DNA from: Nocardioides marmorisolisilvae
GTDB taxonomy: Bacteria > Actinomycetota > Actinomycetes > Propionibacteriales > Nocardioidaceae
Direction of reading: 5' to 3'
Length of the DNA stretch: 64,000 nucleotides
Assembly: GCF_003725775.1 (NCBI RefSeq)
Contig: NZ_RJSG01000001.1
Coordinates: 124,262 to 188,261 of the forward strand
The notes under the pieces are model-generated. The model ran no database searches. It was not told the DNA's origin and saw nothing but the letters and a program-made list of their open reading frames with translations. Positions 1 through 64,000 of the stretch are shown here, piece by piece (positions within the stretch are counted from its first letter, which is position 1; each line of letters begins with the position of its first letter). A program made the position numbers and the translations under genes.

Positions 1-503
1 GGGAACGGCACCGGCGGGAACGGGAACAGCGACCACGGCAGCGGGCGCTTCACGGCCCACGCCGGCACGCCCTCGCCGCCGTACACCTCGTTCCACTGGT
101 CCTGGTGCATGTCGAACTGCATCCAGACGCCCTTGGCGGCCATCAGGTCGATGACCCGCTGCCACTTGTCGAAGTAGCTGTTGTCGACGACGCCCGGAGC
201 GGTCGGGTTCACGCCGGCCCAGAGGATGCCGAGCCGCGCACCGTTGAAGCCGTGGTCGTAGAGCCACTGCGCGTCAGCGGCGGTGAAGCCGTTCGCGGTG
301 TCCGGCGGCGCGTAGGGCGCGCTCTTCCAGACGAAGTTGAAGCCGTGCACGATCACCTGGCGGCCGAACTGGTCGACCAGGTTGCGCCCTTCGCGGTGCA
401 GCCGCGGCGTCGCCGGACCGTCGGCCTGGGCCGGGGTGACGAGGTTGCCGGAGACGGCGAACGTGGCGAGCAGGGCGAGGAGGGCGATCGCGAGCTTCTT
501 CAC
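1..503 (-). CDS. Secreted glycoside hydrolase family 5 (endoglycoceramidase-like), partial
   Basis: The N-terminal 167 codons of a secreted glycosidase; the rest lies beyond the left edge. It starts at GTG 503 with a signal peptide (MKKLAIALLALLATFAVSG). The mature part shows GH5 TIM-barrel hallmarks: VHGFNFVWKSAPY, then GFNGARLGILWAGVNPTAPG, then FDMHQDQWNEVYGGEG. The DMHQD plus GGEG-P-WA pattern is typical of the endoglycosylceramidase-like GH5 branch, which cleaves glycan-lipid or beta-glycosidic bonds outside the cell. The catalytic Glu residues are not in the window, so activity cannot be judged. Its neighbours (GH16, lipase) are also secreted hydrolases. The family assignment is good; the substrate is inference. 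Confidence 0.8.
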   Translation of the reverse strand, partial: MKKLAIALLALLATFAVSGNLVTPAQADGPATPRLHREGRNLVDQFGRQVIVHGFNFVWKSAPYAPPDTANGFTAADAQWLYDHGFNGARLGILWAGVNPTAPGVVDNSYFDKWQRVIDLMAAKGVWMQFDMHQDQWNEVYGGEGVPAWAVKRPLPWSLFPFPPVPF

Positions 504-579
504 AAGAACTGAAACGAGTTCTACGCATCGGGGTTACCCCGGTGCGGCTCCGGCGTCCGGTATGCCCCATGATCGTGCG

Positions 580-1296
580 GTGACCTCCGACGTGCATCCC
601 GAGCCCGAGACCGCGGTCGTCGAGCCCGCCGAGCCCGCCGAGGTCCAGGCGCCGGAGGAGGAGGCGGCCAGCTTCGAGGACCTGATGGTCCGCAGCGAGC
701 CGGAGAACGCGCTCAGCTATGACGAGTTCGGCATGCGGTTCATGAACCTGGTGCTGCACCGCGACCGGGTGATGGAGTCGATCAACCGGGTCCTCGGCGA
801 CGAGTTCCAGCTCGGCCCGATCGGCGCCGGCCCGGGACGCAGGGTCGCCAAGGCGACCGCCAACGGCACCTTCGGCAAGGCGTACGGCGAGGCGCTGCCC
901 GACGTCGTGGGCTACCAGGTGAACCTGCCGGTCGACGTGGCCTTCCACCTCGACCTCGGCGTCGACATGCTGCGCTTCAACGCCCAGGTGCTGCTGCCGC
1001 TGCGCCTGACCATGGAGCTCGTCGAGCCGCTGACGATCCTCTGGCACATCACGCCGCCGAACCCGGACGACGTGGAGATGACCTTGGACGCGGACAGCCG
1101 GCGCGCGACCGTGCTACAGAAGCTGACCGGGCTCGACGGCGAGCTGCGCCGCTTCATCGTCCGCTTCGTCGACCGCGAGCTGGAGAAGCCGCACGTCCGC
1201 AAGGCCATGCGGATCGACCTGGTGACGCTGATCGACAACGCGTGGCCGCACATCGCGGCCCAGTTCATGCCGAACGGGCCCGAGGACCGCGGCTAG
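580..1296 (+). CDS. Conserved hypothetical protein, 238 aa
   Basis: Soluble acidic protein with no signal peptide or membrane segment. The first 30 residues are a low-complexity stretch rich in Glu, Pro and Ala, followed by a folded region. I do not recognise the family. The GTG at 580 is chosen because CATGAT ends 6 nt upstream, matching the leaderless-start pattern common here; an in-frame ATG at 562 is the alternative. The C-terminal part (ELRRFIVRFVDRELEKPHV onward) looks helical and amphipathic. It is divergent from the GH5 gene and convergent with the next small membrane protein. Function unknown. Confidence 0.7.
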   Translation: MTSDVHPEPETAVVEPAEPAEVQAPEEEAASFEDLMVRSEPENALSYDEFGMRFMNLVLHRDRVMESINRVLGDEFQLGPIGAGPGRRVAKATANGTFGKAYGEALPDVVGYQVNLPVDVAFHLDLGVDMLRFNAQVLLPLRLTMELVEPLTILWHITPPNPDDVEMTLDADSRRATVLQKLTGLDGELRRFIVRFVDRELEKPHVRKAMRIDLVTLIDNAWPHIAAQFMPNGPEDRG

Positions 1297-1308
1297 GAAC
1301 CTAAGCGG

Positions 1309-1614
1309 TCAGGTGCCCGGGCGGTTGGGGACGAAGTCGTGCGGTGAGGCCCCGGCCAGTGCCAGACCGACCGCGATGGCCGCGGCGAGCGCGACCCCGA
1401 AGATGATGCCCATGCCGTAGGGGCCGGTCTTGTCGCCGGCCAGCATGATCAGGCCCGCGATCATCGAGAACATCAGCACGAGCAGCACGCGCTGGTCGCC
1501 GGGCGCGATGAAGATGTAGCCGATGTTGACCAGCGTCGAGATGACTGTCGCGATCGCCAGGTCACCGCGGCTGGTGTCGCCCGGGGTCGTCTGCTGCTGC
1601 TCCTGCTGTTCCAC
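1309..1614 (-). CDS. Small membrane protein with three predicted TM segments
   Basis: 101-residue protein with a Gln-rich N-terminus (MEQQEQQQTTPGD) and three hydrophobic segments at roughly residues 20-38, 43-60 and 70-90. Start GTG 1614 is preferred; extending the frame further upstream would run through the tRNA gene at 1676-1749. GACCAT lies 6 nt before the GTG and may be a weak -10 of a leaderless transcript. No family recognised; probably an uncharacterised inner-membrane protein. Confidence 0.6.
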   Translation of the reverse strand: MEQQEQQQTTPGDTSRGDLAIATVISTLVNIGYIFIAPGDQRVLLVLMFSMIAGLIMLAGDKTGPYGMGIIFGVALAAAIAVGLALAGASPHDFVPNRPGT

Positions 1615-1675
1615 CGGCCCATGGTCGCACCCGAGGTTGAGCGTTTCCTGAGCGGGTCCGGATGCGGCGGATCTG

Positions 1676-1749
1676 TGCCCCGGGTGGGGGTCGAACCCAC
1701 ACTGAACGGTTTTTAAGACCGCTTCCTCTGCCGATTGGGATACCAGGGC
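1676..1749 (-). tRNA. tRNA-Leu(UAA), short variable loop
   Basis: A full cloverleaf can be folded on the minus strand: acceptor GCCCTGG/CCGGGGC (one G-U), D stem TCC/GGA with an 11-nt loop CAATCGGCAGA, anticodon stem GCGGT/ACCGT with loop CTTAAAA (anticodon UAA), T arm GTGGG-TTCGACC-CCCAC, discriminator A. The 3-bp D stem and large AATCGG-type loop are Leu-like, and the anticodon reads UUA, the rarest codon in such GC-rich genomes. The region between anticodon and T stems is only 5 nt (TCAGT) instead of the long class II arm usual in Leu tRNAs. CCA is not encoded. Confidence 0.88.
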
Positions 1750-1787
1750 TATACCCCGCGACCCTAGGACATCACTACCGTGGTCGC

Positions 1788-1967
1788 ATGAGGCGTGCAC
1801 GTGCCCTCAGCGTCGTACCGGCGCTCCTGCTGGTGGTTCTCCTGGCCGGCGGCTGCAGCCTGAAGAAGAGCAGCAGCAACTGCACGACCGACCCCGGGAT
1901 GACCGGCGGAGGCACCTCGGTGTGCACCAAGCCGCCGCCGAGCCAGTTCACCCAGCTCGGCCAGTAA
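1788..1967 (+). CDS. Short lipoprotein, 59 aa
   Basis: N-terminal MRRAR, a hydrophobic h-region and a lipobox-like LAGGC with Cys23 give a lipoprotein signal peptide; the mature part is only 36 residues, rich in Ser, Thr and Pro, with two further cysteines. TACCGT ends 6 nt before the ATG, fitting a leaderless transcript. The gene lies just past the divergent tRNA. Function unknown; possibly a small surface-anchored peptide. Confidence 0.6.
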   Translation: MRRARALSVVPALLLVVLLAGGCSLKKSSSNCTTDPGMTGGGTSVCTKPPPSQFTQLGQ

Positions 1968-1978
1968 CGACCGCCGTT

Positions 1979-1993
1979 GATCGGTAACCGATC
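1979..1993. promoter_or_regulatory. Perfect inverted repeat upstream of GH16 gene
   Basis: GATCGGT-A-ACCGATC is a 7-bp perfect inverted repeat with a one-base centre, 126 bp upstream of the GH16 gene and 12 bp after the lipoprotein stop. It could be an operator for a sugar-responsive repressor or a short terminator hairpin; it lacks a U-tract, which favours an operator. Confidence 0.35.
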
Positions 1994-2118
1994 TGCGACA
2001 CGCCCATGTCAGAAAGGGCGCAGAACGGGATTTCGGACGCGTGCTCTCAATAGCATCGGCAGACAGATCACTCGCCACCCTCCCCTTCCCCCACTGACGA
2101 GGACGGCAGGACTTCCCC

Positions 2119-3387
2119 ATGTTCCGCGTATTTCTCCTGCTCGTGACGGCATCGGTCGCCCTGTACATCGCGGGCGGTCCCAGCGTGCTGCTCGAGGCCG
2201 ACCACTCGGTCAGCAACCTGGTCAGCAGCAACCGCGCGAGCACCAGCAGCGGCGTGCTGAACCGCCCCGCCATCCGCGTGCTCTCGGCGCCCGACGAGCT
2301 CGAGCTCGGTCAGCCCGGCACCGCCGAGGTCCAGGCCGAGTCGCCGGCCGTGCCGGGGACGACGATCTACCTGCGCACCGCCGGCACCTACGGCCTGGGC
2401 TACAACCAGGTGAGCAAGGCGGTCCTCGACGACAACCTGCGGGCGAGCCTGCCGATCACCGGCCGGGCCTACAAGGGCAGCTTCAACTACTGGGCGACGA
2501 TCAAGGCGACCGCGAGCTACCAGGAGGGTGACAGCGCGTCCTGGGCGATCACCATCGCCGCGGCGCCGCCCCCGCCGGCCCCGAAGTGCGGCGACGGACC
2601 GGACCCGGTCAAGGCCGACGGCACCTCGTGGACCTGCTCGTACGACGACGAGTTCGACGGTTCGACCCTGGACCGTCGCTTCTGGGTACCACAGGTCACC
2701 GCGACCAGCGGCGCGACCACCGGAACCAGCTCGATGTACGCGTGCGCGACCGACAGTCCCGACACCATCGGCGTCGCCAACGGCAACCTCGAGCTGTCCC
2801 TGGTGCAGCTGCCGGCGCCGGTGAAGTGCGGCAAGGGCAAGACCTCCCAGTACGCCTACGGGCAGGTCATGCACTTCCAGACGTTCTCGCAGACCTACGG
2901 CAAGTACGAGGTGCGCGCGAAGATCCCGGACGTCAGCGACCCGGGCGTGCAGGAGACGTTCTGGCTGTGGCCGAACAAGAACTCCTACGGCCAGTGGCCG
3001 GCCTCGGGCGAGATCGACTTCGCCGAGCTCTACAGCAAGTACGCCGACACCGACAAGCCGTACATCCACTACTACCCGGGCTCGACGAGCGCAGGGACGA
3101 ACAACAACGTCACCACGGCCAAGTGCCCGATCAAGGTCGGCGAGTTCAACACCTACGGCCTCGAGTGGGCTCCCGGGCGGCTGACCATCCTGCTCAACGG
3201 CGACGTCTGCATGATCGACGACTACTCCTCCGCGCTGGCCACGCTGCACGGCAAGACCTCACCGTTCGACAAGCCGTTCTTCCTGGCGCTGACCCAGGCG
3301 ATGGGCACGACCGGGAACGTCTACGACACGAACGTGGTGCCGGACAAGGTCACCACGTTGGTGGACTACGTGCGCATCTGGAAGTGA
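2119..3387 (+). CDS. Secreted GH16 endo-beta-glucanase (laminarinase-like)
   Basis: 422-residue exported enzyme: signal/anchor segment at residues 1-22, a beta-rich domain of about 100 residues (50-150) resembling an Ig-like or carbohydrate-handling module, a Pro-rich linker (150-156), and a GH16 jelly-roll from about 165. The retaining GH16 active site is intact: GEIDFAE with Glu298 as nucleophile, Asp300, and Glu303 as acid/base. Four Cys in the catalytic domain may form disulfides. The expected reaction is hydrolysis of beta-1,3 or mixed-linked glucans outside the cell. A second GH16 with the same catalytic layout is at 32981-34081. Substrate specificity is inference. Confidence 0.9.
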   Translation: MFRVFLLLVTASVALYIAGGPSVLLEADHSVSNLVSSNRASTSSGVLNRPAIRVLSAPDELELGQPGTAEVQAESPAVPGTTIYLRTAGTYGLGYNQVSKAVLDDNLRASLPITGRAYKGSFNYWATIKATASYQEGDSASWAITIAAAPPPPAPKCGDGPDPVKADGTSWTCSYDDEFDGSTLDRRFWVPQVTATSGATTGTSSMYACATDSPDTIGVANGNLELSLVQLPAPVKCGKGKTSQYAYGQVMHFQTFSQTYGKYEVRAKIPDVSDPGVQETFWLWPNKNSYGQWPASGEIDFAELYSKYADTDKPYIHYYPGSTSAGTNNNVTTAKCPIKVGEFNTYGLEWAPGRLTILLNGDVCMIDDYSSALATLHGKTSPFDKPFFLALTQAMGTTGNVYDTNVVPDKVTTLVDYVRIWK

Positions 3388-3406
3388 CGCGCGTAGCCTG
3401 CCAGGC

Positions 3407-4474
3407 GTGAGACCCCTCCCCTCCCTGGTTCGTGCTGCCCTCGCCCTGCTCGCCGCTGCCCTGCTGGCGAGCGTCCTCGTCGCTCCGTCGGGCACGGCGG
3501 CGACCGCCAGTGCCTACGCCCCGCTGAACCGTCCCGGTCCGGCACTGCACGTCGCGAAGGCGACGCTGGCCAAGGCGCTGGTCTGCCACAACGACCTGCG
3601 CACCGCGCCGGGCGAGCCGGTGCTGCTCAGCCCCGCCACCGGCGTCACGCCGGTACAGAACTACTCCTGGAACTACGAGCGCGCGTTCCGGGCCCAGAAG
3701 CGCGCCTGGTGCACGGTCACGATGCCGTTCCACACCCTCGGCGACATCCAGACAGCCGGCGAGTACCTCGTCTACGCGATCCGCACGATGCACGCCAAGG
3801 CCGGGCGCCGGATCGCGGTGATGGGCCACAGCCAGGGCGGCATGTCGATGCGCTGGGCACTGCGGTTCTGGCCGGACACCCGGGCGATGGTCGACGACGT
3901 GATCGGCATGGCCGGGTCCAACCACGGCACCAAGGCCGCCGCGCTGTCAGCGCCGGAGGGCAGCAAGCTCCCGCCCGCTTCGCTCCAGCAGGGCGCTGGC
4001 TCGAACTTCATCAAGGCGCTGAACAGCGGCGCGGAGACGTTCGCCGGGATCAGCTACACCGAGATCTACACCCACACCGACGAGGTGGTGCAGCCGAACA
4101 ACACCGCTGCCAACTCGTCGTCCTCGTTGCACACCGGCAACGGCATGATCACGAACGTCGCCACCCAGAGCGTGTGCCACGGGGACGTGTTCGAGCACCT
4201 GACGGTCGGCACCATCGACCCGACGACGTACGCCCTGGTGATGGACGCGCTGACCCACAAGGGTCCGGCCGTGCCGTCGCGGATCGGTCGCGCATCGTGC
4301 TCGAAGCTGTACCAGCCGGGCGTCGACCCGACGAACGTGCAGACCTACGTGCAGGTGCTGGCCGCAGCGCCGGGCCTGCTGGCCGTGAGCGTCCCGTTCG
4401 TGAACGTGGTCGGGGCGCCCGAGGTCAGCAAGGAGCCGGCGCTGCGGTGCTACGTCTACGCGGACGGCTGCTGA
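3407..4474 (+). CDS. Secreted lipase, CalB-like alpha/beta hydrolase
   Basis: 355 residues with a signal peptide (1-32). The nucleophile elbow is GHSQGG with Ser142 and is followed by W-x-L-R-F-W-P-D, very like Candida antarctica lipase B. Asp225 lies in THTDEVVQP, matching the CalB triad Asp context; His264 (or His258) in a CHGDVFEH segment is the likely third residue. Six Cys suggest disulfides in the exported enzyme. Start GTG 3407 follows TAGCCT by 7 nt (leaderless pattern), 19 bp after the GH16 stop. It probably cleaves esters or triglycerides outside the cell. Confidence 0.87.
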   Translation: MRPLPSLVRAALALLAAALLASVLVAPSGTAATASAYAPLNRPGPALHVAKATLAKALVCHNDLRTAPGEPVLLSPATGVTPVQNYSWNYERAFRAQKRAWCTVTMPFHTLGDIQTAGEYLVYAIRTMHAKAGRRIAVMGHSQGGMSMRWALRFWPDTRAMVDDVIGMAGSNHGTKAAALSAPEGSKLPPASLQQGAGSNFIKALNSGAETFAGISYTEIYTHTDEVVQPNNTAANSSSSLHTGNGMITNVATQSVCHGDVFEHLTVGTIDPTTYALVMDALTHKGPAVPSRIGRASCSKLYQPGVDPTNVQTYVQVLAAAPGLLAVSVPFVNVVGAPEVSKEPALRCYVYADGC

Positions 4475-4487
4475 GCCGTTCTCCGGA

Positions 4488-4958
4488 TCACTTCACCCGG
4501 CCGTAGTAGACCGAGCTGGTCCAGAGCTTCTCCAGCCGGACACGGGCGCCCGAGTACGGCGCGTGCCAGATGTAGCCGTTACCGGCGTAGATCCCGACGT
4601 GGTAGATGCCGCGCGAGTTGTGGAAGAACACCAGGTCTCCCTTGTGGCGCCAGCGCGAGATGATGTGGTGCACGTCGCTGTCGTTGTACTGGCCCGCGGC
4701 CGAGTGCGGCAGCGACCGGCCCAGCTTGGCGAGCGTCCACTTGGTCAGACCGGAGCAGTCGAACCGGGTCGGGCCGTCCGCGCCGTACTGGTACGGCGAA
4801 CCCTTGCGGGTCGAGGCCGTGTAGGAGATCCGGTCACCGAAGGTGGCGGTCGAGGCCTCGGCGCTCGACACCGGCATGCTGACCAGGGTGGTGAGGGTGA
4901 GCAGCGCGGCGACCAGGGTGAGCGCGCGCGCCAGAGTACGACGGATTGACGTCGTCAT
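4488..4958 (-). CDS. NlpC/P60 peptidoglycan endopeptidase
   Basis: 156 residues: signal peptide (1-35) followed directly by one NlpC/P60 domain. The catalytic set is visible: Cys68 in RFDCSGLT, His120 in IYHVGIYAGNG, His132 in IWHAPYSG. Such enzymes cut the D-Glu to diaminopimelate bond in stem peptides during growth and separation. There is no SH3 or LysM targeting domain, so the enzyme is minimal. The upstream leader carries a c-di-AMP (ydaO) riboswitch, linking expression to the second messenger that monitors wall stress and osmolarity, as known for other actinobacterial wall hydrolases. Confidence 0.93.
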   Translation of the reverse strand: MTTSIRRTLARALTLVAALLTLTTLVSMPVSSAEASTATFGDRISYTASTRKGSPYQYGADGPTRFDCSGLTKWTLAKLGRSLPHSAAGQYNDSDVHHIISRWRHKGDLVFFHNSRGIYHVGIYAGNGYIWHAPYSGARVRLEKLWTSSVYYGRVK

Positions 4959-4969
4959 GATGAACCTGA

Positions 4970-5118
4970 ACGGTCACGCTTGCGAGGGTTGACCTGTCGG
5001 ATTCGGGCTACCGTTGCCCGGCCACTCTCGTGGCTTCACCCCAAGTCCCTGACCGGTTCCCGATGTCACCGGGGGGACGTACTGCTGGTTCCTCCGCGCC
5101 CGTCATAACGCTCGCTTT
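4970..5118 (-). promoter_or_regulatory. c-di-AMP riboswitch (ydaO-yuaA class)
   Basis: On the minus strand the leader contains, in order, GCGGAGGAACC, a variable arm, CTTGGGGTGAA, then GGTAGCCCGAATCCGACAG and CCTCGCAAGC, which are the conserved ydaO-yuaA core blocks with correct order and spacing. The class binds c-di-AMP and usually switches expression off. The core ends only about 15-17 nt before the NlpC/P60 ATG. Boundaries are approximate; an additional stem (5098-5106 with 5140-5148) lies at the 5' side. Confidence 0.92.
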
Positions 5119-5286
5119 CGCGTCGTCGTCACCTGGCTCATGACGGGCCTCAGCGTGAGAACAGGTGGCTCCCGTCGTTGGACGGGGCACATCCAGTGGA
5201 CCCGAACTCGCCAGTAGCTCTTGACCGCTCACGCGGGGACTGTGAGCCAGCACACCGGGTTGACCTGGATCACACCTGGGGCCGAA

Positions 5287-5307
5287 AACCCTTGAAAACA
5301 AGGGGTT
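5287..5307 (-). terminator. Rho-independent terminator after def
   Basis: On the minus strand AACCCCTTG-TTTT-CAAGGGTT forms a short hairpin followed by TTTT, 7 nt past the def stop codon. It separates def from the riboswitch-controlled gene. The rest of 4959-5314 holds the riboswitch and presumably its promoter; no gene is seen there. Confidence 0.7.
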
Positions 5308-5314
5308 CTGAGCG

Positions 5315-5842
5315 TCAGAGGTAGGTCTTCCGGGCGTGCAGGGCGTGGGCTCCGGCGACCCGGTCCAGGAACAGCAGTCCGTCGCAGTGGTCGATCTCGT
5401 GCTGCAGCGCGCGAGCCTCGAATGCTTCAGCCTCGAGGACCACTTCGGCCCCGCTTCCGGGCTCGAAACCGCGCACGACCAGGCGGGACGCCCGCTTCAC
5501 GTCGCCGGTCAGATCGGGGACGCTCATGCAGCCCTCACGCGCCTTCTCGTTGCGGGTCGCGCTGATCACCTCGGCGTTGCACAGCACGAAGGTGCCGTGG
5601 TGGCCGCGGGTCTTGGGGTGCGCGGAGACGTCGACGCAGAAGACCTTCGCGCTGATCCCGACCTGCGGCGCGGCAAGGCCGACGCACCCCGGCGAGACCC
5701 GCATCGTCGCGACCAGGTCCGCCGCGAGCTGCACGATCTCCGTCGCGGTGGGGTCGACCAACGCGCCGGGGCGGGACAGCACCGGATCAGGCGCCCGGAC
5801 GACCGGGAGGACGCGACCTCCCGCGCTCTCCTGGGGGGTCAC
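5315..5842 (-). CDS. def: Peptide deformylase
   Basis: Removes the formyl group from the initiator Met of new proteins. All three PDF motifs are present in 175 residues: motif 1 CVGLAAPQVG (53-62), motif 2 EGCMSVP with metal ligand Cys105, motif 3 QHEIDH with ligands His148 and His152 and catalytic Glu149. Motif 1 has Cys53 where most PDFs have Gly. The start overlaps the stop of the upstream ACT gene by 4 nt (ATGA), so the two are translationally coupled. No methionyl-tRNA formyltransferase gene is in the window. Confidence 0.95.
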   Translation of the reverse strand: MTPQESAGGRVLPVVRAPDPVLSRPGALVDPTATEIVQLAADLVATMRVSPGCVGLAAPQVGISAKVFCVDVSAHPKTRGHHGTFVLCNAEVISATRNEKAREGCMSVPDLTGDVKRASRLVVRGFEPGSGAEVVLEAEAFEARALQHEIDHCDGLLFLDRVAGAHALHARKTYL

Positions 5843-6354
5843 AGGTCGTCGCTCTCCAGCGGCCGCAGGGTGACACCGACGCCGAGCTCACCCGCAACTC
5901 CCTCCAGCGCTCGCTGCAGCCCGGCCACGTCGGCGGACCCGGGCAGGTCCACCTCGGCGATCAGCACGTAGAGGTCGCCGGCGAGGCGGGTGGTCAGGTC
6001 GGTGATGTTGCCGCTGACCTTCGCCACCTCGGCGACCACGGCCGAGACGATCCCGGGGCGGTCACCTCCGTGCACGCTGAGCAGGTACGCCGAACCGCGG
6101 CTGCTCACGGACTCGGTCGGGATCTCCCGCACCGACACCGAGAGCGACCCGTCGGCGGTCAGACCGGCCAGGGACTCCTCGACGGTTCCCGCGTCGGATG
6201 CGCCGTCGGTGACGAGCATCATCGCGAAGTGCCCGCGCAGCAGCGTCATCGTGGAGTCCTCGATGTTCAGCCCGAGCTGGGCCAGCACTCCGGTGGTCTC
6301 GGCGATGATGCCGGGGCGGTCGTGGCCGAGGACGGTGATGGCGAGGAGCGGCAT
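5839..6354 (-). CDS. Tandem ACT-domain protein, GcvR-like
   Basis: 171 residues containing two ACT modules: LAITVLGHDRPGIIAETTGV at the start and LSVHGGDRPGIVSAVVAEV after residue 85. The HDRPGI/GDRPGI turns are typical ligand-binding loops. The architecture matches the glycine-cleavage repressor-like (GcvR) group, which acts by protein or small-molecule contact and has no DNA-binding domain. ATG 6354 is chosen because CAGACT ends 6 nt upstream. It overlaps def by 4 nt. Ligand unknown. Confidence 0.8.
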   Translation of the reverse strand: MPLLAITVLGHDRPGIIAETTGVLAQLGLNIEDSTMTLLRGHFAMMLVTDGASDAGTVEESLAGLTADGSLSVSVREIPTESVSSRGSAYLLSVHGGDRPGIVSAVVAEVAKVSGNITDLTTRLAGDLYVLIAEVDLPGSADVAGLQRALEGVAGELGVGVTLRPLESDDL

Positions 6355-6466
6355 GGAGGGAGTCTGCCACCTCCGGGCCGAGCCGTGACCAACTCGTGAC
6401 CTCACCGAGGCACTTTCCCCTTGTGGACAAGGGTTTTGGGCCCTTTTCGCTTCCTAGAATTGGTCC

Positions 6467-7771
6467 ATGACCACGACCTCAATCCTCGAGACCGGCGCAG
6501 TCCTGGCTGCTGCTCGTCGTGAGCAGGCCGAGGTCGAGGCAGCCCGCACCCGCCTCCTGGAGCGAGTCGCTCAGTGGGCCGAGATGCACCGGATCGACGA
6601 TCCCGAGACCGCTGATCGGGCCATCGCCACCTACGGCGACACCCCCGTCTCGCTGGCGGGTGAGGGCGCTCCGCACGTCGCCCACTTCGCCGTCATCGAG
6701 TTCGGGACCACGCTGAAGATCAACCGTCGGGCTGCCGAGCACCTGTTCGCCGAGGTGCTCGAGCTGGTCCACCGGCTCCCGCTGACCTGGACCCGCGTCA
6801 CGTCCGGCTCCCTGAACTCCGGGCGCGGACGCCAGATCGCAGCCGCCACCACGAGCCTCTCCCCCGAGGCCGCTGCCTTCGTCGACGCTCAGGTCGCTCC
6901 CGTCGCGGAGCGGATCAGCACGCGTGACCTGCAACGGCTCATTGATGCGGCGATCGCGCGGTTCATGCCGGTCCACGCCGAGGAGATCGCCGCGGCAGCT
7001 GAGGAGACGCAGGGCGTGCAGATCCTCTTCGACCAGCCCTCCTACACGGGCACCTGCCGCATCTTCGGCGACCTCGACATGGCAGACGCCATGGATCTCG
7101 AGCAGGCGCTCCAGGCCGGAGCCGAGCAGCAGAAGGCCCTCGGCTCGGAGCTCTCCCTCGACGCCCGGCGAGCCAAGGCCCTCGGAAACCTGGCCCGCGG
7201 CGAGCTCGTCCTCGACTACAACTCGGGCCTCCCTGCCGAGGCCCCGGTCGCGACGCCGCCGGTCACGTCGCCGCGCCAGGTCGTGCTGTACGCACACCTC
7301 AACGCAGACGGGACGGCGGAGATCGAGAACAACGGTCGCCACCTGGCCACGGTGGAGCAAGTCCGCGAGTGGACCAGGACCGCCGGTTCCGTCGTCGTCC
7401 GCCCGGTCCTCGACCTCGCCGAGGAGATCACCAGCCCGGGGTACCGGCCCACCGCCCGCCAGGCCGAGCAGGTCGTGCTCCGCGACCGCTGGTGCCCGTT
7501 CCCGTTCTGCACCAACAGCGCGCGACACGGCGACAAGGACCACATCGAGCCCTACGACCCGAACGGCCCGCCCGGCCAGACCACCTCGTCGAATCTCGCC
7601 GGTCCTTGCCGCACCCACCATCGCGTCAAAACCTTCAGTGCGTGGACCTACACCAGGGTGGGAGCCGACTCCTACCTCTGGCGATCACCCCACGGGTACG
7701 TCTACCTCAAGGACCGGACCGGGACGCGTGACCTGACGCCCAAGACCGTCGAACCACCGCGCAGCCGCTAA
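6467..7771 (+). CDS. DUF222 / HNH endonuclease domain protein (13E12-like)
   Basis: 434 residues. The helical N-terminal two-thirds are of the DUF222 type found in actinobacterial 13E12-repeat proteins; the C-terminus (about 345-400) is an HNH module: DRWCPFPFC, then DKDHIEPYD, then NLAGPCRTHHRVKT, giving Cys/Cys/His/His positions for metal and the HNH triad. These proteins are numerous in Nocardioides-type genomes and their role is unresolved; some accompany mobile DNA. TAGAAT ends 6 nt before the ATG, a clear leaderless promoter. The stop overlaps the convergent UDG stop. Confidence 0.88.
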   Translation: MTTTSILETGAVLAAARREQAEVEAARTRLLERVAQWAEMHRIDDPETADRAIATYGDTPVSLAGEGAPHVAHFAVIEFGTTLKINRRAAEHLFAEVLELVHRLPLTWTRVTSGSLNSGRGRQIAAATTSLSPEAAAFVDAQVAPVAERISTRDLQRLIDAAIARFMPVHAEEIAAAAEETQGVQILFDQPSYTGTCRIFGDLDMADAMDLEQALQAGAEQQKALGSELSLDARRAKALGNLARGELVLDYNSGLPAEAPVATPPVTSPRQVVLYAHLNADGTAEIENNGRHLATVEQVREWTRTAGSVVVRPVLDLAEEITSPGYRPTARQAEQVVLRDRWCPFPFCTNSARHGDKDHIEPYDPNGPPGQTTSSNLAGPCRTHHRVKTFSAWTYTRVGADSYLWRSPHGYVYLKDRTGTRDLTPKTVEPPRSR

Positions 7772-8592
7772 GCCGCCAGCTCGCGCGCCCGCGCGAAGAC
7801 GTCGTCGAGCATCGCGTGGGTGAGCTTGCCGGTGAAGGTGTTCTGCTGCGACGGGTGGTAGCTGCCCAGCAGCGTCACGGGTCCGGCGGGTCCGTCCAGC
7901 ACGACCTCGGCCCGGTGGCCGAATTTCGGCTGTGGCTTCGGGATCGTGAAGCCCGCGTCCCGCAGCGAGGACAGCGCGGCGCCCCACCCGAAGGCTCCGA
8001 GCGTGACCACGACCTTCAGGGTCGGAGCGACCAACTGGACCTCGCGGGCGATCCACGGTGCGCAGGTGTCGCGCTCGACCGGCGTCGGCTTGTTCTGCGG
8101 CGGCGCGCACCGCACGGCCGCAGCCATCCGGGCGCCGATCAGGCCCTGCCCGTCGCCGGCGTGCAGCGAGGTCTCCTGACGAGCCAGCCCGGCCCGGTGC
8201 AGCGCAGCGAACAACCAGTCCCCCGACGAGTCACCGGTGAAGATCCGGCCGGTGCGGTTGCCACCGTTCGCCGCAGGCGCGAGCCCGATGATCAGGATCC
8301 GGGCGTCCGCATCACCCCAGCCGGCGATCGGACGCCCCCAGTAGGGCTCACCCGCGAACGAGGCACGCTTGGTCTCCGCCACGTCCTCGCGCCAGGTCAC
8401 CAGCCGCGGGCAGGCGCTGCAGACCGAGACCCGGGCGTCGAGCTCGGCCAGGTCCGCGACGTCGGCCATTTCGACCACGTCTGCAGCGGTCCGCGCGATC
8501 GGGGTGTCCGGTCGGGCCGGGTCGTCCGGCCACCCGGTTCCCGGCGGGACCGGGCTGGCGAACAGCTCGCCGGTGACCGGGTGCGGGAGCAT
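7768..8592 (-). CDS. Type-5 uracil-DNA glycosylase (UdgB)
   Basis: 274 residues. Removes uracil and related deaminated bases from DNA. Family 5 features: GLAPAANGGNRTGR (103-116) as motif A, lacking the Asp/Asn water activator of families 1-2, and GSYHPSQQN (243-251) as motif B. Four Cys for the 4Fe-4S cluster are Cys58, Cys61, Cys162 and Cys177. The start ATG overlaps the upstream yihY stop (TGATG), marking it as the last gene of the long minus-strand operon. Confidence 0.92.
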   Translation of the reverse strand: MLPHPVTGELFASPVPPGTGWPDDPARPDTPIARTAADVVEMADVADLAELDARVSVCSACPRLVTWREDVAETKRASFAGEPYWGRPIAGWGDADARILIIGLAPAANGGNRTGRIFTGDSSGDWLFAALHRAGLARQETSLHAGDGQGLIGARMAAAVRCAPPQNKPTPVERDTCAPWIAREVQLVAPTLKVVVTLGAFGWGAALSSLRDAGFTIPKPQPKFGHRAEVVLDGPAGPVTLLGSYHPSQQNTFTGKLTHAMLDDVFARARELAA

Positions 8593-9593
8593 CAGTCTTC
8601 CTCGGGAACCGGCTGCACCGCCGGCCCGTACGGCGGCTCGCCCGGGCGGACCGGGTACGACTCGCGCAGCACCAGCTTCTCCACCAGCGCGGGCTCCGGG
8701 CGCGGGGGCGCCAGGTAGCTTCCCGGGTCCAGGCTGTCCAGGTCGGCGGCAGCGGCGGCGCGCGCGGCCTTCTCCTCGGCGATCCGCGCGTCCCGGACGG
8801 CGTCCACCTCGGCCCCGAACAGCAGCGCCAGGTTCGTCAGCCAGAGCCACAGCAGCGCGACGATCGCGCCCGCGACCGATCCGTAGGTCTTGTTGTACGA
8901 GCCGAAGTTCGCGACGTAGAACGCGAAGCCGGTCGAGGCTCCGGCCCAGATCAGCAGCGCGAGGAACGCCCCCGGCGACAGCAGCCGGATCCGGCCGACC
9001 TTCACGTTCGGGGTGGCGTGGAACAGCAGCGCGACCACCACCACGACGACCACCGCCAGCGCCGGCCACTTGGCGATCTCCCAGCGGTCCACCGTGGACT
9101 GCGCGACCCCGAGCTTGGCACCGACCGAGTCGGCGAGCGGCCCCGAGACGGTGATGATCACCAGCCCGGTCACCAGCAGCACGATCGAGGCCAGCGTGAT
9201 CAGCAGCATCAGCGGCCGCAGCTTCCAGAACGGCCGGGTCTCCTCGACCTCGCGGACCCGGTTCATCGCGCGCGAGAAGCCGCCGACGTACGCCGAGGCG
9301 GAGTACAGCGCGCCGGCAGTACCGAGAGCGAAGGTCCAGGTGGCCCCACTCGCGTTCACGAGCGTGGTGATCGTCGGCTGGATCGAGTCGAGCCGGTCGG
9401 AGGACATCAGCGGCCGCAGGATGTCGATCACGGTCTTCACCGTGTCGTCGGGATCGCCGATCAGCCCGAGCAACGAGAACAGGGCCAACGTCCCCGGGAA
9501 GATTGCGAGCACGGCGTAGTAGGTCAGCATCGCGGCGAGGTCGGTGTCGTCGTGACGGAGGAAGTTCTTGGCCGAGGCGATCAGCGTCTTCAT
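8592..9593 (-). CDS. YihY/BrkB-family membrane protein
   Basis: 333 residues with about six membrane segments between residues 25 and 255, including the family signatures LTYYAVLAIFPGTLAL and GSVAGAIVALLWLWLTNLALL with GAEVDA right after. The cytoplasmic C-terminal tail of about 75 residues is rich in Ala, Glu and Pro. The family was once called RNase BN in error; its role is unknown, possibly transport or envelope related. It overlaps ppx upstream by 4 nt and udg downstream. Confidence 0.9.
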   Translation of the reverse strand: MKTLIASAKNFLRHDDTDLAAMLTYYAVLAIFPGTLALFSLLGLIGDPDDTVKTVIDILRPLMSSDRLDSIQPTITTLVNASGATWTFALGTAGALYSASAYVGGFSRAMNRVREVEETRPFWKLRPLMLLITLASIVLLVTGLVIITVSGPLADSVGAKLGVAQSTVDRWEIAKWPALAVVVVVVVALLFHATPNVKVGRIRLLSPGAFLALLIWAGASTGFAFYVANFGSYNKTYGSVAGAIVALLWLWLTNLALLFGAEVDAVRDARIAEEKAARAAAAADLDSLDPGSYLAPPRPEPALVEKLVLRESYPVRPGEPPYGPAVQPVPEED

Positions 9594-10513
9594 GTCACGC
9601 AGCTCCAGGCGATGCCGTCGAGGATGTCGGACTCGGAGACGGTGAGCGTCTGCACCGGGGTGCGACGCAGGATCCGGTCGAGGATGAGCGCACCGGCGCC
9701 GATCACGTCGGCTCTGCCCGGGTGCATGTACCCGAGCGCACGCCGGTCGGCCACCGTCATCGCGACCAGGTCGCCGATGGTGGCGCGGACGGCGTCGACC
9801 TCGAGGGTGGCCAGGTGCACCTGCTCGCGGTCGTACGCCGGCAGGCCGAGCACGCCCGCGGCGACGGTGGTGACCGTGCCCGCGACGCCGACGACGGTGC
9901 CGGCCAGGCCGGGGTCGACCCGGCAGGAGTCCAGGGCCGCATCGATGTCGGCCTCGACCGCGGCCACCTGCTCGGCGGTGGGCGGGTCGCCGTGCAGATG
10001 ACGCTCGGTCAGCCGGACGGACCCGATGTCCAGGGAGTGCTCGGCGGTGACCCGACCGTCCGCCGTACCGAGGATCAGCTCGGTCGAACCGCCGCCGATA
10101 TCGAGCACGAGCACCGGGGCCTCGGCCTCCGGTCCCAGCGCCCGGGTGGCTCCGTCGAACGACGCCCGCGCCTCCTCGTCGCCGCCGATGACCTCGACCT
10201 CCACGCCGATGCGCTCCCGGACCGCGCCGGTGAAGTCCGCGGCGTTTTCGGCATCACGGGCGGCCGAGGTGGCGCAGAACCGGATCCGGTCGGGCTGGTA
10301 CTCGGTGACGAGCATCGCGTACTCGTCGAGAGCGGCGTACGCGCGTTCCATCGACTCCTCGGCGATCCGACCGGTGCGGTCCACGCCCTGCCCGAGGCGC
10401 ACGATCCGCATCTCGCGGACGTGCTCGGTGGCAGTGCCGGCGCTCGGGTCGAGGTCCGCGACCAGCAGCCGCAGGGAGTTGGTGCCGCAGTCGAAGGCCG
10501 CGACCCTAACCAT
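9590..10513 (-). CDS. Ppx/GppA family exopolyphosphatase
   Basis: 307 residues with the ASKHA-fold phosphate loops: AAFDCGTNSLRLLVADL at the N-terminus and LVLDIGGGSTELILG near residue 130, plus ATSAARDAENA. Members hydrolyse terminal phosphate from polyphosphate or convert pppGpp to ppGpp. The length is that of the short two-domain actinobacterial type (Ppx1/Ppx2), without the C-terminal HD domain. The start overlaps the DUF501 stop by 8 nt. Polyphosphatase versus pppGpp phosphatase cannot be decided from sequence. Confidence 0.92.
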   Translation of the reverse strand: MVRVAAFDCGTNSLRLLVADLDPSAGTATEHVREMRIVRLGQGVDRTGRIAEESMERAYAALDEYAMLVTEYQPDRIRFCATSAARDAENAADFTGAVRERIGVEVEVIGGDEEARASFDGATRALGPEAEAPVLVLDIGGGSTELILGTADGRVTAEHSLDIGSVRLTERHLHGDPPTAEQVAAVEADIDAALDSCRVDPGLAGTVVGVAGTVTTVAAGVLGLPAYDREQVHLATLEVDAVRATIGDLVAMTVADRRALGYMHPGRADVIGAGALILDRILRRTPVQTLTVSESDILDGIAWSCVT

Positions 10514-11063
10514 CCTGGGTTCCTGAGGAGGTCGTGCTGCGACCGTCTCGAGGGACGCACGGCCCGGACTCCCACCAGTCCCCGAGCAGGTCGAGCACCT
10601 CGTCGCCGAGCGGGTTCACCCCGCGCCCCTGGGCGAGGGACTGGCCGGCCAGCACGTGCAGGCACTTGACCCGGTCGGGCATGCCGCCGGCGGAGATGCC
10701 GGCGATCTCCTCCACGCTCTGCCCCTTCTCGTCGGCGATGGCCGTCCGCGCTGCGAGGTACGCCTCGTGGGCCGCCCGGTACGCCGCAGCGAGCTCGGGG
10801 TCCTCCTCCAGCCGGGCCGACATCTCCTTCATCAGCCCGGAGGCCTCCAGGGTGCCGATCATCCCGGCCGCGCGCGGGCAGGTCAGGTAGAACGTCGTCG
10901 GGAAGGGGGTGCCGTCGTCGAGCCGCGGCTCGGTGGTCACCACGTCCGGGTTGCCGCACGGGCAGCGGTGACCGATCTCGTGGATGGAACGCGGTACCCG
11001 CCCCAGCTGCGCCTCGATCGCGTGGACGTCGTCGGGTTCGATGCTCAACTCCCGGTCACCCAC
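10506..11063 (-). CDS. DUF501 protein
   Basis: 185 residues; recognised by IEAQLGRVPR, HRCPCGNPDVV and PFPTTFYLTCP in the N-terminal half and the GGMPDRVKCLHVLAGQ segment later. The four Cys may bind metal. DUF501 proteins are kept between FtsB and Ppx in many actinobacteria, as here, but have no known function. GTG start at 11063 overlaps the FtsB stop. Confidence 0.9.
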   Translation of the reverse strand: MGDRELSIEPDDVHAIEAQLGRVPRSIHEIGHRCPCGNPDVVTTEPRLDDGTPFPTTFYLTCPRAAGMIGTLEASGLMKEMSARLEEDPELAAAYRAAHEAYLAARTAIADEKGQSVEEIAGISAGGMPDRVKCLHVLAGQSLAQGRGVNPLGDEVLDLLGDWWESGPCVPRDGRSTTSSGTQDG

Positions 11064-11598
11064 TGTTCGGGGTGATCCGGGTGGCCGGAGTGGGCTTCTT
11101 CAGCTTCTCGGGGTGGTCGGCGGCGTCCAGGGAGGCCCGCACCTTGCTCCACCACGCGTCCGGCTTCTTCTGCGCGATCGTCGCGGGATCGGTCAGCGCG
11201 TCGTGCCCGGTCAGCGGTTTCCCGTCCGACCCGATCACCTGGTAGCCGGTCTCCCCGGGCAGCAGCCAGCCGAAGCGCTCCCGTGCCTGCTGCTCGATGT
11301 AGGCGTCGTCGGACCAGCGCCGCTTCTCCCGCTTGGCGACCGCGATGCTCGCCTCGGCCTGCGCGATCTGGCTCTTCAGCTCGTTGATGTGCTCGCGCTG
11401 GCGCAGGTAGGCACGCATCGAAGAGGCGTAGGAGACGACCAGGATCGCGAAGACCACCAGCAGGATCGCGGCCCGGTTGGTGAACCGGGGACGCGCAGCA
11501 GCCGCCCCGCCGCTCCGCGGACGCGCGGCACCGCCCCGCTGGGCAGGGCGGATGTTGCGGGAAGGTCCCCGCTGCGGCGTACGTCTCTTCGGTGGCAC
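11056..11598 (-). CDS. ftsB: FtsB/DivIC septum formation initiator
   Basis: 180 residues: a basic disordered cytoplasmic tail (1-40), one membrane span (about 43-62, AAILLVVFAILVVSYASS), then a coiled coil (about 65-95) and a short periplasmic-type domain with RERFGWLLPGETGY. This is the FtsB/DivIC layout, a bitopic divisome protein that pairs with FtsL and FtsQ. CAGACT ends 7 nt before the GTG start, suggesting an internal leaderless promoter between eno and ftsB. Confidence 0.92.
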   Translation of the reverse strand: MPPKRRTPQRGPSRNIRPAQRGGAARPRSGGAAAARPRFTNRAAILLVVFAILVVSYASSMRAYLRQREHINELKSQIAQAEASIAVAKREKRRWSDDAYIEQQARERFGWLLPGETGYQVIGSDGKPLTGHDALTDPATIAQKKPDAWWSKVRASLDAADHPEKLKKPTPATRITPNSG

Positions 11599-11625
11599 GG
11601 CTCCTAGTCTGAACCCTGGAGGGGC

Positions 11626-13508
<1,883 letters not shown>

Positions 13509-13516
<8 letters not shown>

Positions 13517-14203
13517 ACTTCTGGTTGGCCGGGAGGCTGCCGGCCCAACCGGCATCCTCGGGGCTGGCCACGGAGGCCTTGGCGAACGACGAGACCGGCT
13601 CGGAGATCGACGTATCGTCGGACCCGGCGATCCCGGACTTGCCGGCGCCGTAGATCGGGTCGATCTCGATGTCGGCCTGCTTGCGGTAGTCGCCCTGGAT
13701 CTTGGTCACCAGCGCCTCGACCTGCTGCTGGGTCGGCTTGTCGACGCCCTGGGCGCCGAGCTCGCGGGCCGCGATCGCGTAGACCTCGAGCTGGCTCTGG
13801 TAGAGCTTGCCGATCATGGTGCGGAACTTGGCACGGTCCTTGGCCGCGACCGCCTGCACCGTCGGCTCGAACTGGTCCATCGCCTGGCGGTAGGTGGCCC
13901 GGTCGTAGGTGACGCCCTGCTCCTTGCCGAGCTCGGCGTTCAGCCGGGACTGCACCAGCGCGTTGACCATGTCGGCGCGGACCTGCCTGCGGGAGACCGT
14001 CTGCACGCTGCCCGACTGGGCCGGGTCCTTGCCCGCGTTGTCGATCGCGTCGCACTGGAGACGGGCCAGGAACTTCACGTCCGCGTTCGAGATCGTCCGG
14101 CCGTCGACCGTGGCGGCGACGTCTCCCCCGAGCGACTGGGAGCAGCCGGAGAGCACGAGAGCGGACACGCCGGCAGCGGCGAGGACGACCAGACGGTGGG
14201 CCT

Positions 14204-14207
<4 letters not shown>
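13509..14207 (-). CDS. SurA-N-like lipoprotein
   Basis: 232 residues. Lipoprotein signal ending in LVLSGC, then a SurA-type N-terminal helical domain: VAATVDGRTISNADVKFLARL and MVNALVQSRLNAELGKEQG. No parvulin (PpiC) domain is visible, so it is likely a membrane-anchored chaperone or protein-binding factor rather than an isomerase. GTG start overlaps the mfd stop (GTGA). The mfd, SurA-like, mazG order is conserved in actinobacteria. Confidence 0.83.
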
Positions 14208-17722
<3,515 letters not shown>

Positions 17723-17745
17723 TACGGGGCTCCTGGATCAGCGGT

Positions 17746-17783
17746 GAGATCGGGGGTCGGGCAACACGAACAACCCCGATCTC
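17746..17783 (-). terminator. Hairpin between lytic transglycosylase and mfd
   Basis: GAGATCGGGG and CCCCGATCTC form a perfect stem of at least 10 bp with a loop of about 15 nt in the 108-bp gap. No U-tract follows, so it is a weak intrinsic terminator or a Rho/RNA-end stabilising hairpin for the upstream minus-strand gene. Confidence 0.5.
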
Positions 17784-17830
17784 GGAACGAGAGGGGGTAC
17801 CTGGCAAGGGTAGCCGGGGACTCCGACGGT

Positions 17831-18607
17831 CTAGGAGGTCGCCCGGCTCGCGTAGGTGTTGGCGGCGTCGAGCACCGACAGCACGTAGCTGCGGTCGTGG
17901 TTGTAGGAGTGGATCGCGGCGTTCCAGCCGGAGACGGTGGCCAGGTCGTGGCCGTCGGCGCACAGGTAGCGGCCGGCAGCCAGGGCCGCGTCGTCCAGGT
18001 CCAGCGGGTCCTTCACCCCGTCGCCGTCGCCGTCGGCAGCCCAGCGCTCCCACGTCGACGGAATGAACTGGAGCGGGCCGATCGCGTGCTCCCAGGTGCT
18101 GTCGCCGTGCCACTGGGCCGAGGTCGGCGTCGAGCGGATCGCCGCGAACCCCTGCCCGTTCAGCGCCGGACCGATCACCGGGGTCGAGGAGCGGCCGTCT
18201 GTCAGCAGAGTTCGACCGCCGATGGTGCCGTGCTGCGACTCCACCCAGCCGATTCCGGCGAGAGTGTTCCAGGCCAGGTGGCAGCCCGGCTGCGCGGCGT
18301 GCAGGCGCAGCTCCACACTCCCGTACGCCGCCATCGCGGCCGCGGGGATGCCGACCTTGGCGCCGATGCGGGTGGCCCACGCCTGGCTGACCGCGAACGG
18401 CGCCCGCTGCGCGGACCGGCTCGAGGTGTTCGTGCGGGTGAGCGGCGCAGCCCCGGTGCTCGCCGGAGCGGGCGCGGCCTCGTAGGTGATGCCGGTGCCG
18501 TCGACGGCGCTACCGCCGCCACGGACGATCAGCAGGACGACGAACAGCAGCGCGGCCAGAACCGCACCGAGGATCGCGAAGCCGAGCCGGGGGTGTTCTT
18601 CGATCAC
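17831..18607 (-). CDS. Membrane-anchored lytic transglycosylase (MltB/SLT_2-like)
   Basis: 258 residues: N-terminal membrane anchor (about 8-29), Ala/Pro/Thr linker, then a lytic transglycosylase fold. Catalytic Glu lies in LAGIGWVESQHG; AIGPLQFIPSTW, the Asp-rich DGDGDGVKDP and the WNAAIHSYNHD tail are typical of actinobacterial SLT_2 enzymes that cleave the MurNAc-GlcNAc bond to the anhydro form. The start overlaps the pstB stop by 4 nt (ATGA), an odd partner for a wall enzyme. Confidence 0.9.
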   Translation of the reverse strand: MIEEHPRLGFAILGAVLAALLFVVLLIVRGGGSAVDGTGITYEAAPAPASTGAAPLTRTNTSSRSAQRAPFAVSQAWATRIGAKVGIPAAAMAAYGSVELRLHAAQPGCHLAWNTLAGIGWVESQHGTIGGRTLLTDGRSSTPVIGPALNGQGFAAIRSTPTSAQWHGDSTWEHAIGPLQFIPSTWERWAADGDGDGVKDPLDLDDAALAAGRYLCADGHDLATVSGWNAAIHSYNHDRSYVLSVLDAANTYASRATS

Positions 18608-19464
18608 CCGAAGCGGCCGTTGACGTAGTCGTCGGTGCGCGGGTCCTGCGGGCGCTCGAACATCGCCCGCGTGTCACCGTGCTCGACGATCACGCCAGGG
18701 GTTCCCTGCGAGGCAAGGAAGAACGCGCACTTGTCGGAGACGCGTGCGGCCTGCTGCATGTTGTGCGTGACGATCACGATGGTGACCTCCCGCGCCAACT
18801 CAATCATGGTCTCCTCGATCACGCGAGTCGAGGTCGGGTCGAGCGCCGAGCAGGGCTCATCCATCAGCAGCACGCGCGGCTTCACCGCGAGCGAGCGCGC
18901 GATGCACAGACGCTGCTGCTGACCACCGGACAGACCACCGCCGGGGGCGTCGAGGCGGTCCTTGACCTCGTTCCACAGTCCGGCCTTGGTCAGGCAGGAC
19001 TCGACCAGGGATTCGCGGGTGTCGCGGTCGGCCTTGGTGCCGGTCAGCGCCAGGCCGGCCAGCACGTTCTCCTCGATCGACATCGCCGGGAACGGGTTCG
19101 GCTTCTGGAAGACCATCCCGATCGCGCGACGGGCGTCGGTGAGCTTCTTCTCGGGGCTGTAGATGTTGTCGCCGTCGAGCAGCACCTGACCGGACAGCTG
19201 CGCGGACGGCACCAGCTCGTGCATCCGGTTCAGGATGCGCAGGAAGGTGGACTTGCCGCAGCCCGACGGGCCGATGAGCGCGGTGATCTTGCCGGCCGGC
19301 ATCGCCAGCGAGACGCGGTCGAGCACCAGGCGGTCGCCGAACCACGCGGAGATGTCGCGCGCCTCGAGGTGCGCCAGGACCGGCGCGGGGCCGTCGGGCA
19401 CGAACGGGTCGCGGACGTCCTGCAGCCGCGGCAGCAGTGCGGTGGGGTGCTCGTCGATAGTCAT
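18604..19464 (-). CDS. pstB: Phosphate ABC transporter ATPase PstB
   Basis: 286 residues. Energises phosphate import with PstC/PstA. Seen: Walker A LIGPSGCGKSTFLRILNRM, Q-loop MVFQKPNPFPAMSIEENV, signature LSGGQQQRLCIARSLAV, Walker B VLLMDEPCSALDP, H-loop VTHNMQQAARVSD. The PNPFPMSI and CSALDP signatures are PstB-specific. It has an N-terminal extension of about 30 residues before the first strand. The start at 19464 is likely; GTG 19506 is the alternative. No pstS, pstC, pstA or phoU adjoins it, so it is separated from its usual operon. Confidence 0.93.
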   Translation of the reverse strand: MTIDEHPTALLPRLQDVRDPFVPDGPAPVLAHLEARDISAWFGDRLVLDRVSLAMPAGKITALIGPSGCGKSTFLRILNRMHELVPSAQLSGQVLLDGDNIYSPEKKLTDARRAIGMVFQKPNPFPAMSIEENVLAGLALTGTKADRDTRESLVESCLTKAGLWNEVKDRLDAPGGGLSGGQQQRLCIARSLAVKPRVLLMDEPCSALDPTSTRVIEETMIELAREVTIVIVTHNMQQAARVSDKCAFFLASQGTPGVIVEHGDTRAMFERPQDPRTDDYVNGRFG

Positions 19465-19540
19465 CGTGGGACAGCGTCCGCGCTCCTCGCGTCGGGAAGG
19501 GGTCACCCGGGTGAACGCACGGTGAACACGCTCGGGAGGT

Positions 19541-19951
19541 CTAGCCCGATACGGCCTTGGTCGCCTCGTACTCGGCCACGCTGCGCAGGATGCAGAACTC
19601 GTTGCCCTCCGGGTCGGCCAGCGTCACCCAGCCGACACCCGGGCCGTAGTGGTCGCTGTGGTCCTCGACCACGGTCGCGCCGAGGGACAACGCCCAGGCG
19701 ACCTCCTCGGCGCGGTTCCGCTCACGCGGGCGCAGGTCGAAGTGCAGCCGGTTCTTCACCGCCTTGGTGTCCGGGTTCTGCAGGAACAGGATCTGGTGGC
19801 TCCCGTCCGGGCTCTGGATCATGCACTCGGGGTGCTCGGGCAGGTTCGGGTCGTCGGGGAGGTCGGTGTAGCCCAGGAGCTGCTTCCACCACTCCGAGAG
19901 GTCGTAGGCGTGCTGGGCGTCCACCGTGGTGTGCGAGACGAAACAGGTCAT
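19541..19951 (-). CDS. VOC (glyoxalase/bleomycin-resistance) superfamily protein
   Basis: 136 residues with the two beta-alpha-beta-beta-beta modules of VOC proteins: VDAQHAYDLSEWWKQLLGY at the start and LHFDLRPRERNRAEEVAWAL plus WVTLADPEGNEFCIL in the second half. His and Glu typical of metal sites (H in LHFDLR, E in GNEFCIL) are present. Substrate unknown. TAGAAA ends 5 nt before ATG 19951, a likely leaderless promoter. Confidence 0.85.
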   Translation of the reverse strand: MTCFVSHTTVDAQHAYDLSEWWKQLLGYTDLPDDPNLPEHPECMIQSPDGSHQILFLQNPDTKAVKNRLHFDLRPRERNRAEEVAWALSLGATVVEDHSDHYGPGVGWVTLADPEGNEFCILRSVAEYEATKAVSG

Positions 19952-19959
19952 GGACCTTT

Positions 19960-20694
19960 CTACCCCGAGACGACCACCGGCAGCTTGGTGAAGTTCCCCC
20001 ACGGCTGCGTCGCCCAGGTCGCGTAGGCGCCACCGGTGAGGAGCGACGCCACCGATCCGAGCAGACCCGAGCCACCGCAGGTGGCGAGACCGTTCGCGTC
20101 CGTGTACGCGGTGCAGATCTCGATCCACCGGATCGGTTCGGTCTGGGGTCCCGGGGCGCCCTGCTCGTAGGCGTCGCGGATCGTGAACACGACCGGGACG
20201 CCGGCCATCGGCGCTCCGACGAAGTTCGTCGCGTGCGTCGACAGGGTCAGGGTGAGCTTGAGACCGGGCTTGACCCTGGCCACGGTGGGCTCGGCCGAGA
20301 ACGTCGGCTGCTGCAGCGGCTTGGTCGTCGCCGACGCGGTCGCACCGGACTCGTACCCGGGCGCGCCGAGGAAGGTCGCCGTCACAGTGACCGGGTCGTT
20401 GGACGGTGCGGTCCCGAACACCTGGAGATACCCGTACTGCTCGTGCACGGGGGTGCCGTCGCCGACGCCGGTGAGGGCGACGTCGCCGGCGACCTGCTCC
20501 TGGTTCGGTCCGTGCACCTGGATCACCGCGGAGAAGGTGGATCCGACGTGGTCCCCGCCGCTCACCGAGACGGTGAGGGTGATCGGCTTCAGGTCGTCCG
20601 CGGCCGCCCGCGTGGTGAGCGCGACGGGCGCGGCGACTCCGAGAGCGAGGGCGAGGACGAGCAGGACGTGTCGGAGCTGCTGGAACGGGTGCAT
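19960..20694 (-). CDS. Secreted Ig-like beta-sandwich protein, unknown role
   Basis: 244 residues with a signal peptide (1-31, ending about AADD). The mature region reads as two beta-sandwich repeats: one with SGGDHVGSTFSAVIQV and PVTVTATFLGAPGYESG, another with PGLKLTLTLSTHATNFVGAP and VVFTIRDAYEQ. The second resembles bacterial Ig-like domains that constrain surface proteins. The C-terminus has CTAYTDANGLATCGG, a likely disulfide. No catalytic motif. Extracellular; function unknown. Confidence 0.6.
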   Translation of the reverse strand: MHPFQQLRHVLLVLALALGVAAPVALTTRAAADDLKPITLTVSVSGGDHVGSTFSAVIQVHGPNQEQVAGDVALTGVGDGTPVHEQYGYLQVFGTAPSNDPVTVTATFLGAPGYESGATASATTKPLQQPTFSAEPTVARVKPGLKLTLTLSTHATNFVGAPMAGVPVVFTIRDAYEQGAPGPQTEPIRWIEICTAYTDANGLATCGGSGLLGSVASLLTGGAYATWATQPWGNFTKLPVVVSG

Positions 20695-20773
20695 GAGCTG
20701 ACCTTCCCCACGAAGGATCCCCCGAACGAGCCCGAACCTACTTCGGTACTGGTCGGTTTCGCTAGTGGTTCGG

Positions 20774-22507
20774 TCAGATGGCCCAGGGACCCTCGGGCGC
20801 CTGGACCCGAGCCTCGTCGGCCTCCTGGTCGGTGAGCATCTCCTGGCTCTGCCGCTCGGCCTCGACCCGGCGCAGCCAGTGGTCGACCTCCTCGTCGATC
20901 CGGGCCTGGTCCCAGCCGAGGACGCCGGCCATCAGCTCGGCCACCTGCGGCGCGCAGAGCACGCCGCGGTCAAAGGACTCGATCGAGAGCCGGGTACGCC
21001 GGGCCAGGACGTCGTCGAGGTGCCGGGCGCCCTCGTGGGTCGCGGCGTAGACGACCTCGCCGGCCAGGTAGTCCTCGGCGTGGATCAACGGCTCGGCCAG
21101 CTCGGGGCGGTCGGCCATCAGCTGCAGGATCTCGTCGATCATCCCGCCGTACCGGCCGAGCAGGTGGTCGACGGTGGCCAGGTCCAGCCCCGAGGTCCGC
21201 GCGATGCTGGCTCGCTGGTTGGTGCGGGTCTCGAAGCCGTGGGCGCCGAGCAGCGGGACCCGCTCGGTGATGGATGGACGGACCTCACCGCCCAGGGACC
21301 GGGCGGCCACGTCGACCGCGTCCCTCGCCATCACCCGGTACGTCGTCAGCTTGCCGCCGGCGATCAGCACCAGGCCGGGCACCGGGGCGACGACGGTGTG
21401 CTCCCGGGAGATCTTCGAGGTCGCCTCGCTCTCGCCGACGAGCAGCGGTCGCAGGCCGGCGTACACGCCCTCGACGTCCTCGCGGTCCAGCGGGTCCTTC
21501 AGCAGGGTGTTCACGTGGCCGAGGATGTAGTCGATGTCGGCGCGCGAGGCAGCGGGGTGCGCCAGGTCGAGGTCCCAGGCGGTGTCGGTGGTGCCGATGA
21601 TCCAGTGCCGACCCCACGGGATCACGAACAGCACCGACTTCTCGGTCTTGGTGATGAACCCGGCCTCGGAGCGGATCCGGTCGCGCGGGACCACGATGTG
21701 CACGCCCTTGCTGGCCTGCACGTGCAGCGCACCGCGCCCGCCGACCAGCTCCTGGATCTCGTCGGTCCAGACGCCGGCGGCGTTGATGACGACCTTGGCG
21801 CGCACCTCGAGGTCGACGTCGTTCTCGAGGTCGCGGATGCTGGCCCCGCAGACCTTGGCCTGTCCTGAGCCTGTCGAAGGGTCGCCCTCGCGCAGGAAGC
21901 CGGTGACCTTGGTGCGCGAGGCCACGTGCGCCCCGTACGCCGCGGCGGTGCGCGCGATGTTCATGACCAGGCGGGCGTCGTCGACCTGGCAGTCGTAGTA
22001 CCGGATCGCGCCGGTGAGCTGGTCGGTGCGCAGGTCGGGCGCGATCCGCGCGATCTGGCGGCGGAACAGGTGCTTGTGCTTGGGCACGCCCATCTCGTAC
22101 TTGCCGGCCATCGCCATGCCGTCGTACAGGACCAGGCCGGCACCGACGTACGGGCGCTCCCGGGTCTTGTGCAGCGGGTAGAGGAACGGCACCGGGCGGA
22201 CCAGGTGCGGCGCGATCCGGGTGAGCAGCAGGCCGCGCTCCTCAAGGGCTTCGCGGACCAGGCCGAAGTCGAACATCTCCAGGTAGCGCAAGCCGCCGTG
22301 GACCAGCTTGCTGCTGCGGCTGCTGGTGCCGCTGGCGAAGTCGCGCTGCTCAACCAGGGCGGTCGAGAGCCCGCGCGACACGGCATCCAGGGCGATGCCC
22401 GCGCCGACCACGCCGGAGCCGACCACCAGCACGTCGACCTCCTGGGTCGACATCCCGGTCAGCGCGGCGGCGCGCGAGCCGGGTCCGAGGTCTGCGGTCA
22501 GCGCCAT
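20774..22507 (-). CDS. glpD: Glycerol-3-phosphate dehydrogenase (FAD-dependent)
   Basis: 577 residues. Oxidises sn-glycerol-3-phosphate to DHAP and passes electrons to quinones at the membrane. N-terminal FAD fold DVLVVGSGVVGAGIALDAV, then SGTSSRSSKLVHGGLRYLE (GlpD signature), VINAAGVWTDEI, and a C-terminal DAO_C domain. Start ATG 22507 has AAGACT 7 nt upstream. At residues 208-217 (GDPSTGSGQA) the protein carries an in-frame insert encoded by a mobile repeat (see 21857-21886). No glpF or glpK is adjacent. Confidence 0.96.
   Translation of the reverse strand: MALTADLGPGSRAAALTGMSTQEVDVLVVGSGVVGAGIALDAVSRGLSTALVEQRDFASGTSSRSSKLVHGGLRYLEMFDFGLVREALEERGLLLTRIAPHLVRPVPFLYPLHKTRERPYVGAGLVLYDGMAMAGKYEMGVPKHKHLFRRQIARIAPDLRTDQLTGAIRYYDCQVDDARLVMNIARTAAAYGAHVASRTKVTGFLREGDPSTGSGQAKVCGASIRDLENDVDLEVRAKVVINAAGVWTDEIQELVGGRGALHVQASKGVHIVVPRDRIRSEAGFITKTEKSVLFVIPWGRHWIIGTTDTAWDLDLAHPAASRADIDYILGHVNTLLKDPLDREDVEGVYAGLRPLLVGESEATSKISREHTVVAPVPGLVLIAGGKLTTYRVMARDAVDVAARSLGGEVRPSITERVPLLGAHGFETRTNQRASIARTSGLDLATVDHLLGRYGGMIDEILQLMADRPELAEPLIHAEDYLAGEVVYAATHEGARHLDDVLARRTRLSIESFDRGVLCAPQVAELMAGVLGWDQARIDEEVDHWLRRVEAERQSQEMLTDQEADEARVQAPEGPWAI
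21857..21886 (-). repeat. Dispersed repeat inserted in frame in glpD
   Basis: The stretch reads CCTTCGACAGGCTCAGGACAGG on the minus strand, a word I know as a dispersed intergenic and intragenic repeat in many high-GC genomes; its translations (PSTGSGQA, PEPVEG, LSLSKG) recur inside unrelated proteins. Here it adds about 10 residues between two beta strands of GlpD without breaking the frame. Only this copy is seen in the window. Confidence 0.7.
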
Positions 22508-22541
22508 GGCGCCAAGTCTTCCAGACCCCGGACCCGGGTTC

Positions 22542-22577
22542 TCAGCAGCCGCAGCAGCCGCAACCACAGGTGTCCAT
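22542..22577 (-). CDS. Cys-rich 11-residue peptide MDTCGCGCCGC
   Basis: An 11-codon open frame with five cysteines (positions 4, 6, 8, 9, 11) and four glycines. It has a near-perfect Shine-Dalgarno AAGGAGG with 6-nt spacing before the ATG, one of the best ribosome-binding sites in a window where many genes lack any. It is divergent from the arsR-aqpS-arsC operon, next to its operator region, and 34 bp upstream of glpD. It could be a translated metal(loid)-binding peptide or a Cys-codon leader peptide for glpD. Too short for homology evidence. Confidence 0.55.
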   Translation of the reverse strand: MDTCGCGCCGC

Positions 22578-22598
22578 GCCACGCCTCCTTCCCGATAG

Positions 22599-22659
22599 AT
22601 ATCGATGAATGTCGATGTCTACGTTGCAGGCATACATCGATGTCTGTCAATATTGATGT
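22599..22659. promoter_or_regulatory. ArsR operator/divergent promoter region
   Basis: AT-rich 60-bp gap with four copies of a TCGATG or TTGATG word and inverted repeats (ATCGA-N6-TCGAT near 22601-22616; ACATC-N16-GATGT at 22634-22659). It ends at the arsR start. Such AT-rich dyads next to an ArsR gene are the usual autoregulatory sites. CAATAT ends 6 nt before the arsR ATG and may be its -10. Confidence 0.65.
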
Positions 22660-23013
22660 ATGTCGAAGTCCTTGACGCTGACGCCCGTGGAAACGGTCGC
22701 GTGCTGCTCACCCCTGGTGTCCGCGCCGCTCGCCGAGGAGACGGCCGAGCGCATCGCTCCGCTGCTCAAGGCGATCGCGGATCCCGTCCGCCTCCGGCTG
22801 CTCTCCCTCGTCGCGGCGCACGCGGACGGCGAGGCCTGCGTCTGCGACCTCAACGGCGCCTTCGACCTCTCCCAGCCGACGATCAGCCACCACCTGAAGG
22901 TGCTCCACGAGGTCGGGCTGCTCGAGCGCAGCAAGCGCGGCGTCTGGGTCTACTACCGAGCCCGGCGTGAGGCGCTGGCCGATCTCGGCTCGCTGATCGG
23001 CGGCGGACTGTGA
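22660..23013 (+). CDS. arsR: ArsR-family arsenite-responsive repressor
   Basis: 117 residues, winged helix-turn-helix with LKAIADPVRLRLLSLV and SQPTISHHLKVLHEVGLLE (recognition helix). Cysteines are at 15, 16, 60 and 62; the N-terminal Cys pair plus one in the CVCDL segment matches the As(III) site type described for Corynebacterium CgArsR, rather than the E. coli CxC-only type. Expected to leave DNA when As(III) or Sb(III) binds. The stop overlaps the aqpS GTG by 4 nt; it heads the ars operon. Confidence 0.93.
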   Translation: MSKSLTLTPVETVACCSPLVSAPLAEETAERIAPLLKAIADPVRLRLLSLVAAHADGEACVCDLNGAFDLSQPTISHHLKVLHEVGLLERSKRGVWVYYRARREALADLGSLIGGGL

Positions 23014-23690
23014 GCCTCGCCCGTCGCGCGACCGCCGAGCTGGTCGGGACCGCCTTCCTGGTCGCCTGCGTGATCGGCTCCGGCATCGCCGCGTCGCGCC
23101 TGTCCCCCGACGACACCGGGCTCCAGCTGCTCGAGAACAGCCTGGCCACCGGAGCCGTGCTGGTCGCGCTGATCCTCACGCTGCAGCCGGTCTCGGCCGT
23201 CTTCAACCCGGTGGTCAGCGCGGTCGAGGCCGCGCTCGGCCTGATCCGCTGGTCCGAGGCAGCGGTGCTCGCCGCGGCCCAGGTCCTCGGCGGGATACTC
23301 GGCGCGGTCGTCGCCAACCTGATGTTCGACCTCGACGCGGTCACCTGGTCGACGCACGAGCGCAGCGCCGGACACCTCTGGCTCGGCGAGGTGGTCGCGA
23401 CCTTGGGGCTGGTGCTGGTCGTCTTCGGCGGGATCCGCTCCGGCCGCACCGAGTCGATCGCCTTCGCGGTCGGCGGCTACATCGCCGCGGCGTACTGGTT
23501 CACCTCCTCGACGAGCTTCGCCAACCCGGCGGTGACCATCGCGCGAATGTTCTCCAACACGTTCGCGGGCATCGACCCGTCCTCGGTCGCCATGTTCGTG
23601 CTGATGCAGGTCGTCGGCGGTGCGCTCGCCCTCGGCCTGGTCCGTCTGCTGTTCCCTGTCACCGAGCTCGCCGAAGGAGCCGTCCGATGA
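23010..23690 (+). CDS. aqpS: MIP-family aquaglyceroporin, AqpS-like arsenite channel
   Basis: 226 residues, six membrane spans with two half-helix loops: FNPVVS (first NPA box changed to NPV, N66) and FANPAVTIAR (second, N172). Placed between arsR and arsC, it takes the role of an arsenite efflux pump: As(III) formed from arsenate leaves down its gradient, as shown for Sinorhizobium AqpS. Start GTG 23010 overlaps arsR; stop overlaps arsC (ATGA). No arsB or acr3 pump is in the window. Confidence 0.88.
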   Translation: MSLARRATAELVGTAFLVACVIGSGIAASRLSPDDTGLQLLENSLATGAVLVALILTLQPVSAVFNPVVSAVEAALGLIRWSEAAVLAAAQVLGGILGAVVANLMFDLDAVTWSTHERSAGHLWLGEVVATLGLVLVVFGGIRSGRTESIAFAVGGYIAAAYWFTSSTSFANPAVTIARMFSNTFAGIDPSSVAMFVLMQVVGGALALGLVRLLFPVTELAEGAVR

Positions 23691-24082
23691 CCCGTCCCAC
23701 CGTCCTCTTCGTCTGCGTGCACAACGCCGGTAGGTCCCAGATGGCCGCGGGGTTCCTCCAGCACCTCGCGGGCGACCGGGTGGACGTGCTGTCCGCCGGC
23801 TCGGCACCGGCGGACCAGATCAACCCGACCGCGATCGAGGCGATGGCCGAGGTCGGCATCGACATCGCCGGCGAGCAGCCGAAGGTACTCACCACCGAGT
23901 CGGTGCAGGCCTCCGACGTGGTGATCACGATGGGCTGCGGCGACGCCTGCCCGTTCTACCCGGGCAAGCGCTACGAGGACTGGAAGCTCGACGACCCAGC
24001 CGGCCAGGGCATCGAGGCGGTGCGGCCGATCCGCGACGAGATCCGGAGCCGGGTCGAGGCCCTGATCGCCAGCCTCGGCTGA
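23687..24082 (+). CDS. arsC: Arsenate reductase, low-Mr phosphatase fold
   Basis: 131 residues. Reduces As(V) to As(III). The P-loop CVHNAGRS (Cys10 to Arg16, CX5R) is the nucleophile loop; Cys84 and Cys88 in TMGCGDACPFYPG form the disulfide relay, so it is of the thioredoxin or mycothiol-coupled class. DDP near residue 102-104 supplies the general acid Asp. Third gene of the operon, overlapping aqpS by 4 nt. Confidence 0.95.
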   Translation: MTRPTVLFVCVHNAGRSQMAAGFLQHLAGDRVDVLSAGSAPADQINPTAIEAMAEVGIDIAGEQPKVLTTESVQASDVVITMGCGDACPFYPGKRYEDWKLDDPAGQGIEAVRPIRDEIRSRVEALIASLG

Positions 24083-24087
24083 GCGTC

Positions 24088-25194
24088 CTACTGGACGACG
24101 ACCTCGATCCGCTGGAACTCCTTGACCTCGGTGTAACCCGTGGTCGCCATCGAGCGCTTCAGGGCGCCGACCAGGTTCATGGTGCCGTCGGCGACGCGGG
24201 ACGGGCCGAAGAGGATCTCCTCCAGCGAGCCGATGGTGCCGATCTCGACGACCTCGCCGCGCGGCAGCTCGGCGTGGTGCGCCTCGGCGCCCCAGTGACG
24301 ACCGCGGCCGGGAGCCTCGGAGGCCCGGGCCAGCGGAGAGCCGATCATCACGGCGTCGGCACCGCAGGCGATCGCCTTGGCGATGTCGCCGCTGCGACCG
24401 ATCGAGCCGTCGGCGATGACGTGCACGTAGCGGCCGCCGGACTCGTCCATGTAGTCACGACGGGCAGCCGCGACGTCGGCCACCGCGGAGGCCATCGGCA
24501 CCGCGACACCGAGCACGGTGCGGGTGGTGTGCGCGGCACCGCCGCCGAAGCCGACCAGCACACCGGCAGCGCCGGTCCGCATCAGGTGCAGGGCCGCCTG
24601 GTACGTCGCGCAGCCACCGACGATGACCGGGACGTCGAGCTCGTAGATGAACTCCTTGAGGTTCAGCGGCTCGGCCTGGCCCGAGACGTGCTCTGCGCTG
24701 ACCGTGGTCCCGCGGATGACGAACATGTCGACACCGGCGTCCACGACGGTCTTGGCGAACTCCTTGGTCCGCTGCGGCGAGAGCGATCCCGCGACGGTGA
24801 CGCCGGAGGCGCGCATCTCCTGCAGACGGGCGGTGATCAGCTCGGCCTTGATCGGCTCGGCGTAGACCTCCTGCATCCGGGTGACCGCGGCCTCGTTGTC
24901 CAGGCCGCCGATCTCCTCGAGCAGGGCGGTCGGGTCCTCGTACCGGGTCCAGAGACCCTCGAGGTTGAGCACGCCGAGACCGCCGAGCTTGCCCAGCGCG
25001 ATCGCCGTGGACGGCGACATCACCGAGTCCATCGGCGCGGCCAGGATCGGCAGGTCGAAGCGGTAGGCGTCGATCTGCCAGGCCGTCGACACCTCCTCGG
25101 GGTCACGCGTACGCCGCGAGGGGACGATCGCGATGTCGTCGAAGGAGTACGCACGGCGGCCGCGCTTGGCACGGCCGATCTCGATCTCGGTCAC
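24088..25194 (-). CDS. guaB3: GuaB3-family IMP dehydrogenase-related protein
   Basis: 368 residues, an IMPDH/GMPR barrel without CBS domains: [66 protein letters not shown]. The catalytic loop reads GGGAAHTTR, with His222 where IMPDH and GMPR have the essential Cys. It follows guaB by 9 nt; TAGGGT, overlapping the guaB stop, ends 6 nt before the GTG start and suggests an internal leaderless promoter. GuaB3 proteins are kept next to guaB in actinobacteria; the reaction here is unknown. Confidence 0.92.
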   Translation of the reverse strand: MTEIEIGRAKRGRRAYSFDDIAIVPSRRTRDPEEVSTAWQIDAYRFDLPILAAPMDSVMSPSTAIALGKLGGLGVLNLEGLWTRYEDPTALLEEIGGLDNEAAVTRMQEVYAEPIKAELITARLQEMRASGVTVAGSLSPQRTKEFAKTVVDAGVDMFVIRGTTVSAEHVSGQAEPLNLKEFIYELDVPVIVGGCATYQAALHLMRTGAAGVLVGFGGGAAHTTRTVLGVAVPMASAVADVAAARRDYMDESGGRYVHVIADGSIGRSGDIAKAIACGADAVMIGSPLARASEAPGRGRHWGAEAHHAELPRGEVVEIGTIGSLEEILFGPSRVADGTMNLVGALKRSMATTGYTEVKEFQRIEVVVQ

Positions 25195-25203
25195 CGCAGA
25201 ACC

Positions 25204-27515
<2,312 letters not shown>

Positions 27516-27578
27516 GCATCGATGGTGCTGAAGGCGTGTTGCGGGTCGGCTGCGCCTTCGTTACAGGCGCGTCAACAA

Positions 27579-27604
27579 GGGCTCACACGCCCTAGGGTGA
27601 GCCC
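27579..27604. promoter_or_regulatory. Inverted repeat over the YciI promoter
   Basis: GGGCTCAC-N10-GTGAGCCC is a perfect 8-bp dyad that ends at the ATG of the YciI gene and encloses its -10 hexamer TAGGGT (27593-27598). As transcription should begin at the ATG, the dyad would not be in RNA, so it is best read as an operator. Confidence 0.5.
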
Positions 27605-27904
27605 ATGGCCGAGTGGATCTACTTCATCCATCCCCCGCGGGAGAAGTTCGTCGCGACGATCACCCCCGAGGAGGCGGAGACGATGAGCATCCACCGCGAC
27701 CACCTCGCCGCGCTGCTCGAGTCGGGCACGCTGATCATGGCCGGCCCGACCTTCGGCGACATCAACACCGGCGTTGCGGTGATCGAGGCCGAGGACGAGG
27801 ACGCCGCGATGGCGATCGTGAACTCCGACCCGGCCGTGACCTCCGGCCTGATGCGCCCGGAGCTGCGGCCGATGCGGGTGACGTTCCTGCGGGGCCGTGA
27901 CTAG
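27605..27904 (+). CDS. YciI-like protein
   Basis: 99 residues with the YCII alpha/beta fold: IYFIHPPREKFVATITPEE, then the conserved HRDHLAALLESGTLIMAGP with catalytic-type His, and NSDPAVTSGLMRPELRP. Family members are ferredoxin-like dimers with an unknown reaction, some dehalogenating. TAGGGT ends 6 nt before the ATG. Its stop overlaps the convergent fatty-acid hydroxylase stop. Confidence 0.85.
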   Translation: MAEWIYFIHPPREKFVATITPEEAETMSIHRDHLAALLESGTLIMAGPTFGDINTGVAVIEAEDEDAAMAIVNSDPAVTSGLMRPELRPMRVTFLRGRD

Positions 27905-28827
27905 GCGACCGGCGTCGGCGGCCTGATCGGCTCGAACTCCGGGTCGCCCTGGTGGCCCGGGGGCTGCCAGCCCGGAGGGCCGAACAGGTAGCCGAGCTTG
28001 TCGCGCACCGTGTCGGCCGCGCGGACGTTGTGCACGATCTGCGCGTAGTCGCCGTACTGGAGCTTGATCATGTTGTAGGTCTCGACCGGCTTGGTCAGCC
28101 CGTACGTCGGCTTCTGCTTCTCCTCCACGAAGGTGCCGAGCATCCGGTCCCAGATGATGAAGATGCCGGCGTAGTTCTTGTCGAGGTACTCCGGGTCCGA
28201 GCCGTGGTGCACGCGGTGGTGCGACGGGGTGTTCATCACGAGCTCGATCGGGCGCGGCAGCTTTCCGATCATCTCGGTGTGGGTGAAGAACTGGTAGATC
28301 AGGTTGAAGCCGAAGGCGACGTAGATCGTCCAGGGCGCGAAGCCGAGGAACGGCAGCGGCAGCCAGAAGAAGAACTCGAACCACGGGTTCCACTTCTGCC
28401 GCAGCGCGGTCGCGAAGTTCATGTACTCACTCGAGTGGTGCGCCTGGTGCGCGGCCCAGCCGATGTTGACCCGGTGCACGAACCGGTGCGAGCAGTAGAA
28501 CGCGAAGTCGACGCCGAGGATCAGCAGCACCCAGTACCACCAGGTGTCGGTCGGCATCTTGATCGCGTCGGGGGTCACGTAGACGAAGACGGCGTTGTAG
28601 ACGAGGAACGAGCCGACCTTCAGCGCCAGCGAGAAGGCCAGCGAGATCAGGCCCATGCCCATGCTGGTGCGGGCGTCGCGTCCCTGGTAGCCGGTGCGGG
28701 CGGCCCCGAGCACGTTGTCGTCGTGGTCGAGCCACTTGAGCGCGGCGAGCTCGATGACGATGGTGATCAGGAAGAACGGGACCGCGTAGGTCACCGGGTT
28801 CTTCATCGGGTCCAGCAGCTCGTGCAT
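27901..28827 (-). CDS. Sterol desaturase / fatty-acid hydroxylase family membrane enzyme
   Basis: 308 residues, about four membrane segments and the di-iron histidine clusters HRFVH, HQAHHSS and HHRVHHG in order, plus a further His in FFTHTEMIG. The family hydroxylates or desaturates lipids, carotenoids or sterols using O2. Shine-Dalgarno AAGGAGA lies 7 nt before the ATG, unlike the leaderless neighbours. Divergent from a TetR gene across a palindromic operator, so likely under its control. Substrate unknown. Confidence 0.9.
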   Translation of the reverse strand: MHELLDPMKNPVTYAVPFFLITIVIELAALKWLDHDDNVLGAARTGYQGRDARTSMGMGLISLAFSLALKVGSFLVYNAVFVYVTPDAIKMPTDTWWYWVLLILGVDFAFYCSHRFVHRVNIGWAAHQAHHSSEYMNFATALRQKWNPWFEFFFWLPLPFLGFAPWTIYVAFGFNLIYQFFTHTEMIGKLPRPIELVMNTPSHHRVHHGSDPEYLDKNYAGIFIIWDRMLGTFVEEKQKPTYGLTKPVETYNMIKLQYGDYAQIVHNVRAADTVRDKLGYLFGPPGWQPPGHQGDPEFEPIRPPTPVA

Positions 28828-28841
28828 GATCAGGTCTCCTT

Positions 28842-28878
28842 GATATGACTCATGGGTAAGTTACCACAGGTTCATATC
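28842..28878. promoter_or_regulatory. TetR operator between fatty-acid hydroxylase and tetR
   Basis: A 37-bp dyad with arms GATATGA/TCATATC at the ends and GGTAA/TTACC around the centre. It is placed 14 bp from the hydroxylase start and just upstream of the tetR -10 TAGAAT (28885-28890), so one site can regulate both genes. Confidence 0.7.
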
Positions 28879-28896
28879 TCTGGCTAGAATCCTTTC

Positions 28897-29559
28897 ATGA
28901 CCTCCACCACCCCCACCAGGGTCCGGCCGAACGCCGGGACCAAGGGGGTCGCCCGCGCCGACCGGGAGGCGCAGATCGTCGAGGTCGCCTGCAAGGCGTT
29001 CGGCGAGCGCGGGTACGCCAACACCTCGGTGGCCGACGTCGCCGAGGCGGCGGGCATCTCCAAGCCGCTGATCTACAACTACTTCGGCTCCAAGGAGGGC
29101 CTGCACGCGGTCTGCGTCGAGCACGCCGCGGCCACCCTCTGGGCCGAGTTCGAGCGCAGCTCGCACACCGACACCGTCGGCCTGGCGCGCGCGGTCCTCA
29201 CCCTGGACGGGATGTTCCGGGCGCTGGCGCCGCAGCCGTGGATCTGGCGCCTGGTCTTCGACCCGACCGCGCCGGACGAGGGCGCGAGCCACGACGCGTT
29301 CCAGGCCTACGAGCAGAAGCTGTTCACCCTCGGCGAGGACGGCGTCAGCGAGCTGATGCGACTCGCCGGCAACGACGACCACGACGACACCTCCGCGATG
29401 CACGCCGTGTGGGAGTCGGTGTTCCGCTCGCTGGTGAACTGGTGGCTGGACCACCCGGAGGTCTCCCCCGAGGAGATGACCGCGCGCTGCGTCCGGATGT
29501 TCAGCACCGCGTTCGGGCCGATCGAGGGCTTCGCCGACCCGGCAGGAACTCGCGCCTGA
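28897..29559 (+). CDS. TetR/AcrR-family regulator
   Basis: 220 residues. Helix-turn-helix AFGERGYANTSVADVAEAAG followed by ISKPLIYNYFGSKEGLH; the rest is the helical ligand-binding and dimer domain. TAGAAT ends 6 nt before the ATG. The last seven codons (ADPAGTR) are encoded by one copy of a 23-bp repeat whose second copy forms the terminator stem immediately downstream, so the C-terminus may be a late addition. Probable repressor of the divergent membrane hydroxylase; ligand likely a lipid (inference). Confidence 0.9.
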   Translation: MTSTTPTRVRPNAGTKGVARADREAQIVEVACKAFGERGYANTSVADVAEAAGISKPLIYNYFGSKEGLHAVCVEHAAATLWAEFERSSHTDTVGLARAVLTLDGMFRALAPQPWIWRLVFDPTAPDEGASHDAFQAYEQKLFTLGEDGVSELMRLAGNDDHDDTSAMHAVWESVFRSLVNWWLDHPEVSPEEMTARCVRMFSTAFGPIEGFADPAGTRA

Positions 29560-29586
29560 ATTGCGCCGACCCGGCAGAAACTCGCG
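29532..29586 (+). repeat. Direct repeat linking tetR 3' end and terminator
   Basis: Two 23-bp copies (29532-29554 and 29564-29586) differ at one base. The first encodes the TetR C-terminus, the second is the left arm of the terminator hairpin. The arrangement suggests partial duplication of a palindromic element. Confidence 0.7.
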
Positions 29587-29606
29587 TGAGTTTCTGCCGG
29601 GTCGGC
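29565..29606. terminator. Perfect 19-bp hairpin between tetR and groEL
   Basis: GCCGACCCGGCAGAAACTC and its exact complement are separated by GCGT, 5 bp past the tetR stop and 9 bp before the groEL stop. It can serve both converging genes. No long U-tract follows on either side. Confidence 0.75.
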
Positions 29607-29615
29607 GTGTTCGGA

Positions 29616-31299
<1,684 letters not shown>

Positions 31300-31316
31300 A
31301 CCGATGGATCGAATGA

Positions 31317-31610
31317 TCAGCTGACGACCGCGAGCACGTCGCGCGCGCTCAGGATCAGGTACTCGGAGCCCGCGTACTTGACCTCGGTGCCGCCGTACTT
31401 GCTGTAGATGACCTTGTCGCCGACGTTCACGTCGAGCGGGACCCGGTTGCCGTTGTCGTCGATGCGGCCGGGGCCGATCGCGAGGACCTCGCCCTCCTGG
31501 GGCTTCTCCTTGGCGGTGTCCGGGATGACCAGGCCGGAAGCCGTGGTCTGCTCGGCGTCGAGCGGCTGCACGACGATCCGGTCCTCGAGGGGCTTGATGT
31601 TGACCGACAC
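31317..31610 (-). CDS. groS: Co-chaperonin GroES
   Basis: 97 residues. Caps the GroEL chamber. [19 protein letters not shown], the mobile loop [18 protein letters not shown], and the C-terminal [19 protein letters not shown] are all standard. GTG 31610 is supported by GGAGG 8 nt upstream; the reading frame extends further but without family similarity. It heads the groESL operon under CIRCE control. Confidence 0.97.
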
Positions 31611-31723
31611 GATGTCGACCTCCACTTTCACACGTTGTTGGAACTGCTCAGCGTTGGGGTGTTTCAAGCTTGGTGCCTGCTTCAGGAGTACGCCGTCGCG
31701 GGGGTCGTACGCCGTCACAGGCG

Positions 31724-31750
31724 CTGGCACACTCACGGGGAGAGTGCCAA
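31724..31750 (-). promoter_or_regulatory. CIRCE element 1 (degenerate)
   Basis: Reads TTGGCACTC-N9-GTGTGCCAG on the minus strand, the 9-9-9 layout of the HrcA operator, with three mismatches in the right arm to the consensus GAGTGCTAA. About 114 bp upstream of groES. Confidence 0.75.
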
Positions 31751-31758
31751 CACAGAAC

Positions 31759-31785
31759 TTAGCACTCGCCCCAACCGAGTGCCAA
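31759..31785. promoter_or_regulatory. CIRCE element 2
   Basis: TTAGCACTC-N9-GAGTGCCAA, one mismatch from the CIRCE consensus. HrcA bound here would repress groESL at normal temperature. The start of the divergent methyltransferase gene is 38 bp away, so it could be affected as well. Confidence 0.9.
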
Positions 31786-31822
31786 CGGCGGGGCTCCCCT
31801 CGGTCTGCGCCATGATGTGCCG

Positions 31823-32980
31823 GTGGACCTGGACGCCTTCGAGTGGCTGTTGACCGAGCCGGGTCAGCGGCTGCTGGAGAGCGCTACCGCAGCCCCGGAG
31901 GATCCGCTGCGAGCCAGCGCCGTGCTGCGCAAGCAGGGCTCGGCGGAGCACGTGGCCGCTGCGCTGACGCAGGTCGACCTGCGCCGTCGGGCGACGGAGA
32001 AGTTCGGGCCGAGCGCGGCGCGGATGTACTTCACCCCCGACGGCCTCGAGCAGGCCACCCGGCTGACCGTCGCCCGCCACCGGGCGGCCCGGCTGGTGGC
32101 TGCCGAGGTGGGCACCGCGATCGACCTCGGCTGCGGCATCGGCGGCGACCTGATCGCGACCGCGGAGGCCGGCATCACGGTGGCAGGGGTCGACCTCGAC
32201 CCGGTCCGGGTTGCCGTCGCCCGGGCGAACCTCGCCGCCCTCGGCCTGCCCGGCGCGGTTGCGGTCTCGGACGCGACGACCGTCGACCACAGCGGGTTCG
32301 ACGTCGCGTTCGCCGACCCGGCCCGGCGCTCGGCGCGGGGCCGCAGCTTCTCCGTCGACGACTGGACTCCCCCGTGGCCGTTCGTCCTCGGCCTGCTCGA
32401 GCGGAACGCCTGCGTGAAGGTGGCGCCGGGGATCCCGCACGAGCTGATCCCCGAGGGCGTCGAGGCCGAGTGGGTCAGCGACCACGGCGAGGTCAAGGAG
32501 GCGGCTCTCTGGTCGGGCGGACTGGCCAGCGCGGCGCGGCGTGCGACGGTGATCGGCGAGGGCGGCCTGGCGACGTTGACCGAGGAGGACGACCCTGGAG
32601 CCGCTGTCCGGGAGGTCGGCGAGTTCCTCTACGAACCCGACGGAGCGGTGATCCGCGCCGGTCTGGTGACCGCGGTCGCCGAGGGCGTCGGCGGCGGCCT
32701 GGTCGACGAGCACATCGCCTACGTCACCGGCGACGCGGCCTTCCGCACCCCGTTCGCCCGGGGCTACCGGGTCCGCGAGGAGCTGCCCTACCGCGAGAAG
32801 CAGCTGCGCGGCGCCCTGCGCGAGCGTGGCATCGGCCGGCTGACGATCAAGAAGCGCGGCGTCGCCGTGGTCCCCGACGAGCTCCGGAAGCGGCTCGCCC
32901 TGTCAGGCGATGCCGAGGGCACGATCGTGCTCACCCGGGTCGCCGGACAGGGCGTGTGCCTGCTGGTCGAGCCGTTCTGA
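31823..32980 (+). CDS. Class I SAM-dependent methyltransferase with THUMP-like C-terminus
   Basis: 385 residues. SAM-binding motif [19 protein letters not shown] (about 98-116), acidic loop [15 protein letters not shown], and [12 protein letters not shown] where the catalytic motif IV lies. A C-terminal segment of about 70 residues ([16 protein letters not shown]) resembles the THUMP-like domain of the actinobacterial family. The target is probably RNA (inference). CATGAT ends 6 nt before GTG 31823, so I prefer this to GTG 31817. It ends directly against the GH16 stop. Confidence 0.82.
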
Positions 32981-34081
32981 CTACTTCCAGACCTTCACGT
33001 AGTCGACGTTCATCGTCGCCGGCACTGGCGCGCGACCGTCGTACTCGTTGCCCGCCGCACCGAGGGCCTGCGTCAGCGCCATGATGTACGGCTTCTGGAA
33101 AGCCGCGTCGCCCGAGGTGTTCACCAGGCAGGTCTTGCCGTTGACCTGGATCTCCAGCCGGTTCGCGCTCCAGATCAGCGTGTAGGTGTTGTAGACCCCG
33201 CGCTGCGCCGCGCAGTTCCAGGCGGTGTTCGTGCCGGGCGTCACCGGCATGCCGTAGCCGTAGTGCAGGAACGGCACCACCAGGTTCGGGTAGTAGGAGT
33301 ACAGCTCGGCGACGTCGATCTCGCCGGACATCGGCCAGATGCCGCTGGAGTAGCGGTCGTCCGGCCACATCCAGAACGCCTCGTGCAGACCCTGGAACGA
33401 CGACGCCGTGTTCTTCATGCGGACCTCGAAGCGCCCGTACTGCTGGCTGAACAGCCGGTAGGTGAAGACGCTGCCACCGATGTAGTTGGTCGGGCCGCTC
33501 ATCCCCCCGAAGGAGCAGCTGACCGGGGTCGAAACCTTGCGAACGGTGAGGTTCAGGGTCCCGCCACCGACGTTGACCACCGACGGGTCGTCGACGTAGC
33601 AGGCGTGGGTGGCCTGGACGCCGGAGGCGAACTGGGTCTGCACCGCCCACTTGGACCGGTCCAGGCTGGTGCCGCTGAAGTCGTCGACGAACGAGCAGCT
33701 CCACAGCGAACCGTCGGCCTTGGCCGGACGAGTGCCGCAGCTGTCGCTGCCGGCCGGCTTGACCACGACCGTACGGCTGGTCGTCGTGGTGCTCGCGGCA
33801 CGGAGAGCGGTGCTCGTCGTGGTCGCCGCCGGGACCCGCGCGGTGTAGGTGCGGTGGTGCACCTTCACCCGGCGCGCGGTCACCCAGACCTTGCCGACCC
33901 GCTTCTGGATCTTGACCGACTTCACGTGGGCCGAGACCCGGCCCTTGACCACGAACTCGTGCCCCACCCGGTGCACGCTCGGCGTCCCCACGACGGTGTG
34001 CGGACGCGACGAGGCGTTCGACGGCTGGGCCAGGACGAACGTCCCGGTGACGGCCAGCAGCAGCGCAACGGCGTACTTCAT
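32981..34081 (-). CDS. Second secreted GH16 beta-glucanase
   Basis: 366 residues: signal peptide (1-24), an N-terminal beta-sandwich of about 60 residues (VHRVGHEFVVKGRV to ARVPA), Thr-rich linker (86-105), GH16 domain from about 115. Active site GEIDVAE with Glu254 nucleophile, Asp256 and Glu259. It shares the SGEID-x-AELYS-Y pattern and length with the GH16 at 2119-3387 but has a different N-terminal module. SD GGGAGGAG is 5 nt before ATG 34081. Extracellular beta-glucan hydrolysis expected. Confidence 0.9.
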   Translation of the reverse strand: MKYAVALLLAVTGTFVLAQPSNASSRPHTVVGTPSVHRVGHEFVVKGRVSAHVKSVKIQKRVGKVWVTARRVKVHHRTYTARVPAATTTSTALRAASTTTTSRTVVVKPAGSDSCGTRPAKADGSLWSCSFVDDFSGTSLDRSKWAVQTQFASGVQATHACYVDDPSVVNVGGGTLNLTVRKVSTPVSCSFGGMSGPTNYIGGSVFTYRLFSQQYGRFEVRMKNTASSFQGLHEAFWMWPDDRYSSGIWPMSGEIDVAELYSYYPNLVVPFLHYGYGMPVTPGTNTAWNCAAQRGVYNTYTLIWSANRLEIQVNGKTCLVNTSGDAAFQKPYIMALTQALGAAGNEYDGRAPVPATMNVDYVKVWK

Positions 34082-34120
34082 CTCGACTCCTCCCAGAGGG
34101 AAGGTGTCGAGGAACAACTG

Positions 34121-34140
34121 CGGCGATCTTCCGATCGCCG
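34121..34140 (-). other. 5' UTR hairpin with GGAA tetraloop upstream of GH16
   Basis: CGGCGATC-GGAA-GATCGCCG on the minus strand gives an 8-bp perfect stem closed by a GNRA tetraloop, 40 nt upstream of the start. It may stabilise the mRNA or be an attenuation element. Confidence 0.45.
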
Positions 34141-34157
34141 GCCCCCGGTACGGCACC

Positions 34158-34187
34158 TGCCCTAATCGATGAGTCCACTTTAGGGCA
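34158..34187. promoter_or_regulatory. Inverted repeat in GH16 promoter
   Basis: TGCCCTAA-N14-TTAGGGCA, 8-bp perfect arms, centred about 90 bp upstream of the second GH16 start. Likely operator for a glucan-responsive repressor. Confidence 0.45.
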
Positions 34188-34221
34188 TTATGTCCGTTTT
34201 GTCACCTTAAGCTGAATGGCG

Positions 34222-34253
34222 GAGGCTCCCCGGGCCGTAGGTCCCGGAGCCTC
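34222..34253 (-). terminator. Terminator after SRPBCC gene
   Basis: GAGGCTCC and GGAGCCTC form a stem (with further C/G pairs inside) 20 bp past the stop of the minus-strand SRPBCC gene. No clear U-tract. Confidence 0.55.
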
Positions 34254-34273
34254 TACTTCACGATCGGCAGGGA

Positions 34274-34762
34274 TCAGCCTTCTGCCAGCAGTTCGTCCAG
34301 CTTCTCGTAGCCGTCGACGATGCCGTGCTCCATCCCGCTGGCGATCGCCGAGTCGCGCTCCTCCACGCTCGAGCCGACGCTGCGGATGACCAGGCGCGTA
34401 CGACCGCCCGGCAGCGGCTCCAGCGTCAGGATCTCGAGCGCGACGGCGTCCGGCGAACCCCGGAAGGTGAAGGTCTGCACGATCCGCTCGTTCTCGCGGA
34501 CCTCGTGGAACGAGCCGTAGAACTCGAACGCGTCCTCGCCGCGGCGGTGGGTGTAGGCGTAGCGGCCGCCGGTGCGGGCGTCGAACTCCTCGACCGTCAT
34601 CTCCAGGTCCCGCGGCCCGAGCCAGCGCTTGAGCAGCTCGGGGTCGGTGTGCGCGCGGAAGACCTTGTCAGGCGTCGCGTCGAACTCGCGGACGAGGTCG
34701 ATCCACGGCACGCCGGCCGGGGCGTCGATCGTGGTCTCCGGGTGGGTGGTCATGGTCGTCAT
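34274..34762 (-). CDS. SRPBCC/AHSA1-like protein
   Basis: 162 residues with the START/Bet v1-type fold: VREFDATPDKVFRAHTDPE, LLKRWLGPRDLEM, YGSFHEVRENERIVQTFTF and MEHGIVDGYEKLDELL. Such proteins bind hydrophobic small molecules or act on chaperone partners. Start ATG 34762 overlaps the ArsR stop (ATGA), giving the common ArsR-SRPBCC pair in which the regulator controls both. Confidence 0.9.
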   Translation of the reverse strand: MTTMTTHPETTIDAPAGVPWIDLVREFDATPDKVFRAHTDPELLKRWLGPRDLEMTVEEFDARTGGRYAYTHRRGEDAFEFYGSFHEVRENERIVQTFTFRGSPDAVALEILTLEPLPGGRTRLVIRSVGSSVEERDSAIASGMEHGIVDGYEKLDELLAEG

Positions 34763-35130
34763 GATGCTCCTCGGTTGGTGTCGAGGTTGCTCGCGGAGTC
34801 CATCTCGGCCAGCACGCCGTCCAGGCGCTGGTAGCGCGCCTCGGCCTGGGCGCGGTAGCGCTCGATCCACTTGGTCATCAGGTCGAACACCTCCGCTTCC
34901 AGGTGGACCGGGCGCCGCTGGGCGTCCCTGCCCTTGGTGACCAGACCCGCCTCCTCGAGCACCTTCAGGTGCTTGGAGACCGCCTGAAGCGACACGTCGT
35001 ACGCCGAGCCGAGCTCGCTCACGGTCGCGTCACCGTCAGTCAGCCGGGCGACGATGTCGCGCCGGGTCGGGTCCGCCAGAGCGCTGAACACCCGGGAGAG
35101 CCGATCCTCCGCCGCCGCCTGCTGAGCCAT
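34759..35130 (-). CDS. ArsR-family regulator (no metal site)
   Basis: 123 residues, winged helix: RVFSALADPTRRDIVARL then SLQAVSKHLKVLEEAGLV. It has no cysteine, so it is not a thiol-based metal sensor; in ArsR-SRPBCC pairs the signal is unknown. The gene likely represses its own operon from the TCAAC/GTTGA sites upstream. C-terminal helix MTKWIERYRAQAEARY mediates dimerisation. Confidence 0.9.
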   Translation of the reverse strand: MAQQAAAEDRLSRVFSALADPTRRDIVARLTDGDATVSELGSAYDVSLQAVSKHLKVLEEAGLVTKGRDAQRRPVHLEAEVFDLMTKWIERYRAQAEARYQRLDGVLAEMDSASNLDTNRGAS

Positions 35131-35162
35131 GTCGCACTCCTGTGCCGATTGAGCCTGTCAAA

Positions 35163-35225
35163 ATCAACCTCTTGGTTGATAACAACCATGCCCGGGTTCG
35201 CGGGCATTGTCAACCGTCGAGTTGA
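35163..35225. promoter_or_regulatory. Paired operator sites upstream of ArsR-SRPBCC
   Basis: ATCAACC-N4-GGTTGAT (35163-35180) and TCAAC-N6-GTTGA (35210-35225) share the half-site, 30 bp apart, with a further perfect stem ATGCCCG-N6-CGGGCAT between them (35188-35207). They fit a two-site ArsR autoregulatory operator. Confidence 0.6.
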
Positions 35226-35272
35226 ATACGTTCGGCCGTGATCGACGTGTCCTCCCCGTGCCCGGTGTGCAC

Positions 35273-35515
35273 CTACTCGTAGTGCGGCGTGCCCTCAAGC
35301 GCCTGAGCGACGAGCACCCAGGGCGAGTCGGGGAGTGGATCCCCGTTGTTGACGTACACGTTCTCGATGGACCCGAGCAGAGCTCCGAAGGCTTCTAGGA
35401 AACCGTCGAGGCCCTCGTGCTCCCAGCCGTCGGCCCCTCGGGCGAGGTCCGCACGGACCAGTTCCACGGCAGCAAGAACCTGATCACGACCCGCCAGTAC
35501 GCCATCGTCGCTCAA
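35273..35515 (-). CDS. Small acidic protein in mscR operon
   Basis: 80 residues if it starts at TTG 35515, which overlaps the stop of the MBL gene (TTGA). It is acidic, with WEHEGLDGFLEAFGALLGS and a conserved-looking YVNNGDPLPDSPWVLVAQAL end. It looks like the small DUF7660-type proteins (memory only, unsure). The coupling with formaldehyde-detoxification genes suggests an accessory role. Function unknown. Confidence 0.65.
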   Translation of the reverse strand: MSDDGVLAGRDQVLAAVELVRADLARGADGWEHEGLDGFLEAFGALLGSIENVYVNNGDPLPDSPWVLVAQALEGTPHYE

Positions 35516-36120
35516 AGACCCATCCGTTCCTTCTCGATATGTAAAACGGTGTCCTCGCCGTGCCCGGTGTGCACCACGGTCTCGTCCGGCAACGCGAACA
35601 GCTTCGCGCGGATCGATTCGACGATCAGGTCGGCGTCGCTGAAGGAGCGCCCGGTCGCGCCCGGTCCCCCGTGGAACAGGGTGTCGCCGGTGAACACGCA
35701 TCCGAGCTCCGGCGCGTAGACGCAGACGGCCCCCGGAGCGTGGCCCGGGGTGTGCAGGATGCGCAGCGGCGTACCGGCGACGGTGAGCTCCATGCCGTCG
35801 TGCAGGTCGACGTCCCAGAGGTTCTCGGTGTGGGTGAGGTCCCACAAGGGCTTGTCCGCGGGGTGCAGCAGGATCGGCGCGACGACCCGCTCGCGCAGCG
35901 CCGGCGCGACGCGGACGTGATCGTCGTGGGCGTGGGTGCACAGGATCGCCTTGACCTTCCGGTCTCCCACCACCGCCATGATCCCGTCGACGTCGTGCGG
36001 GGCGTCGATGACGACGCACTCCTCGTCATCGCCGATGACCCAGACGTTGTTCTCGACCTCGAAGGTCTGCCCGTCCAGGGAGAAGGTGCCGCTGGTGGTT
36101 CCGTGGTCGACACGGGCCAT
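35512..36120 (-). CDS. Metallo-beta-lactamase-fold hydrolase, likely S-formylmycothiol hydrolase
   Basis: 202 residues with the MBL metal motif CTHAHDDH (His63, His65, Asp67, His68), LHTPGHAPGAVC and FTGDTLFHGG. It starts inside the stop of mscR (TGATG). An MBL gene next to mscR is also found in mycobacteria (Rv2259-Rv2260), so it is a good candidate for splitting S-formylmycothiol to formate and mycothiol, or for a glyoxalase-II-type reaction. The specific substrate is inference. Confidence 0.85.
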   Translation of the reverse strand: MARVDHGTTSGTFSLDGQTFEVENNVWVIGDDEECVVIDAPHDVDGIMAVVGDRKVKAILCTHAHDDHVRVAPALRERVVAPILLHPADKPLWDLTHTENLWDVDLHDGMELTVAGTPLRILHTPGHAPGAVCVYAPELGCVFTGDTLFHGGPGATGRSFSDADLIVESIRAKLFALPDETVVHTGHGEDTVLHIEKERMGL

Positions 36121-37205
36121 CAGAGAACCACGACCGAGCGCAGCACGTCGCCGTGGTGCATCTTCTCGAAGGCGACCTCGATGTCGCCGATGCCGATCTC
36201 CTCGCTGACGAAGGCGTCCAGGTCGAGCCGGCCCTGGCGGTAGAGGTCCACCAGCATGGGGAAGTCGCGCGAGGGCAGGCAGTCGCCGTACCAGCTCGAC
36301 TTCAGCGAACCGCCGCGGCCGAAGACGTCGATGAGCGGGATGTCGGGGACCTTCATGTCGGGCGTCGGGACGCCGACGAGGACGACGGTTCCGGCCAGGT
36401 CGCGCGCGTAGAAGGCCTGCTTCCAGGTCTCCGGGCGACCGACGGCCTCGATGACCACGTCGGCGCCGAACCCACCGGTCAGCGCCTGGATCGCTTCGAC
36501 CACATCGCCCGCACCGGCGTTCACCGTGTGCGTGGCGCCGAGCTTCTTCGCGCCCTCGAGCTTCCGGTCGTCGAGGTCGACGGCGATGATCGTGCCCGCT
36601 CCCGCGAGCGCAGACCCGGCCACCGCTGCAGCGCCGACGCCGCCGCAGCCGATGACGGCGACCGACGTGCCGCGGGTGACGTTGCCGGTGTTGATCGCAG
36701 CGCCGATGCCGGCCATCACGCCGCAGCCGAGCAGGCCGACAGCAGCCGCTCGCGCGTCCGGGTCGACCTTGGTGCACTGGCCGGCGGCCACCAGCGTCTT
36801 CTCGATGAAGGCGCCGATGCCCAGCGCCGGGGACAGCTCGGTGCCGTCCTCCAGCGTCATCTTCTGGGTGGCGTTGAAGGTGGCGAAGCAGTACCACGGC
36901 TCGCCGCGGTTGCAGGCCCGGCAGTCACCGCACACGGCACGCCAGTTCAGGATCACGAAGTCGCCCGGAGCTACGTCGGTGACGCCCGGTCCGACCGCCT
37001 CGACCACGCCCGCGGCCTCGTGGCCGAGCAGGAACGGGAAGTCGTCGTTGATGCCGCCCTCGCGGTAGTGCAGGTCGGTGTGGCACACCCCGCAGGCCTG
37101 GACCTTCACCACGGCCTCGCCCGGGCCCGGGTCCGGGACGTTGATGGTGACCAGCTCGACGGGTGCTCCCTTGCTCCGGGCGATCACGCCCTGGACCTGC
37201 TGCAT
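36120..37205 (-). CDS. mscR: S-(hydroxymethyl)mycothiol dehydrogenase
   Basis: 361 residues, zinc-dependent medium-chain dehydrogenase. Oxidises the formaldehyde-mycothiol adduct with NAD. Catalytic zinc ligands in QACGVCHTD (Cys38) and GHEAAG; structural zinc loop [15 protein letters not shown] with four Cys; NAD fold [37 protein letters not shown] near the C-terminus is MscR-type. SD GAGGAG lies 6 nt before the ATG. It leads the three-gene operon. Confidence 0.93.
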
Positions 37206-37279
37206 CGATGTCTCCTCGCGTGGTGGGACTCCTCCTCGGCGACCCTCTCACCCGGGCTGAGAAACACAACAGGTCTCGT

Positions 37280-37305
37280 GCAACCTTTTCCGCGCTCGTC
37301 ACGTC
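37280..37305 (+). promoter_or_regulatory. Candidate ECF-type promoter of the sigma gene
   Basis: GCAACC-N16-CGTC is close to the AAC...CGTC layout of many ECF sigma promoters and lies just upstream of an ECF sigma gene, suggesting autoregulation. Confidence 0.45.
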
Positions 37306-37329
37306 CGGAGGGGTGAAAGGAGGTGCATG

Positions 37330-37884
37330 ATGCTCACGACCACAGGAGACGCAACCGTGACCGATCTCAGCCGCGACACCGCGACGGACTTCGAGAGCTG
37401 GATGGCCGCCCGGCAGCACAAGCTGCTGCGCACCGCGTACCTGCTGACCGGAGACGTGCACACGGCCGAGGACCTCACCCAGACCACGTTGGCCAAGGTC
37501 TACCTGGCCTGGGACCGGGTCTCGGCCGCGCAGTCGGTGGATGCCTACGCGCGCAAGATCATGGTCAACGAGCACACCTCCATGTGGCGCCGGCTGTGGC
37601 GCCACCGCGAGACCGTGACCGACACCAGCACCCACGATGTGCCGGTGGCGGCGAACGAGTACGACGGCGTCGGCGCCGCGCTCTGGGACGCGGTCACCGC
37701 GCTGCCCGAGCGGCAACGCGCGGTCGTCGTCCTGCGCTACTACGAACAGCTCTCCGAGAAGGAAGCCGCCGAGGCCCTCGGCGTCTCGCTCGGCACCGTC
37801 AAGTCCCAGGCCAGCCGTGCGCTGGACACCCTCCGGTCGCGTCTCGGCGACCGCACCGATCTTGCTGGATGGGAGGCCAACTGA
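37330..37884 (+). CDS. ECF sigma factor, SigE family (actinobacterial)
   Basis: 184 residues. Region 2 (LLRTAYLLTGDVHTAEDLTQ), a variable linker, and region 4 (LPERQRAVVVLRYYEQLSEK with EAAEALGVSLGTVKSQASRA) are present; no extra C-terminal domain. The SD AGGAGG is 3 nt from ATG 37327 and 6 nt from ATG 37330, so 37330 is preferred. The stop overlaps the next gene's ATG, which encodes the likely anti-sigma factor. Confidence 0.92.
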   Translation: MLTTTGDATVTDLSRDTATDFESWMAARQHKLLRTAYLLTGDVHTAEDLTQTTLAKVYLAWDRVSAAQSVDAYARKIMVNEHTSMWRRLWRHRETVTDTSTHDVPVAANEYDGVGAALWDAVTALPERQRAVVVLRYYEQLSEKEAAEALGVSLGTVKSQASRALDTLRSRLGDRTDLAGWEAN

Positions 37885-39116
37885 TGAACGGCCCCATGAA
37901 CGACGACCTGACCAACACGCTGAACAAGCGCGCGGACGACTTCGCGCGCCTCGGCGGCCACGACCTCGACCTGGCCCAGGTCGTCTCGCGCGCCGGGGAG
38001 ATCCGGCGCGGGCGGCGGATGCGCGCCTCGATCGTGATGGCGGCGGTGACGGTCGCGATCGCCGTGCCGGTCGGGGTGACCGTCCTCGGTCAGAACGACA
38101 CCTCCCGCAAGCCGGAGCCGACGCCGACGACGCAGGCGCCCGCAGACCACAGCAAGATCATCATGGCCGACCTCACGCCGGGTGCGAAGCCGAAGCTCGG
38201 CGTGGTCCTCAAGGGCTCCGTGGAGACGCAGGACGGCACCGTCACGCTGCCGTCGATCTACGGCGACGAGCTCGCGACCCCGCAGCTCGTCAGCGCCTAC
38301 GCCACCCGGGACGGCTACATGCTGGTCTCCAGCGACGACTCCGGGAACAACACCGTGCGCTACTGGAGCCAGACCGATACGACGCAGACCAAGACCTGGC
38401 CGATCGACGGCAACGTGGTCGTCTCCGCCGAGGGCAACGTCGCCGCGTTCACCCAGCCGGACGGAACCGTCACGGTCGTGCAGGACGACGGCAGCCTGTA
38501 CTTCGACCTGGGCAAGATCCCGGACCCCGGTGCGTTCACCGCGGTCGGCGTGAGCGGCGAGAACTGCTCGGGACGCTCGGACCTGGAGGACTCCTGCGAG
38601 GTGCTGGTCGGCACCCAGGGACAGATCCAGCAGACCTGGCAGATCGACGCGCACGGCAAGACCTCCCAGGTCTACCCGGACTTCCAGCGCGTCTCCGACA
38701 TCAGCGCCGACGGCGACGTGGCGGGCATCGTCTCCTACACCGACAGCGGCGCCTGCTCGGAGGTGGAGACCAAGGACGGTGCGAAGCTCTGGGAGTCCTG
38801 CACCTACCGGATCATCTCGTTCTCGCCCGGCGGTGAGTACGTGCTGGCCGCCAACGTCGAGAACGACGGCCTCGGCGACAAGGACCTGACCATCCTGAAC
38901 GCGAAGACCGGCGACGTCGTGCTCCACCTCGAGACCGTGGCCAGCTCCTACATCCCCCAGATGATCTGGGAGGACGCCAGCCACGTCCTGGCCGTGGTCA
39001 GCGACGAGCTGAGCCAGTCGGTGCAGCGGATCGCCCTGAACGGCAACCGCACCAACGCGTTCCCGATCACGCCGAACCCGGAGAACGGCTACGCGTTCCA
39101 CCTGGTGCAGCCCTAG
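37884..39116 (+). CDS. Membrane protein with extracytoplasmic beta-propeller, likely anti-sigma factor
   Basis: 410 residues: about 45 cytoplasmic residues able to hold the sigma factor, one membrane span (about 48-66, [19 protein letters not shown]), a Thr/Pro linker, then a long extracytoplasmic domain with repeats of about 40-45 residues resembling a TolB-like propeller ([27 protein letters not shown]). The anti-sigma role is inferred from coupling (TGATG) and topology; no zinc-finger motif of the ZAS type is seen. Its stop overlaps the tsaD stop. Confidence 0.75.
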
Positions 39117-40165
39117 ACGTTCAGGACCAGCTCCACCGGCATGGAGGAGTCCGCAGGAAGATCCAGCGGCGAGGGTCGTCGCCCCCGGGCCACCATCTCG
39201 GCCCCGAGGGCGGCGACCATCGCGCCGTTGTCGGTACAGAGCCCGGGTCGGGGCACGCGGACCCGGATGCCGAGCTTGGTGGCACGCTCCTCGGCGACGT
39301 AGCGCAGCCGCGAGTTCGCGGCGACTCCTCCGCCGATGAGGATGTCCTCGATGCCCTCGGTCGCGGCGGCGTCGAGCGCCTTGCGGACCAGCACGTCCAC
39401 GACCGCCTCCTGGAACGCGGCGGCGACATCGGCGACGGGCACCGGCTCACCGGAGGCAGCCTTCGCCTCGACCCAGCGGGCGACCGCGGTCTTCAGGCCG
39501 GAGAACGAGAAGTCGAAGCGGTGCCGCTCCAGATCGCGCTTGGAGGTCAGGCCGCGCGGGAAGTCGATCGAGACCGAGTCGCCCTCGCGCGCCACCCGGT
39601 CGATGTGCGGGCCACCGGGGAACGGCAGCCCGAGCAACCGGGCGACCTTGTCGAAGGCCTCACCGGCCGCGTCGTCGATGGTCGCGCCCAGCGGCGTCAC
39701 GGTGTCGGTCACGTCGTCCACGCGCAGGATCGAGGAGTGCCCGCCGGAGACGAGCAGCGCCAGGCACGGGTCCGGCAGCGGACCGTGCTCGAGCTGGTCG
39801 ACGGCGACGTGCGCGGCCAGGTGGTTGATGCCGTAGAGCGGCTTCTCGAGCGCGATCGCGAGCGACTTCGCAGCCGCGACCCCGACGAGCAGCGCGCCGG
39901 CCAGGCCGGGGCCGGAGGTCACCGAGATCGCGTCGACGTCGGTGAGCGCGATGCCGGCGGTCTCGCAGGCCCGCTCGATCGTCGGGACCATCGCCTCGAG
40001 GTGGGCACGGGAAGCGACCTCGGGAACGACGCCGCCGAAGCGGGCGTGCTCCTCGACGCTGCTGGCGACCGCATCGGCGAGCAGTGTGTGCCCGCGGACG
40101 ATGCCGATGCCGGTCTCGTCGCAGGAGGTCTCGATGCCGAGGACCAGGGGCTCGTGCGCGCTCAT
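39113..40165 (-). CDS. tsaD: tRNA t6A37 threonylcarbamoyltransferase TsaD
   Basis: 350 residues. Transfers threonylcarbamoyl from TC-AMP to A37 of ANN-decoding tRNAs. [15 protein letters not shown], the metal-binding HLEAMVP and [10 protein letters not shown] (HxxAH), and [11 protein letters not shown] are diagnostic. Start overlaps rimI stop by 4 nt. Forms the complex with TsaB and TsaE encoded in the same operon. Confidence 0.98.
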
Positions 40166-40620
40166 GCGCGGCCTCCGCAGCCGGCGACCAGCGGCAGCCG
40201 CATCACCACGGCGTCGGTGCCGTCGCGGTAGTAGCGCGGGCGCCGGTCGATCTCCACGAACCCGCGGGCGGCGTAGAAGGACAGTGCACCCGTGTTGTCG
40301 GCACGCACCTCCAGCAGCATCCGGTCGGCGCCGGTGCTCGGGGCGTGCGCGACGACCTCGTCGAGCAGCGCGGTGGCCAGGCCGCGGCGGCGGGCGTCCT
40401 CGGCGACGCCGATCCGCTGGAGCTCGGCGATGTCGCCGGCGTACGAGGCGACGGCGTATCCCTGGATCCCGTCGTCCTCGGCCACCAGGTAGGAGATCGT
40501 CGGCAGGCCGCCCTCGATGCCGTCGCGGACCAGGTTCTCGCTCCAGGCGTCAACGCCCTGGGTCAACGCCTCCAGCTCGACCACCGCGGGCACGTCGGCT
40601 GTCCGGGCCTCGCGGATCAT
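40162..40620 (-). CDS. rimI: Ribosomal protein S18-alanine N-acetyltransferase RimI-like
   Basis: 152 residues, single GNAT domain with [17 protein letters not shown] as the acetyl-CoA loop and the [19 protein letters not shown] tail. By synteny between tsaB and tsaD it is RimI, acetylating the N-terminus of S18 (or other proteins in actinobacteria). Start overlaps tsaB stop (ATGA). Confidence 0.88.
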
Positions 40621-41231
40621 GACGCCCTCTCGATCGCGTCCGGACGGCGCAGGTAGAGCGGCTCGGGGTCCAGCAGCGCGAAGCGCTCGCGGACGACCAC
40701 GTCGCACAGCACCGCGGCGTCCGGGTGCTCGGGGCCGGCGGAGTTCGGGAAGGCCTCGGGGTAGAGCAGCGCGCCGCGGCCGATGACCAGCGCGTCCGTG
40801 GCGGCCTCGGCGGGCTTCACGACGTCGGGGCCGCCGATCCGCTGCCGGCTCGCGTAGGAGGCCAGGTAGACCTCCTTGCGGCGGGCATCGGTCGCGATCG
40901 AGAACTCGTCGTGACCGGCGTCCATCGCCTCGGCGGCGAGGATGTCGAGCGTGCAGACCCCGTAGACCGGGATGCCGAGCGCGAACGCCATAGTCCGGGC
41001 GGTGACCAGACCGACGCGCAGGCCGGTGAACGGACCGGGGCCGACCCCGACGGCGACCGCGGAGACGTCGCGGCTGGTGGCACCGGCCTGAGCCAGCACG
41101 TCGGCGATGCCCGGGGCGAGCATCTCGCCGTGCCGCATCGCCTCGCTCGAGGCGTACTCGGCCACGACCCGGTCGCCGTCGTGCAGGGCGACGGTGACGT
41201 GCGGGGTGGCGGTGTCGAAGGCGAGCAACAT
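40617..41231 (-). CDS. tsaB: t6A complex subunit TsaB
   Basis: 204 residues, an inactive ASKHA-fold partner of TsaD. LLAFDTATPHVTVALHDGD, VGPGPFTGLRVGLVTARTMA and ATDARRKEVYLA are TsaB hallmarks. TAGGTT ends 7 nt before ATG 41231, a leaderless internal promoter 5 nt after tsaE. Confidence 0.95.
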   Translation of the reverse strand: MLLAFDTATPHVTVALHDGDRVVAEYASSEAMRHGEMLAPGIADVLAQAGATSRDVSAVAVGVGPGPFTGLRVGLVTARTMAFALGIPVYGVCTLDILAAEAMDAGHDEFSIATDARRKEVYLASYASRQRIGGPDVVKPAEAATDALVIGRGALLYPEAFPNSAGPEHPDAAVLCDVVVRERFALLDPEPLYLRRPDAIERAS

Positions 41232-41236
41232 CGGGT

Positions 41237-42130
41237 TCAACCTAGTCCGAGGTCGACGCCGGTCCAGCGGGCACCCACCGGTGTGACGGTCATCGTGCGG
41301 ACGTCGTCCGCCGCCCGGTGCAGGGTGATCTCCAGCCGGTCGGTGCTCAACGCCTCGGCCAGCCCCGAGCCCCACTCGACGACCGTGACAGCCTGATCGA
41401 CGTCGGTGTCCAGGTCGAGGTCGTCCAGCTCCGCGGAGTCGCCGAGCCGGTAGGCGTCCACGTGGATCAGCGCCGGGCCACCCACCAACGACGGGTGCAC
41501 CCGCGAGATCACGAACGTCGGCGAGGTGACCGAGCCGCGGACCCCGAGGCCCTTGCCGAGCCCCTGGGTGAAGGTCGTCTTCCCGGCGCCGAGGTCACCG
41601 GTGAGGATCATCAGGTCACCGCCGCGCAGCACTGCGGCGAGACGCTCGCCGATGGCGGTCGTGTCCTCGGGTGTCGGAAGGGTGAGCCGGGTGGGCAGCA
41701 GTCGCTGCAGGTGCAGCTGCGGGCCGTGCCGGTCGACCTCGGTGTAGCCGTGGCGCTGCCAGAACTGCACGGTCTTCGGCAGCTCGGTGCGTGCTTCCAG
41801 GATCAGGCCGGCATGTCCGCGCTGGCGGGCGACCGCCTCGGCGCGCTCGGCCAGCAGGCTGGCGACCCCGTGCTTGCGTGCGTCGGTCAGCACGCCGACC
41901 CGGCGCAGGCCGAGCAGCTCGCCGTTCACGAACAGCAACGCCCCGACGGGCTGGCCGTCGTGCACCGCGAGCAGGCCACCGTTCTCGGCGAGGGCCGCCG
42001 CCACCGACTCCTCGGTCTCCTCCAGGGCGGTCGAGGGCGGGTCGAGCACGGGACGACCGGCGAACGCGCCGTGGATCACCGCGACGACGTCGGCGGCGCG
42101 CTCGGCGCCCACCTCGAGGATCTCGGTCAC
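41237..42130 (-). CDS. tsaE: GNAT-TsaE fusion
   Basis: 297 residues instead of the usual 150-160. Residues 1-140 form an N-acetyltransferase-like domain (VLTDARKHGVASLLAERAEA as acetyl-CoA loop, TVQFWQRHGYTEVDR). Residues 150-297 are TsaE, the ATPase of the t6A complex: P-loop GDLGAGKTT (178-186), TSPTFVIS switch, and VVEWGSGL. The start GTG overlaps the alr stop. The acetyl target of the extra domain is unknown; RimI is a separate gene nearby. Confidence 0.93.
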   Translation of the reverse strand: MTEILEVGAERAADVVAVIHGAFAGRPVLDPPSTALEETEESVAAALAENGGLLAVHDGQPVGALLFVNGELLGLRRVGVLTDARKHGVASLLAERAEAVARQRGHAGLILEARTELPKTVQFWQRHGYTEVDRHGPQLHLQRLLPTRLTLPTPEDTTAIGERLAAVLRGGDLMILTGDLGAGKTTFTQGLGKGLGVRGSVTSPTFVISRVHPSLVGGPALIHVDAYRLGDSAELDDLDLDTDVDQAVTVVEWGSGLAEALSTDRLEITLHRAADDVRTMTVTPVGARWTGVDLGLG

Positions 42131-43302
42131 ACGAGGGACCCGTCGTCATCGGTCCACCGCTTCGCGACGCGGTTGGCCGATCCGCCCATCCGGGTGACGA
42201 TCTCGTAGGAGATCGTGCCGCAGGCCTCGGCCCACTCCTGGGCCGTCGGCTCGCCGTTCGTGCCCGGGCCGAACAGCACGACCTCGTCGCCGGCGACGGT
42301 GCCGCGCGGCGCCTCGGCGACGAACTGGTCCATGCAGACCCGGCCGAGGATCCGGCCGCGGTGGCCGCGGATCTGCACCGGGCCGAGCGAGGAGGCGTGC
42401 CGCGGGATGCCGTCGCCGTAGCCGAGCGGCACCAGGGCCACCCGCATCGGGCGCTCGGCGGTGAACGTGTGCCCGTAGGAGACCGCGTCACCGATCGCGA
42501 GGTCCTTGGTCAGGGCCGCCTTGGCGTGCACGGTCATCGCCGGCTCGAGCTCGAGGTGGTCGATGTTGGTCACGTGCGGGGCCGGCGAGAGCCCGTACGC
42601 CGCGATGCCGAAGCGGACCAGGTCGTACCACGAGCTCGGGCGGAGCAGCGCCGCCGCCGAGTTGGCCAGGTGCCGCACCTCCGGCTCCAGGCCGGCCTTG
42701 TCCGCGACCTCGAGCGCGGCCTCGAAGGCCTCCTCCTGGAGGTCGTTGGAGGCGTGCTCGGGCTCGTCGGAGCAGGCGAAGTGCGACCAGATGCCGGCGA
42801 CCTTCACGTGCCCGGCCTTCTCGGCCTTCGCGGCCGCGTCGACCAACCCCTTCCAGGTCGACAGGGGCGCACCGCCCCGGGACAGCCCGGTGTCGACCTT
42901 GAGGTGCACCCGGGCGACCTTGCCGGTCGCGGTCGCGCCCTCGACGATCTCCTCGAGCTGCTGGGTCGAGTACGCCGCCACGTCCACGTCCGCCTCGATC
43001 AGCGGGCCGTAGTCCTCGCCGGGCATGCCGAGCCACGCGAGCATCCGGCCGGTGTCGCCCTCCTCGCGCAGGTCCAGGGCCTCGTCGCGGTCAGCGACGC
43101 CGAGCCAGGTCGCGCCACCGGCACGCGCCGCCCTGGCGCTGCCGAAGAGTCCGTGCCCGTAGCCGTCGGCCTTGACCACGACCATCACCGCAGGGCCGTC
43201 GGATCCGGCTGCGACCGCGTCGCAGAGCTTCTCGACGTTGCGGCGGATGGCACCCAGGTCGACGACGATCTCGGCGCGGCGGTAGTCCTCGTGCTCGCTC
43301 AT
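42127..43302 (-). CDS. alr: Alanine racemase
   Basis: 391 residues. PLP-dependent production of D-alanine for peptidoglycan. The PLP lysine lies in VVVKADGYGHGLFG; the C-terminal beta domain has SYGHTFTAERPMR with the second catalytic Tyr and GRVCMDQFV. Between nnrD (8 nt gap) and tsaE (4 nt overlap). Confidence 0.97.
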   Translation of the reverse strand: MSEHEDYRRAEIVVDLGAIRRNVEKLCDAVAAGSDGPAVMVVVKADGYGHGLFGSARAARAGGATWLGVADRDEALDLREEGDTGRMLAWLGMPGEDYGPLIEADVDVAAYSTQQLEEIVEGATATGKVARVHLKVDTGLSRGGAPLSTWKGLVDAAAKAEKAGHVKVAGIWSHFACSDEPEHASNDLQEEAFEAALEVADKAGLEPEVRHLANSAAALLRPSSWYDLVRFGIAAYGLSPAPHVTNIDHLELEPAMTVHAKAALTKDLAIGDAVSYGHTFTAERPMRVALVPLGYGDGIPRHASSLGPVQIRGHRGRILGRVCMDQFVAEAPRGTVAGDEVVLFGPGTNGEPTAQEWAEACGTISYEIVTRMGGSANRVAKRWTDDDGSLV

Positions 43303-43310
43303 GGTGCTGC

Positions 43311-44696
43311 TCAGTCTTGCAGGCCGGACGTCAACCCCGAGACGACGGTCGCGACGGCGTCCGCGACACCCTCCGGAGTGACCGGCCCACCGCCGCCGGC
43401 CACGGTCGCGGCGGCCCCGTGGAGCCAGGACCCGACGGAGGCGGCGTCGAACGGTTCGAGCCCGGACGCGAGGAGCGCCCCGATCACGCCGGCGAGCACG
43501 TCGCCGGCTCCGGCCACGGCCAGCCAGGGCACGCCGCTGGTGGTGACCCGGACGCGGCCACCCGGGTCCGCGATCAAGGTGTGCCGGCCCTTGAGCAGCA
43601 CGGTGCAACCGAAGTGCGCGGCGGCGCGGCGGACGTGCCCGAGCTGGTCGGCCTCGACGGCGTCGCGCTCGGTGCCGAGCATGCTCGCGAGCTCACCGGC
43701 GTGCGGGGTGAGGACGAGCCGACTGTGCCCGGGCTCGACGTGCGGCAGGGCGGCGGCATCCGCGACGACCGGTACGCCGTCGGCGAGGCAGGCGGCGAGC
43801 AGCACGTCCACGTCGTCCCCGCCGCCGGGACCGACGACCCAGGCCTGGACGCGGCCGACGCTCGCGACGATCCCCGGATGGCGTGCGCGTACCTCGTCGG
43901 CCGCGGGTCCGTCGTACCGGACCATGCCGGCCAGGCCGCAGGAGGCGCCCGAGGTGGTCAGCACTGCTGCCCCGGTGTACTCCGGCGACCCGGCCCGTAC
44001 GCCGACCACGCCACGGGTGTACTTCTGGGCAAACGGGTCCGGGCGCGGCACCAGGACAGCGACATCCGCGGCCTGCAGCGCCTGGATCGGCGGTTCCGGG
44101 AGGTCGAGGTCGAGTCCGACGAGGTCGACCACCCCGCAGGCCGAGGCCGCCGGGTCGACCAGGTGGCAGGGCTTGTGGGTGCCGAAGGTGACGGTGAGGT
44201 CGGCGACCACGTGCGGGCCGTCCAGCTCACCGGTGTCGACCCCGACCCCGGAGGGAACGTCGACCGCGACGACCGGCACGTCCCGGAACAGGCCGAGGGC
44301 CTCGACCGCGTTCGGACGGAGCCCGGGGCGGCCGCCGATGCCGACGATGCCGTCGACCACCACGTCCGGCCGGGTCGCCGTCGTGGTGTCGACGACGCGA
44401 CCGTGGCGCGCGAGCAGGGCGGCCAGTCCAGCGGCGTGCACCTGCTCGGAGAGCAGGATCGCCTCGACCGCGGCACCGCGTCGCGCCAGCTGCGCGCCGG
44501 CGTACAGGGCGTCCCCGCCGTTGTCCCCCGAGCCGACGAGCAGCAGCACCCGACGGCCGTAGACGCCACCGAGCAGGTCGGCGATCGCCACGGCCAGCCC
44601 GGTCGCGGCCCGCTGCATCAGCGCGCCCTCGGGCAGGCGGGCGAGCTCGACCTCCTCGGCCGCACGGACCTGCTCGACGGTGTGGGCGGCGCGCAC
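43311..44696 (-). CDS. nnrD: Bifunctional NAD(P)H-hydrate repair enzyme (epimerase + dehydratase)
   Basis: 461 residues. N-terminal epimerase domain (about 1-210) with VGSGDNGGDALYAGAQL and VDGIVGIGGRPG; C-terminal ADP-dependent dehydratase (about 225-455) with LTPHAGELASML, LLKGRHTLIADP and AVAGAGDVLAGVIGALL. Together they restore hydrated NAD(P)H. GTG start 2 nt after acpS. Confidence 0.96.
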   Translation of the reverse strand: MRAAHTVEQVRAAEEVELARLPEGALMQRAATGLAVAIADLLGGVYGRRVLLLVGSGDNGGDALYAGAQLARRGAAVEAILLSEQVHAAGLAALLARHGRVVDTTTATRPDVVVDGIVGIGGRPGLRPNAVEALGLFRDVPVVAVDVPSGVGVDTGELDGPHVVADLTVTFGTHKPCHLVDPAASACGVVDLVGLDLDLPEPPIQALQAADVAVLVPRPDPFAQKYTRGVVGVRAGSPEYTGAAVLTTSGASCGLAGMVRYDGPAADEVRARHPGIVASVGRVQAWVVGPGGGDDVDVLLAACLADGVPVVADAAALPHVEPGHSRLVLTPHAGELASMLGTERDAVEADQLGHVRRAAAHFGCTVLLKGRHTLIADPGGRVRVTTSGVPWLAVAGAGDVLAGVIGALLASGLEPFDAASVGSWLHGAAATVAGGGGPVTPEGVADAVATVVSGLTSGLQD

Positions 44697-44698
44697 GA

Positions 44699-45046
44699 TC
44701 AGTCCAGGGTCAGGAAGGCGATCGCGACACCGCCGTCGTGGGTCAGGGACAGGTGGGTGCCGGTGACCCCGAGCTCGTCCGCCCGGGCGCGCACGGTTCC
44801 GCGTAGCTCGAGCGTCGGCTGGCCCGAGGGCAAGGAGACGACCTCGGCGTCGTGCCAGGCCAGGTTGCCGGGGGCGCCGAGAGCCTTCGCCAGCGCCTCC
44901 TTGGCGGCGAACCGGGCGGCCAGCGACTCGATCGGCAGCGCGGCCTCGGCCGGCGTGAACAGCTTCTCCCGCAGCGCCGGGGTGCGGTCCAGGGACGCCT
45001 GGAACCGCGCGATGTCGACCACGTCGACGCCGACCCCGACGGTCAT
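44699..45046 (-). CDS. acpS: Holo-[acyl-carrier-protein] synthase
   Basis: 115 residues. Transfers 4'-phosphopantetheine from CoA to [16 protein letters not shown] with the Mg-binding Asp, [13 protein letters not shown] with Glu and Lys, and [14 protein letters not shown]. Links to coaA nearby, which starts CoA synthesis. Confidence 0.97.
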
Positions 45047-45053
45047 GGACGGA

Positions 45054-46898
45054 TCACTCGACCGTGACGGACTTCGCCAGGTTGCGCGGCTGGTCGACGT
45101 CGTGGCCCATCAGCGTCGCCAGCTCGCAGCTGAACAGCTGCAACGGCACGGTCGCCACGACCGGCTGCAGCAGCGTCGGGACCGTCGGCAGCGGGATCAG
45201 CAGGTCGGCGTACGGGAGCACCTCGTCGTCGTCCTCCTCGGCGAGGACGATCGTCAGGGCACCGCGGGCGCGGATCTCCTGGATGGCGCTGATCATCTTG
45301 TCGTGGAGCTGGTCCCGGCCACGCGGCGGGACGACGCAGAAGACCGGCAGGCCCTGGTCGATCAGCGCGATCGGGCCGTGCTTGAGCTCGCCGGCGGCGA
45401 AACCCTCGGCGTGGATGTACGCGAGCTCCTTGAGCTTGAGCGCACCCTCGAGGGCCACCGGGAAGCCGGCGTGCCGACCGAGGAAGAGCACCGACTTGGC
45501 GTCCTTGAAACGCTCGGCCAGGTCGTAGACGCGCTGGGCGTCGCCGAGCACCCGCTCGAGGTGGGCCGGCATCTGGCTGAGCTCGCGGACGACCGCGGCG
45601 ATCTCGTCGCCGAACTTCGTGCCGCGCACCTGCGCCAGGTAGAGACCGAGCAGGTAGCAGGCGATGAGCTGGGTCAGGAAGCCCTTGGTGGAGGCGACGC
45701 CGATCTCGGGACCGGCGTGGGTGTAGATGACCGCGTCGGACTCGCGCGGGATCGTCGACCCGTTGGTGTTGCAGATCGCGAGCACCCGGGCCCGCTGCTT
45801 CACCGCGTGCCGGATCGCCATCAGGGTGTCGGCGGTCTCGCCGGACTGGCTGATCGCGACGACCAGGGTGTTCCGGGTCAGGATCGGGTCGCGGTAGCGG
45901 AACTCGTGGGCCAGCTCGACCTCGCACGGGATCCGGGTCCAGTGCTCGATGGCGTACTTGGCCACCATGCCCGCGTAGTTCGCGGTGCCGCAGCCGATGA
46001 TGATGATCTTGTCGATCTCGCGGAGCTCGTCGTCGCTGATCCGGACCTCGTCGAGCTGGAGCAGCCCGGACTCGTCGTGCCGGCCGAGGAGGGCATCGGC
46101 GACCGCGCGCGGCTGCTCGAAGATCTCCTTGCGCATGAACCAGTCGTAGCCGTCCTTCTCGGCGGACGCGAGGTCCCAGTCGACGTGGTAGCGACGGCCC
46201 TCGGCGGGGTTGCCGTCGAAGTCGCTGACCTCGACGCCGGCACGGGTGATCGTGACCACCTGGTCCTGACCGAGCTCGAGCGCTTCCCGGGTGTGCTCGA
46301 TGAAGGCGGCGACGTCGGAGCCGATGAAGTTCTCGCCCTCGCCGATCCCGACGACCAGCGGGGAGTTGCGGCGCGCGGCGACCACGCGGGTGGGGTCCTC
46401 GGCGTCGACCGCGACCAGGGTGAACGCGCCCTCGAGCCGGCGGCAGACCGCCTGCATCGCGGCGGTCAGGTCGGCGCCGGCGACGACCTCGAGCTCGATC
46501 AGGTGCGCGGTGACCTCGGTGTCGGTCTCGGACTTGAGGTCGTGGCCGGCGCGCTCGAGCTCGTCGCGGAGCCGGGCGAAGTTCTCGATGATGCCGTTGT
46601 GCACGACCGCGACGCGGCCGGTCGCACCGAGGTGCGGGTGGGCGTTCACGTCGTTCGGCGCACCGTGGGTGGCCCAGCGGGTGTGCCCGATCCCGGTGGT
46701 CGACGGCGGGAGCGGGGACTCCTCGATGGCCTTCTCGAGGTTGGCCAGCTTGCCGGCGCGCTTGTCGCTGGCGATGGTGCCGTCGGTGACCAGCGCGATG
46801 CCCGCGGAGTCGTAGCCGCGGTACTCCAGGCGCCGCAGCCCCTCGATGACGACGTCCCGGGCCTGTTGCTCGCCGACGTATCCCACGATCCCGCACAT
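45054..46898 (-). CDS. glmS: Glutamine-fructose-6-phosphate aminotransferase
   Basis: 614 residues. Makes glucosamine-6-phosphate, first step to UDP-GlcNAc. Cys2 (MCGIVGYVG) is the glutaminase nucleophile; [19 protein letters not shown] follows; two SIS domains ([19 protein letters not shown] and [14 protein letters not shown]) and the C-terminal SVTVE end. TAGACT ends 7 nt before the ATG, so it is leaderless and carries no glmS ribozyme. Head of the string running to tsaD. Confidence 0.98.
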
Positions 46899-46990
46899 AG
46901 GGCTGAGTCTAGGGGGTCCGCACGGGCGGACCGAGCTGCGTGAGCGGGGCGAGTGAGCGGGGCCACGCGACGTACTGGAAGAATCACGGC

Positions 46991-47947
46991 ATGGCCAACG
47001 GCACCCCGACCGGCGAGGCTTCGCCGTACGTCGAGCTGGACCGCGAGGCCTGGGCAGAGCTCGGCGGACGTACCGACCAACCGTTGAGCGCCGAGGAGAT
47101 CAACCGGGTCCGCGGCCTGGGCGAGCAGCTCGATCTCGACGAGGTCCAGCAGGTCTACCTGCCGCTGTCCCGCCTGCTCAGCCTCTACGTCGAGGCAGCG
47201 GGCTCGCTGCACCGCGCCCAGGAGGACTTCCTCGCCCGCCCGACGCCGCCGCGCACCCCCTTCGTGATCGGTCTCGCCGGCTCGGTCGCGGTCGGCAAGT
47301 CCACCACTGCCCGGGTGCTGCAGCAGATGCTGGCGCACTGGCCGGCGCACCCGCAGGTCGCCCTGGTCACCACCGACGGCTTCCTCCACCCCAACGCCGA
47401 GCTGGAGCGACGCGGGATCCTGCACCGCAAGGGCTTCCCGGAGTCCTACGACCGCAAGGCGCTGCTGAGGTTCGTGATCGACATCAAGTCGGGCAAGGAC
47501 GAGGTCGAGGCCCCGGTGTACTCCCACCTCGTCTACGACGTCACCGACGAGAAGGTCGTGGTCCAGCGCCCCGACATCGTGATCGTCGAGGGCCTCAACG
47601 TGCTGCAGCCGGCCCAGACCCGGCCCGACGGACGTACCGGTCTCGCGGTCAGCGACTTCTTCGACTTCACCATCTACGTCGACGCCGCGGCCAACGACAT
47701 CAAGCAGTGGTACACCGAGCGGTTCCTGCGGCTGCGCGAGACGGCGTTCCGCGACCCGCAGTCCTACTTCGCCCGGTACGCCGGGCTCTCGCACGACGAG
47801 GCGATCGCTGAGGCCGGTCGGATCTGGGACGAGATCAACGGACCGAACCTGACCAGCAACGTCGCGCCGACCCGGTCGCGCGCGACGCTGGTGCTGCGCA
47901 AGGACCACGACCACTCGATCCGCTGGGTGCGGTTGCGCAAGCTGTAA
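46991..47947 (+). CDS. coaA: Pantothenate kinase type I
   Basis: 318 residues. Phosphorylates pantothenate, the first CoA step. P-loop [67 protein letters not shown] 46991 is chosen by family length and AAGAAT ending 6 nt upstream; the frame is open further upstream without similarity. Confidence 0.97.
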
Positions 47948-48002
47948 GACCCTCGTCATTGCGCCGAGCGGTCACGGGCCCGACGATCGAGGAGTGGCCC
48001 AG

Positions 48003-48773
48003 ATGATGTCGGCAGTGTTCACCGACCTGCGCAGCCGGCTGCGCTTCGAACCGGTCCGCCAGCAGGTCCGCGCGTCGTACGGCGGCCAGATGGTCGCCGA
48101 GACGACGGAGGCGGTCCTGGTCTGGGAACCGCACTCCAAGATCCCGGCCTACGCGGTGCCGGTGCGTGCGATCCGGGTTCCGATGACGACGGCGCCGTAC
48201 CGCGCTCCGGCCCACCTCCCCGAGCTGATCGGGTACGCCGACCGCGGCCGGGTCCACGGGACGGACGGTCGCACCGTCACGCTGACCGTGGGGACCGAGG
48301 TGATCACCGACGCCGGCTTCATCGTCGACGACCCCGATCTGGCCGACCTGGTCGTGCTGCGCTGGAGCGCCTTCGACTGGCACGAGGAAGGCACCCCGAT
48401 GATCGTGCACCCGCAGGACCCGTACGTCCGGATCAGCACCCGGCCGTCCGAGCGTCACCTGGTGGTCGAGTATCGCGGCACCCGCCTCGCCGAGACCCAC
48501 CGCGCGGTCGTGCTCCTGGAGACCGAGCTCCCGCCGCGTTGGTACCTGCCCCGCGACGACCTCACCCCCGGGTTGTTCGTCGAGAGCTCCACGGTGACCG
48601 GATGCCCGTACAAGGGGTGGGCGTCCTACCTGTCGCTGCGCGAGGACCGGCGCGGCAAGGACCTCGCGTGGTACTACCCCGAACCGCTCCCGGACGCCGT
48701 CCCGGTCGCGGGCATGGTGAGCTTCTGGAACGAACGGGTCACGTTGCTGGTCGACGGAGAGGAGCTGCGATGA
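48003..48773 (+). CDS. DUF427 tandem-domain protein
   Basis: 256 residues, two DUF427 repeats: VRASYGGQMVAETTEAVLVW in the first and RHLVVEYRGTRLAETHRAVV in the second, each with the R-x-x-Y-G/RG beta motif; CPYKGWASYLSL is the usual CPYKG signature. The role of DUF427 is unknown. ATG 48003 has GAGGAG 8 nt upstream. Coupled (ATGA) to the methyltransferase next to it. Confidence 0.9.
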   Translation: MMSAVFTDLRSRLRFEPVRQQVRASYGGQMVAETTEAVLVWEPHSKIPAYAVPVRAIRVPMTTAPYRAPAHLPELIGYADRGRVHGTDGRTVTLTVGTEVITDAGFIVDDPDLADLVVLRWSAFDWHEEGTPMIVHPQDPYVRISTRPSERHLVVEYRGTRLAETHRAVVLLETELPPRWYLPRDDLTPGLFVESSTVTGCPYKGWASYLSLREDRRGKDLAWYYPEPLPDAVPVAGMVSFWNERVTLLVDGEELR

Positions 48774-49384
48774 ACGAGATCCCGCCCACCCGCTGGGAGC
48801 AGTGGGGCCAGAGCGGCTACAAGGACGAGTTCACCAGGCTGATCGAGTCCGGGGCCGACGTCGAGGGCGAGGCCCGACTGGCCGACACCCTGGTCGCCCG
48901 GGGTTCGCGCATCCTGGATGCCGGCGCCGGGATCGGCCGGATCGGCGGCGCCCTGCAGGCGCGCGGTCACGAGGTGCTGGCGGTCGAGAAGGACCCTGAG
49001 CTCGTCGAGCGCGCGGCGAGGCTCTTCCCGGGCCTGCCGATGCTCACCTCCGACCTGCTCGCGCTGACGCCGGCATCGCTGGCCGCAACCGGGCACGACG
49101 GCGGGTTCGACCTGATCGTGCTGGTCGGCAACGTGATCGTCTTCGCCGCCGAGGACACCGAGCCGCAGCTGCTCGCCTCGTTGCGCGACCTGCTCGCCGA
49201 CGGCGGTCGGATCCTGGTCGGCTTCCACCCGGTCCGCATGCACGGCAATGCCCGCGACTACCCGTTCGACGCGTTCGCCGCGGACGTCGGGGCCGCGGGC
49301 CTGGCGGTGCAGCACCGGTTCGGCACCTACGAGCTGCACCCACCGGCGGACGACTACGTCGTCGCCGTGCTGACCCGCGCCTAG
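48770..49384 (+). CDS. Class I SAM-dependent methyltransferase
   Basis: 204 residues with SAM motif ILDAGAGIGRIGGALQARGH, acidic loop VLAVEKDPELVERA and FDLIVLVGNVIVF. Substrate unknown. SD GGAG lies 7 nt before the ATG. Coupled to the DUF427 gene; stop overlaps the convergent DinB stop. Confidence 0.85.
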   Translation: MNEIPPTRWEQWGQSGYKDEFTRLIESGADVEGEARLADTLVARGSRILDAGAGIGRIGGALQARGHEVLAVEKDPELVERAARLFPGLPMLTSDLLALTPASLAATGHDGGFDLIVLVGNVIVFAAEDTEPQLLASLRDLLADGGRILVGFHPVRMHGNARDYPFDAFAADVGAAGLAVQHRFGTYELHPPADDYVVAVLTRA

Positions 49385-49872
49385 CGTCCGGTCACGCCGT
49401 CGATCAGCTCGCGCAGGATGTCGGCGTGGCCGGCGTGCCGGGCGGTCTCCCCGGTCATGTGCGCGAGGACCCAGCGGACCGACTTCGGGTTCTCGAAGTC
49501 CCAGCGCGCGACCTGGGCGTCGAGGCCGCGCTCGCGGATGGCGGCGTCGCTGTCGGCGATCGCGGCGCGATAGGCGGCCACCACGTCGTCCGCGGTGCGC
49601 TCGTCCGGCACGTCCATGCCGAAGTCGACCTCGGCGTACCGCTCGTCGCCGCCGACGACGTAGGAGAACCAGTAGCGCTCACCGTCGATCGAGTGCCGCA
49701 CCAGGCCGAGCAGGGTGGTCTCCGAGACCACGAGCCGGCGGCGCTGCTGCTCGTCGTCCAACCCGTCGAGCTTCTTGAGCAGGCAGGACCGGACGAAGTT
49801 CAGGAAGGCCAGCGCGGTGTCGAGCTCTCCGCCGTCGTTGTCGGGGACGTGCTCCCTCTGGGTCTCCAGCAT
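49381..49872 (-). CDS. DinB superfamily protein (DUF664 type)
   Basis: 163 residues, a four-helix bundle with the metal-type His set: LLGLVRHSIDGERYWFSYVV, VLAHMTGETARHAGHADIL. DUF664 proteins are the mycothiol/bacillithiol-dependent transferase-like branch of DinB. Located just after the enoyl-CoA hydratase (16 bp). Reaction unknown; a thiol transferase role in detoxification is inference. Confidence 0.87.
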   Translation of the reverse strand: MLETQREHVPDNDGGELDTALAFLNFVRSCLLKKLDGLDDEQQRRRLVVSETTLLGLVRHSIDGERYWFSYVVGGDERYAEVDFGMDVPDERTADDVVAAYRAAIADSDAAIRERGLDAQVARWDFENPKSVRWVLAHMTGETARHAGHADILRELIDGVTGR

Positions 49873-49888
49873 GGTTCTGGACTACCTC

Positions 49889-50692
49889 TCAGCGGTCGTC
49901 GGTGAACTTGGCCGGGCGCTTCTCCTTGCGAGCGCGGGTCGCCTCCTCGAAGTTCGAGGTCAGGATCCGCACGTAGAGCTGGCCGAGACCCTCGGCCTGC
50001 ATGTGTCCCTCGAGCGAGGAGGCGTCCAGGCCGTTGACCAGGGTGCGCTTGGTGAGCTCGACGCCGGGCTGCGACCAGCCGGCGATGCGCTGACCGATCT
50101 CGACGGCGCGGCCGACGACGTCCTCGGCGATCTCGCTGACCAGACCGATCCGCTCGGCCTCCTCGGCCTGCACGTCGCGCCCGGTCAGCATGATCTCGTT
50201 CGCGCGCGAGGAGCCGATGGCCCGCGGCAGCAGGTAGGACAGGCCGAGCTCGCTGGCGGTCAGTCCGTTGTTGATACCGGCGGCGCGGAAGTACGCCGCG
50301 GGCGCGGCGATCCGGATGTCGCACGCCAGCGAGAGGCACAGGCCGCCACCGATGGCTGCGCCGTTGATCGCGGCGATGACCGGCTGGTGCAGCTTGCGCA
50401 GCGTCAGCGTGATGTCCTCGAGCATCTCCATCGAACGGAGCGCGTACGTCGGCCGGGTCAGCCCCTCGACGTGCGGAGGGACGCCTGCGGACTCCTGATC
50501 GGCCCCGGAGCAGAACCCACGACCGGCACCGGTGATGACCACAGCGCGGATGCTGTTGTCGTGGCCGAGCTCGACCAGCTGGTCGCGGAACGGCACCATC
50601 ACGTCGAACGCCATCGCGTTCATCCGCTCGGGTCGGTTCAGGGTCACCACGGCGACCTCGGGCACGGGACGCTCGACCAGGACGAAGCTCAC
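49889..50692 (-). CDS. Enoyl-CoA hydratase/isomerase family protein
   Basis: 267 residues, crotonase fold. VVTLNRPERMNAMAFDVM, GAGRGFCSGAD, and AAINGAAIGGGLCLSLACD forming the oxyanion hole. In the usual catalytic positions I see GLTASELGLSYLLPR with Glu and Asp-free surroundings, so hydratase versus isomerase is open. TACGTT ends 7 nt before GTG 50692. Likely acts in fatty-acid or similar acyl-CoA breakdown. Confidence 0.92.
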   Translation of the reverse strand: MSFVLVERPVPEVAVVTLNRPERMNAMAFDVMVPFRDQLVELGHDNSIRAVVITGAGRGFCSGADQESAGVPPHVEGLTRPTYALRSMEMLEDITLTLRKLHQPVIAAINGAAIGGGLCLSLACDIRIAAPAAYFRAAGINNGLTASELGLSYLLPRAIGSSRANEIMLTGRDVQAEEAERIGLVSEIAEDVVGRAVEIGQRIAGWSQPGVELTKRTLVNGLDASSLEGHMQAEGLGQLYVRILTSNFEEATRARKEKRPAKFTDDR

Positions 50693-50717
50693 GCTGGGAA
50701 ACGTAGTGCCTGCTGCG

Positions 50718-51320
50718 TCAGGTGGCGAGGCCGTCCAGCATCGCGACCAGGACCTTCTCGGCCTTCTTCTTCGCCGCCTTCGGGTCGTCGGCGCGGGCAA
50801 CGGCGAGAGCCGACTCGACCAGGGCCCCGAGAAACGCGTTCGCGAGCTCGGCGGTGGGCAGCGGCGCGATGCTGCCGGCGGCGACAGCGGCGTCCAGGCC
50901 GGCCTGGATCAGGCCCAGGCCGTACTGCGCCTCGATCTCGTGCCAGCGTTGCCAGCCGAGCACGACCGGTGCGTCGATCAGCGCGATCCGCTGCACCCCG
51001 GCCTCCAGGCTCAGCTCCAGGAACCGGGTGATCCCCTCGCGCATCGCGTCGAGCGGGTCGCCGACCTGGAAGCTCTCCAGGAACTCCTCGACGAGGCCGG
51101 CCTCGATGGCGACGAAGACGGCCTCGAACAGCCCGGCCTTGCCGTCGAAGTGGTGGTAGAGCGCCCCCCGGGTCACGCCCGCCTCGGTGACGATCTCCTC
51201 CGCGGCCACCGCGTCGTACCCGCGCTCGGCGAACAGCGTCCGCCCGGCCTCGAGCAGCGCCGCACGCGTCGACTCGCGGCGCTGGGCCTGCGTCATCCGC
51301 TGTGGCGTCACGCACACCAT
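50718..51320 (-). CDS. TetR/AcrR-family regulator
   Basis: About 200 residues. HTH: GRTLFAERGYDAVAAEEIVTEAG then VTRGALYHHFDGKAGLFEAV. The rest is the ligand domain with IDAPVVLGWQRWHEIEAQYG, seen in many actinobacterial TetR repressors. ATG 51320 is supported by TATGTA 7 nt upstream. Divergent from the alpha/beta hydrolase across an overlapping operator, so probably controls it. Confidence 0.92.
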   Translation of the reverse strand: MVCVTPQRMTQAQRRESTRAALLEAGRTLFAERGYDAVAAEEIVTEAGVTRGALYHHFDGKAGLFEAVFVAIEAGLVEEFLESFQVGDPLDAMREGITRFLELSLEAGVQRIALIDAPVVLGWQRWHEIEAQYGLGLIQAGLDAAVAAGSIAPLPTAELANAFLGALVESALAVARADDPKAAKKKAEKVLVAMLDGLAT

Positions 51321-51324
51321 CTTG

Positions 51325-51357
51325 ACATACATACAGTCTGTACATATATACATGTCG
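51325..51357. promoter_or_regulatory. TetR operator covering both divergent promoters
   Basis: TACAG-T-CTGTA (51332-51342) is a perfect dyad followed by the AT-rich near-dyad TACATATATACATG. The -10 TATGTA (minus, 51328-51333) and TATACA (plus, 51347-51352) lie in or touching it, so one bound TetR dimer could shut both genes. Confidence 0.7.
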
Positions 51358-51358
51358 T

Positions 51359-52225
51359 ATGGAACTCACCGTCGAACTCCCCGCAGGCCCCATCCACTAC
51401 CGCGTCTACGACGCCCGGGACGGTCAGGGCGAGACCCTCGTCTTCGTCCACGGCTTCGCCGTCGACGGCCGACTCTGGGAGCCGGTGGCACTGCGCCTGG
51501 CCGCCGCCGGCCTGCGCTGCATCGTGCCGACCTGGCCGTTCGGATCGCACACGACCCCGATGAACCCCGGGGCCGACGTCACTCCCCCGGGCGCGGCCCG
51601 GATCATCGCGGACTTCCTCGCCGCCCTGGACCTCGAGGACGTCACCATCGTCGGCAACGACTCCGGCGGCGCGGTCACCCAGCTGCTCGTCACCTCGGAC
51701 CCGAGCCGGATCGGGCGCCTGGTGCTGACGAACTGCGACTCCTTCGACAACTTCCCGCCCGGCGACTTCAAGCGGCTGAGCAGGCTCGCGCACGTGCCGG
51801 GGGCCGGTTGGTTGGTGGCCCAGGCCATGCGCTTCGAGCCGATCCTGCGCGGACCGACCGCGTTCGGAGAGGTCAACGCCCACCGGCAGCCCACCGAGCT
51901 GCTCCGCTCGTTCGTCGCACCGCTCATCCGCGACCGACGGATCCGACGCGACGCGCTGCGGTTCTTCGGCGCCGCAGACAGCAAGGACACGCTCGCGGCG
52001 GCGGCGAAGCTGCCCGACCTGACGATGCCTGCCCTGGTGGTCTGGGGTGAGGACGACACCCTCTTCCCCGTCAGCGACGCGACCCGCCTCCAGACAGCGC
52101 TGAACGGCTGCGAGCTCGTGCTCGTGCCCGACGCGAAGACGTTCTCACCGCTCGACCAGCCCGAGGCGGTCGCCAGCGCGATCGCCGCATTCGTCGCCTC
52201 GCGCCCGGTCGGGAGCAGCCGGTGA
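51359..52225 (+). CDS. Alpha/beta hydrolase, dehalogenase/epoxide-hydrolase-like
   Basis: 288 residues. FVHGFAVDGRLWEPVAL oxyanion strand, nucleophile elbow VGNDSGG with Asp in the nucleophile slot, and VVWGEDDTLFPVSDA for the acid residue. Where the catalytic His is expected, the sequence is DAKTFSPLDQPE with Thr. TATACA ends 6 nt before the ATG. Coupled to DUF4345 downstream (GTGA). Confidence 0.85.
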   Translation: MELTVELPAGPIHYRVYDARDGQGETLVFVHGFAVDGRLWEPVALRLAAAGLRCIVPTWPFGSHTTPMNPGADVTPPGAARIIADFLAALDLEDVTIVGNDSGGAVTQLLVTSDPSRIGRLVLTNCDSFDNFPPGDFKRLSRLAHVPGAGWLVAQAMRFEPILRGPTAFGEVNAHRQPTELLRSFVAPLIRDRRIRRDALRFFGAADSKDTLAAAAKLPDLTMPALVVWGEDDTLFPVSDATRLQTALNGCELVLVPDAKTFSPLDQPEAVASAIAAFVASRPVGSSR

Positions 52226-52581
52226 ACGCGGCAGCGCTGGTCGTGGCGATCGGGTTCGCGGCGATGGGCCTGGCCGCACTGGTCCGGCCGGCGTTCATCT
52301 GGGCCCCGTTCGGCGTCGCCCCGACGACTCCCGAGTCCCGCAGCGAGGTACGCGCGGTCTACGGCGGCTTCGGGCTCGCGATCGCCGCCCTGCTGGTGCT
52401 CACCGACGGCTCCGACACCCTGCGCGACGGCGCCCTGGTCGCGGTGGCCGTCAGCCTCTTCGGGATGGCCGCAGGGCGACTGGTGAGCGCCCTGGTGGAG
52501 CCCCGGACCCTGCTGCGATCACCGGGGTTCTTCCTGGTCCTCGAGGTCGGACTTGCGGCACTGACACTGGCCGCACGGTGA
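52222..52581 (+). CDS. DUF4345-like membrane protein
   Basis: 119 residues with four hydrophobic segments: about 5-22, 48-62, 70-85 and 100-117, and SEVRAVYGGFGLAIAALL in the second, the family signature. GTG start overlaps the hydrolase stop. Function unknown. Confidence 0.75.
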   Translation: MNAAALVVAIGFAAMGLAALVRPAFIWAPFGVAPTTPESRSEVRAVYGGFGLAIAALLVLTDGSDTLRDGALVAVAVSLFGMAAGRLVSALVEPRTLLRSPGFFLVLEVGLAALTLAAR

Positions 52582-52613
52582 CGCATGACGAAGGTCACCC
52601 GGTATTGATTATT

Positions 52614-52639
52614 TGGACACGTGTCCAGACCCGTAGGCT
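52614..52639 (+). promoter_or_regulatory. Palindromic operator and -10 of the MMPL gene
   Basis: TGGACACGTGTCCA (52614-52627) is a perfect 14-bp palindrome of the TetR-operator kind, followed by -10 TAGGCT (52634-52639), which ends 6 nt before the MMPL ATG. Confidence 0.7.
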
Positions 52640-52645
52640 TGCCCC

Positions 52646-54793
52646 ATGTTTGCTGCTCTGGGTCGTTTCGTAACTCGTTTCCGCTGGTTCGTGGTCGCCG
52701 CCTGGCTCATCGCAGCCGTCGTGGTCGCCATCGTCGCTCCCGGGCTGAGCTCGACCCAGGACGAGTCGGCGTTCCTGCCGAAGCACTACGAGTCGATCAA
52801 GGCTGCCCAGATCCAGCAGGACGACTTCCCGCAGCAGTCCCAGCCGGGCGCGATCCTCGTCTTCGACCGCACCGACGGCGGCAAGCTGACCGCGACCGAC
52901 GCGCTCAAGGCGACCAAGGTCGTCGACTCGCTGAACCAGGCGATCAAGGACAAGAAGGTCCTGCACAAGGTGTTCGCCGGCGCCGCGATCCAGCCCCCGT
53001 CGGAGAACAAGCTCGTCCAGATCGGTGTCGCCGGTCTGGCCAAGAACGCGACCGGGTTCGACGACGCGGCCATGAAGGCCGCGAAGGAGCTGCGCAAGGA
53101 GGCCAAGCCGCTCGTCAAGGGAACGGGTCTCCAGCTGCAGATGACCGGTGCCGCTCCGCAGCAGCTCGACGCCCAGGACTCCAGCCAGAAGACGCTCGAG
53201 ATCGTCTTCGGCGCCACCATCTTCCTGATCGTCGGCCTGCTCGCGCTGATCTTCCGCAGCGTGCTGATCTGCCTGCTGCCGCTGCTCACCGTCGGTATCG
53301 CGACCCCGATCTCCAACGGCCTGGTCGCCTGGGCGAACAACCTCTTCGACCTCAAGGCCGACAGCTCCATCACCGTGATCATGGTCGTGGTGATGTACGG
53401 CGTCGGGACCGACTACATCCTGTTCCTGCTCTTCCGCTACCGCGAGCGGCTGCGCCTCGGCGAGGACCCGGGCGAGGCGCTGATCCACGCGATGGAGCGG
53501 GCCGGCGAAGCGATCGCCTCTGCCGGTGGCGCCGTCATCGTCGCCTTCCTGGCGCTGATCCTCAGCTCGCTGAGCATCTTCCGCTCGATCGGGCCGTCGC
53601 TCGCGATCGCCGTCGGCGTCACGCTGCTGGCGGCACTGACGCTGGTCCCGGCGCTGGTCTCGCTGTTCGGCAAGGCGCTGTTCTGGCCGTCGAAGAACTG
53701 GCGCAAGGAACCGGAAGCCGCGCGCTTCGCCGCCATCGGCAACCAGCTGGGCAAGCGCCCCGCCGTGTTCGCGGCCGCGTCCGGCCTCGCCCTCGCGGTG
53801 CTGGCGATCTTCGCGCTCGGGTTCAACCCCGCGTTCGACTTCAACTCCAGCCTGCCCAAGAACGTCGAGTCGACCCAGGCGCTGACCACCCTCGAGAAGG
53901 GCCTGCCGTCGGGTGCCACCGACCCGGCGACGGTGATGCTCACCTCGAAGACCCCGCTCAACCAGGGCGAGCTGGCCACGTTCCAGCAGAAGCTGACCGG
54001 CGCCAAGGGTGCTGCCCAGGTCTCCCCGGCCGTGCTCTCCCCCAGCGGCAAGGCGGCCGCGTTCAGCGTCGTGCTGAAGGACGACCCGGGATCGGACGCG
54101 GCGATCGCCAACGTCAAGGGTCCGATCCGCGCGGCGGCACACGCGGCTGCGCCCGCGGGCACCCAGGCGTACGTCGGCGGAACCACCTCGGTCTTCGTCG
54201 ACATGCAGAAGGCGATGAACCGCGACTACTCGGTGATCTTCCCGGTGGCGGCGGCGATCATCCTGCTGATCCTGGCCCTGCTGCTGCGCAGCCTGGTCGC
54301 GCCGCTGTTCCTGATGGTCTCGGTCGGTCTGGGCTTCGCCGCCACCCTCGGCGCGACCGTCCTGGTGATCCAGCACATCAAGGGCGACTCGGGCCTGATC
54401 TTCCTGCTGCCGATCTACATCTACCTGTTCGTCGTGGCTCTCGGCACCGACTACAACATCCTGATGATCGCGCGACTCCGCGACGAGGCCCGTGCTGGCC
54501 GGACGCCGCACGACGCGGCGGCCGAGGCGGTCAAGCACGCCGGACCGACGATCGCCGCAGCCGGCCTGATCCTGGCCGGTACGTTCGCGACGTTCATGCT
54601 CGGCGGGAACTCGTTCATCGTCTCGCTCGGCTTCGCGCTGTCGTTCGGCATCTTCGTCGCGGCGTTCATCATGTCGATGTTCTTCACCCCGGCACTCACC
54701 GCACTCATCGGCCACGCAGCCTGGTGGCCGGGTCACGGTGACGAGACCGACGAGGAGCACTTCGCCCGGACCGGCGAGCACTACACGCACTGA
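52646..54793 (+). CDS. MMPL/RND-superfamily transporter
   Basis: 715 residues, about 12 membrane spans in the 1+5 / 1+5 layout, with periplasmic loops at about 45-175 and 390-515. VYGVGTDYILFLLFRYRE-type GTDY motif appears in each half (GVGTDYILFLL, ALGTDYNILMI), as in actinobacterial MmpL/YdfJ exporters. Likely exports a lipid or drug by proton force. Controlled by the palindrome upstream; no adjacent cognate regulator gene. Confidence 0.93.
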   Translation: MFAALGRFVTRFRWFVVAAWLIAAVVVAIVAPGLSSTQDESAFLPKHYESIKAAQIQQDDFPQQSQPGAILVFDRTDGGKLTATDALKATKVVDSLNQAIKDKKVLHKVFAGAAIQPPSENKLVQIGVAGLAKNATGFDDAAMKAAKELRKEAKPLVKGTGLQLQMTGAAPQQLDAQDSSQKTLEIVFGATIFLIVGLLALIFRSVLICLLPLLTVGIATPISNGLVAWANNLFDLKADSSITVIMVVVMYGVGTDYILFLLFRYRERLRLGEDPGEALIHAMERAGEAIASAGGAVIVAFLALILSSLSIFRSIGPSLAIAVGVTLLAALTLVPALVSLFGKALFWPSKNWRKEPEAARFAAIGNQLGKRPAVFAAASGLALAVLAIFALGFNPAFDFNSSLPKNVESTQALTTLEKGLPSGATDPATVMLTSKTPLNQGELATFQQKLTGAKGAAQVSPAVLSPSGKAAAFSVVLKDDPGSDAAIANVKGPIRAAAHAAAPAGTQAYVGGTTSVFVDMQKAMNRDYSVIFPVAAAIILLILALLLRSLVAPLFLMVSVGLGFAATLGATVLVIQHIKGDSGLIFLLPIYIYLFVVALGTDYNILMIARLRDEARAGRTPHDAAAEAVKHAGPTIAAAGLILAGTFATFMLGGNSFIVSLGFALSFGIFVAAFIMSMFFTPALTALIGHAAWWPGHGDETDEEHFARTGEHYTH

Positions 54794-54807
54794 CCGCAGC
54801 AGTTTCT

Positions 54808-54829
54808 TAGCTGACCGTTACGTCAGCTA
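54808..54829. terminator. Bidirectional hairpin between MMPL and glmM
   Basis: TAGCTGAC-N6-GTCAGCTA, a perfect 8-bp stem overlapping the glmM stop codon and 14 bp past the MMPL stop. Confidence 0.6.
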
Positions 54830-56173
54830 CAGCGCGAGGCGCTCGCGGACCACGTCGGCGAGCTGGTCGGCGATCCGCTGGGCCTGCTCGGCCGTCGGCG
54901 CCTCGACCATGACCCGCACCAGCGGCTCGGTGCCGGAGGGGCGCAGCAGGATCCGGCCGGACTCCCCCAGCTCTGTCTCGGCCTCGCGGACCGCGGCGGC
55001 CAGGGCCTCGTCGGTGTCGGCTCGGGCCTTGTCGACGCCCGGGACGTTGACCAGCACCTGCGGGAGGCGGGTCATTACCGCGGCGAGGTCGGCGAGCGAC
55101 TTGCCGGTTGCGGCCATCCGGTCGAGGACCTGGAGAGCCGTGAGGATGCCGTCGCCGGTGGTGGCGTGCTCGCTCATGATCACGTGACCGGACTGCTCGC
55201 CGCCCAGGGTGTACCCGTGGGCGTTCATCGCTTCCAGCACGTAGCGGTCGCCGACGGCGGTGAGCTCGATCTTCACGCCGGCGGCCTTCATCGCCTGGAC
55301 CAGGCCGAGGTTGGACATCACCGTCACGACGAGGGTCTCGGCGGCCAGCCGGTCCTGGTCCTTCAGCGCGAGCGCGAGGACCGCGAGGATCTGGTCGCCG
55401 TCGACGACGTTGCCGCCCGCGTCCACGGCCAGGCAGCGGTCGGCGTCGCCGTCGAGGGCGAACCCGACGTCGGCCCCGTGCTCGAGGACGGCGGCCTGGA
55501 GCACCTCGAGGTGCGTCGAGCCGCAGCCCTCGTTGATGTTCAGTCCGTCGGGCTCCGCGCAGATCGCGATGACCTCGGCACCGGCCTCGCGCAGCGCGAG
55601 CGGACCAGCCACCGATGCGGCGCCGTGGGCGCAGTCGAGGACGACCTTGATGCCGTCGAGGCGGTTGCCGATCGTGCCGTCCAGGTGGGCCGCGTACTCG
55701 GCGATCGCGGTGTCGTGGGTGCGCACCCGGCCGACGTCGCCCCCGGTCGGTCGCTCCCACGGCTCCTCGAGCCGGGCCTCGATGGCCTCCTCGATGGCGT
55801 CGTCGAGCTTGAGTCCGCCTCGGGCCAGGAACTTGATGCCGTTGTCGGGCATCGCGTTGTGCGAGGCGGAGAGCATCACGCCGAGGTCGGCGTTCAGCGA
55901 CGCCGTCAGGTAGGCGACACCGGGCGTCGGGATCTCGCCGAGAAGCAGGACGTCGATCCCGGCCGAGGCCAGGCCTGCGACGACGGCCGACTCCAGGAAC
56001 TGCCCGGAGATCCGGGTGTCCCGGCCGACCACCGCGAACGGGCGGTGGCCGGAGAACGTCCCGCGCTCGGCGAGGACGTGCGCTGCGGAAACGGAGAGGT
56101 CCAGGGCCAGCTCAGCGGTGAGTACACCGTTGGCCAGACCCCGGACCCCGTCCGTGCCGAAGAGCTTCGCCAT
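54827..56173 (-). CDS. glmM: Phosphoglucosamine mutase
   Basis: 448 residues. Converts glucosamine-6-P to glucosamine-1-[13 protein letters not shown], phosphoserine loop MLSASHN (Ser104), metal loop [14 protein letters not shown], sugar loop GGEQSGHVI, phosphate loop [12 protein letters not shown]. The usual Pro after SASHN is Ala. Downstream of rpsI; with glmS in the window it covers the first half of UDP-GlcNAc synthesis. Confidence 0.97.
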
Positions 56174-56190
56174 GAAAGCGAAAGCTCCGA

Positions 56191-56712
56191 TCAGCGCTTG
56201 CTGAACTGCGGCGCCTTGCGGGCCTTCTTGAGACCAGCCTTCTTGCGCTCGATGACGCGGGCGTCGCGGGTGAGCAGGCCGGCCTTCTTGAGCGACGGCC
56301 GGTTCGCCTCGACGTCGACCGCGTTCAGGCAGCGGGCCACGCCCAGGCGCAGCGCGCCGGCCTGGCCGGTGATGCCACCGCCGTGGATGCGGGCGATCAC
56401 GTCGAAGCGGCCCTCCAGCTGGAGGTTCGCGAACGGCTCGTTCACGACCTGCTGGTGCAGCTTGTTCGGGAAGTAGCTCTCCAGGGTGCGGCCGTTGACG
56501 GTCCACTGGCCGGTGCCCGGGACGATCCGGACGCGGGCGACGGCCTCCTTGCGACGGCCGGTGGCCGCGGCGGGGGCGATGGTCGCCGGACGCGACGGGG
56601 TGTCCGCGGTCGGGGCGCTCTCGGAGGAGTAGGCGACGCCGTCCTCGTTGACCTCGTAGGCCTCTTCGCCGTCGAAGTCCAGGTCGGCGTTCTCGTTCAC
56701 GTTCTCAGTCAC
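56191..56712 (-). CDS. rpsI: 30S ribosomal protein S9
   Basis: 173 residues; the S9 fold begins near residue 50 ([18 protein letters not shown]) and ends in [11 protein letters not shown], whose C-terminal Lys-Arg touches P-site tRNA. The first 50 residues are an acidic extension not in E. coli S9. GTG start with GAGGA upstream. 27 bp after rplM. Confidence 0.97.
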
Positions 56713-56739
56713 TTCAGAATCCTCGGTGTCGGGAAAGTC

Positions 56740-57183
56740 TTACTGGGAGATCTGGGTGATCTCGAAGGGCTTGGCCTGCTGGGCAGCGTGCGGGTGCTCC
56801 GGACCGGAGTACACCTTCAGCTTCTTCAGCATCTGACGACCGAGGCGGTTCTTGGGGAGCATGCCCCAGACAGCCTTCTCGATCGCCTTGCGCGCGTCCT
56901 TCTCCAGCAGCTCGCCGATCGGCGTGGAGGTCAGACCACCCGGGTAACCGGAGTGGCGGTAGGACATCTTGCTCGTGGACTTGTTGCCCGACAGCGCCAC
57001 CTTGGAGGCGTTCACGATGATCACGAAGTCACCGGTGTCGACGTGGGGCGCGAAGATCGTCTTGTGCTTGCCGCGGAGGAGGTTGGCGGTCTGAACCGCC
57101 AGCCGGCCGAGGACCACGTCGGTGGCGTCGATGACGTGCCACTCGCGGGTGATGTCCGCGGGCTTGGGGCTGTACGTACGCAC
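56740..57183 (-). CDS. rplM: 50S ribosomal protein L13
   Basis: 147 residues. [59 protein letters not shown]. First gene of rplM-rpsI-glmM. Expressed from a canonical promoter at 57338-57367 with a leader of about 150 nt. Confidence 0.97.
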
Positions 57184-57337
57184 GTTTGTACCCTTGCTCT
57201 CGTTCGTTGCCGCACAGGAAGTCCCCGTACGGCGGTGGTGCTGCGGCTTCTGACGAACACTGCCCGGTTCAACCTCGTCCGGGTCTGCCCGGGGCCCTCG
57301 TGCGGAGGACCCAGAGCGGCAGGAGTCGCGACCGACA

Positions 57338-57367
57338 AGATTACCGGTTGTCCACAGGTTGGGTCAA
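57338..57367 (-). promoter_or_regulatory. rplM promoter
   Basis: Minus strand TTGACC-N18-TAATCT, a good -35/-10 pair. Transcription would begin near 57331, giving a leader of about 150 nt that may hold autoregulation by L13 (inference). On the plus strand, TAGGTT at 57406-57411 is a candidate -10 for gltA, leaving a 60-nt leader. Nothing else is seen in the 297-bp gap. Confidence 0.7.
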
Positions 57368-57480
57368 AACGAGAGACGGGTTGTCGTGGGCGCCGAGAAG
57401 GGGAATAGGTTGTGCTGGGATCTGCGTCACCCCGGCACCCCCGGAACGGCGCCAGACGAGGCGAGAGCGAAGGAGCCCTT

Positions 57481-58775
<1,295 letters not shown>

Positions 58776-58779
<4 letters not shown>

Positions 58780-59240
58780 CCCGGCTGCTCCAGGCTCTTC
58801 TCGCGGCCAGTGCGCTCAGCGCACTGGCCGCGTGCAATTCCGGGACCACCCCACCGCCGGCACCCACCCCGACGCTGCACCGGATCGTCGGGACGAGTGG
58901 TGACGACCGCCTCGAGGGCACCAGTGGCGCAGACAGGATCGAGGGCCTGAACGGCAGCGACGTGATCCGCGGCCTCGGCGGGGACGACGTCATCGAGGGC
59001 GGCGAGGGTGCCGGCCTCGACCGCCTCTACGGCGGCGCCGGGAACGACACCATCCGACTGGTCGAGGGCGGGGACGCGTACGGCGGGCCGGGCGACGACA
59101 CCATCCGCGGCGTGTACCTGTTCAGCCGCAGCCTCATCGACTGCGGGCCCGGCCACGACCACCTCTACCTGACCGACACCACCAAGCCCTCCGTGACCGT
59201 GCGCAGCTGCGAGACGGTGACGACGACCCCGGTGGAGTAG
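58776..59240 (+). CDS. Lipoprotein with RTX-type calcium-binding repeats
   Basis: 154 residues. Signal peptide ending LAAC (lipobox), then tandem nonapeptide repeats of the GGxGxD kind: GTSGDDRLEG, GTSGADRIEG, LGGDDVIEGG, YGGAGNDTI, YGGPGDDTI. Such repeats bind Ca2+ in a parallel beta roll outside the cell. The C-terminus has two Cys likely joined. GTG start overlaps the gltA stop. Role unknown. Confidence 0.83.
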
Positions 59241-60032
59241 TCAGTCCGGGGTGGTGGAGCTCGCCATCGCCGCCCGCTCCACCTCGAGCAGCGACTCACC
59301 GTGCCGCTCGGCCTCGAAGGCGGCGTGCCCACCGCGCAGGCCGAAGAGCCGCTTGGAGTAGACGAGGTAGACGACGGCGGCGATGTTGACGGCGAAGGCC
59401 ACGACGCGCAGCCAGGTCACCTTCTCGGCGAGCTCGTAGACCTCGAGCGGGATGAAGATCGAGGTGCCGACCACCGCGACGTACTCGCCCCAGCGCTTCA
59501 TCAGCCACAGACCGACGCCCTCGAGCAGCTGGAGCCCGCCGTAGGCGAGCACGCCGATCGACACCAGGGTCAGCGTGCCGTGGCCGGTGTGCAGCGCCTT
59601 GTCGATCAGCCGCACCGGGCCCGTCGACTGGAGATCGACGCCGAGCTTCTCCGCGGCCGGGGTCAGGGTCGGCAGGAACTCGTCGAACACCTTGCGCAGG
59701 GAGTCCCGCGAGCCGTTGAACCGATGGATGCCGTAGGCCAGCGCGACCAGCAGCACGCCGCGGATGAACCGCTCGGCCGCCAGCAACCGCAGGATCAGCG
59801 CGTCCTTGAGCGCCCGACCGCGCAGCACCAGCGGGGCGTCGGCGGCCGGTCCGGTTCCGTGCGGCGCACCCGGGACGTAGGAGCCGCACCGCAGGCAGCG
59901 CCAGGCCTCGCCGGCGACGGTCTCGGCGCGGAGCCGCTCGGCCAGCGCCTCGTCGTCCGGACGGTAGGTGACGTGACCACGGACCCCGCAGGAGCGGACG
60001 CTCCAGTCGAAGTTCTCGAACGGTGACTGCAT
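59241..60032 (-). CDS. DUF2127 membrane protein with N-terminal Cys-rich module
   Basis: 263 residues. The N-terminal 55 residues carry CGVRGHVTYRP and RCLRCGSYVPG, a C/H-C-x-x-C zinc-ribbon-like pattern. From about 75 to 235 there are four membrane spans in the DUF2127 layout (ALAYGIHRFNGSRDS, EGVGLWLMKRWGEYVAVVGT). Function unknown. Convergent with the lipoprotein (stops adjacent). Confidence 0.8.
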   Translation of the reverse strand: MQSPFENFDWSVRSCGVRGHVTYRPDDEALAERLRAETVAGEAWRCLRCGSYVPGAPHGTGPAADAPLVLRGRALKDALILRLLAAERFIRGVLLVALAYGIHRFNGSRDSLRKVFDEFLPTLTPAAEKLGVDLQSTGPVRLIDKALHTGHGTLTLVSIGVLAYGGLQLLEGVGLWLMKRWGEYVAVVGTSIFIPLEVYELAEKVTWLRVVAFAVNIAAVVYLVYSKRLFGLRGGHAAFEAERHGESLLEVERAAMASSTTPD

Positions 60033-60088
60033 CGGGCCAGCCTTCCAGAAGCGGTTCGCGCGTGGGACCCGAAGGATAGTCTCGGGAC

Positions 60089-60328
60089 GTGAGGTTGACC
60101 GACGGCGACGACGAGGACCTCGAGCTGATCCAGCCCGAGGACTTCCTGCCGCGCAACCCGTTCCCGACCGACGCGCAGCGCCTCGGCTTCGACCGCTGGA
60201 GCGGCGGTGGCATCGACTTCGCCGCCAGCCTCAACGGACGCAAGCGGTCGCACCGCTACGTCGCGATCACCCTGCTGGTCGTGTTCGCGACGCCTCTGGT
60301 GCTGACGGTCCTCAACCTGCTGCGCTGA
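60089..60328 (+). CDS. Small single-span membrane protein, 79 aa
   Basis: An acidic N-terminus (LTDGDDEDLELIQPEDFLP), a basic stretch, and one C-terminal membrane segment (about 58-77). TAGTCT ends 6 nt before the GTG, a clear leaderless start. No family recognised. Confidence 0.7.
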   Translation: MRLTDGDDEDLELIQPEDFLPRNPFPTDAQRLGFDRWSGGGIDFAASLNGRKRSHRYVAITLLVVFATPLVLTVLNLLR

Positions 60329-60350
60329 GCGGCGTCGCGACGCCAGGCGT

Positions 60351-61388
60351 TCAGCGGCGCTCGAGCAGTCCGATGTGCTTCTCGAAGTCCTTGCTGATCG
60401 AGAACGAGAAGTCCGGCAGCAAGCCCGTCCAGAGCTCGACGGTCTCCTGGTCCGAGACGCGGTTGAGGTCGTCGACCACGATCGTGCACCGCGCCGCGAA
60501 GTGGTCGCGGAGCAGCGGCACCGCGGGGTAGCGGGCGTGCGATCCCGTCGTCGACGGCGGCCCGTCGACGAGGAGCATGCCGATCTGGTCCAGGCCGTCG
60601 AGCGCTGCCTCGGAGTACCAGTGCGTCTCGTGGTCGGCGAGCGACGTGCGCTCGAGAGGCGCCACCCGGACGTCTGCCCGGTGCGCGACCCCGTGCCGCT
60701 CGAGCACGGCTTGCGTCTTCGCCGCGTAGTCGGCGTTGTGCTCCAGCGCCACGACGCGGGTCGGCAGCCCGTGCTGCTCGATGGCCAGGGACAGGAAGAG
60801 CGTGGACAGCCCGCTGCCGCACTCGACGACCAGCTGCGGCTTGTCCTCCAGCAGCCGGTCGACGCAGAAGAGCAGCAGGTCCGCGGATGCGGCCCAGCCG
60901 CCGGCGGGCGGCGCGGCGGCCTCGAGGCGGACGAGGTCCTTCAGGTTCAGCAGGGCCTGGACCTGGCGCTGTCCGGCGAGCTGCTGGCGCTGGGCCTCCT
61001 TGCGGTCAGCCGCCATCTGCTTGCCGAGGTCGAGGGTGAGGTCGTGGTGGGTCTTCTGGAGCTTCGCGGCCTGCTCAAGGCGGGTCAGACGATCACGGGT
61101 GCCCTTGGCCGACCGGTCGACGCGCTCGGAGAACCGCTGCGACTTGATGGCGTCGCGACGCACCGCGCGCACGACGTACACGAGCCCGGCCAGCGTGACG
61201 GCCTGCATCAGGGCGACGCCCAGGACGACGGTCACCACGACGCCGTCTGCGCCGAGGTCGCTGCGCCCGATAACGACCAGGACCACGATCCCGAGGACGG
61301 CGGCGGCCACCACGAACCCGAGCAACGCCTGCTCGCGCCCACCCAGGCGCGCACGCGCGGCCGGACCCGTCTTTCGTTCCTGCGCCAT
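60351..61388 (-). CDS. Membrane-tethered class I methyltransferase
   Basis: 345 residues. Two N-terminal membrane spans (about 22-41, 50-73), a coiled coil (about 80-140), then a methyltransferase domain: VVECGSGLSTLFLSLAIEQ as SAM loop, VVALEHNADYAAKTQ, LLVDGPPSTTG. The domain is of the Methyltransf_24 kind. SD AAGGAG 6 nt before the ATG. Substrate unknown; likely acts at the inner face of the membrane. Confidence 0.8.
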   Translation of the reverse strand: MAQERKTGPAARARLGGREQALLGFVVAAAVLGIVVLVVIGRSDLGADGVVVTVVLGVALMQAVTLAGLVYVVRAVRRDAIKSQRFSERVDRSAKGTRDRLTRLEQAAKLQKTHHDLTLDLGKQMAADRKEAQRQQLAGQRQVQALLNLKDLVRLEAAAPPAGGWAASADLLLFCVDRLLEDKPQLVVECGSGLSTLFLSLAIEQHGLPTRVVALEHNADYAAKTQAVLERHGVAHRADVRVAPLERTSLADHETHWYSEAALDGLDQIGMLLVDGPPSTTGSHARYPAVPLLRDHFAARCTIVVDDLNRVSDQETVELWTGLLPDFSFSISKDFEKHIGLLERR

Positions 61389-61472
61389 GCGTGCTCCTTC
61401 ACAGCCCGATCTGGGACCGCGTCAGTGTAACGACGCGCCCGGACCGGGTCGGGCCAGGTCGGACGGCGTTGC

Positions 61473-62465
61473 TCAGACCTGGTCGAGCAGGGCCTGTTCC
61501 TGCTCCGGTGACGTGCCGAGCCGGCCGGCGCGGCCCGACCGTGCGGACGGGAACCCCTCGGTCTGAAGCCAGGCCCAGGTGTCCGCGACGGTGTCCGCGG
61601 CCGGTCGACAGCTCAGCCCGGCAGCGCGGGCCGCTGCGGTGTCACCTTCGTGCAGGCCGATCAGCTCGCCGGTGGGCGGCACCCAGATCGGCAGCTCGGT
61701 CCAGCCGCCGACCCCGGCGGCCTCGACCTGCTCCGGCGTCAGCCAGACCAGCTCGGCGTCGGACCCGGTGACCGCGACGCAGGCGTCGAGCAACTCCCCG
61801 ATCGTGGTGTGGCCGGGAGCGCTGACGGTGTCGAAGGTGCCGGTCGTGCCGTTCTCGGCGGCGCGGATCATGAACGCGGCCAGGTCGCGGGCGTCGACGT
61901 ACTGGAGTCCGCGCGAGATCGGACCGGGAGCCGGGACGCGGCCACCGCGCGCGATCCGGCCGAGCCACCACGGCAGCCGGCCGACGATCTCGTACGGGCC
62001 GAGGATCAGCCCGCAGCGTGCCAGCAGCGACCGGTCCGTGAAGGACTCCAGCACCGCGAGCTCGCCGCCGCGCTTGGCGGCTGCGTAGTCCTCGGCGGCG
62101 GTGCTCGCCGGGTCGCCCTCGACCACCGGCGCGGACTCGTCGGCGCCCGGAGCGATCGGCCAGGTGTAGACCGAGCGGCTGGAGACGTACCCGTAGTGCC
62201 CGACCCGGTCGGCCAGGAGCCGGGCGCTCTGCTGGACCACCACCGGTTCGGAGGACCAGGTGTCGAAGACCGCGTCCCAGGTGTCCGTCCCCAGCGCCGC
62301 GTCGAGCGCGGCGGCATCGGTCCGGTCCGCCGTACGGGATTCGACTCCAGGAGCGGGTGCGACGCTGCCCCGGTTGAGGGTGGTGACCTCGTGGCCCAGC
62401 GCCAGCGCGGTCTCGACGTACGCGCGTCCGACGTGGTGGGTGCCGCCCATGACCAGGAGCCGCAT
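61473..62465 (-). CDS. NAD-dependent epimerase/dehydratase (extended SDR)
   Basis: 330 residues. Rossmann start LLVMGGTHHVGRAYVETAL with a GxxxxxG loop, YVSSRSVYTWP with the Ser/Tyr region, and LQYVDARDLAAFMIRAAE as in epimerase-like SDRs. The YxxxK catalytic pair is seen as YAAAKRGGE. Substrate unknown. Coupled to the MFS gene upstream (TGATG). Confidence 0.85.
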   Translation of the reverse strand: MRLLVMGGTHHVGRAYVETALALGHEVTTLNRGSVAPAPGVESRTADRTDAAALDAALGTDTWDAVFDTWSSEPVVVQQSARLLADRVGHYGYVSSRSVYTWPIAPGADESAPVVEGDPASTAAEDYAAAKRGGELAVLESFTDRSLLARCGLILGPYEIVGRLPWWLGRIARGGRVPAPGPISRGLQYVDARDLAAFMIRAAENGTTGTFDTVSAPGHTTIGELLDACVAVTGSDAELVWLTPEQVEAAGVGGWTELPIWVPPTGELIGLHEGDTAAARAAGLSCRPAADTVADTWAWLQTEGFPSARSGRAGRLGTSPEQEQALLDQV

Positions 62466-63673
62466 CAGCTCGTCCTCACCAGGCGGCGGACGTCGCGCGA
62501 GGACAGCGCGAGCAGGCTGGACCCGCCCATCACCGCGGCGACGACGATCAGCCAGGTGTCGTAGCCGACGGCGGTGGCGATCGGCCCGGTGAGCGCGAGG
62601 CCGAGCGGGCGCGCCACGAACGAGCCGACCACGTCGAAGGAGAAGACCCGCGCCAACTTGTCCGGCGGCACGTTCTGCACGATCGAGATCTCCCAGTTCT
62701 GGTCGAAGATCTCCAGGCCGAGACCGTGCAGGGCGGCGCCGAGCAGGATCACCCACAGCTGGTCGGAGACGGCCATCGCGAGCGGGAAGCAGGCGGTCAG
62801 CGCCAGGCACGCGGTGCCGATGCGCAAGCCGTGCTTGGGGCGCCAGCGCAGGTTGAGCAGGCCGCCCAGCATGAACCCGGCCATCAGCGCGGCGAGCGCC
62901 CATCCCCAGGCGGCCTCGCCGATCGCCTTCTTGACCACGATCGGGCCGAGCACGCCCTGCGCCCCGCCGTAGAACAGGTGGTAGAGCAGCGCCTGCCCGA
63001 TCAGCAGCCACAGCCAGGTGTGCCGGAAGACCTCGACGGCGCCCTCGCGCATCTCGGCGAGCATCCGCTGCCGCTCGCCGCCTCCGGTGACGGCCGGTAC
63101 GTCGATCAGGTGGTAGCTCAAGCCGGCGATGGCGAAGGTGGCTGCGTCGATCCCGATCGCCCACCCCGGCCCGAACCCGGCGACCAGCAGGCCCGCGACC
63201 GAGAAGCCGAGGACCTGGGCGCCGTTCTGGAGCAGCCGGCGCAGCGCCACCGCCGAGGAGAGGTCCTCGGCCGGCACGGTCTGCGGGGTCAGGGCCGAGG
63301 ACGACGGTCCGCTCAGCGCACCCATCACGCCGTTCAGCGCACCGATGGCGGCCAGCAGCGGGATCGAGGACCAGCCGCCGATCAGCGACGCCGCGATCAC
63401 GGTCTGGGTGACCGCCGCTCCGGCCGAGGAACCCTGCATCATCAGGTGCCGCGGGACCCGGTCCCCCAGGACGCCGCCGAACAGCGTGGTGACGACCTCG
63501 GCGAGGGCGAAGGAGGCCACCACCAGGCCGAGCTCGGTCGGTGAGCCACCCAGGTCGAGCACGGCGAACGCGAGCGCGACCGGCGTGATCGCGTTGCCCA
63601 GCGAGTTCACCCCGGCGCCGATGGCCAGGAACCGGAAGTTGCGGTGGCGGAGCACCCCGAGAGTGGCGTTCAT
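62465..63673 (-). CDS. MFS exporter (EntS-like)
   Basis: 402 residues, about 12 membrane spans. LRHRNFRFLAIGAGVNSLG start, GGVLGDRVPRHLMM (motif A), and IGALNGVMGALSGPSSSALTP match the enterobactin-exporter-like MFS_3 group. Substrate unknown. Overlaps the ABC-F stop (ATGA) and the SDR start. Confidence 0.88.
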   Translation of the reverse strand: MNATLGVLRHRNFRFLAIGAGVNSLGNAITPVALAFAVLDLGGSPTELGLVVASFALAEVVTTLFGGVLGDRVPRHLMMQGSSAGAAVTQTVIAASLIGGWSSIPLLAAIGALNGVMGALSGPSSSALTPQTVPAEDLSSAVALRRLLQNGAQVLGFSVAGLLVAGFGPGWAIGIDAATFAIAGLSYHLIDVPAVTGGGERQRMLAEMREGAVEVFRHTWLWLLIGQALLYHLFYGGAQGVLGPIVVKKAIGEAAWGWALAALMAGFMLGGLLNLRWRPKHGLRIGTACLALTACFPLAMAVSDQLWVILLGAALHGLGLEIFDQNWEISIVQNVPPDKLARVFSFDVVGSFVARPLGLALTGPIATAVGYDTWLIVVAAVMGGSSLLALSSRDVRRLVRTS

Positions 63674-64000
63674 CGGGCCCGCTGCACCCGGCCCTCGTCC
63701 CAGACCGGTTCGTCGGACTCGTAGACCGAGCCGTCCTCACCGAAGACCAGGAACCGGTCGAAGCCGCGCGCGAACCAGCGGTCGTGGGTGACCGCGAGGA
63801 CGGTGCCGTCGAAGGCGTCGAGCCCGTCCTCGAGCGCCTCGGCGGACTCGACGTCGAGGTTGTCGGTCGGCTCGTCGAGCAGCAGGAGGGTCGCCCCGGA
63901 GAGCTCGAGCAGCAGGATCTGGAAGCGCGCCTGCTGACCGCCCGAGAGCGACTCGAAGTTCTGCTCGGAGGCGTGCGCCAGCTCGTAGCGGTCCAGCACC
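63670..64000 (-). CDS. ABC-F family ATPase, C-terminal part
   Basis: About 110 C-terminal residues of an ABC-F protein; the rest lies beyond the right edge. Signature LSGGQQARFQIL, Walker B LLLLDEPTDNLD with catalytic Glu, H-loop VTHDRWFARGFDR. ABC-F proteins have no membrane domain and act at the ribosome, some giving antibiotic protection. The neighbouring exporter makes a resistance or translation-rescue role possible (inference). Confidence 0.92.
   Translation of the reverse strand, partial: VLDRYELAHASEQNFESLSGGQQARFQILLLELSGATLLLLDEPTDNLDVESAEALEDGLDAFDGTVLAVTHDRWFARGFDRFLVFGEDGSVYESDEPVWDEGRVQRAR

Follow-up and report, generated by a model that had tools for sequence, protein, structure and literature searches.

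The window, a 64,000-nucleotide stretch of DNA analysed here as a whole, holds between a divergent arsenic (ars) operon and glpD an unannotated open reading frame (ORF) of only 11 codons, MDTCGCGCCGC, and the question that it raises is whether so small a frame is a gene and, if so, what its product might do. The preliminary description of this DNA had offered two answers: an arsenite-binding micropeptide, or a leader peptide that senses cysteine codons on behalf of glpD. There is good support for its being a genuine gene tied to the ars system, one of a group of similarly tiny genes found repeatedly in actinobacterial ars operons. As the best explanation, with a probability of roughly two in three, we regard a thiol-rich micropeptide under ArsR control whose task is the capture of trivalent arsenic; binding, translation and induction are predicted from sequence.

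The reading frame and its surroundings

The ORF lies on the minus strand at 22542..22577, TGA stop included, and reads ATG GAC ACC TGT GGT TGC GGC TGC TGC GGC TGC TGA from 22577 to 22542. Five of its 11 codons specify cysteine, giving it the high and clustered cysteine content of metallothionein-like peptides. The Shine–Dalgarno (SD) sequence AAGGAGG (22584..22590, minus strand) is separated from the ATG by a 6 nt spacer, CGTGGC; a strong SD also precedes the frame in 15 listed micropeptide relatives, and a weak one in G258. The sequence confirms the frame as first described (11 residues, five cysteines, AAGGAGG 6 nt before the ATG). It also shows the frame pointing away from an operon made up of arsR, a gene for a MIP channel and arsC, and ending 34 nt before the glpD ATG at 22507. 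A strict filter (ORFs starting with ATG, no longer than 30 codons, with four or more cysteines and a cysteine content of 24% or above, scored with and without an SD) returned this ORF alone in the 64-kb window, whether or not an SD was required; fifteen 64-kb Markov copies of the window gave none with an SD and one without. The ORF is not a chance occurrence.

The start codon of arsR (22660..23013, plus strand) lies 82 nt from that of the micropeptide, in divergent orientation. The encoded protein is an ArsR/SmtB member with an EACVCDL motif (NF033788, 91.1 bits against a cut-off of 55), and its gene is followed on the same strand by a MIP channel gene at 23010..23690, AqpS-like by position and scoring under the family cut-off, and by the arsenate-reductase-like arsC at 23687..24082, whose best match (106.6 bits) is below the equivalog cut-offs; the gene beyond arsC is one that we take to be guaB-like. 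On the other side, glpD (20774..22507, minus strand) is treated as a neighbour and not counted as part of the ars system. Since a −10-like AAGACT (22515..22520, minus strand) stands 7 nt before the ATG at 22507, glpD looks leaderless, which suggests a promoter of its own; a similar box is seen by eye in relatives without ars genes. If glpD began at an upstream GTG at 22582, its 5' end would cover the micropeptide, read in a different frame; the alignment of glpD relatives starts at the ATG at 22507. Inside glpD and in frame with it, CTGTCCTGAGCCTGTCGAAGGGTC (window 21860-21883) resembles repeats upstream of glpD in locus L030.

When the window's gap between arsR and the micropeptide was scanned for general sigma-70 promoters, none was detected. 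Comparison of arsR-divergent regions places a conserved box, here TTGACA (22645..22650, minus strand), as a putative −35 element, with a −10-like CAACGT (22621..22626, minus strand) 18 nt from it. A presumed ArsR operator, ACATCAATATTGACAGACATCGATGT (22634..22659), overlaps the −35 box and is conserved in arsR-divergent regions, and presumed second ArsR half-sites, AGACATCGACATTCATCGATATCT (22597..22620), lie between this promoter and the SD.

Relatives of the micropeptide and the place of arsI

A glpD search matched all 24 genomes of the genus (G018 by a distant paralogue only), and the region upstream of glpD was read in 22 loci, G018 and G021 being excluded. Five of the 22 have an SD-led cysteine micropeptide just before glpD, each with operator-like sequence: MDTCGCGCCGC in the window (G000), MSANDCGCGCCGC in G017, MAENECCDCCGCC in G012, MSENECCDCCGCC in G016 and MCDCGCC in G010. 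Conservation of the ATG, SD and cysteine pattern, on which the preliminary description had staked its reading, holds in these five loci and fails elsewhere, where this ars arrangement is missing. No micropeptide is found where a guaB-like gene runs straight into glpD (L013, L015, L016, L020 and L022), and in G005 and G019 its place between arsR and glpD is taken by arsI (arsI/cadI, which encodes a carbon–arsenic lyase; with 192 bits the product from G005 clears the NF041414 cut-off of 116). At E<=1e-20, arsI is absent from four of the five genomes with a glpD-linked micropeptide, the window genome among them; the arsR and arsI of G017 are on another contig than its micropeptide. Beside the micropeptide and glpD of G017, arsR is cut to its first codons with operator-like sequence kept (L007/L011, about 1000-1140, by eye), as though the ars operon had been lost at this site.

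With the window ArsR as query, 188 of 341 family genomes were matched, and the side opposite arsR was examined in the best-scoring 110. Among these 110, arsI/cadI is found in 82, with its start at a distance of 46-130 nt from the matched arsR, a cysteine-rich ORF of 7-29 residues in eight and neither in 20. The eight are G000, G010, G012 and G016, together with G226 (Nocardioides sp. Root240; MDDCCTGTGCC), G166 (MTEIEAACCARAGDDSDCCGGVPCC), G194 (MTDLEIACCADAAVAEASTDGCCGGIPCC, under 24% cysteine and outside the strict filter) and G258 (MTTTHDDCCDPGCCGGCC, with a weak SD and also outside it). The stretches read around the last four (1.4-1.5 kb for the first three) contain no glpD match: the next gene-like start in G226 is 194 nt away, a reverse tRNA-Lys follows the micropeptide in G166 and G194, and arsC begins one base past the micropeptide stop in G258. 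The two longer peptides among the relatives, of 25 and 29 residues, matched no family in NCBIfam. In 76 of the 82 arsI proteins CC occurs within the last six residues, apart from the catalytic pair. The tails of Nocardioidaceae arsI/cadI proteins are highly variable in both length and sequence.

In an ArsR tree of 81 rows that includes five divergent micropeptide loci, these five sit in two places inside the arsI-bearing Nocardioidaceae. Because the tree (a short alignment with many forks open) needs three changes, two of which are forced by well-supported branches, arsI has likely been replaced more than once; alternatively, gain followed by loss may account for the distribution.

The region between arsR and its divergent partner was compared across these loci by anchoring on the conserved TTGACA-like box and asking for a −10 pattern, yANNNT, at 17 or 18 nt. 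Such a box is present in 80 of 82 arsI loci, seven of eight micropeptide loci and one of 20 loci with neither (Fisher p = 5e-5 for micropeptide against neither, an optimistic value since related genomes are not independent). The micropeptide locus without it is G166; the single exception among the 20 is G181, where another frame begins. A downstream operator-like site occurs at 71/82 arsI loci, 7/8 micropeptide loci and 0/20 with neither (p = 7e-6, optimistic for the same reason). An earlier version of the test, with a looser operator pattern, gave 7/8 for micropeptide loci, 70/82 for arsI and 3/20 for neither, and for the −10 box, with one locus anchored on the wrong TTGAC, 6/8, 76/82 and 1/19. 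The promoter and operator architecture is common to arsR/arsI and micropeptide loci, and these promoter- and operator-like sites are kept alongside the micropeptide and lost at loci with neither gene.

In a wider search, the strict filter with SD was run over 80 named arsR loci (406,482 bases). It returned 11 SD-led matches, all ars-linked: four face arsR, and the other seven belong to Arthrobacter or Sinomonas ars operons. Two further matches without an SD are longer starts of one of these 11 ORFs. The loci had been chosen for arsR, so what counts is the absence of matches among the rest of their genes. Within operons, the frame follows the channel gene (MSTGCCDDECCEDGQDCC) or arsC (MTTGCCENGCCDDDQDCC, MRTTGCCDDGCCEETECC, MAGGDDDCCCDDSCECC and MKNGCCGDSGCCDDDQDCC, the last before a flavin-oxidoreductase-like frame), and in Sinomonas sp. 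ASV486 (L216, about 2959-4802) MDTCCCNNSCQNGCCEDQDCC lies between arsR and arsA (320.8 bits, PF02374). The Micrococcaceae micropeptides in ars operons mostly take the form CC-x-CC-x-CC. A search of 295 Micrococcaceae genomes, the family of Arthrobacter, for a triple-CC pattern gave 33 rows, 30 of them with loci examined. In six of the 30 the match falls in an ATG ORF with an SD and no more than 35 residues, and each of these ORFs is beside arsR and a MIP channel gene or arsC. In L255, MCCGLTCCWSDGCC is a CC-x-CC-x-CC ORF without an SD and away from any ars gene. On a plasmid of Arthrobacter sp. FW305-BF8, MTNGCCGDSGCCDDDQDCC stands between trxB and a FAD-dependent oxidoreductase gene, with no feature over it in the plasmid gene table, which is incomplete; five other plasmid ars loci (L314-L318) yielded no micropeptide. 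Linkage to ars genes is seen in more than one lineage, namely Nocardioidaceae and Micrococcaceae.

An SD-to-CC pattern applied to a class sample of 394 genomes gave 56 rows, nine of which are SD-led cysteine ORFs; two were already known, seven form family f21 (MDCCDDQITDCCNTGCC and kin), and all nine adjoin an ArsR-family gene. In f21 an arsC gene, 84% identical to that of the window, adjoins the regulator in one of seven loci (L297), and no arsenic gene was found in the stretches read of the other six. The f21 peptides (L296-L299, L301, L303 and L304) are of a 17-residue MDCCDDQxTDCCDTGCC type, divergent from the ArsR-family gene, and come after a small protein, some 64 residues long, that in most cases has a tail with a pair of cysteines. 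Separately, in L231 (G411) a 46-residue cysteine-rich ORF (MTATEAGTPLASSCWSATDQTACC...) lies opposite arsR, directly before a frame that is arsM-like by eye. Peptides this short defeat homology statistics, and what can be claimed across families is likeness, with common descent a possibility.

In some pairs of relatives the ORF is conserved above its flanks, which we count in favour of a real gene. The ORFs of G769 and G875 share 15 identical codons, with three synonymous and two non-synonymous differences (92% identity, against 75% and 68% in the flanks); L211 and G909 have ten identical, three synonymous and two non-synonymous codons (flanks 56% and 51%); the last seven codons of L202 and L189 are identical (flanks 55% and 51%); and in the last nine codons of G000 and G017 eight are identical and one synonymous, with 58% identity downstream. 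For L179/L180 there are two synonymous and no non-synonymous changes with flanks already at 92-93%, and G012/G016, with no synonymous and one non-synonymous change, differ too little to inform on selection.

Possible roles of the peptide

On the reading that we favour, ArsR would repress the micropeptide from an operator common to it and arsR-aqpS-arsC. Arsenite would free ArsR, giving a short mRNA with a strong SD and, from it, an 11-residue peptide made mostly of cysteine and glycine, whose clustered thiols would most likely bind the As(III) made by ArsC, with MAs(III) and Sb(III) as further possible ligands; the peptide would buffer or carry the metalloid on a small scale before its exit by way of the channel. 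We propose binding of As(III) because the thiol pattern resembles trivalent-arsenic sites (those of ArsD and the ArsI pair) and because most arsI tails end in CC. The arsenic role put forward in the preliminary description is strongly supported by the ars linkage in two named families, at the arsI position or inside operons, and by the promoter and operator that copies opposite arsR have in common with it; the binding itself stays a prediction. Against the proposal, the peptide is optional at arsR loci (arsI instead in 82/110 and neither in 20/110, for the best 110 of 188), and there are exceptions to its features in the weak SD of G258, the missing yANNNT −10 of G166 and the non-ars setting of L255.

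A model in which the micropeptide occurs only where the Acr3 pump is missing was considered and set aside. Acr3 scores above cut-off in 0/15 micropeptide genomes against 4/18 arsI genomes, numbers too small to build on, and ArsB-family matches are present in 6/15 micropeptide genomes, so that these cannot be taken to be pump-free.

Cysteine clusters bind many soft metals, and the product might be a general, metallothionein-like thiol peptide under ArsR that serves mainly for Cd, Zn, Sb, Bi or redox buffering, and not for arsenic. The f21 relatives are consistent with such a role, as they adjoin an ArsR-family regulator without an assigned metal and have arsC in only 1/7 loci. We nevertheless think it unlikely, given that the companions of the Nocardioidaceae and Micrococcaceae copies are arsC, MIP channel, flavin oxidoreductase, trxB or ArsA genes and that peptide-less loci carry arsI.

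Somewhat less probable is a functionless remnant of a deleted arsI that is still translated because the promoter and SD of the gene have survived. The micropeptide does occupy the arsI position, and arsI tails are CC-ended in 76/82; moreover, when the spacer from stop codon to glpD was compared with that of the arsI genome G019, none of 300 shuffles did as well for G012, G016 and G017 and 3/300 did for G000. For G010, however, 42/300 shuffles were as good, the other arsI genome (G005) gave a poorer spacer match, and sequence adjacent to glpD is itself constrained. Promoter- and operator-like sites persist at micropeptide loci and have decayed at the 20 loci that lack both genes, the Micrococcaceae copies stand at other operon positions with conserved cysteine patterns, and G017 retains both operator-like sequence and peptide though little more than the first codons of the neighbouring arsR is left. 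We retain an ArsI tail as a possible origin, with a shared stop position supported for some genomes, and not as an account of function.

The second answer of the preliminary description, a leader in which the speed of ribosomes through the cysteine codons sets glpD expression in the manner of mycobacterial polycysteine leaders, we reject as highly improbable. The ORF is cysteine-rich, co-directional with glpD and close upstream of it, four genus relatives are alike, and short cysteine-responsive ORFs exist in mycobacteria (PMC9031893, PMC9094748). However, the start of glpD is of the leaderless type and is preceded by a −10-like box of its own, and other genus members retain glpD without the peptide. 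Outside the genus, the stretches read around the copies in G226, G166, G194 and G258 contain no glpD; in the first three no gene stands directly downstream, the place of glpD in the window, and two Sinomonas loci have their next gene-like frames in the reverse direction (by eye). In the window, the leader RNA folds no better than shuffled sequence (z = 0.13) and a terminator scan was negative. The lack of fold and terminator, together with operon-internal and glpD-free copies, argues against a leader.

Least probable of all is a peptide regulator that binds ArsR or arsenite and tunes the switching-off of the repressor, giving feedback and not detoxification; transcription opposite arsR from a shared operator region is compatible with this, but operon-internal copies far from arsR fit an effector role better.

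An As(III)-capturing micropeptide, were it confirmed, would mean that functional genes of 7-29 codons lie unannotated in well-studied ars operons, missed by length-limited annotation, and that bacteria own an encoded thiol peptide for arsenite; plants make their phytochelatins enzymatically. It would also show a peptide taking over from an enzyme gene with the promoter unchanged, and would make it easy to study how small a protein can be and still be useful. More speculatively, and with the odds against so wide a claim, these peptides of 7-29 residues may form an overlooked actinobacterial class of arsenic carriers, phytochelatin-like but made on ribosomes. One lineage would have derived them from an arsI that shrank, perhaps repeatedly, to its cysteine tail with the promoter kept, and they would hand arsenite to AqpS, or to ArsA at the ArsD position, as minimal metallochaperones.

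Comparison with known systems

A literature search confined to open-licence papers found no description of an ars-linked cysteine micropeptide of this kind. ArsI/CadI (NF041414) shares with the micropeptide its place opposite arsR, the promoter- and operator-like sites and a terminal cysteine motif, and ArsI is described as binding its substrate at a vicinal cysteine pair (PMC12607644). ArsI/CadI differs in its VOC enzyme domain, which the 11-codon ORF does not contain; the micropeptide is a cysteine-rich stretch of 7-29 residues, whether remnant or new.

ArsD (PF06953) also carries cysteine pairs, and in Escherichia coli this arsenite metallochaperone uses Cys12, Cys13 and Cys18 (PMC4562236). 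The Sinomonas sp. ASV486 copy occupies the usual arsD place, between arsR and arsA. The ArsD domain is missing from the micropeptide, and PF06953 matched in none of nine genomes searched, that of Sinomonas sp. ASV486 included, which speaks against a relationship with ArsD.

Polycysteine leaderless short ORFs of mycobacteria were reportedly treated by Canestrari in 2020. They are like the micropeptide in being tiny, cysteine-rich and actinobacterial; they are leaderless and regulate downstream genes (PMC9031893, PMC9094748), which makes them a different thing from the micropeptide. The latter is set apart by its SD, its ArsR linkage, its occurrence without glpD outside the genus and the lack of an attenuator in the window; AAGGAGG and its 6-nt spacer are not the leaderless start of such leaders.

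Bacterial metallothioneins and eukaryotic phytochelatins are thiol-dense metal-binding peptides, and the Gly-Cys repeats of the micropeptide recall phytochelatin. It differs from both groups in combining a length of 7-29 residues with being gene-encoded and lying in or beside an ars operon.
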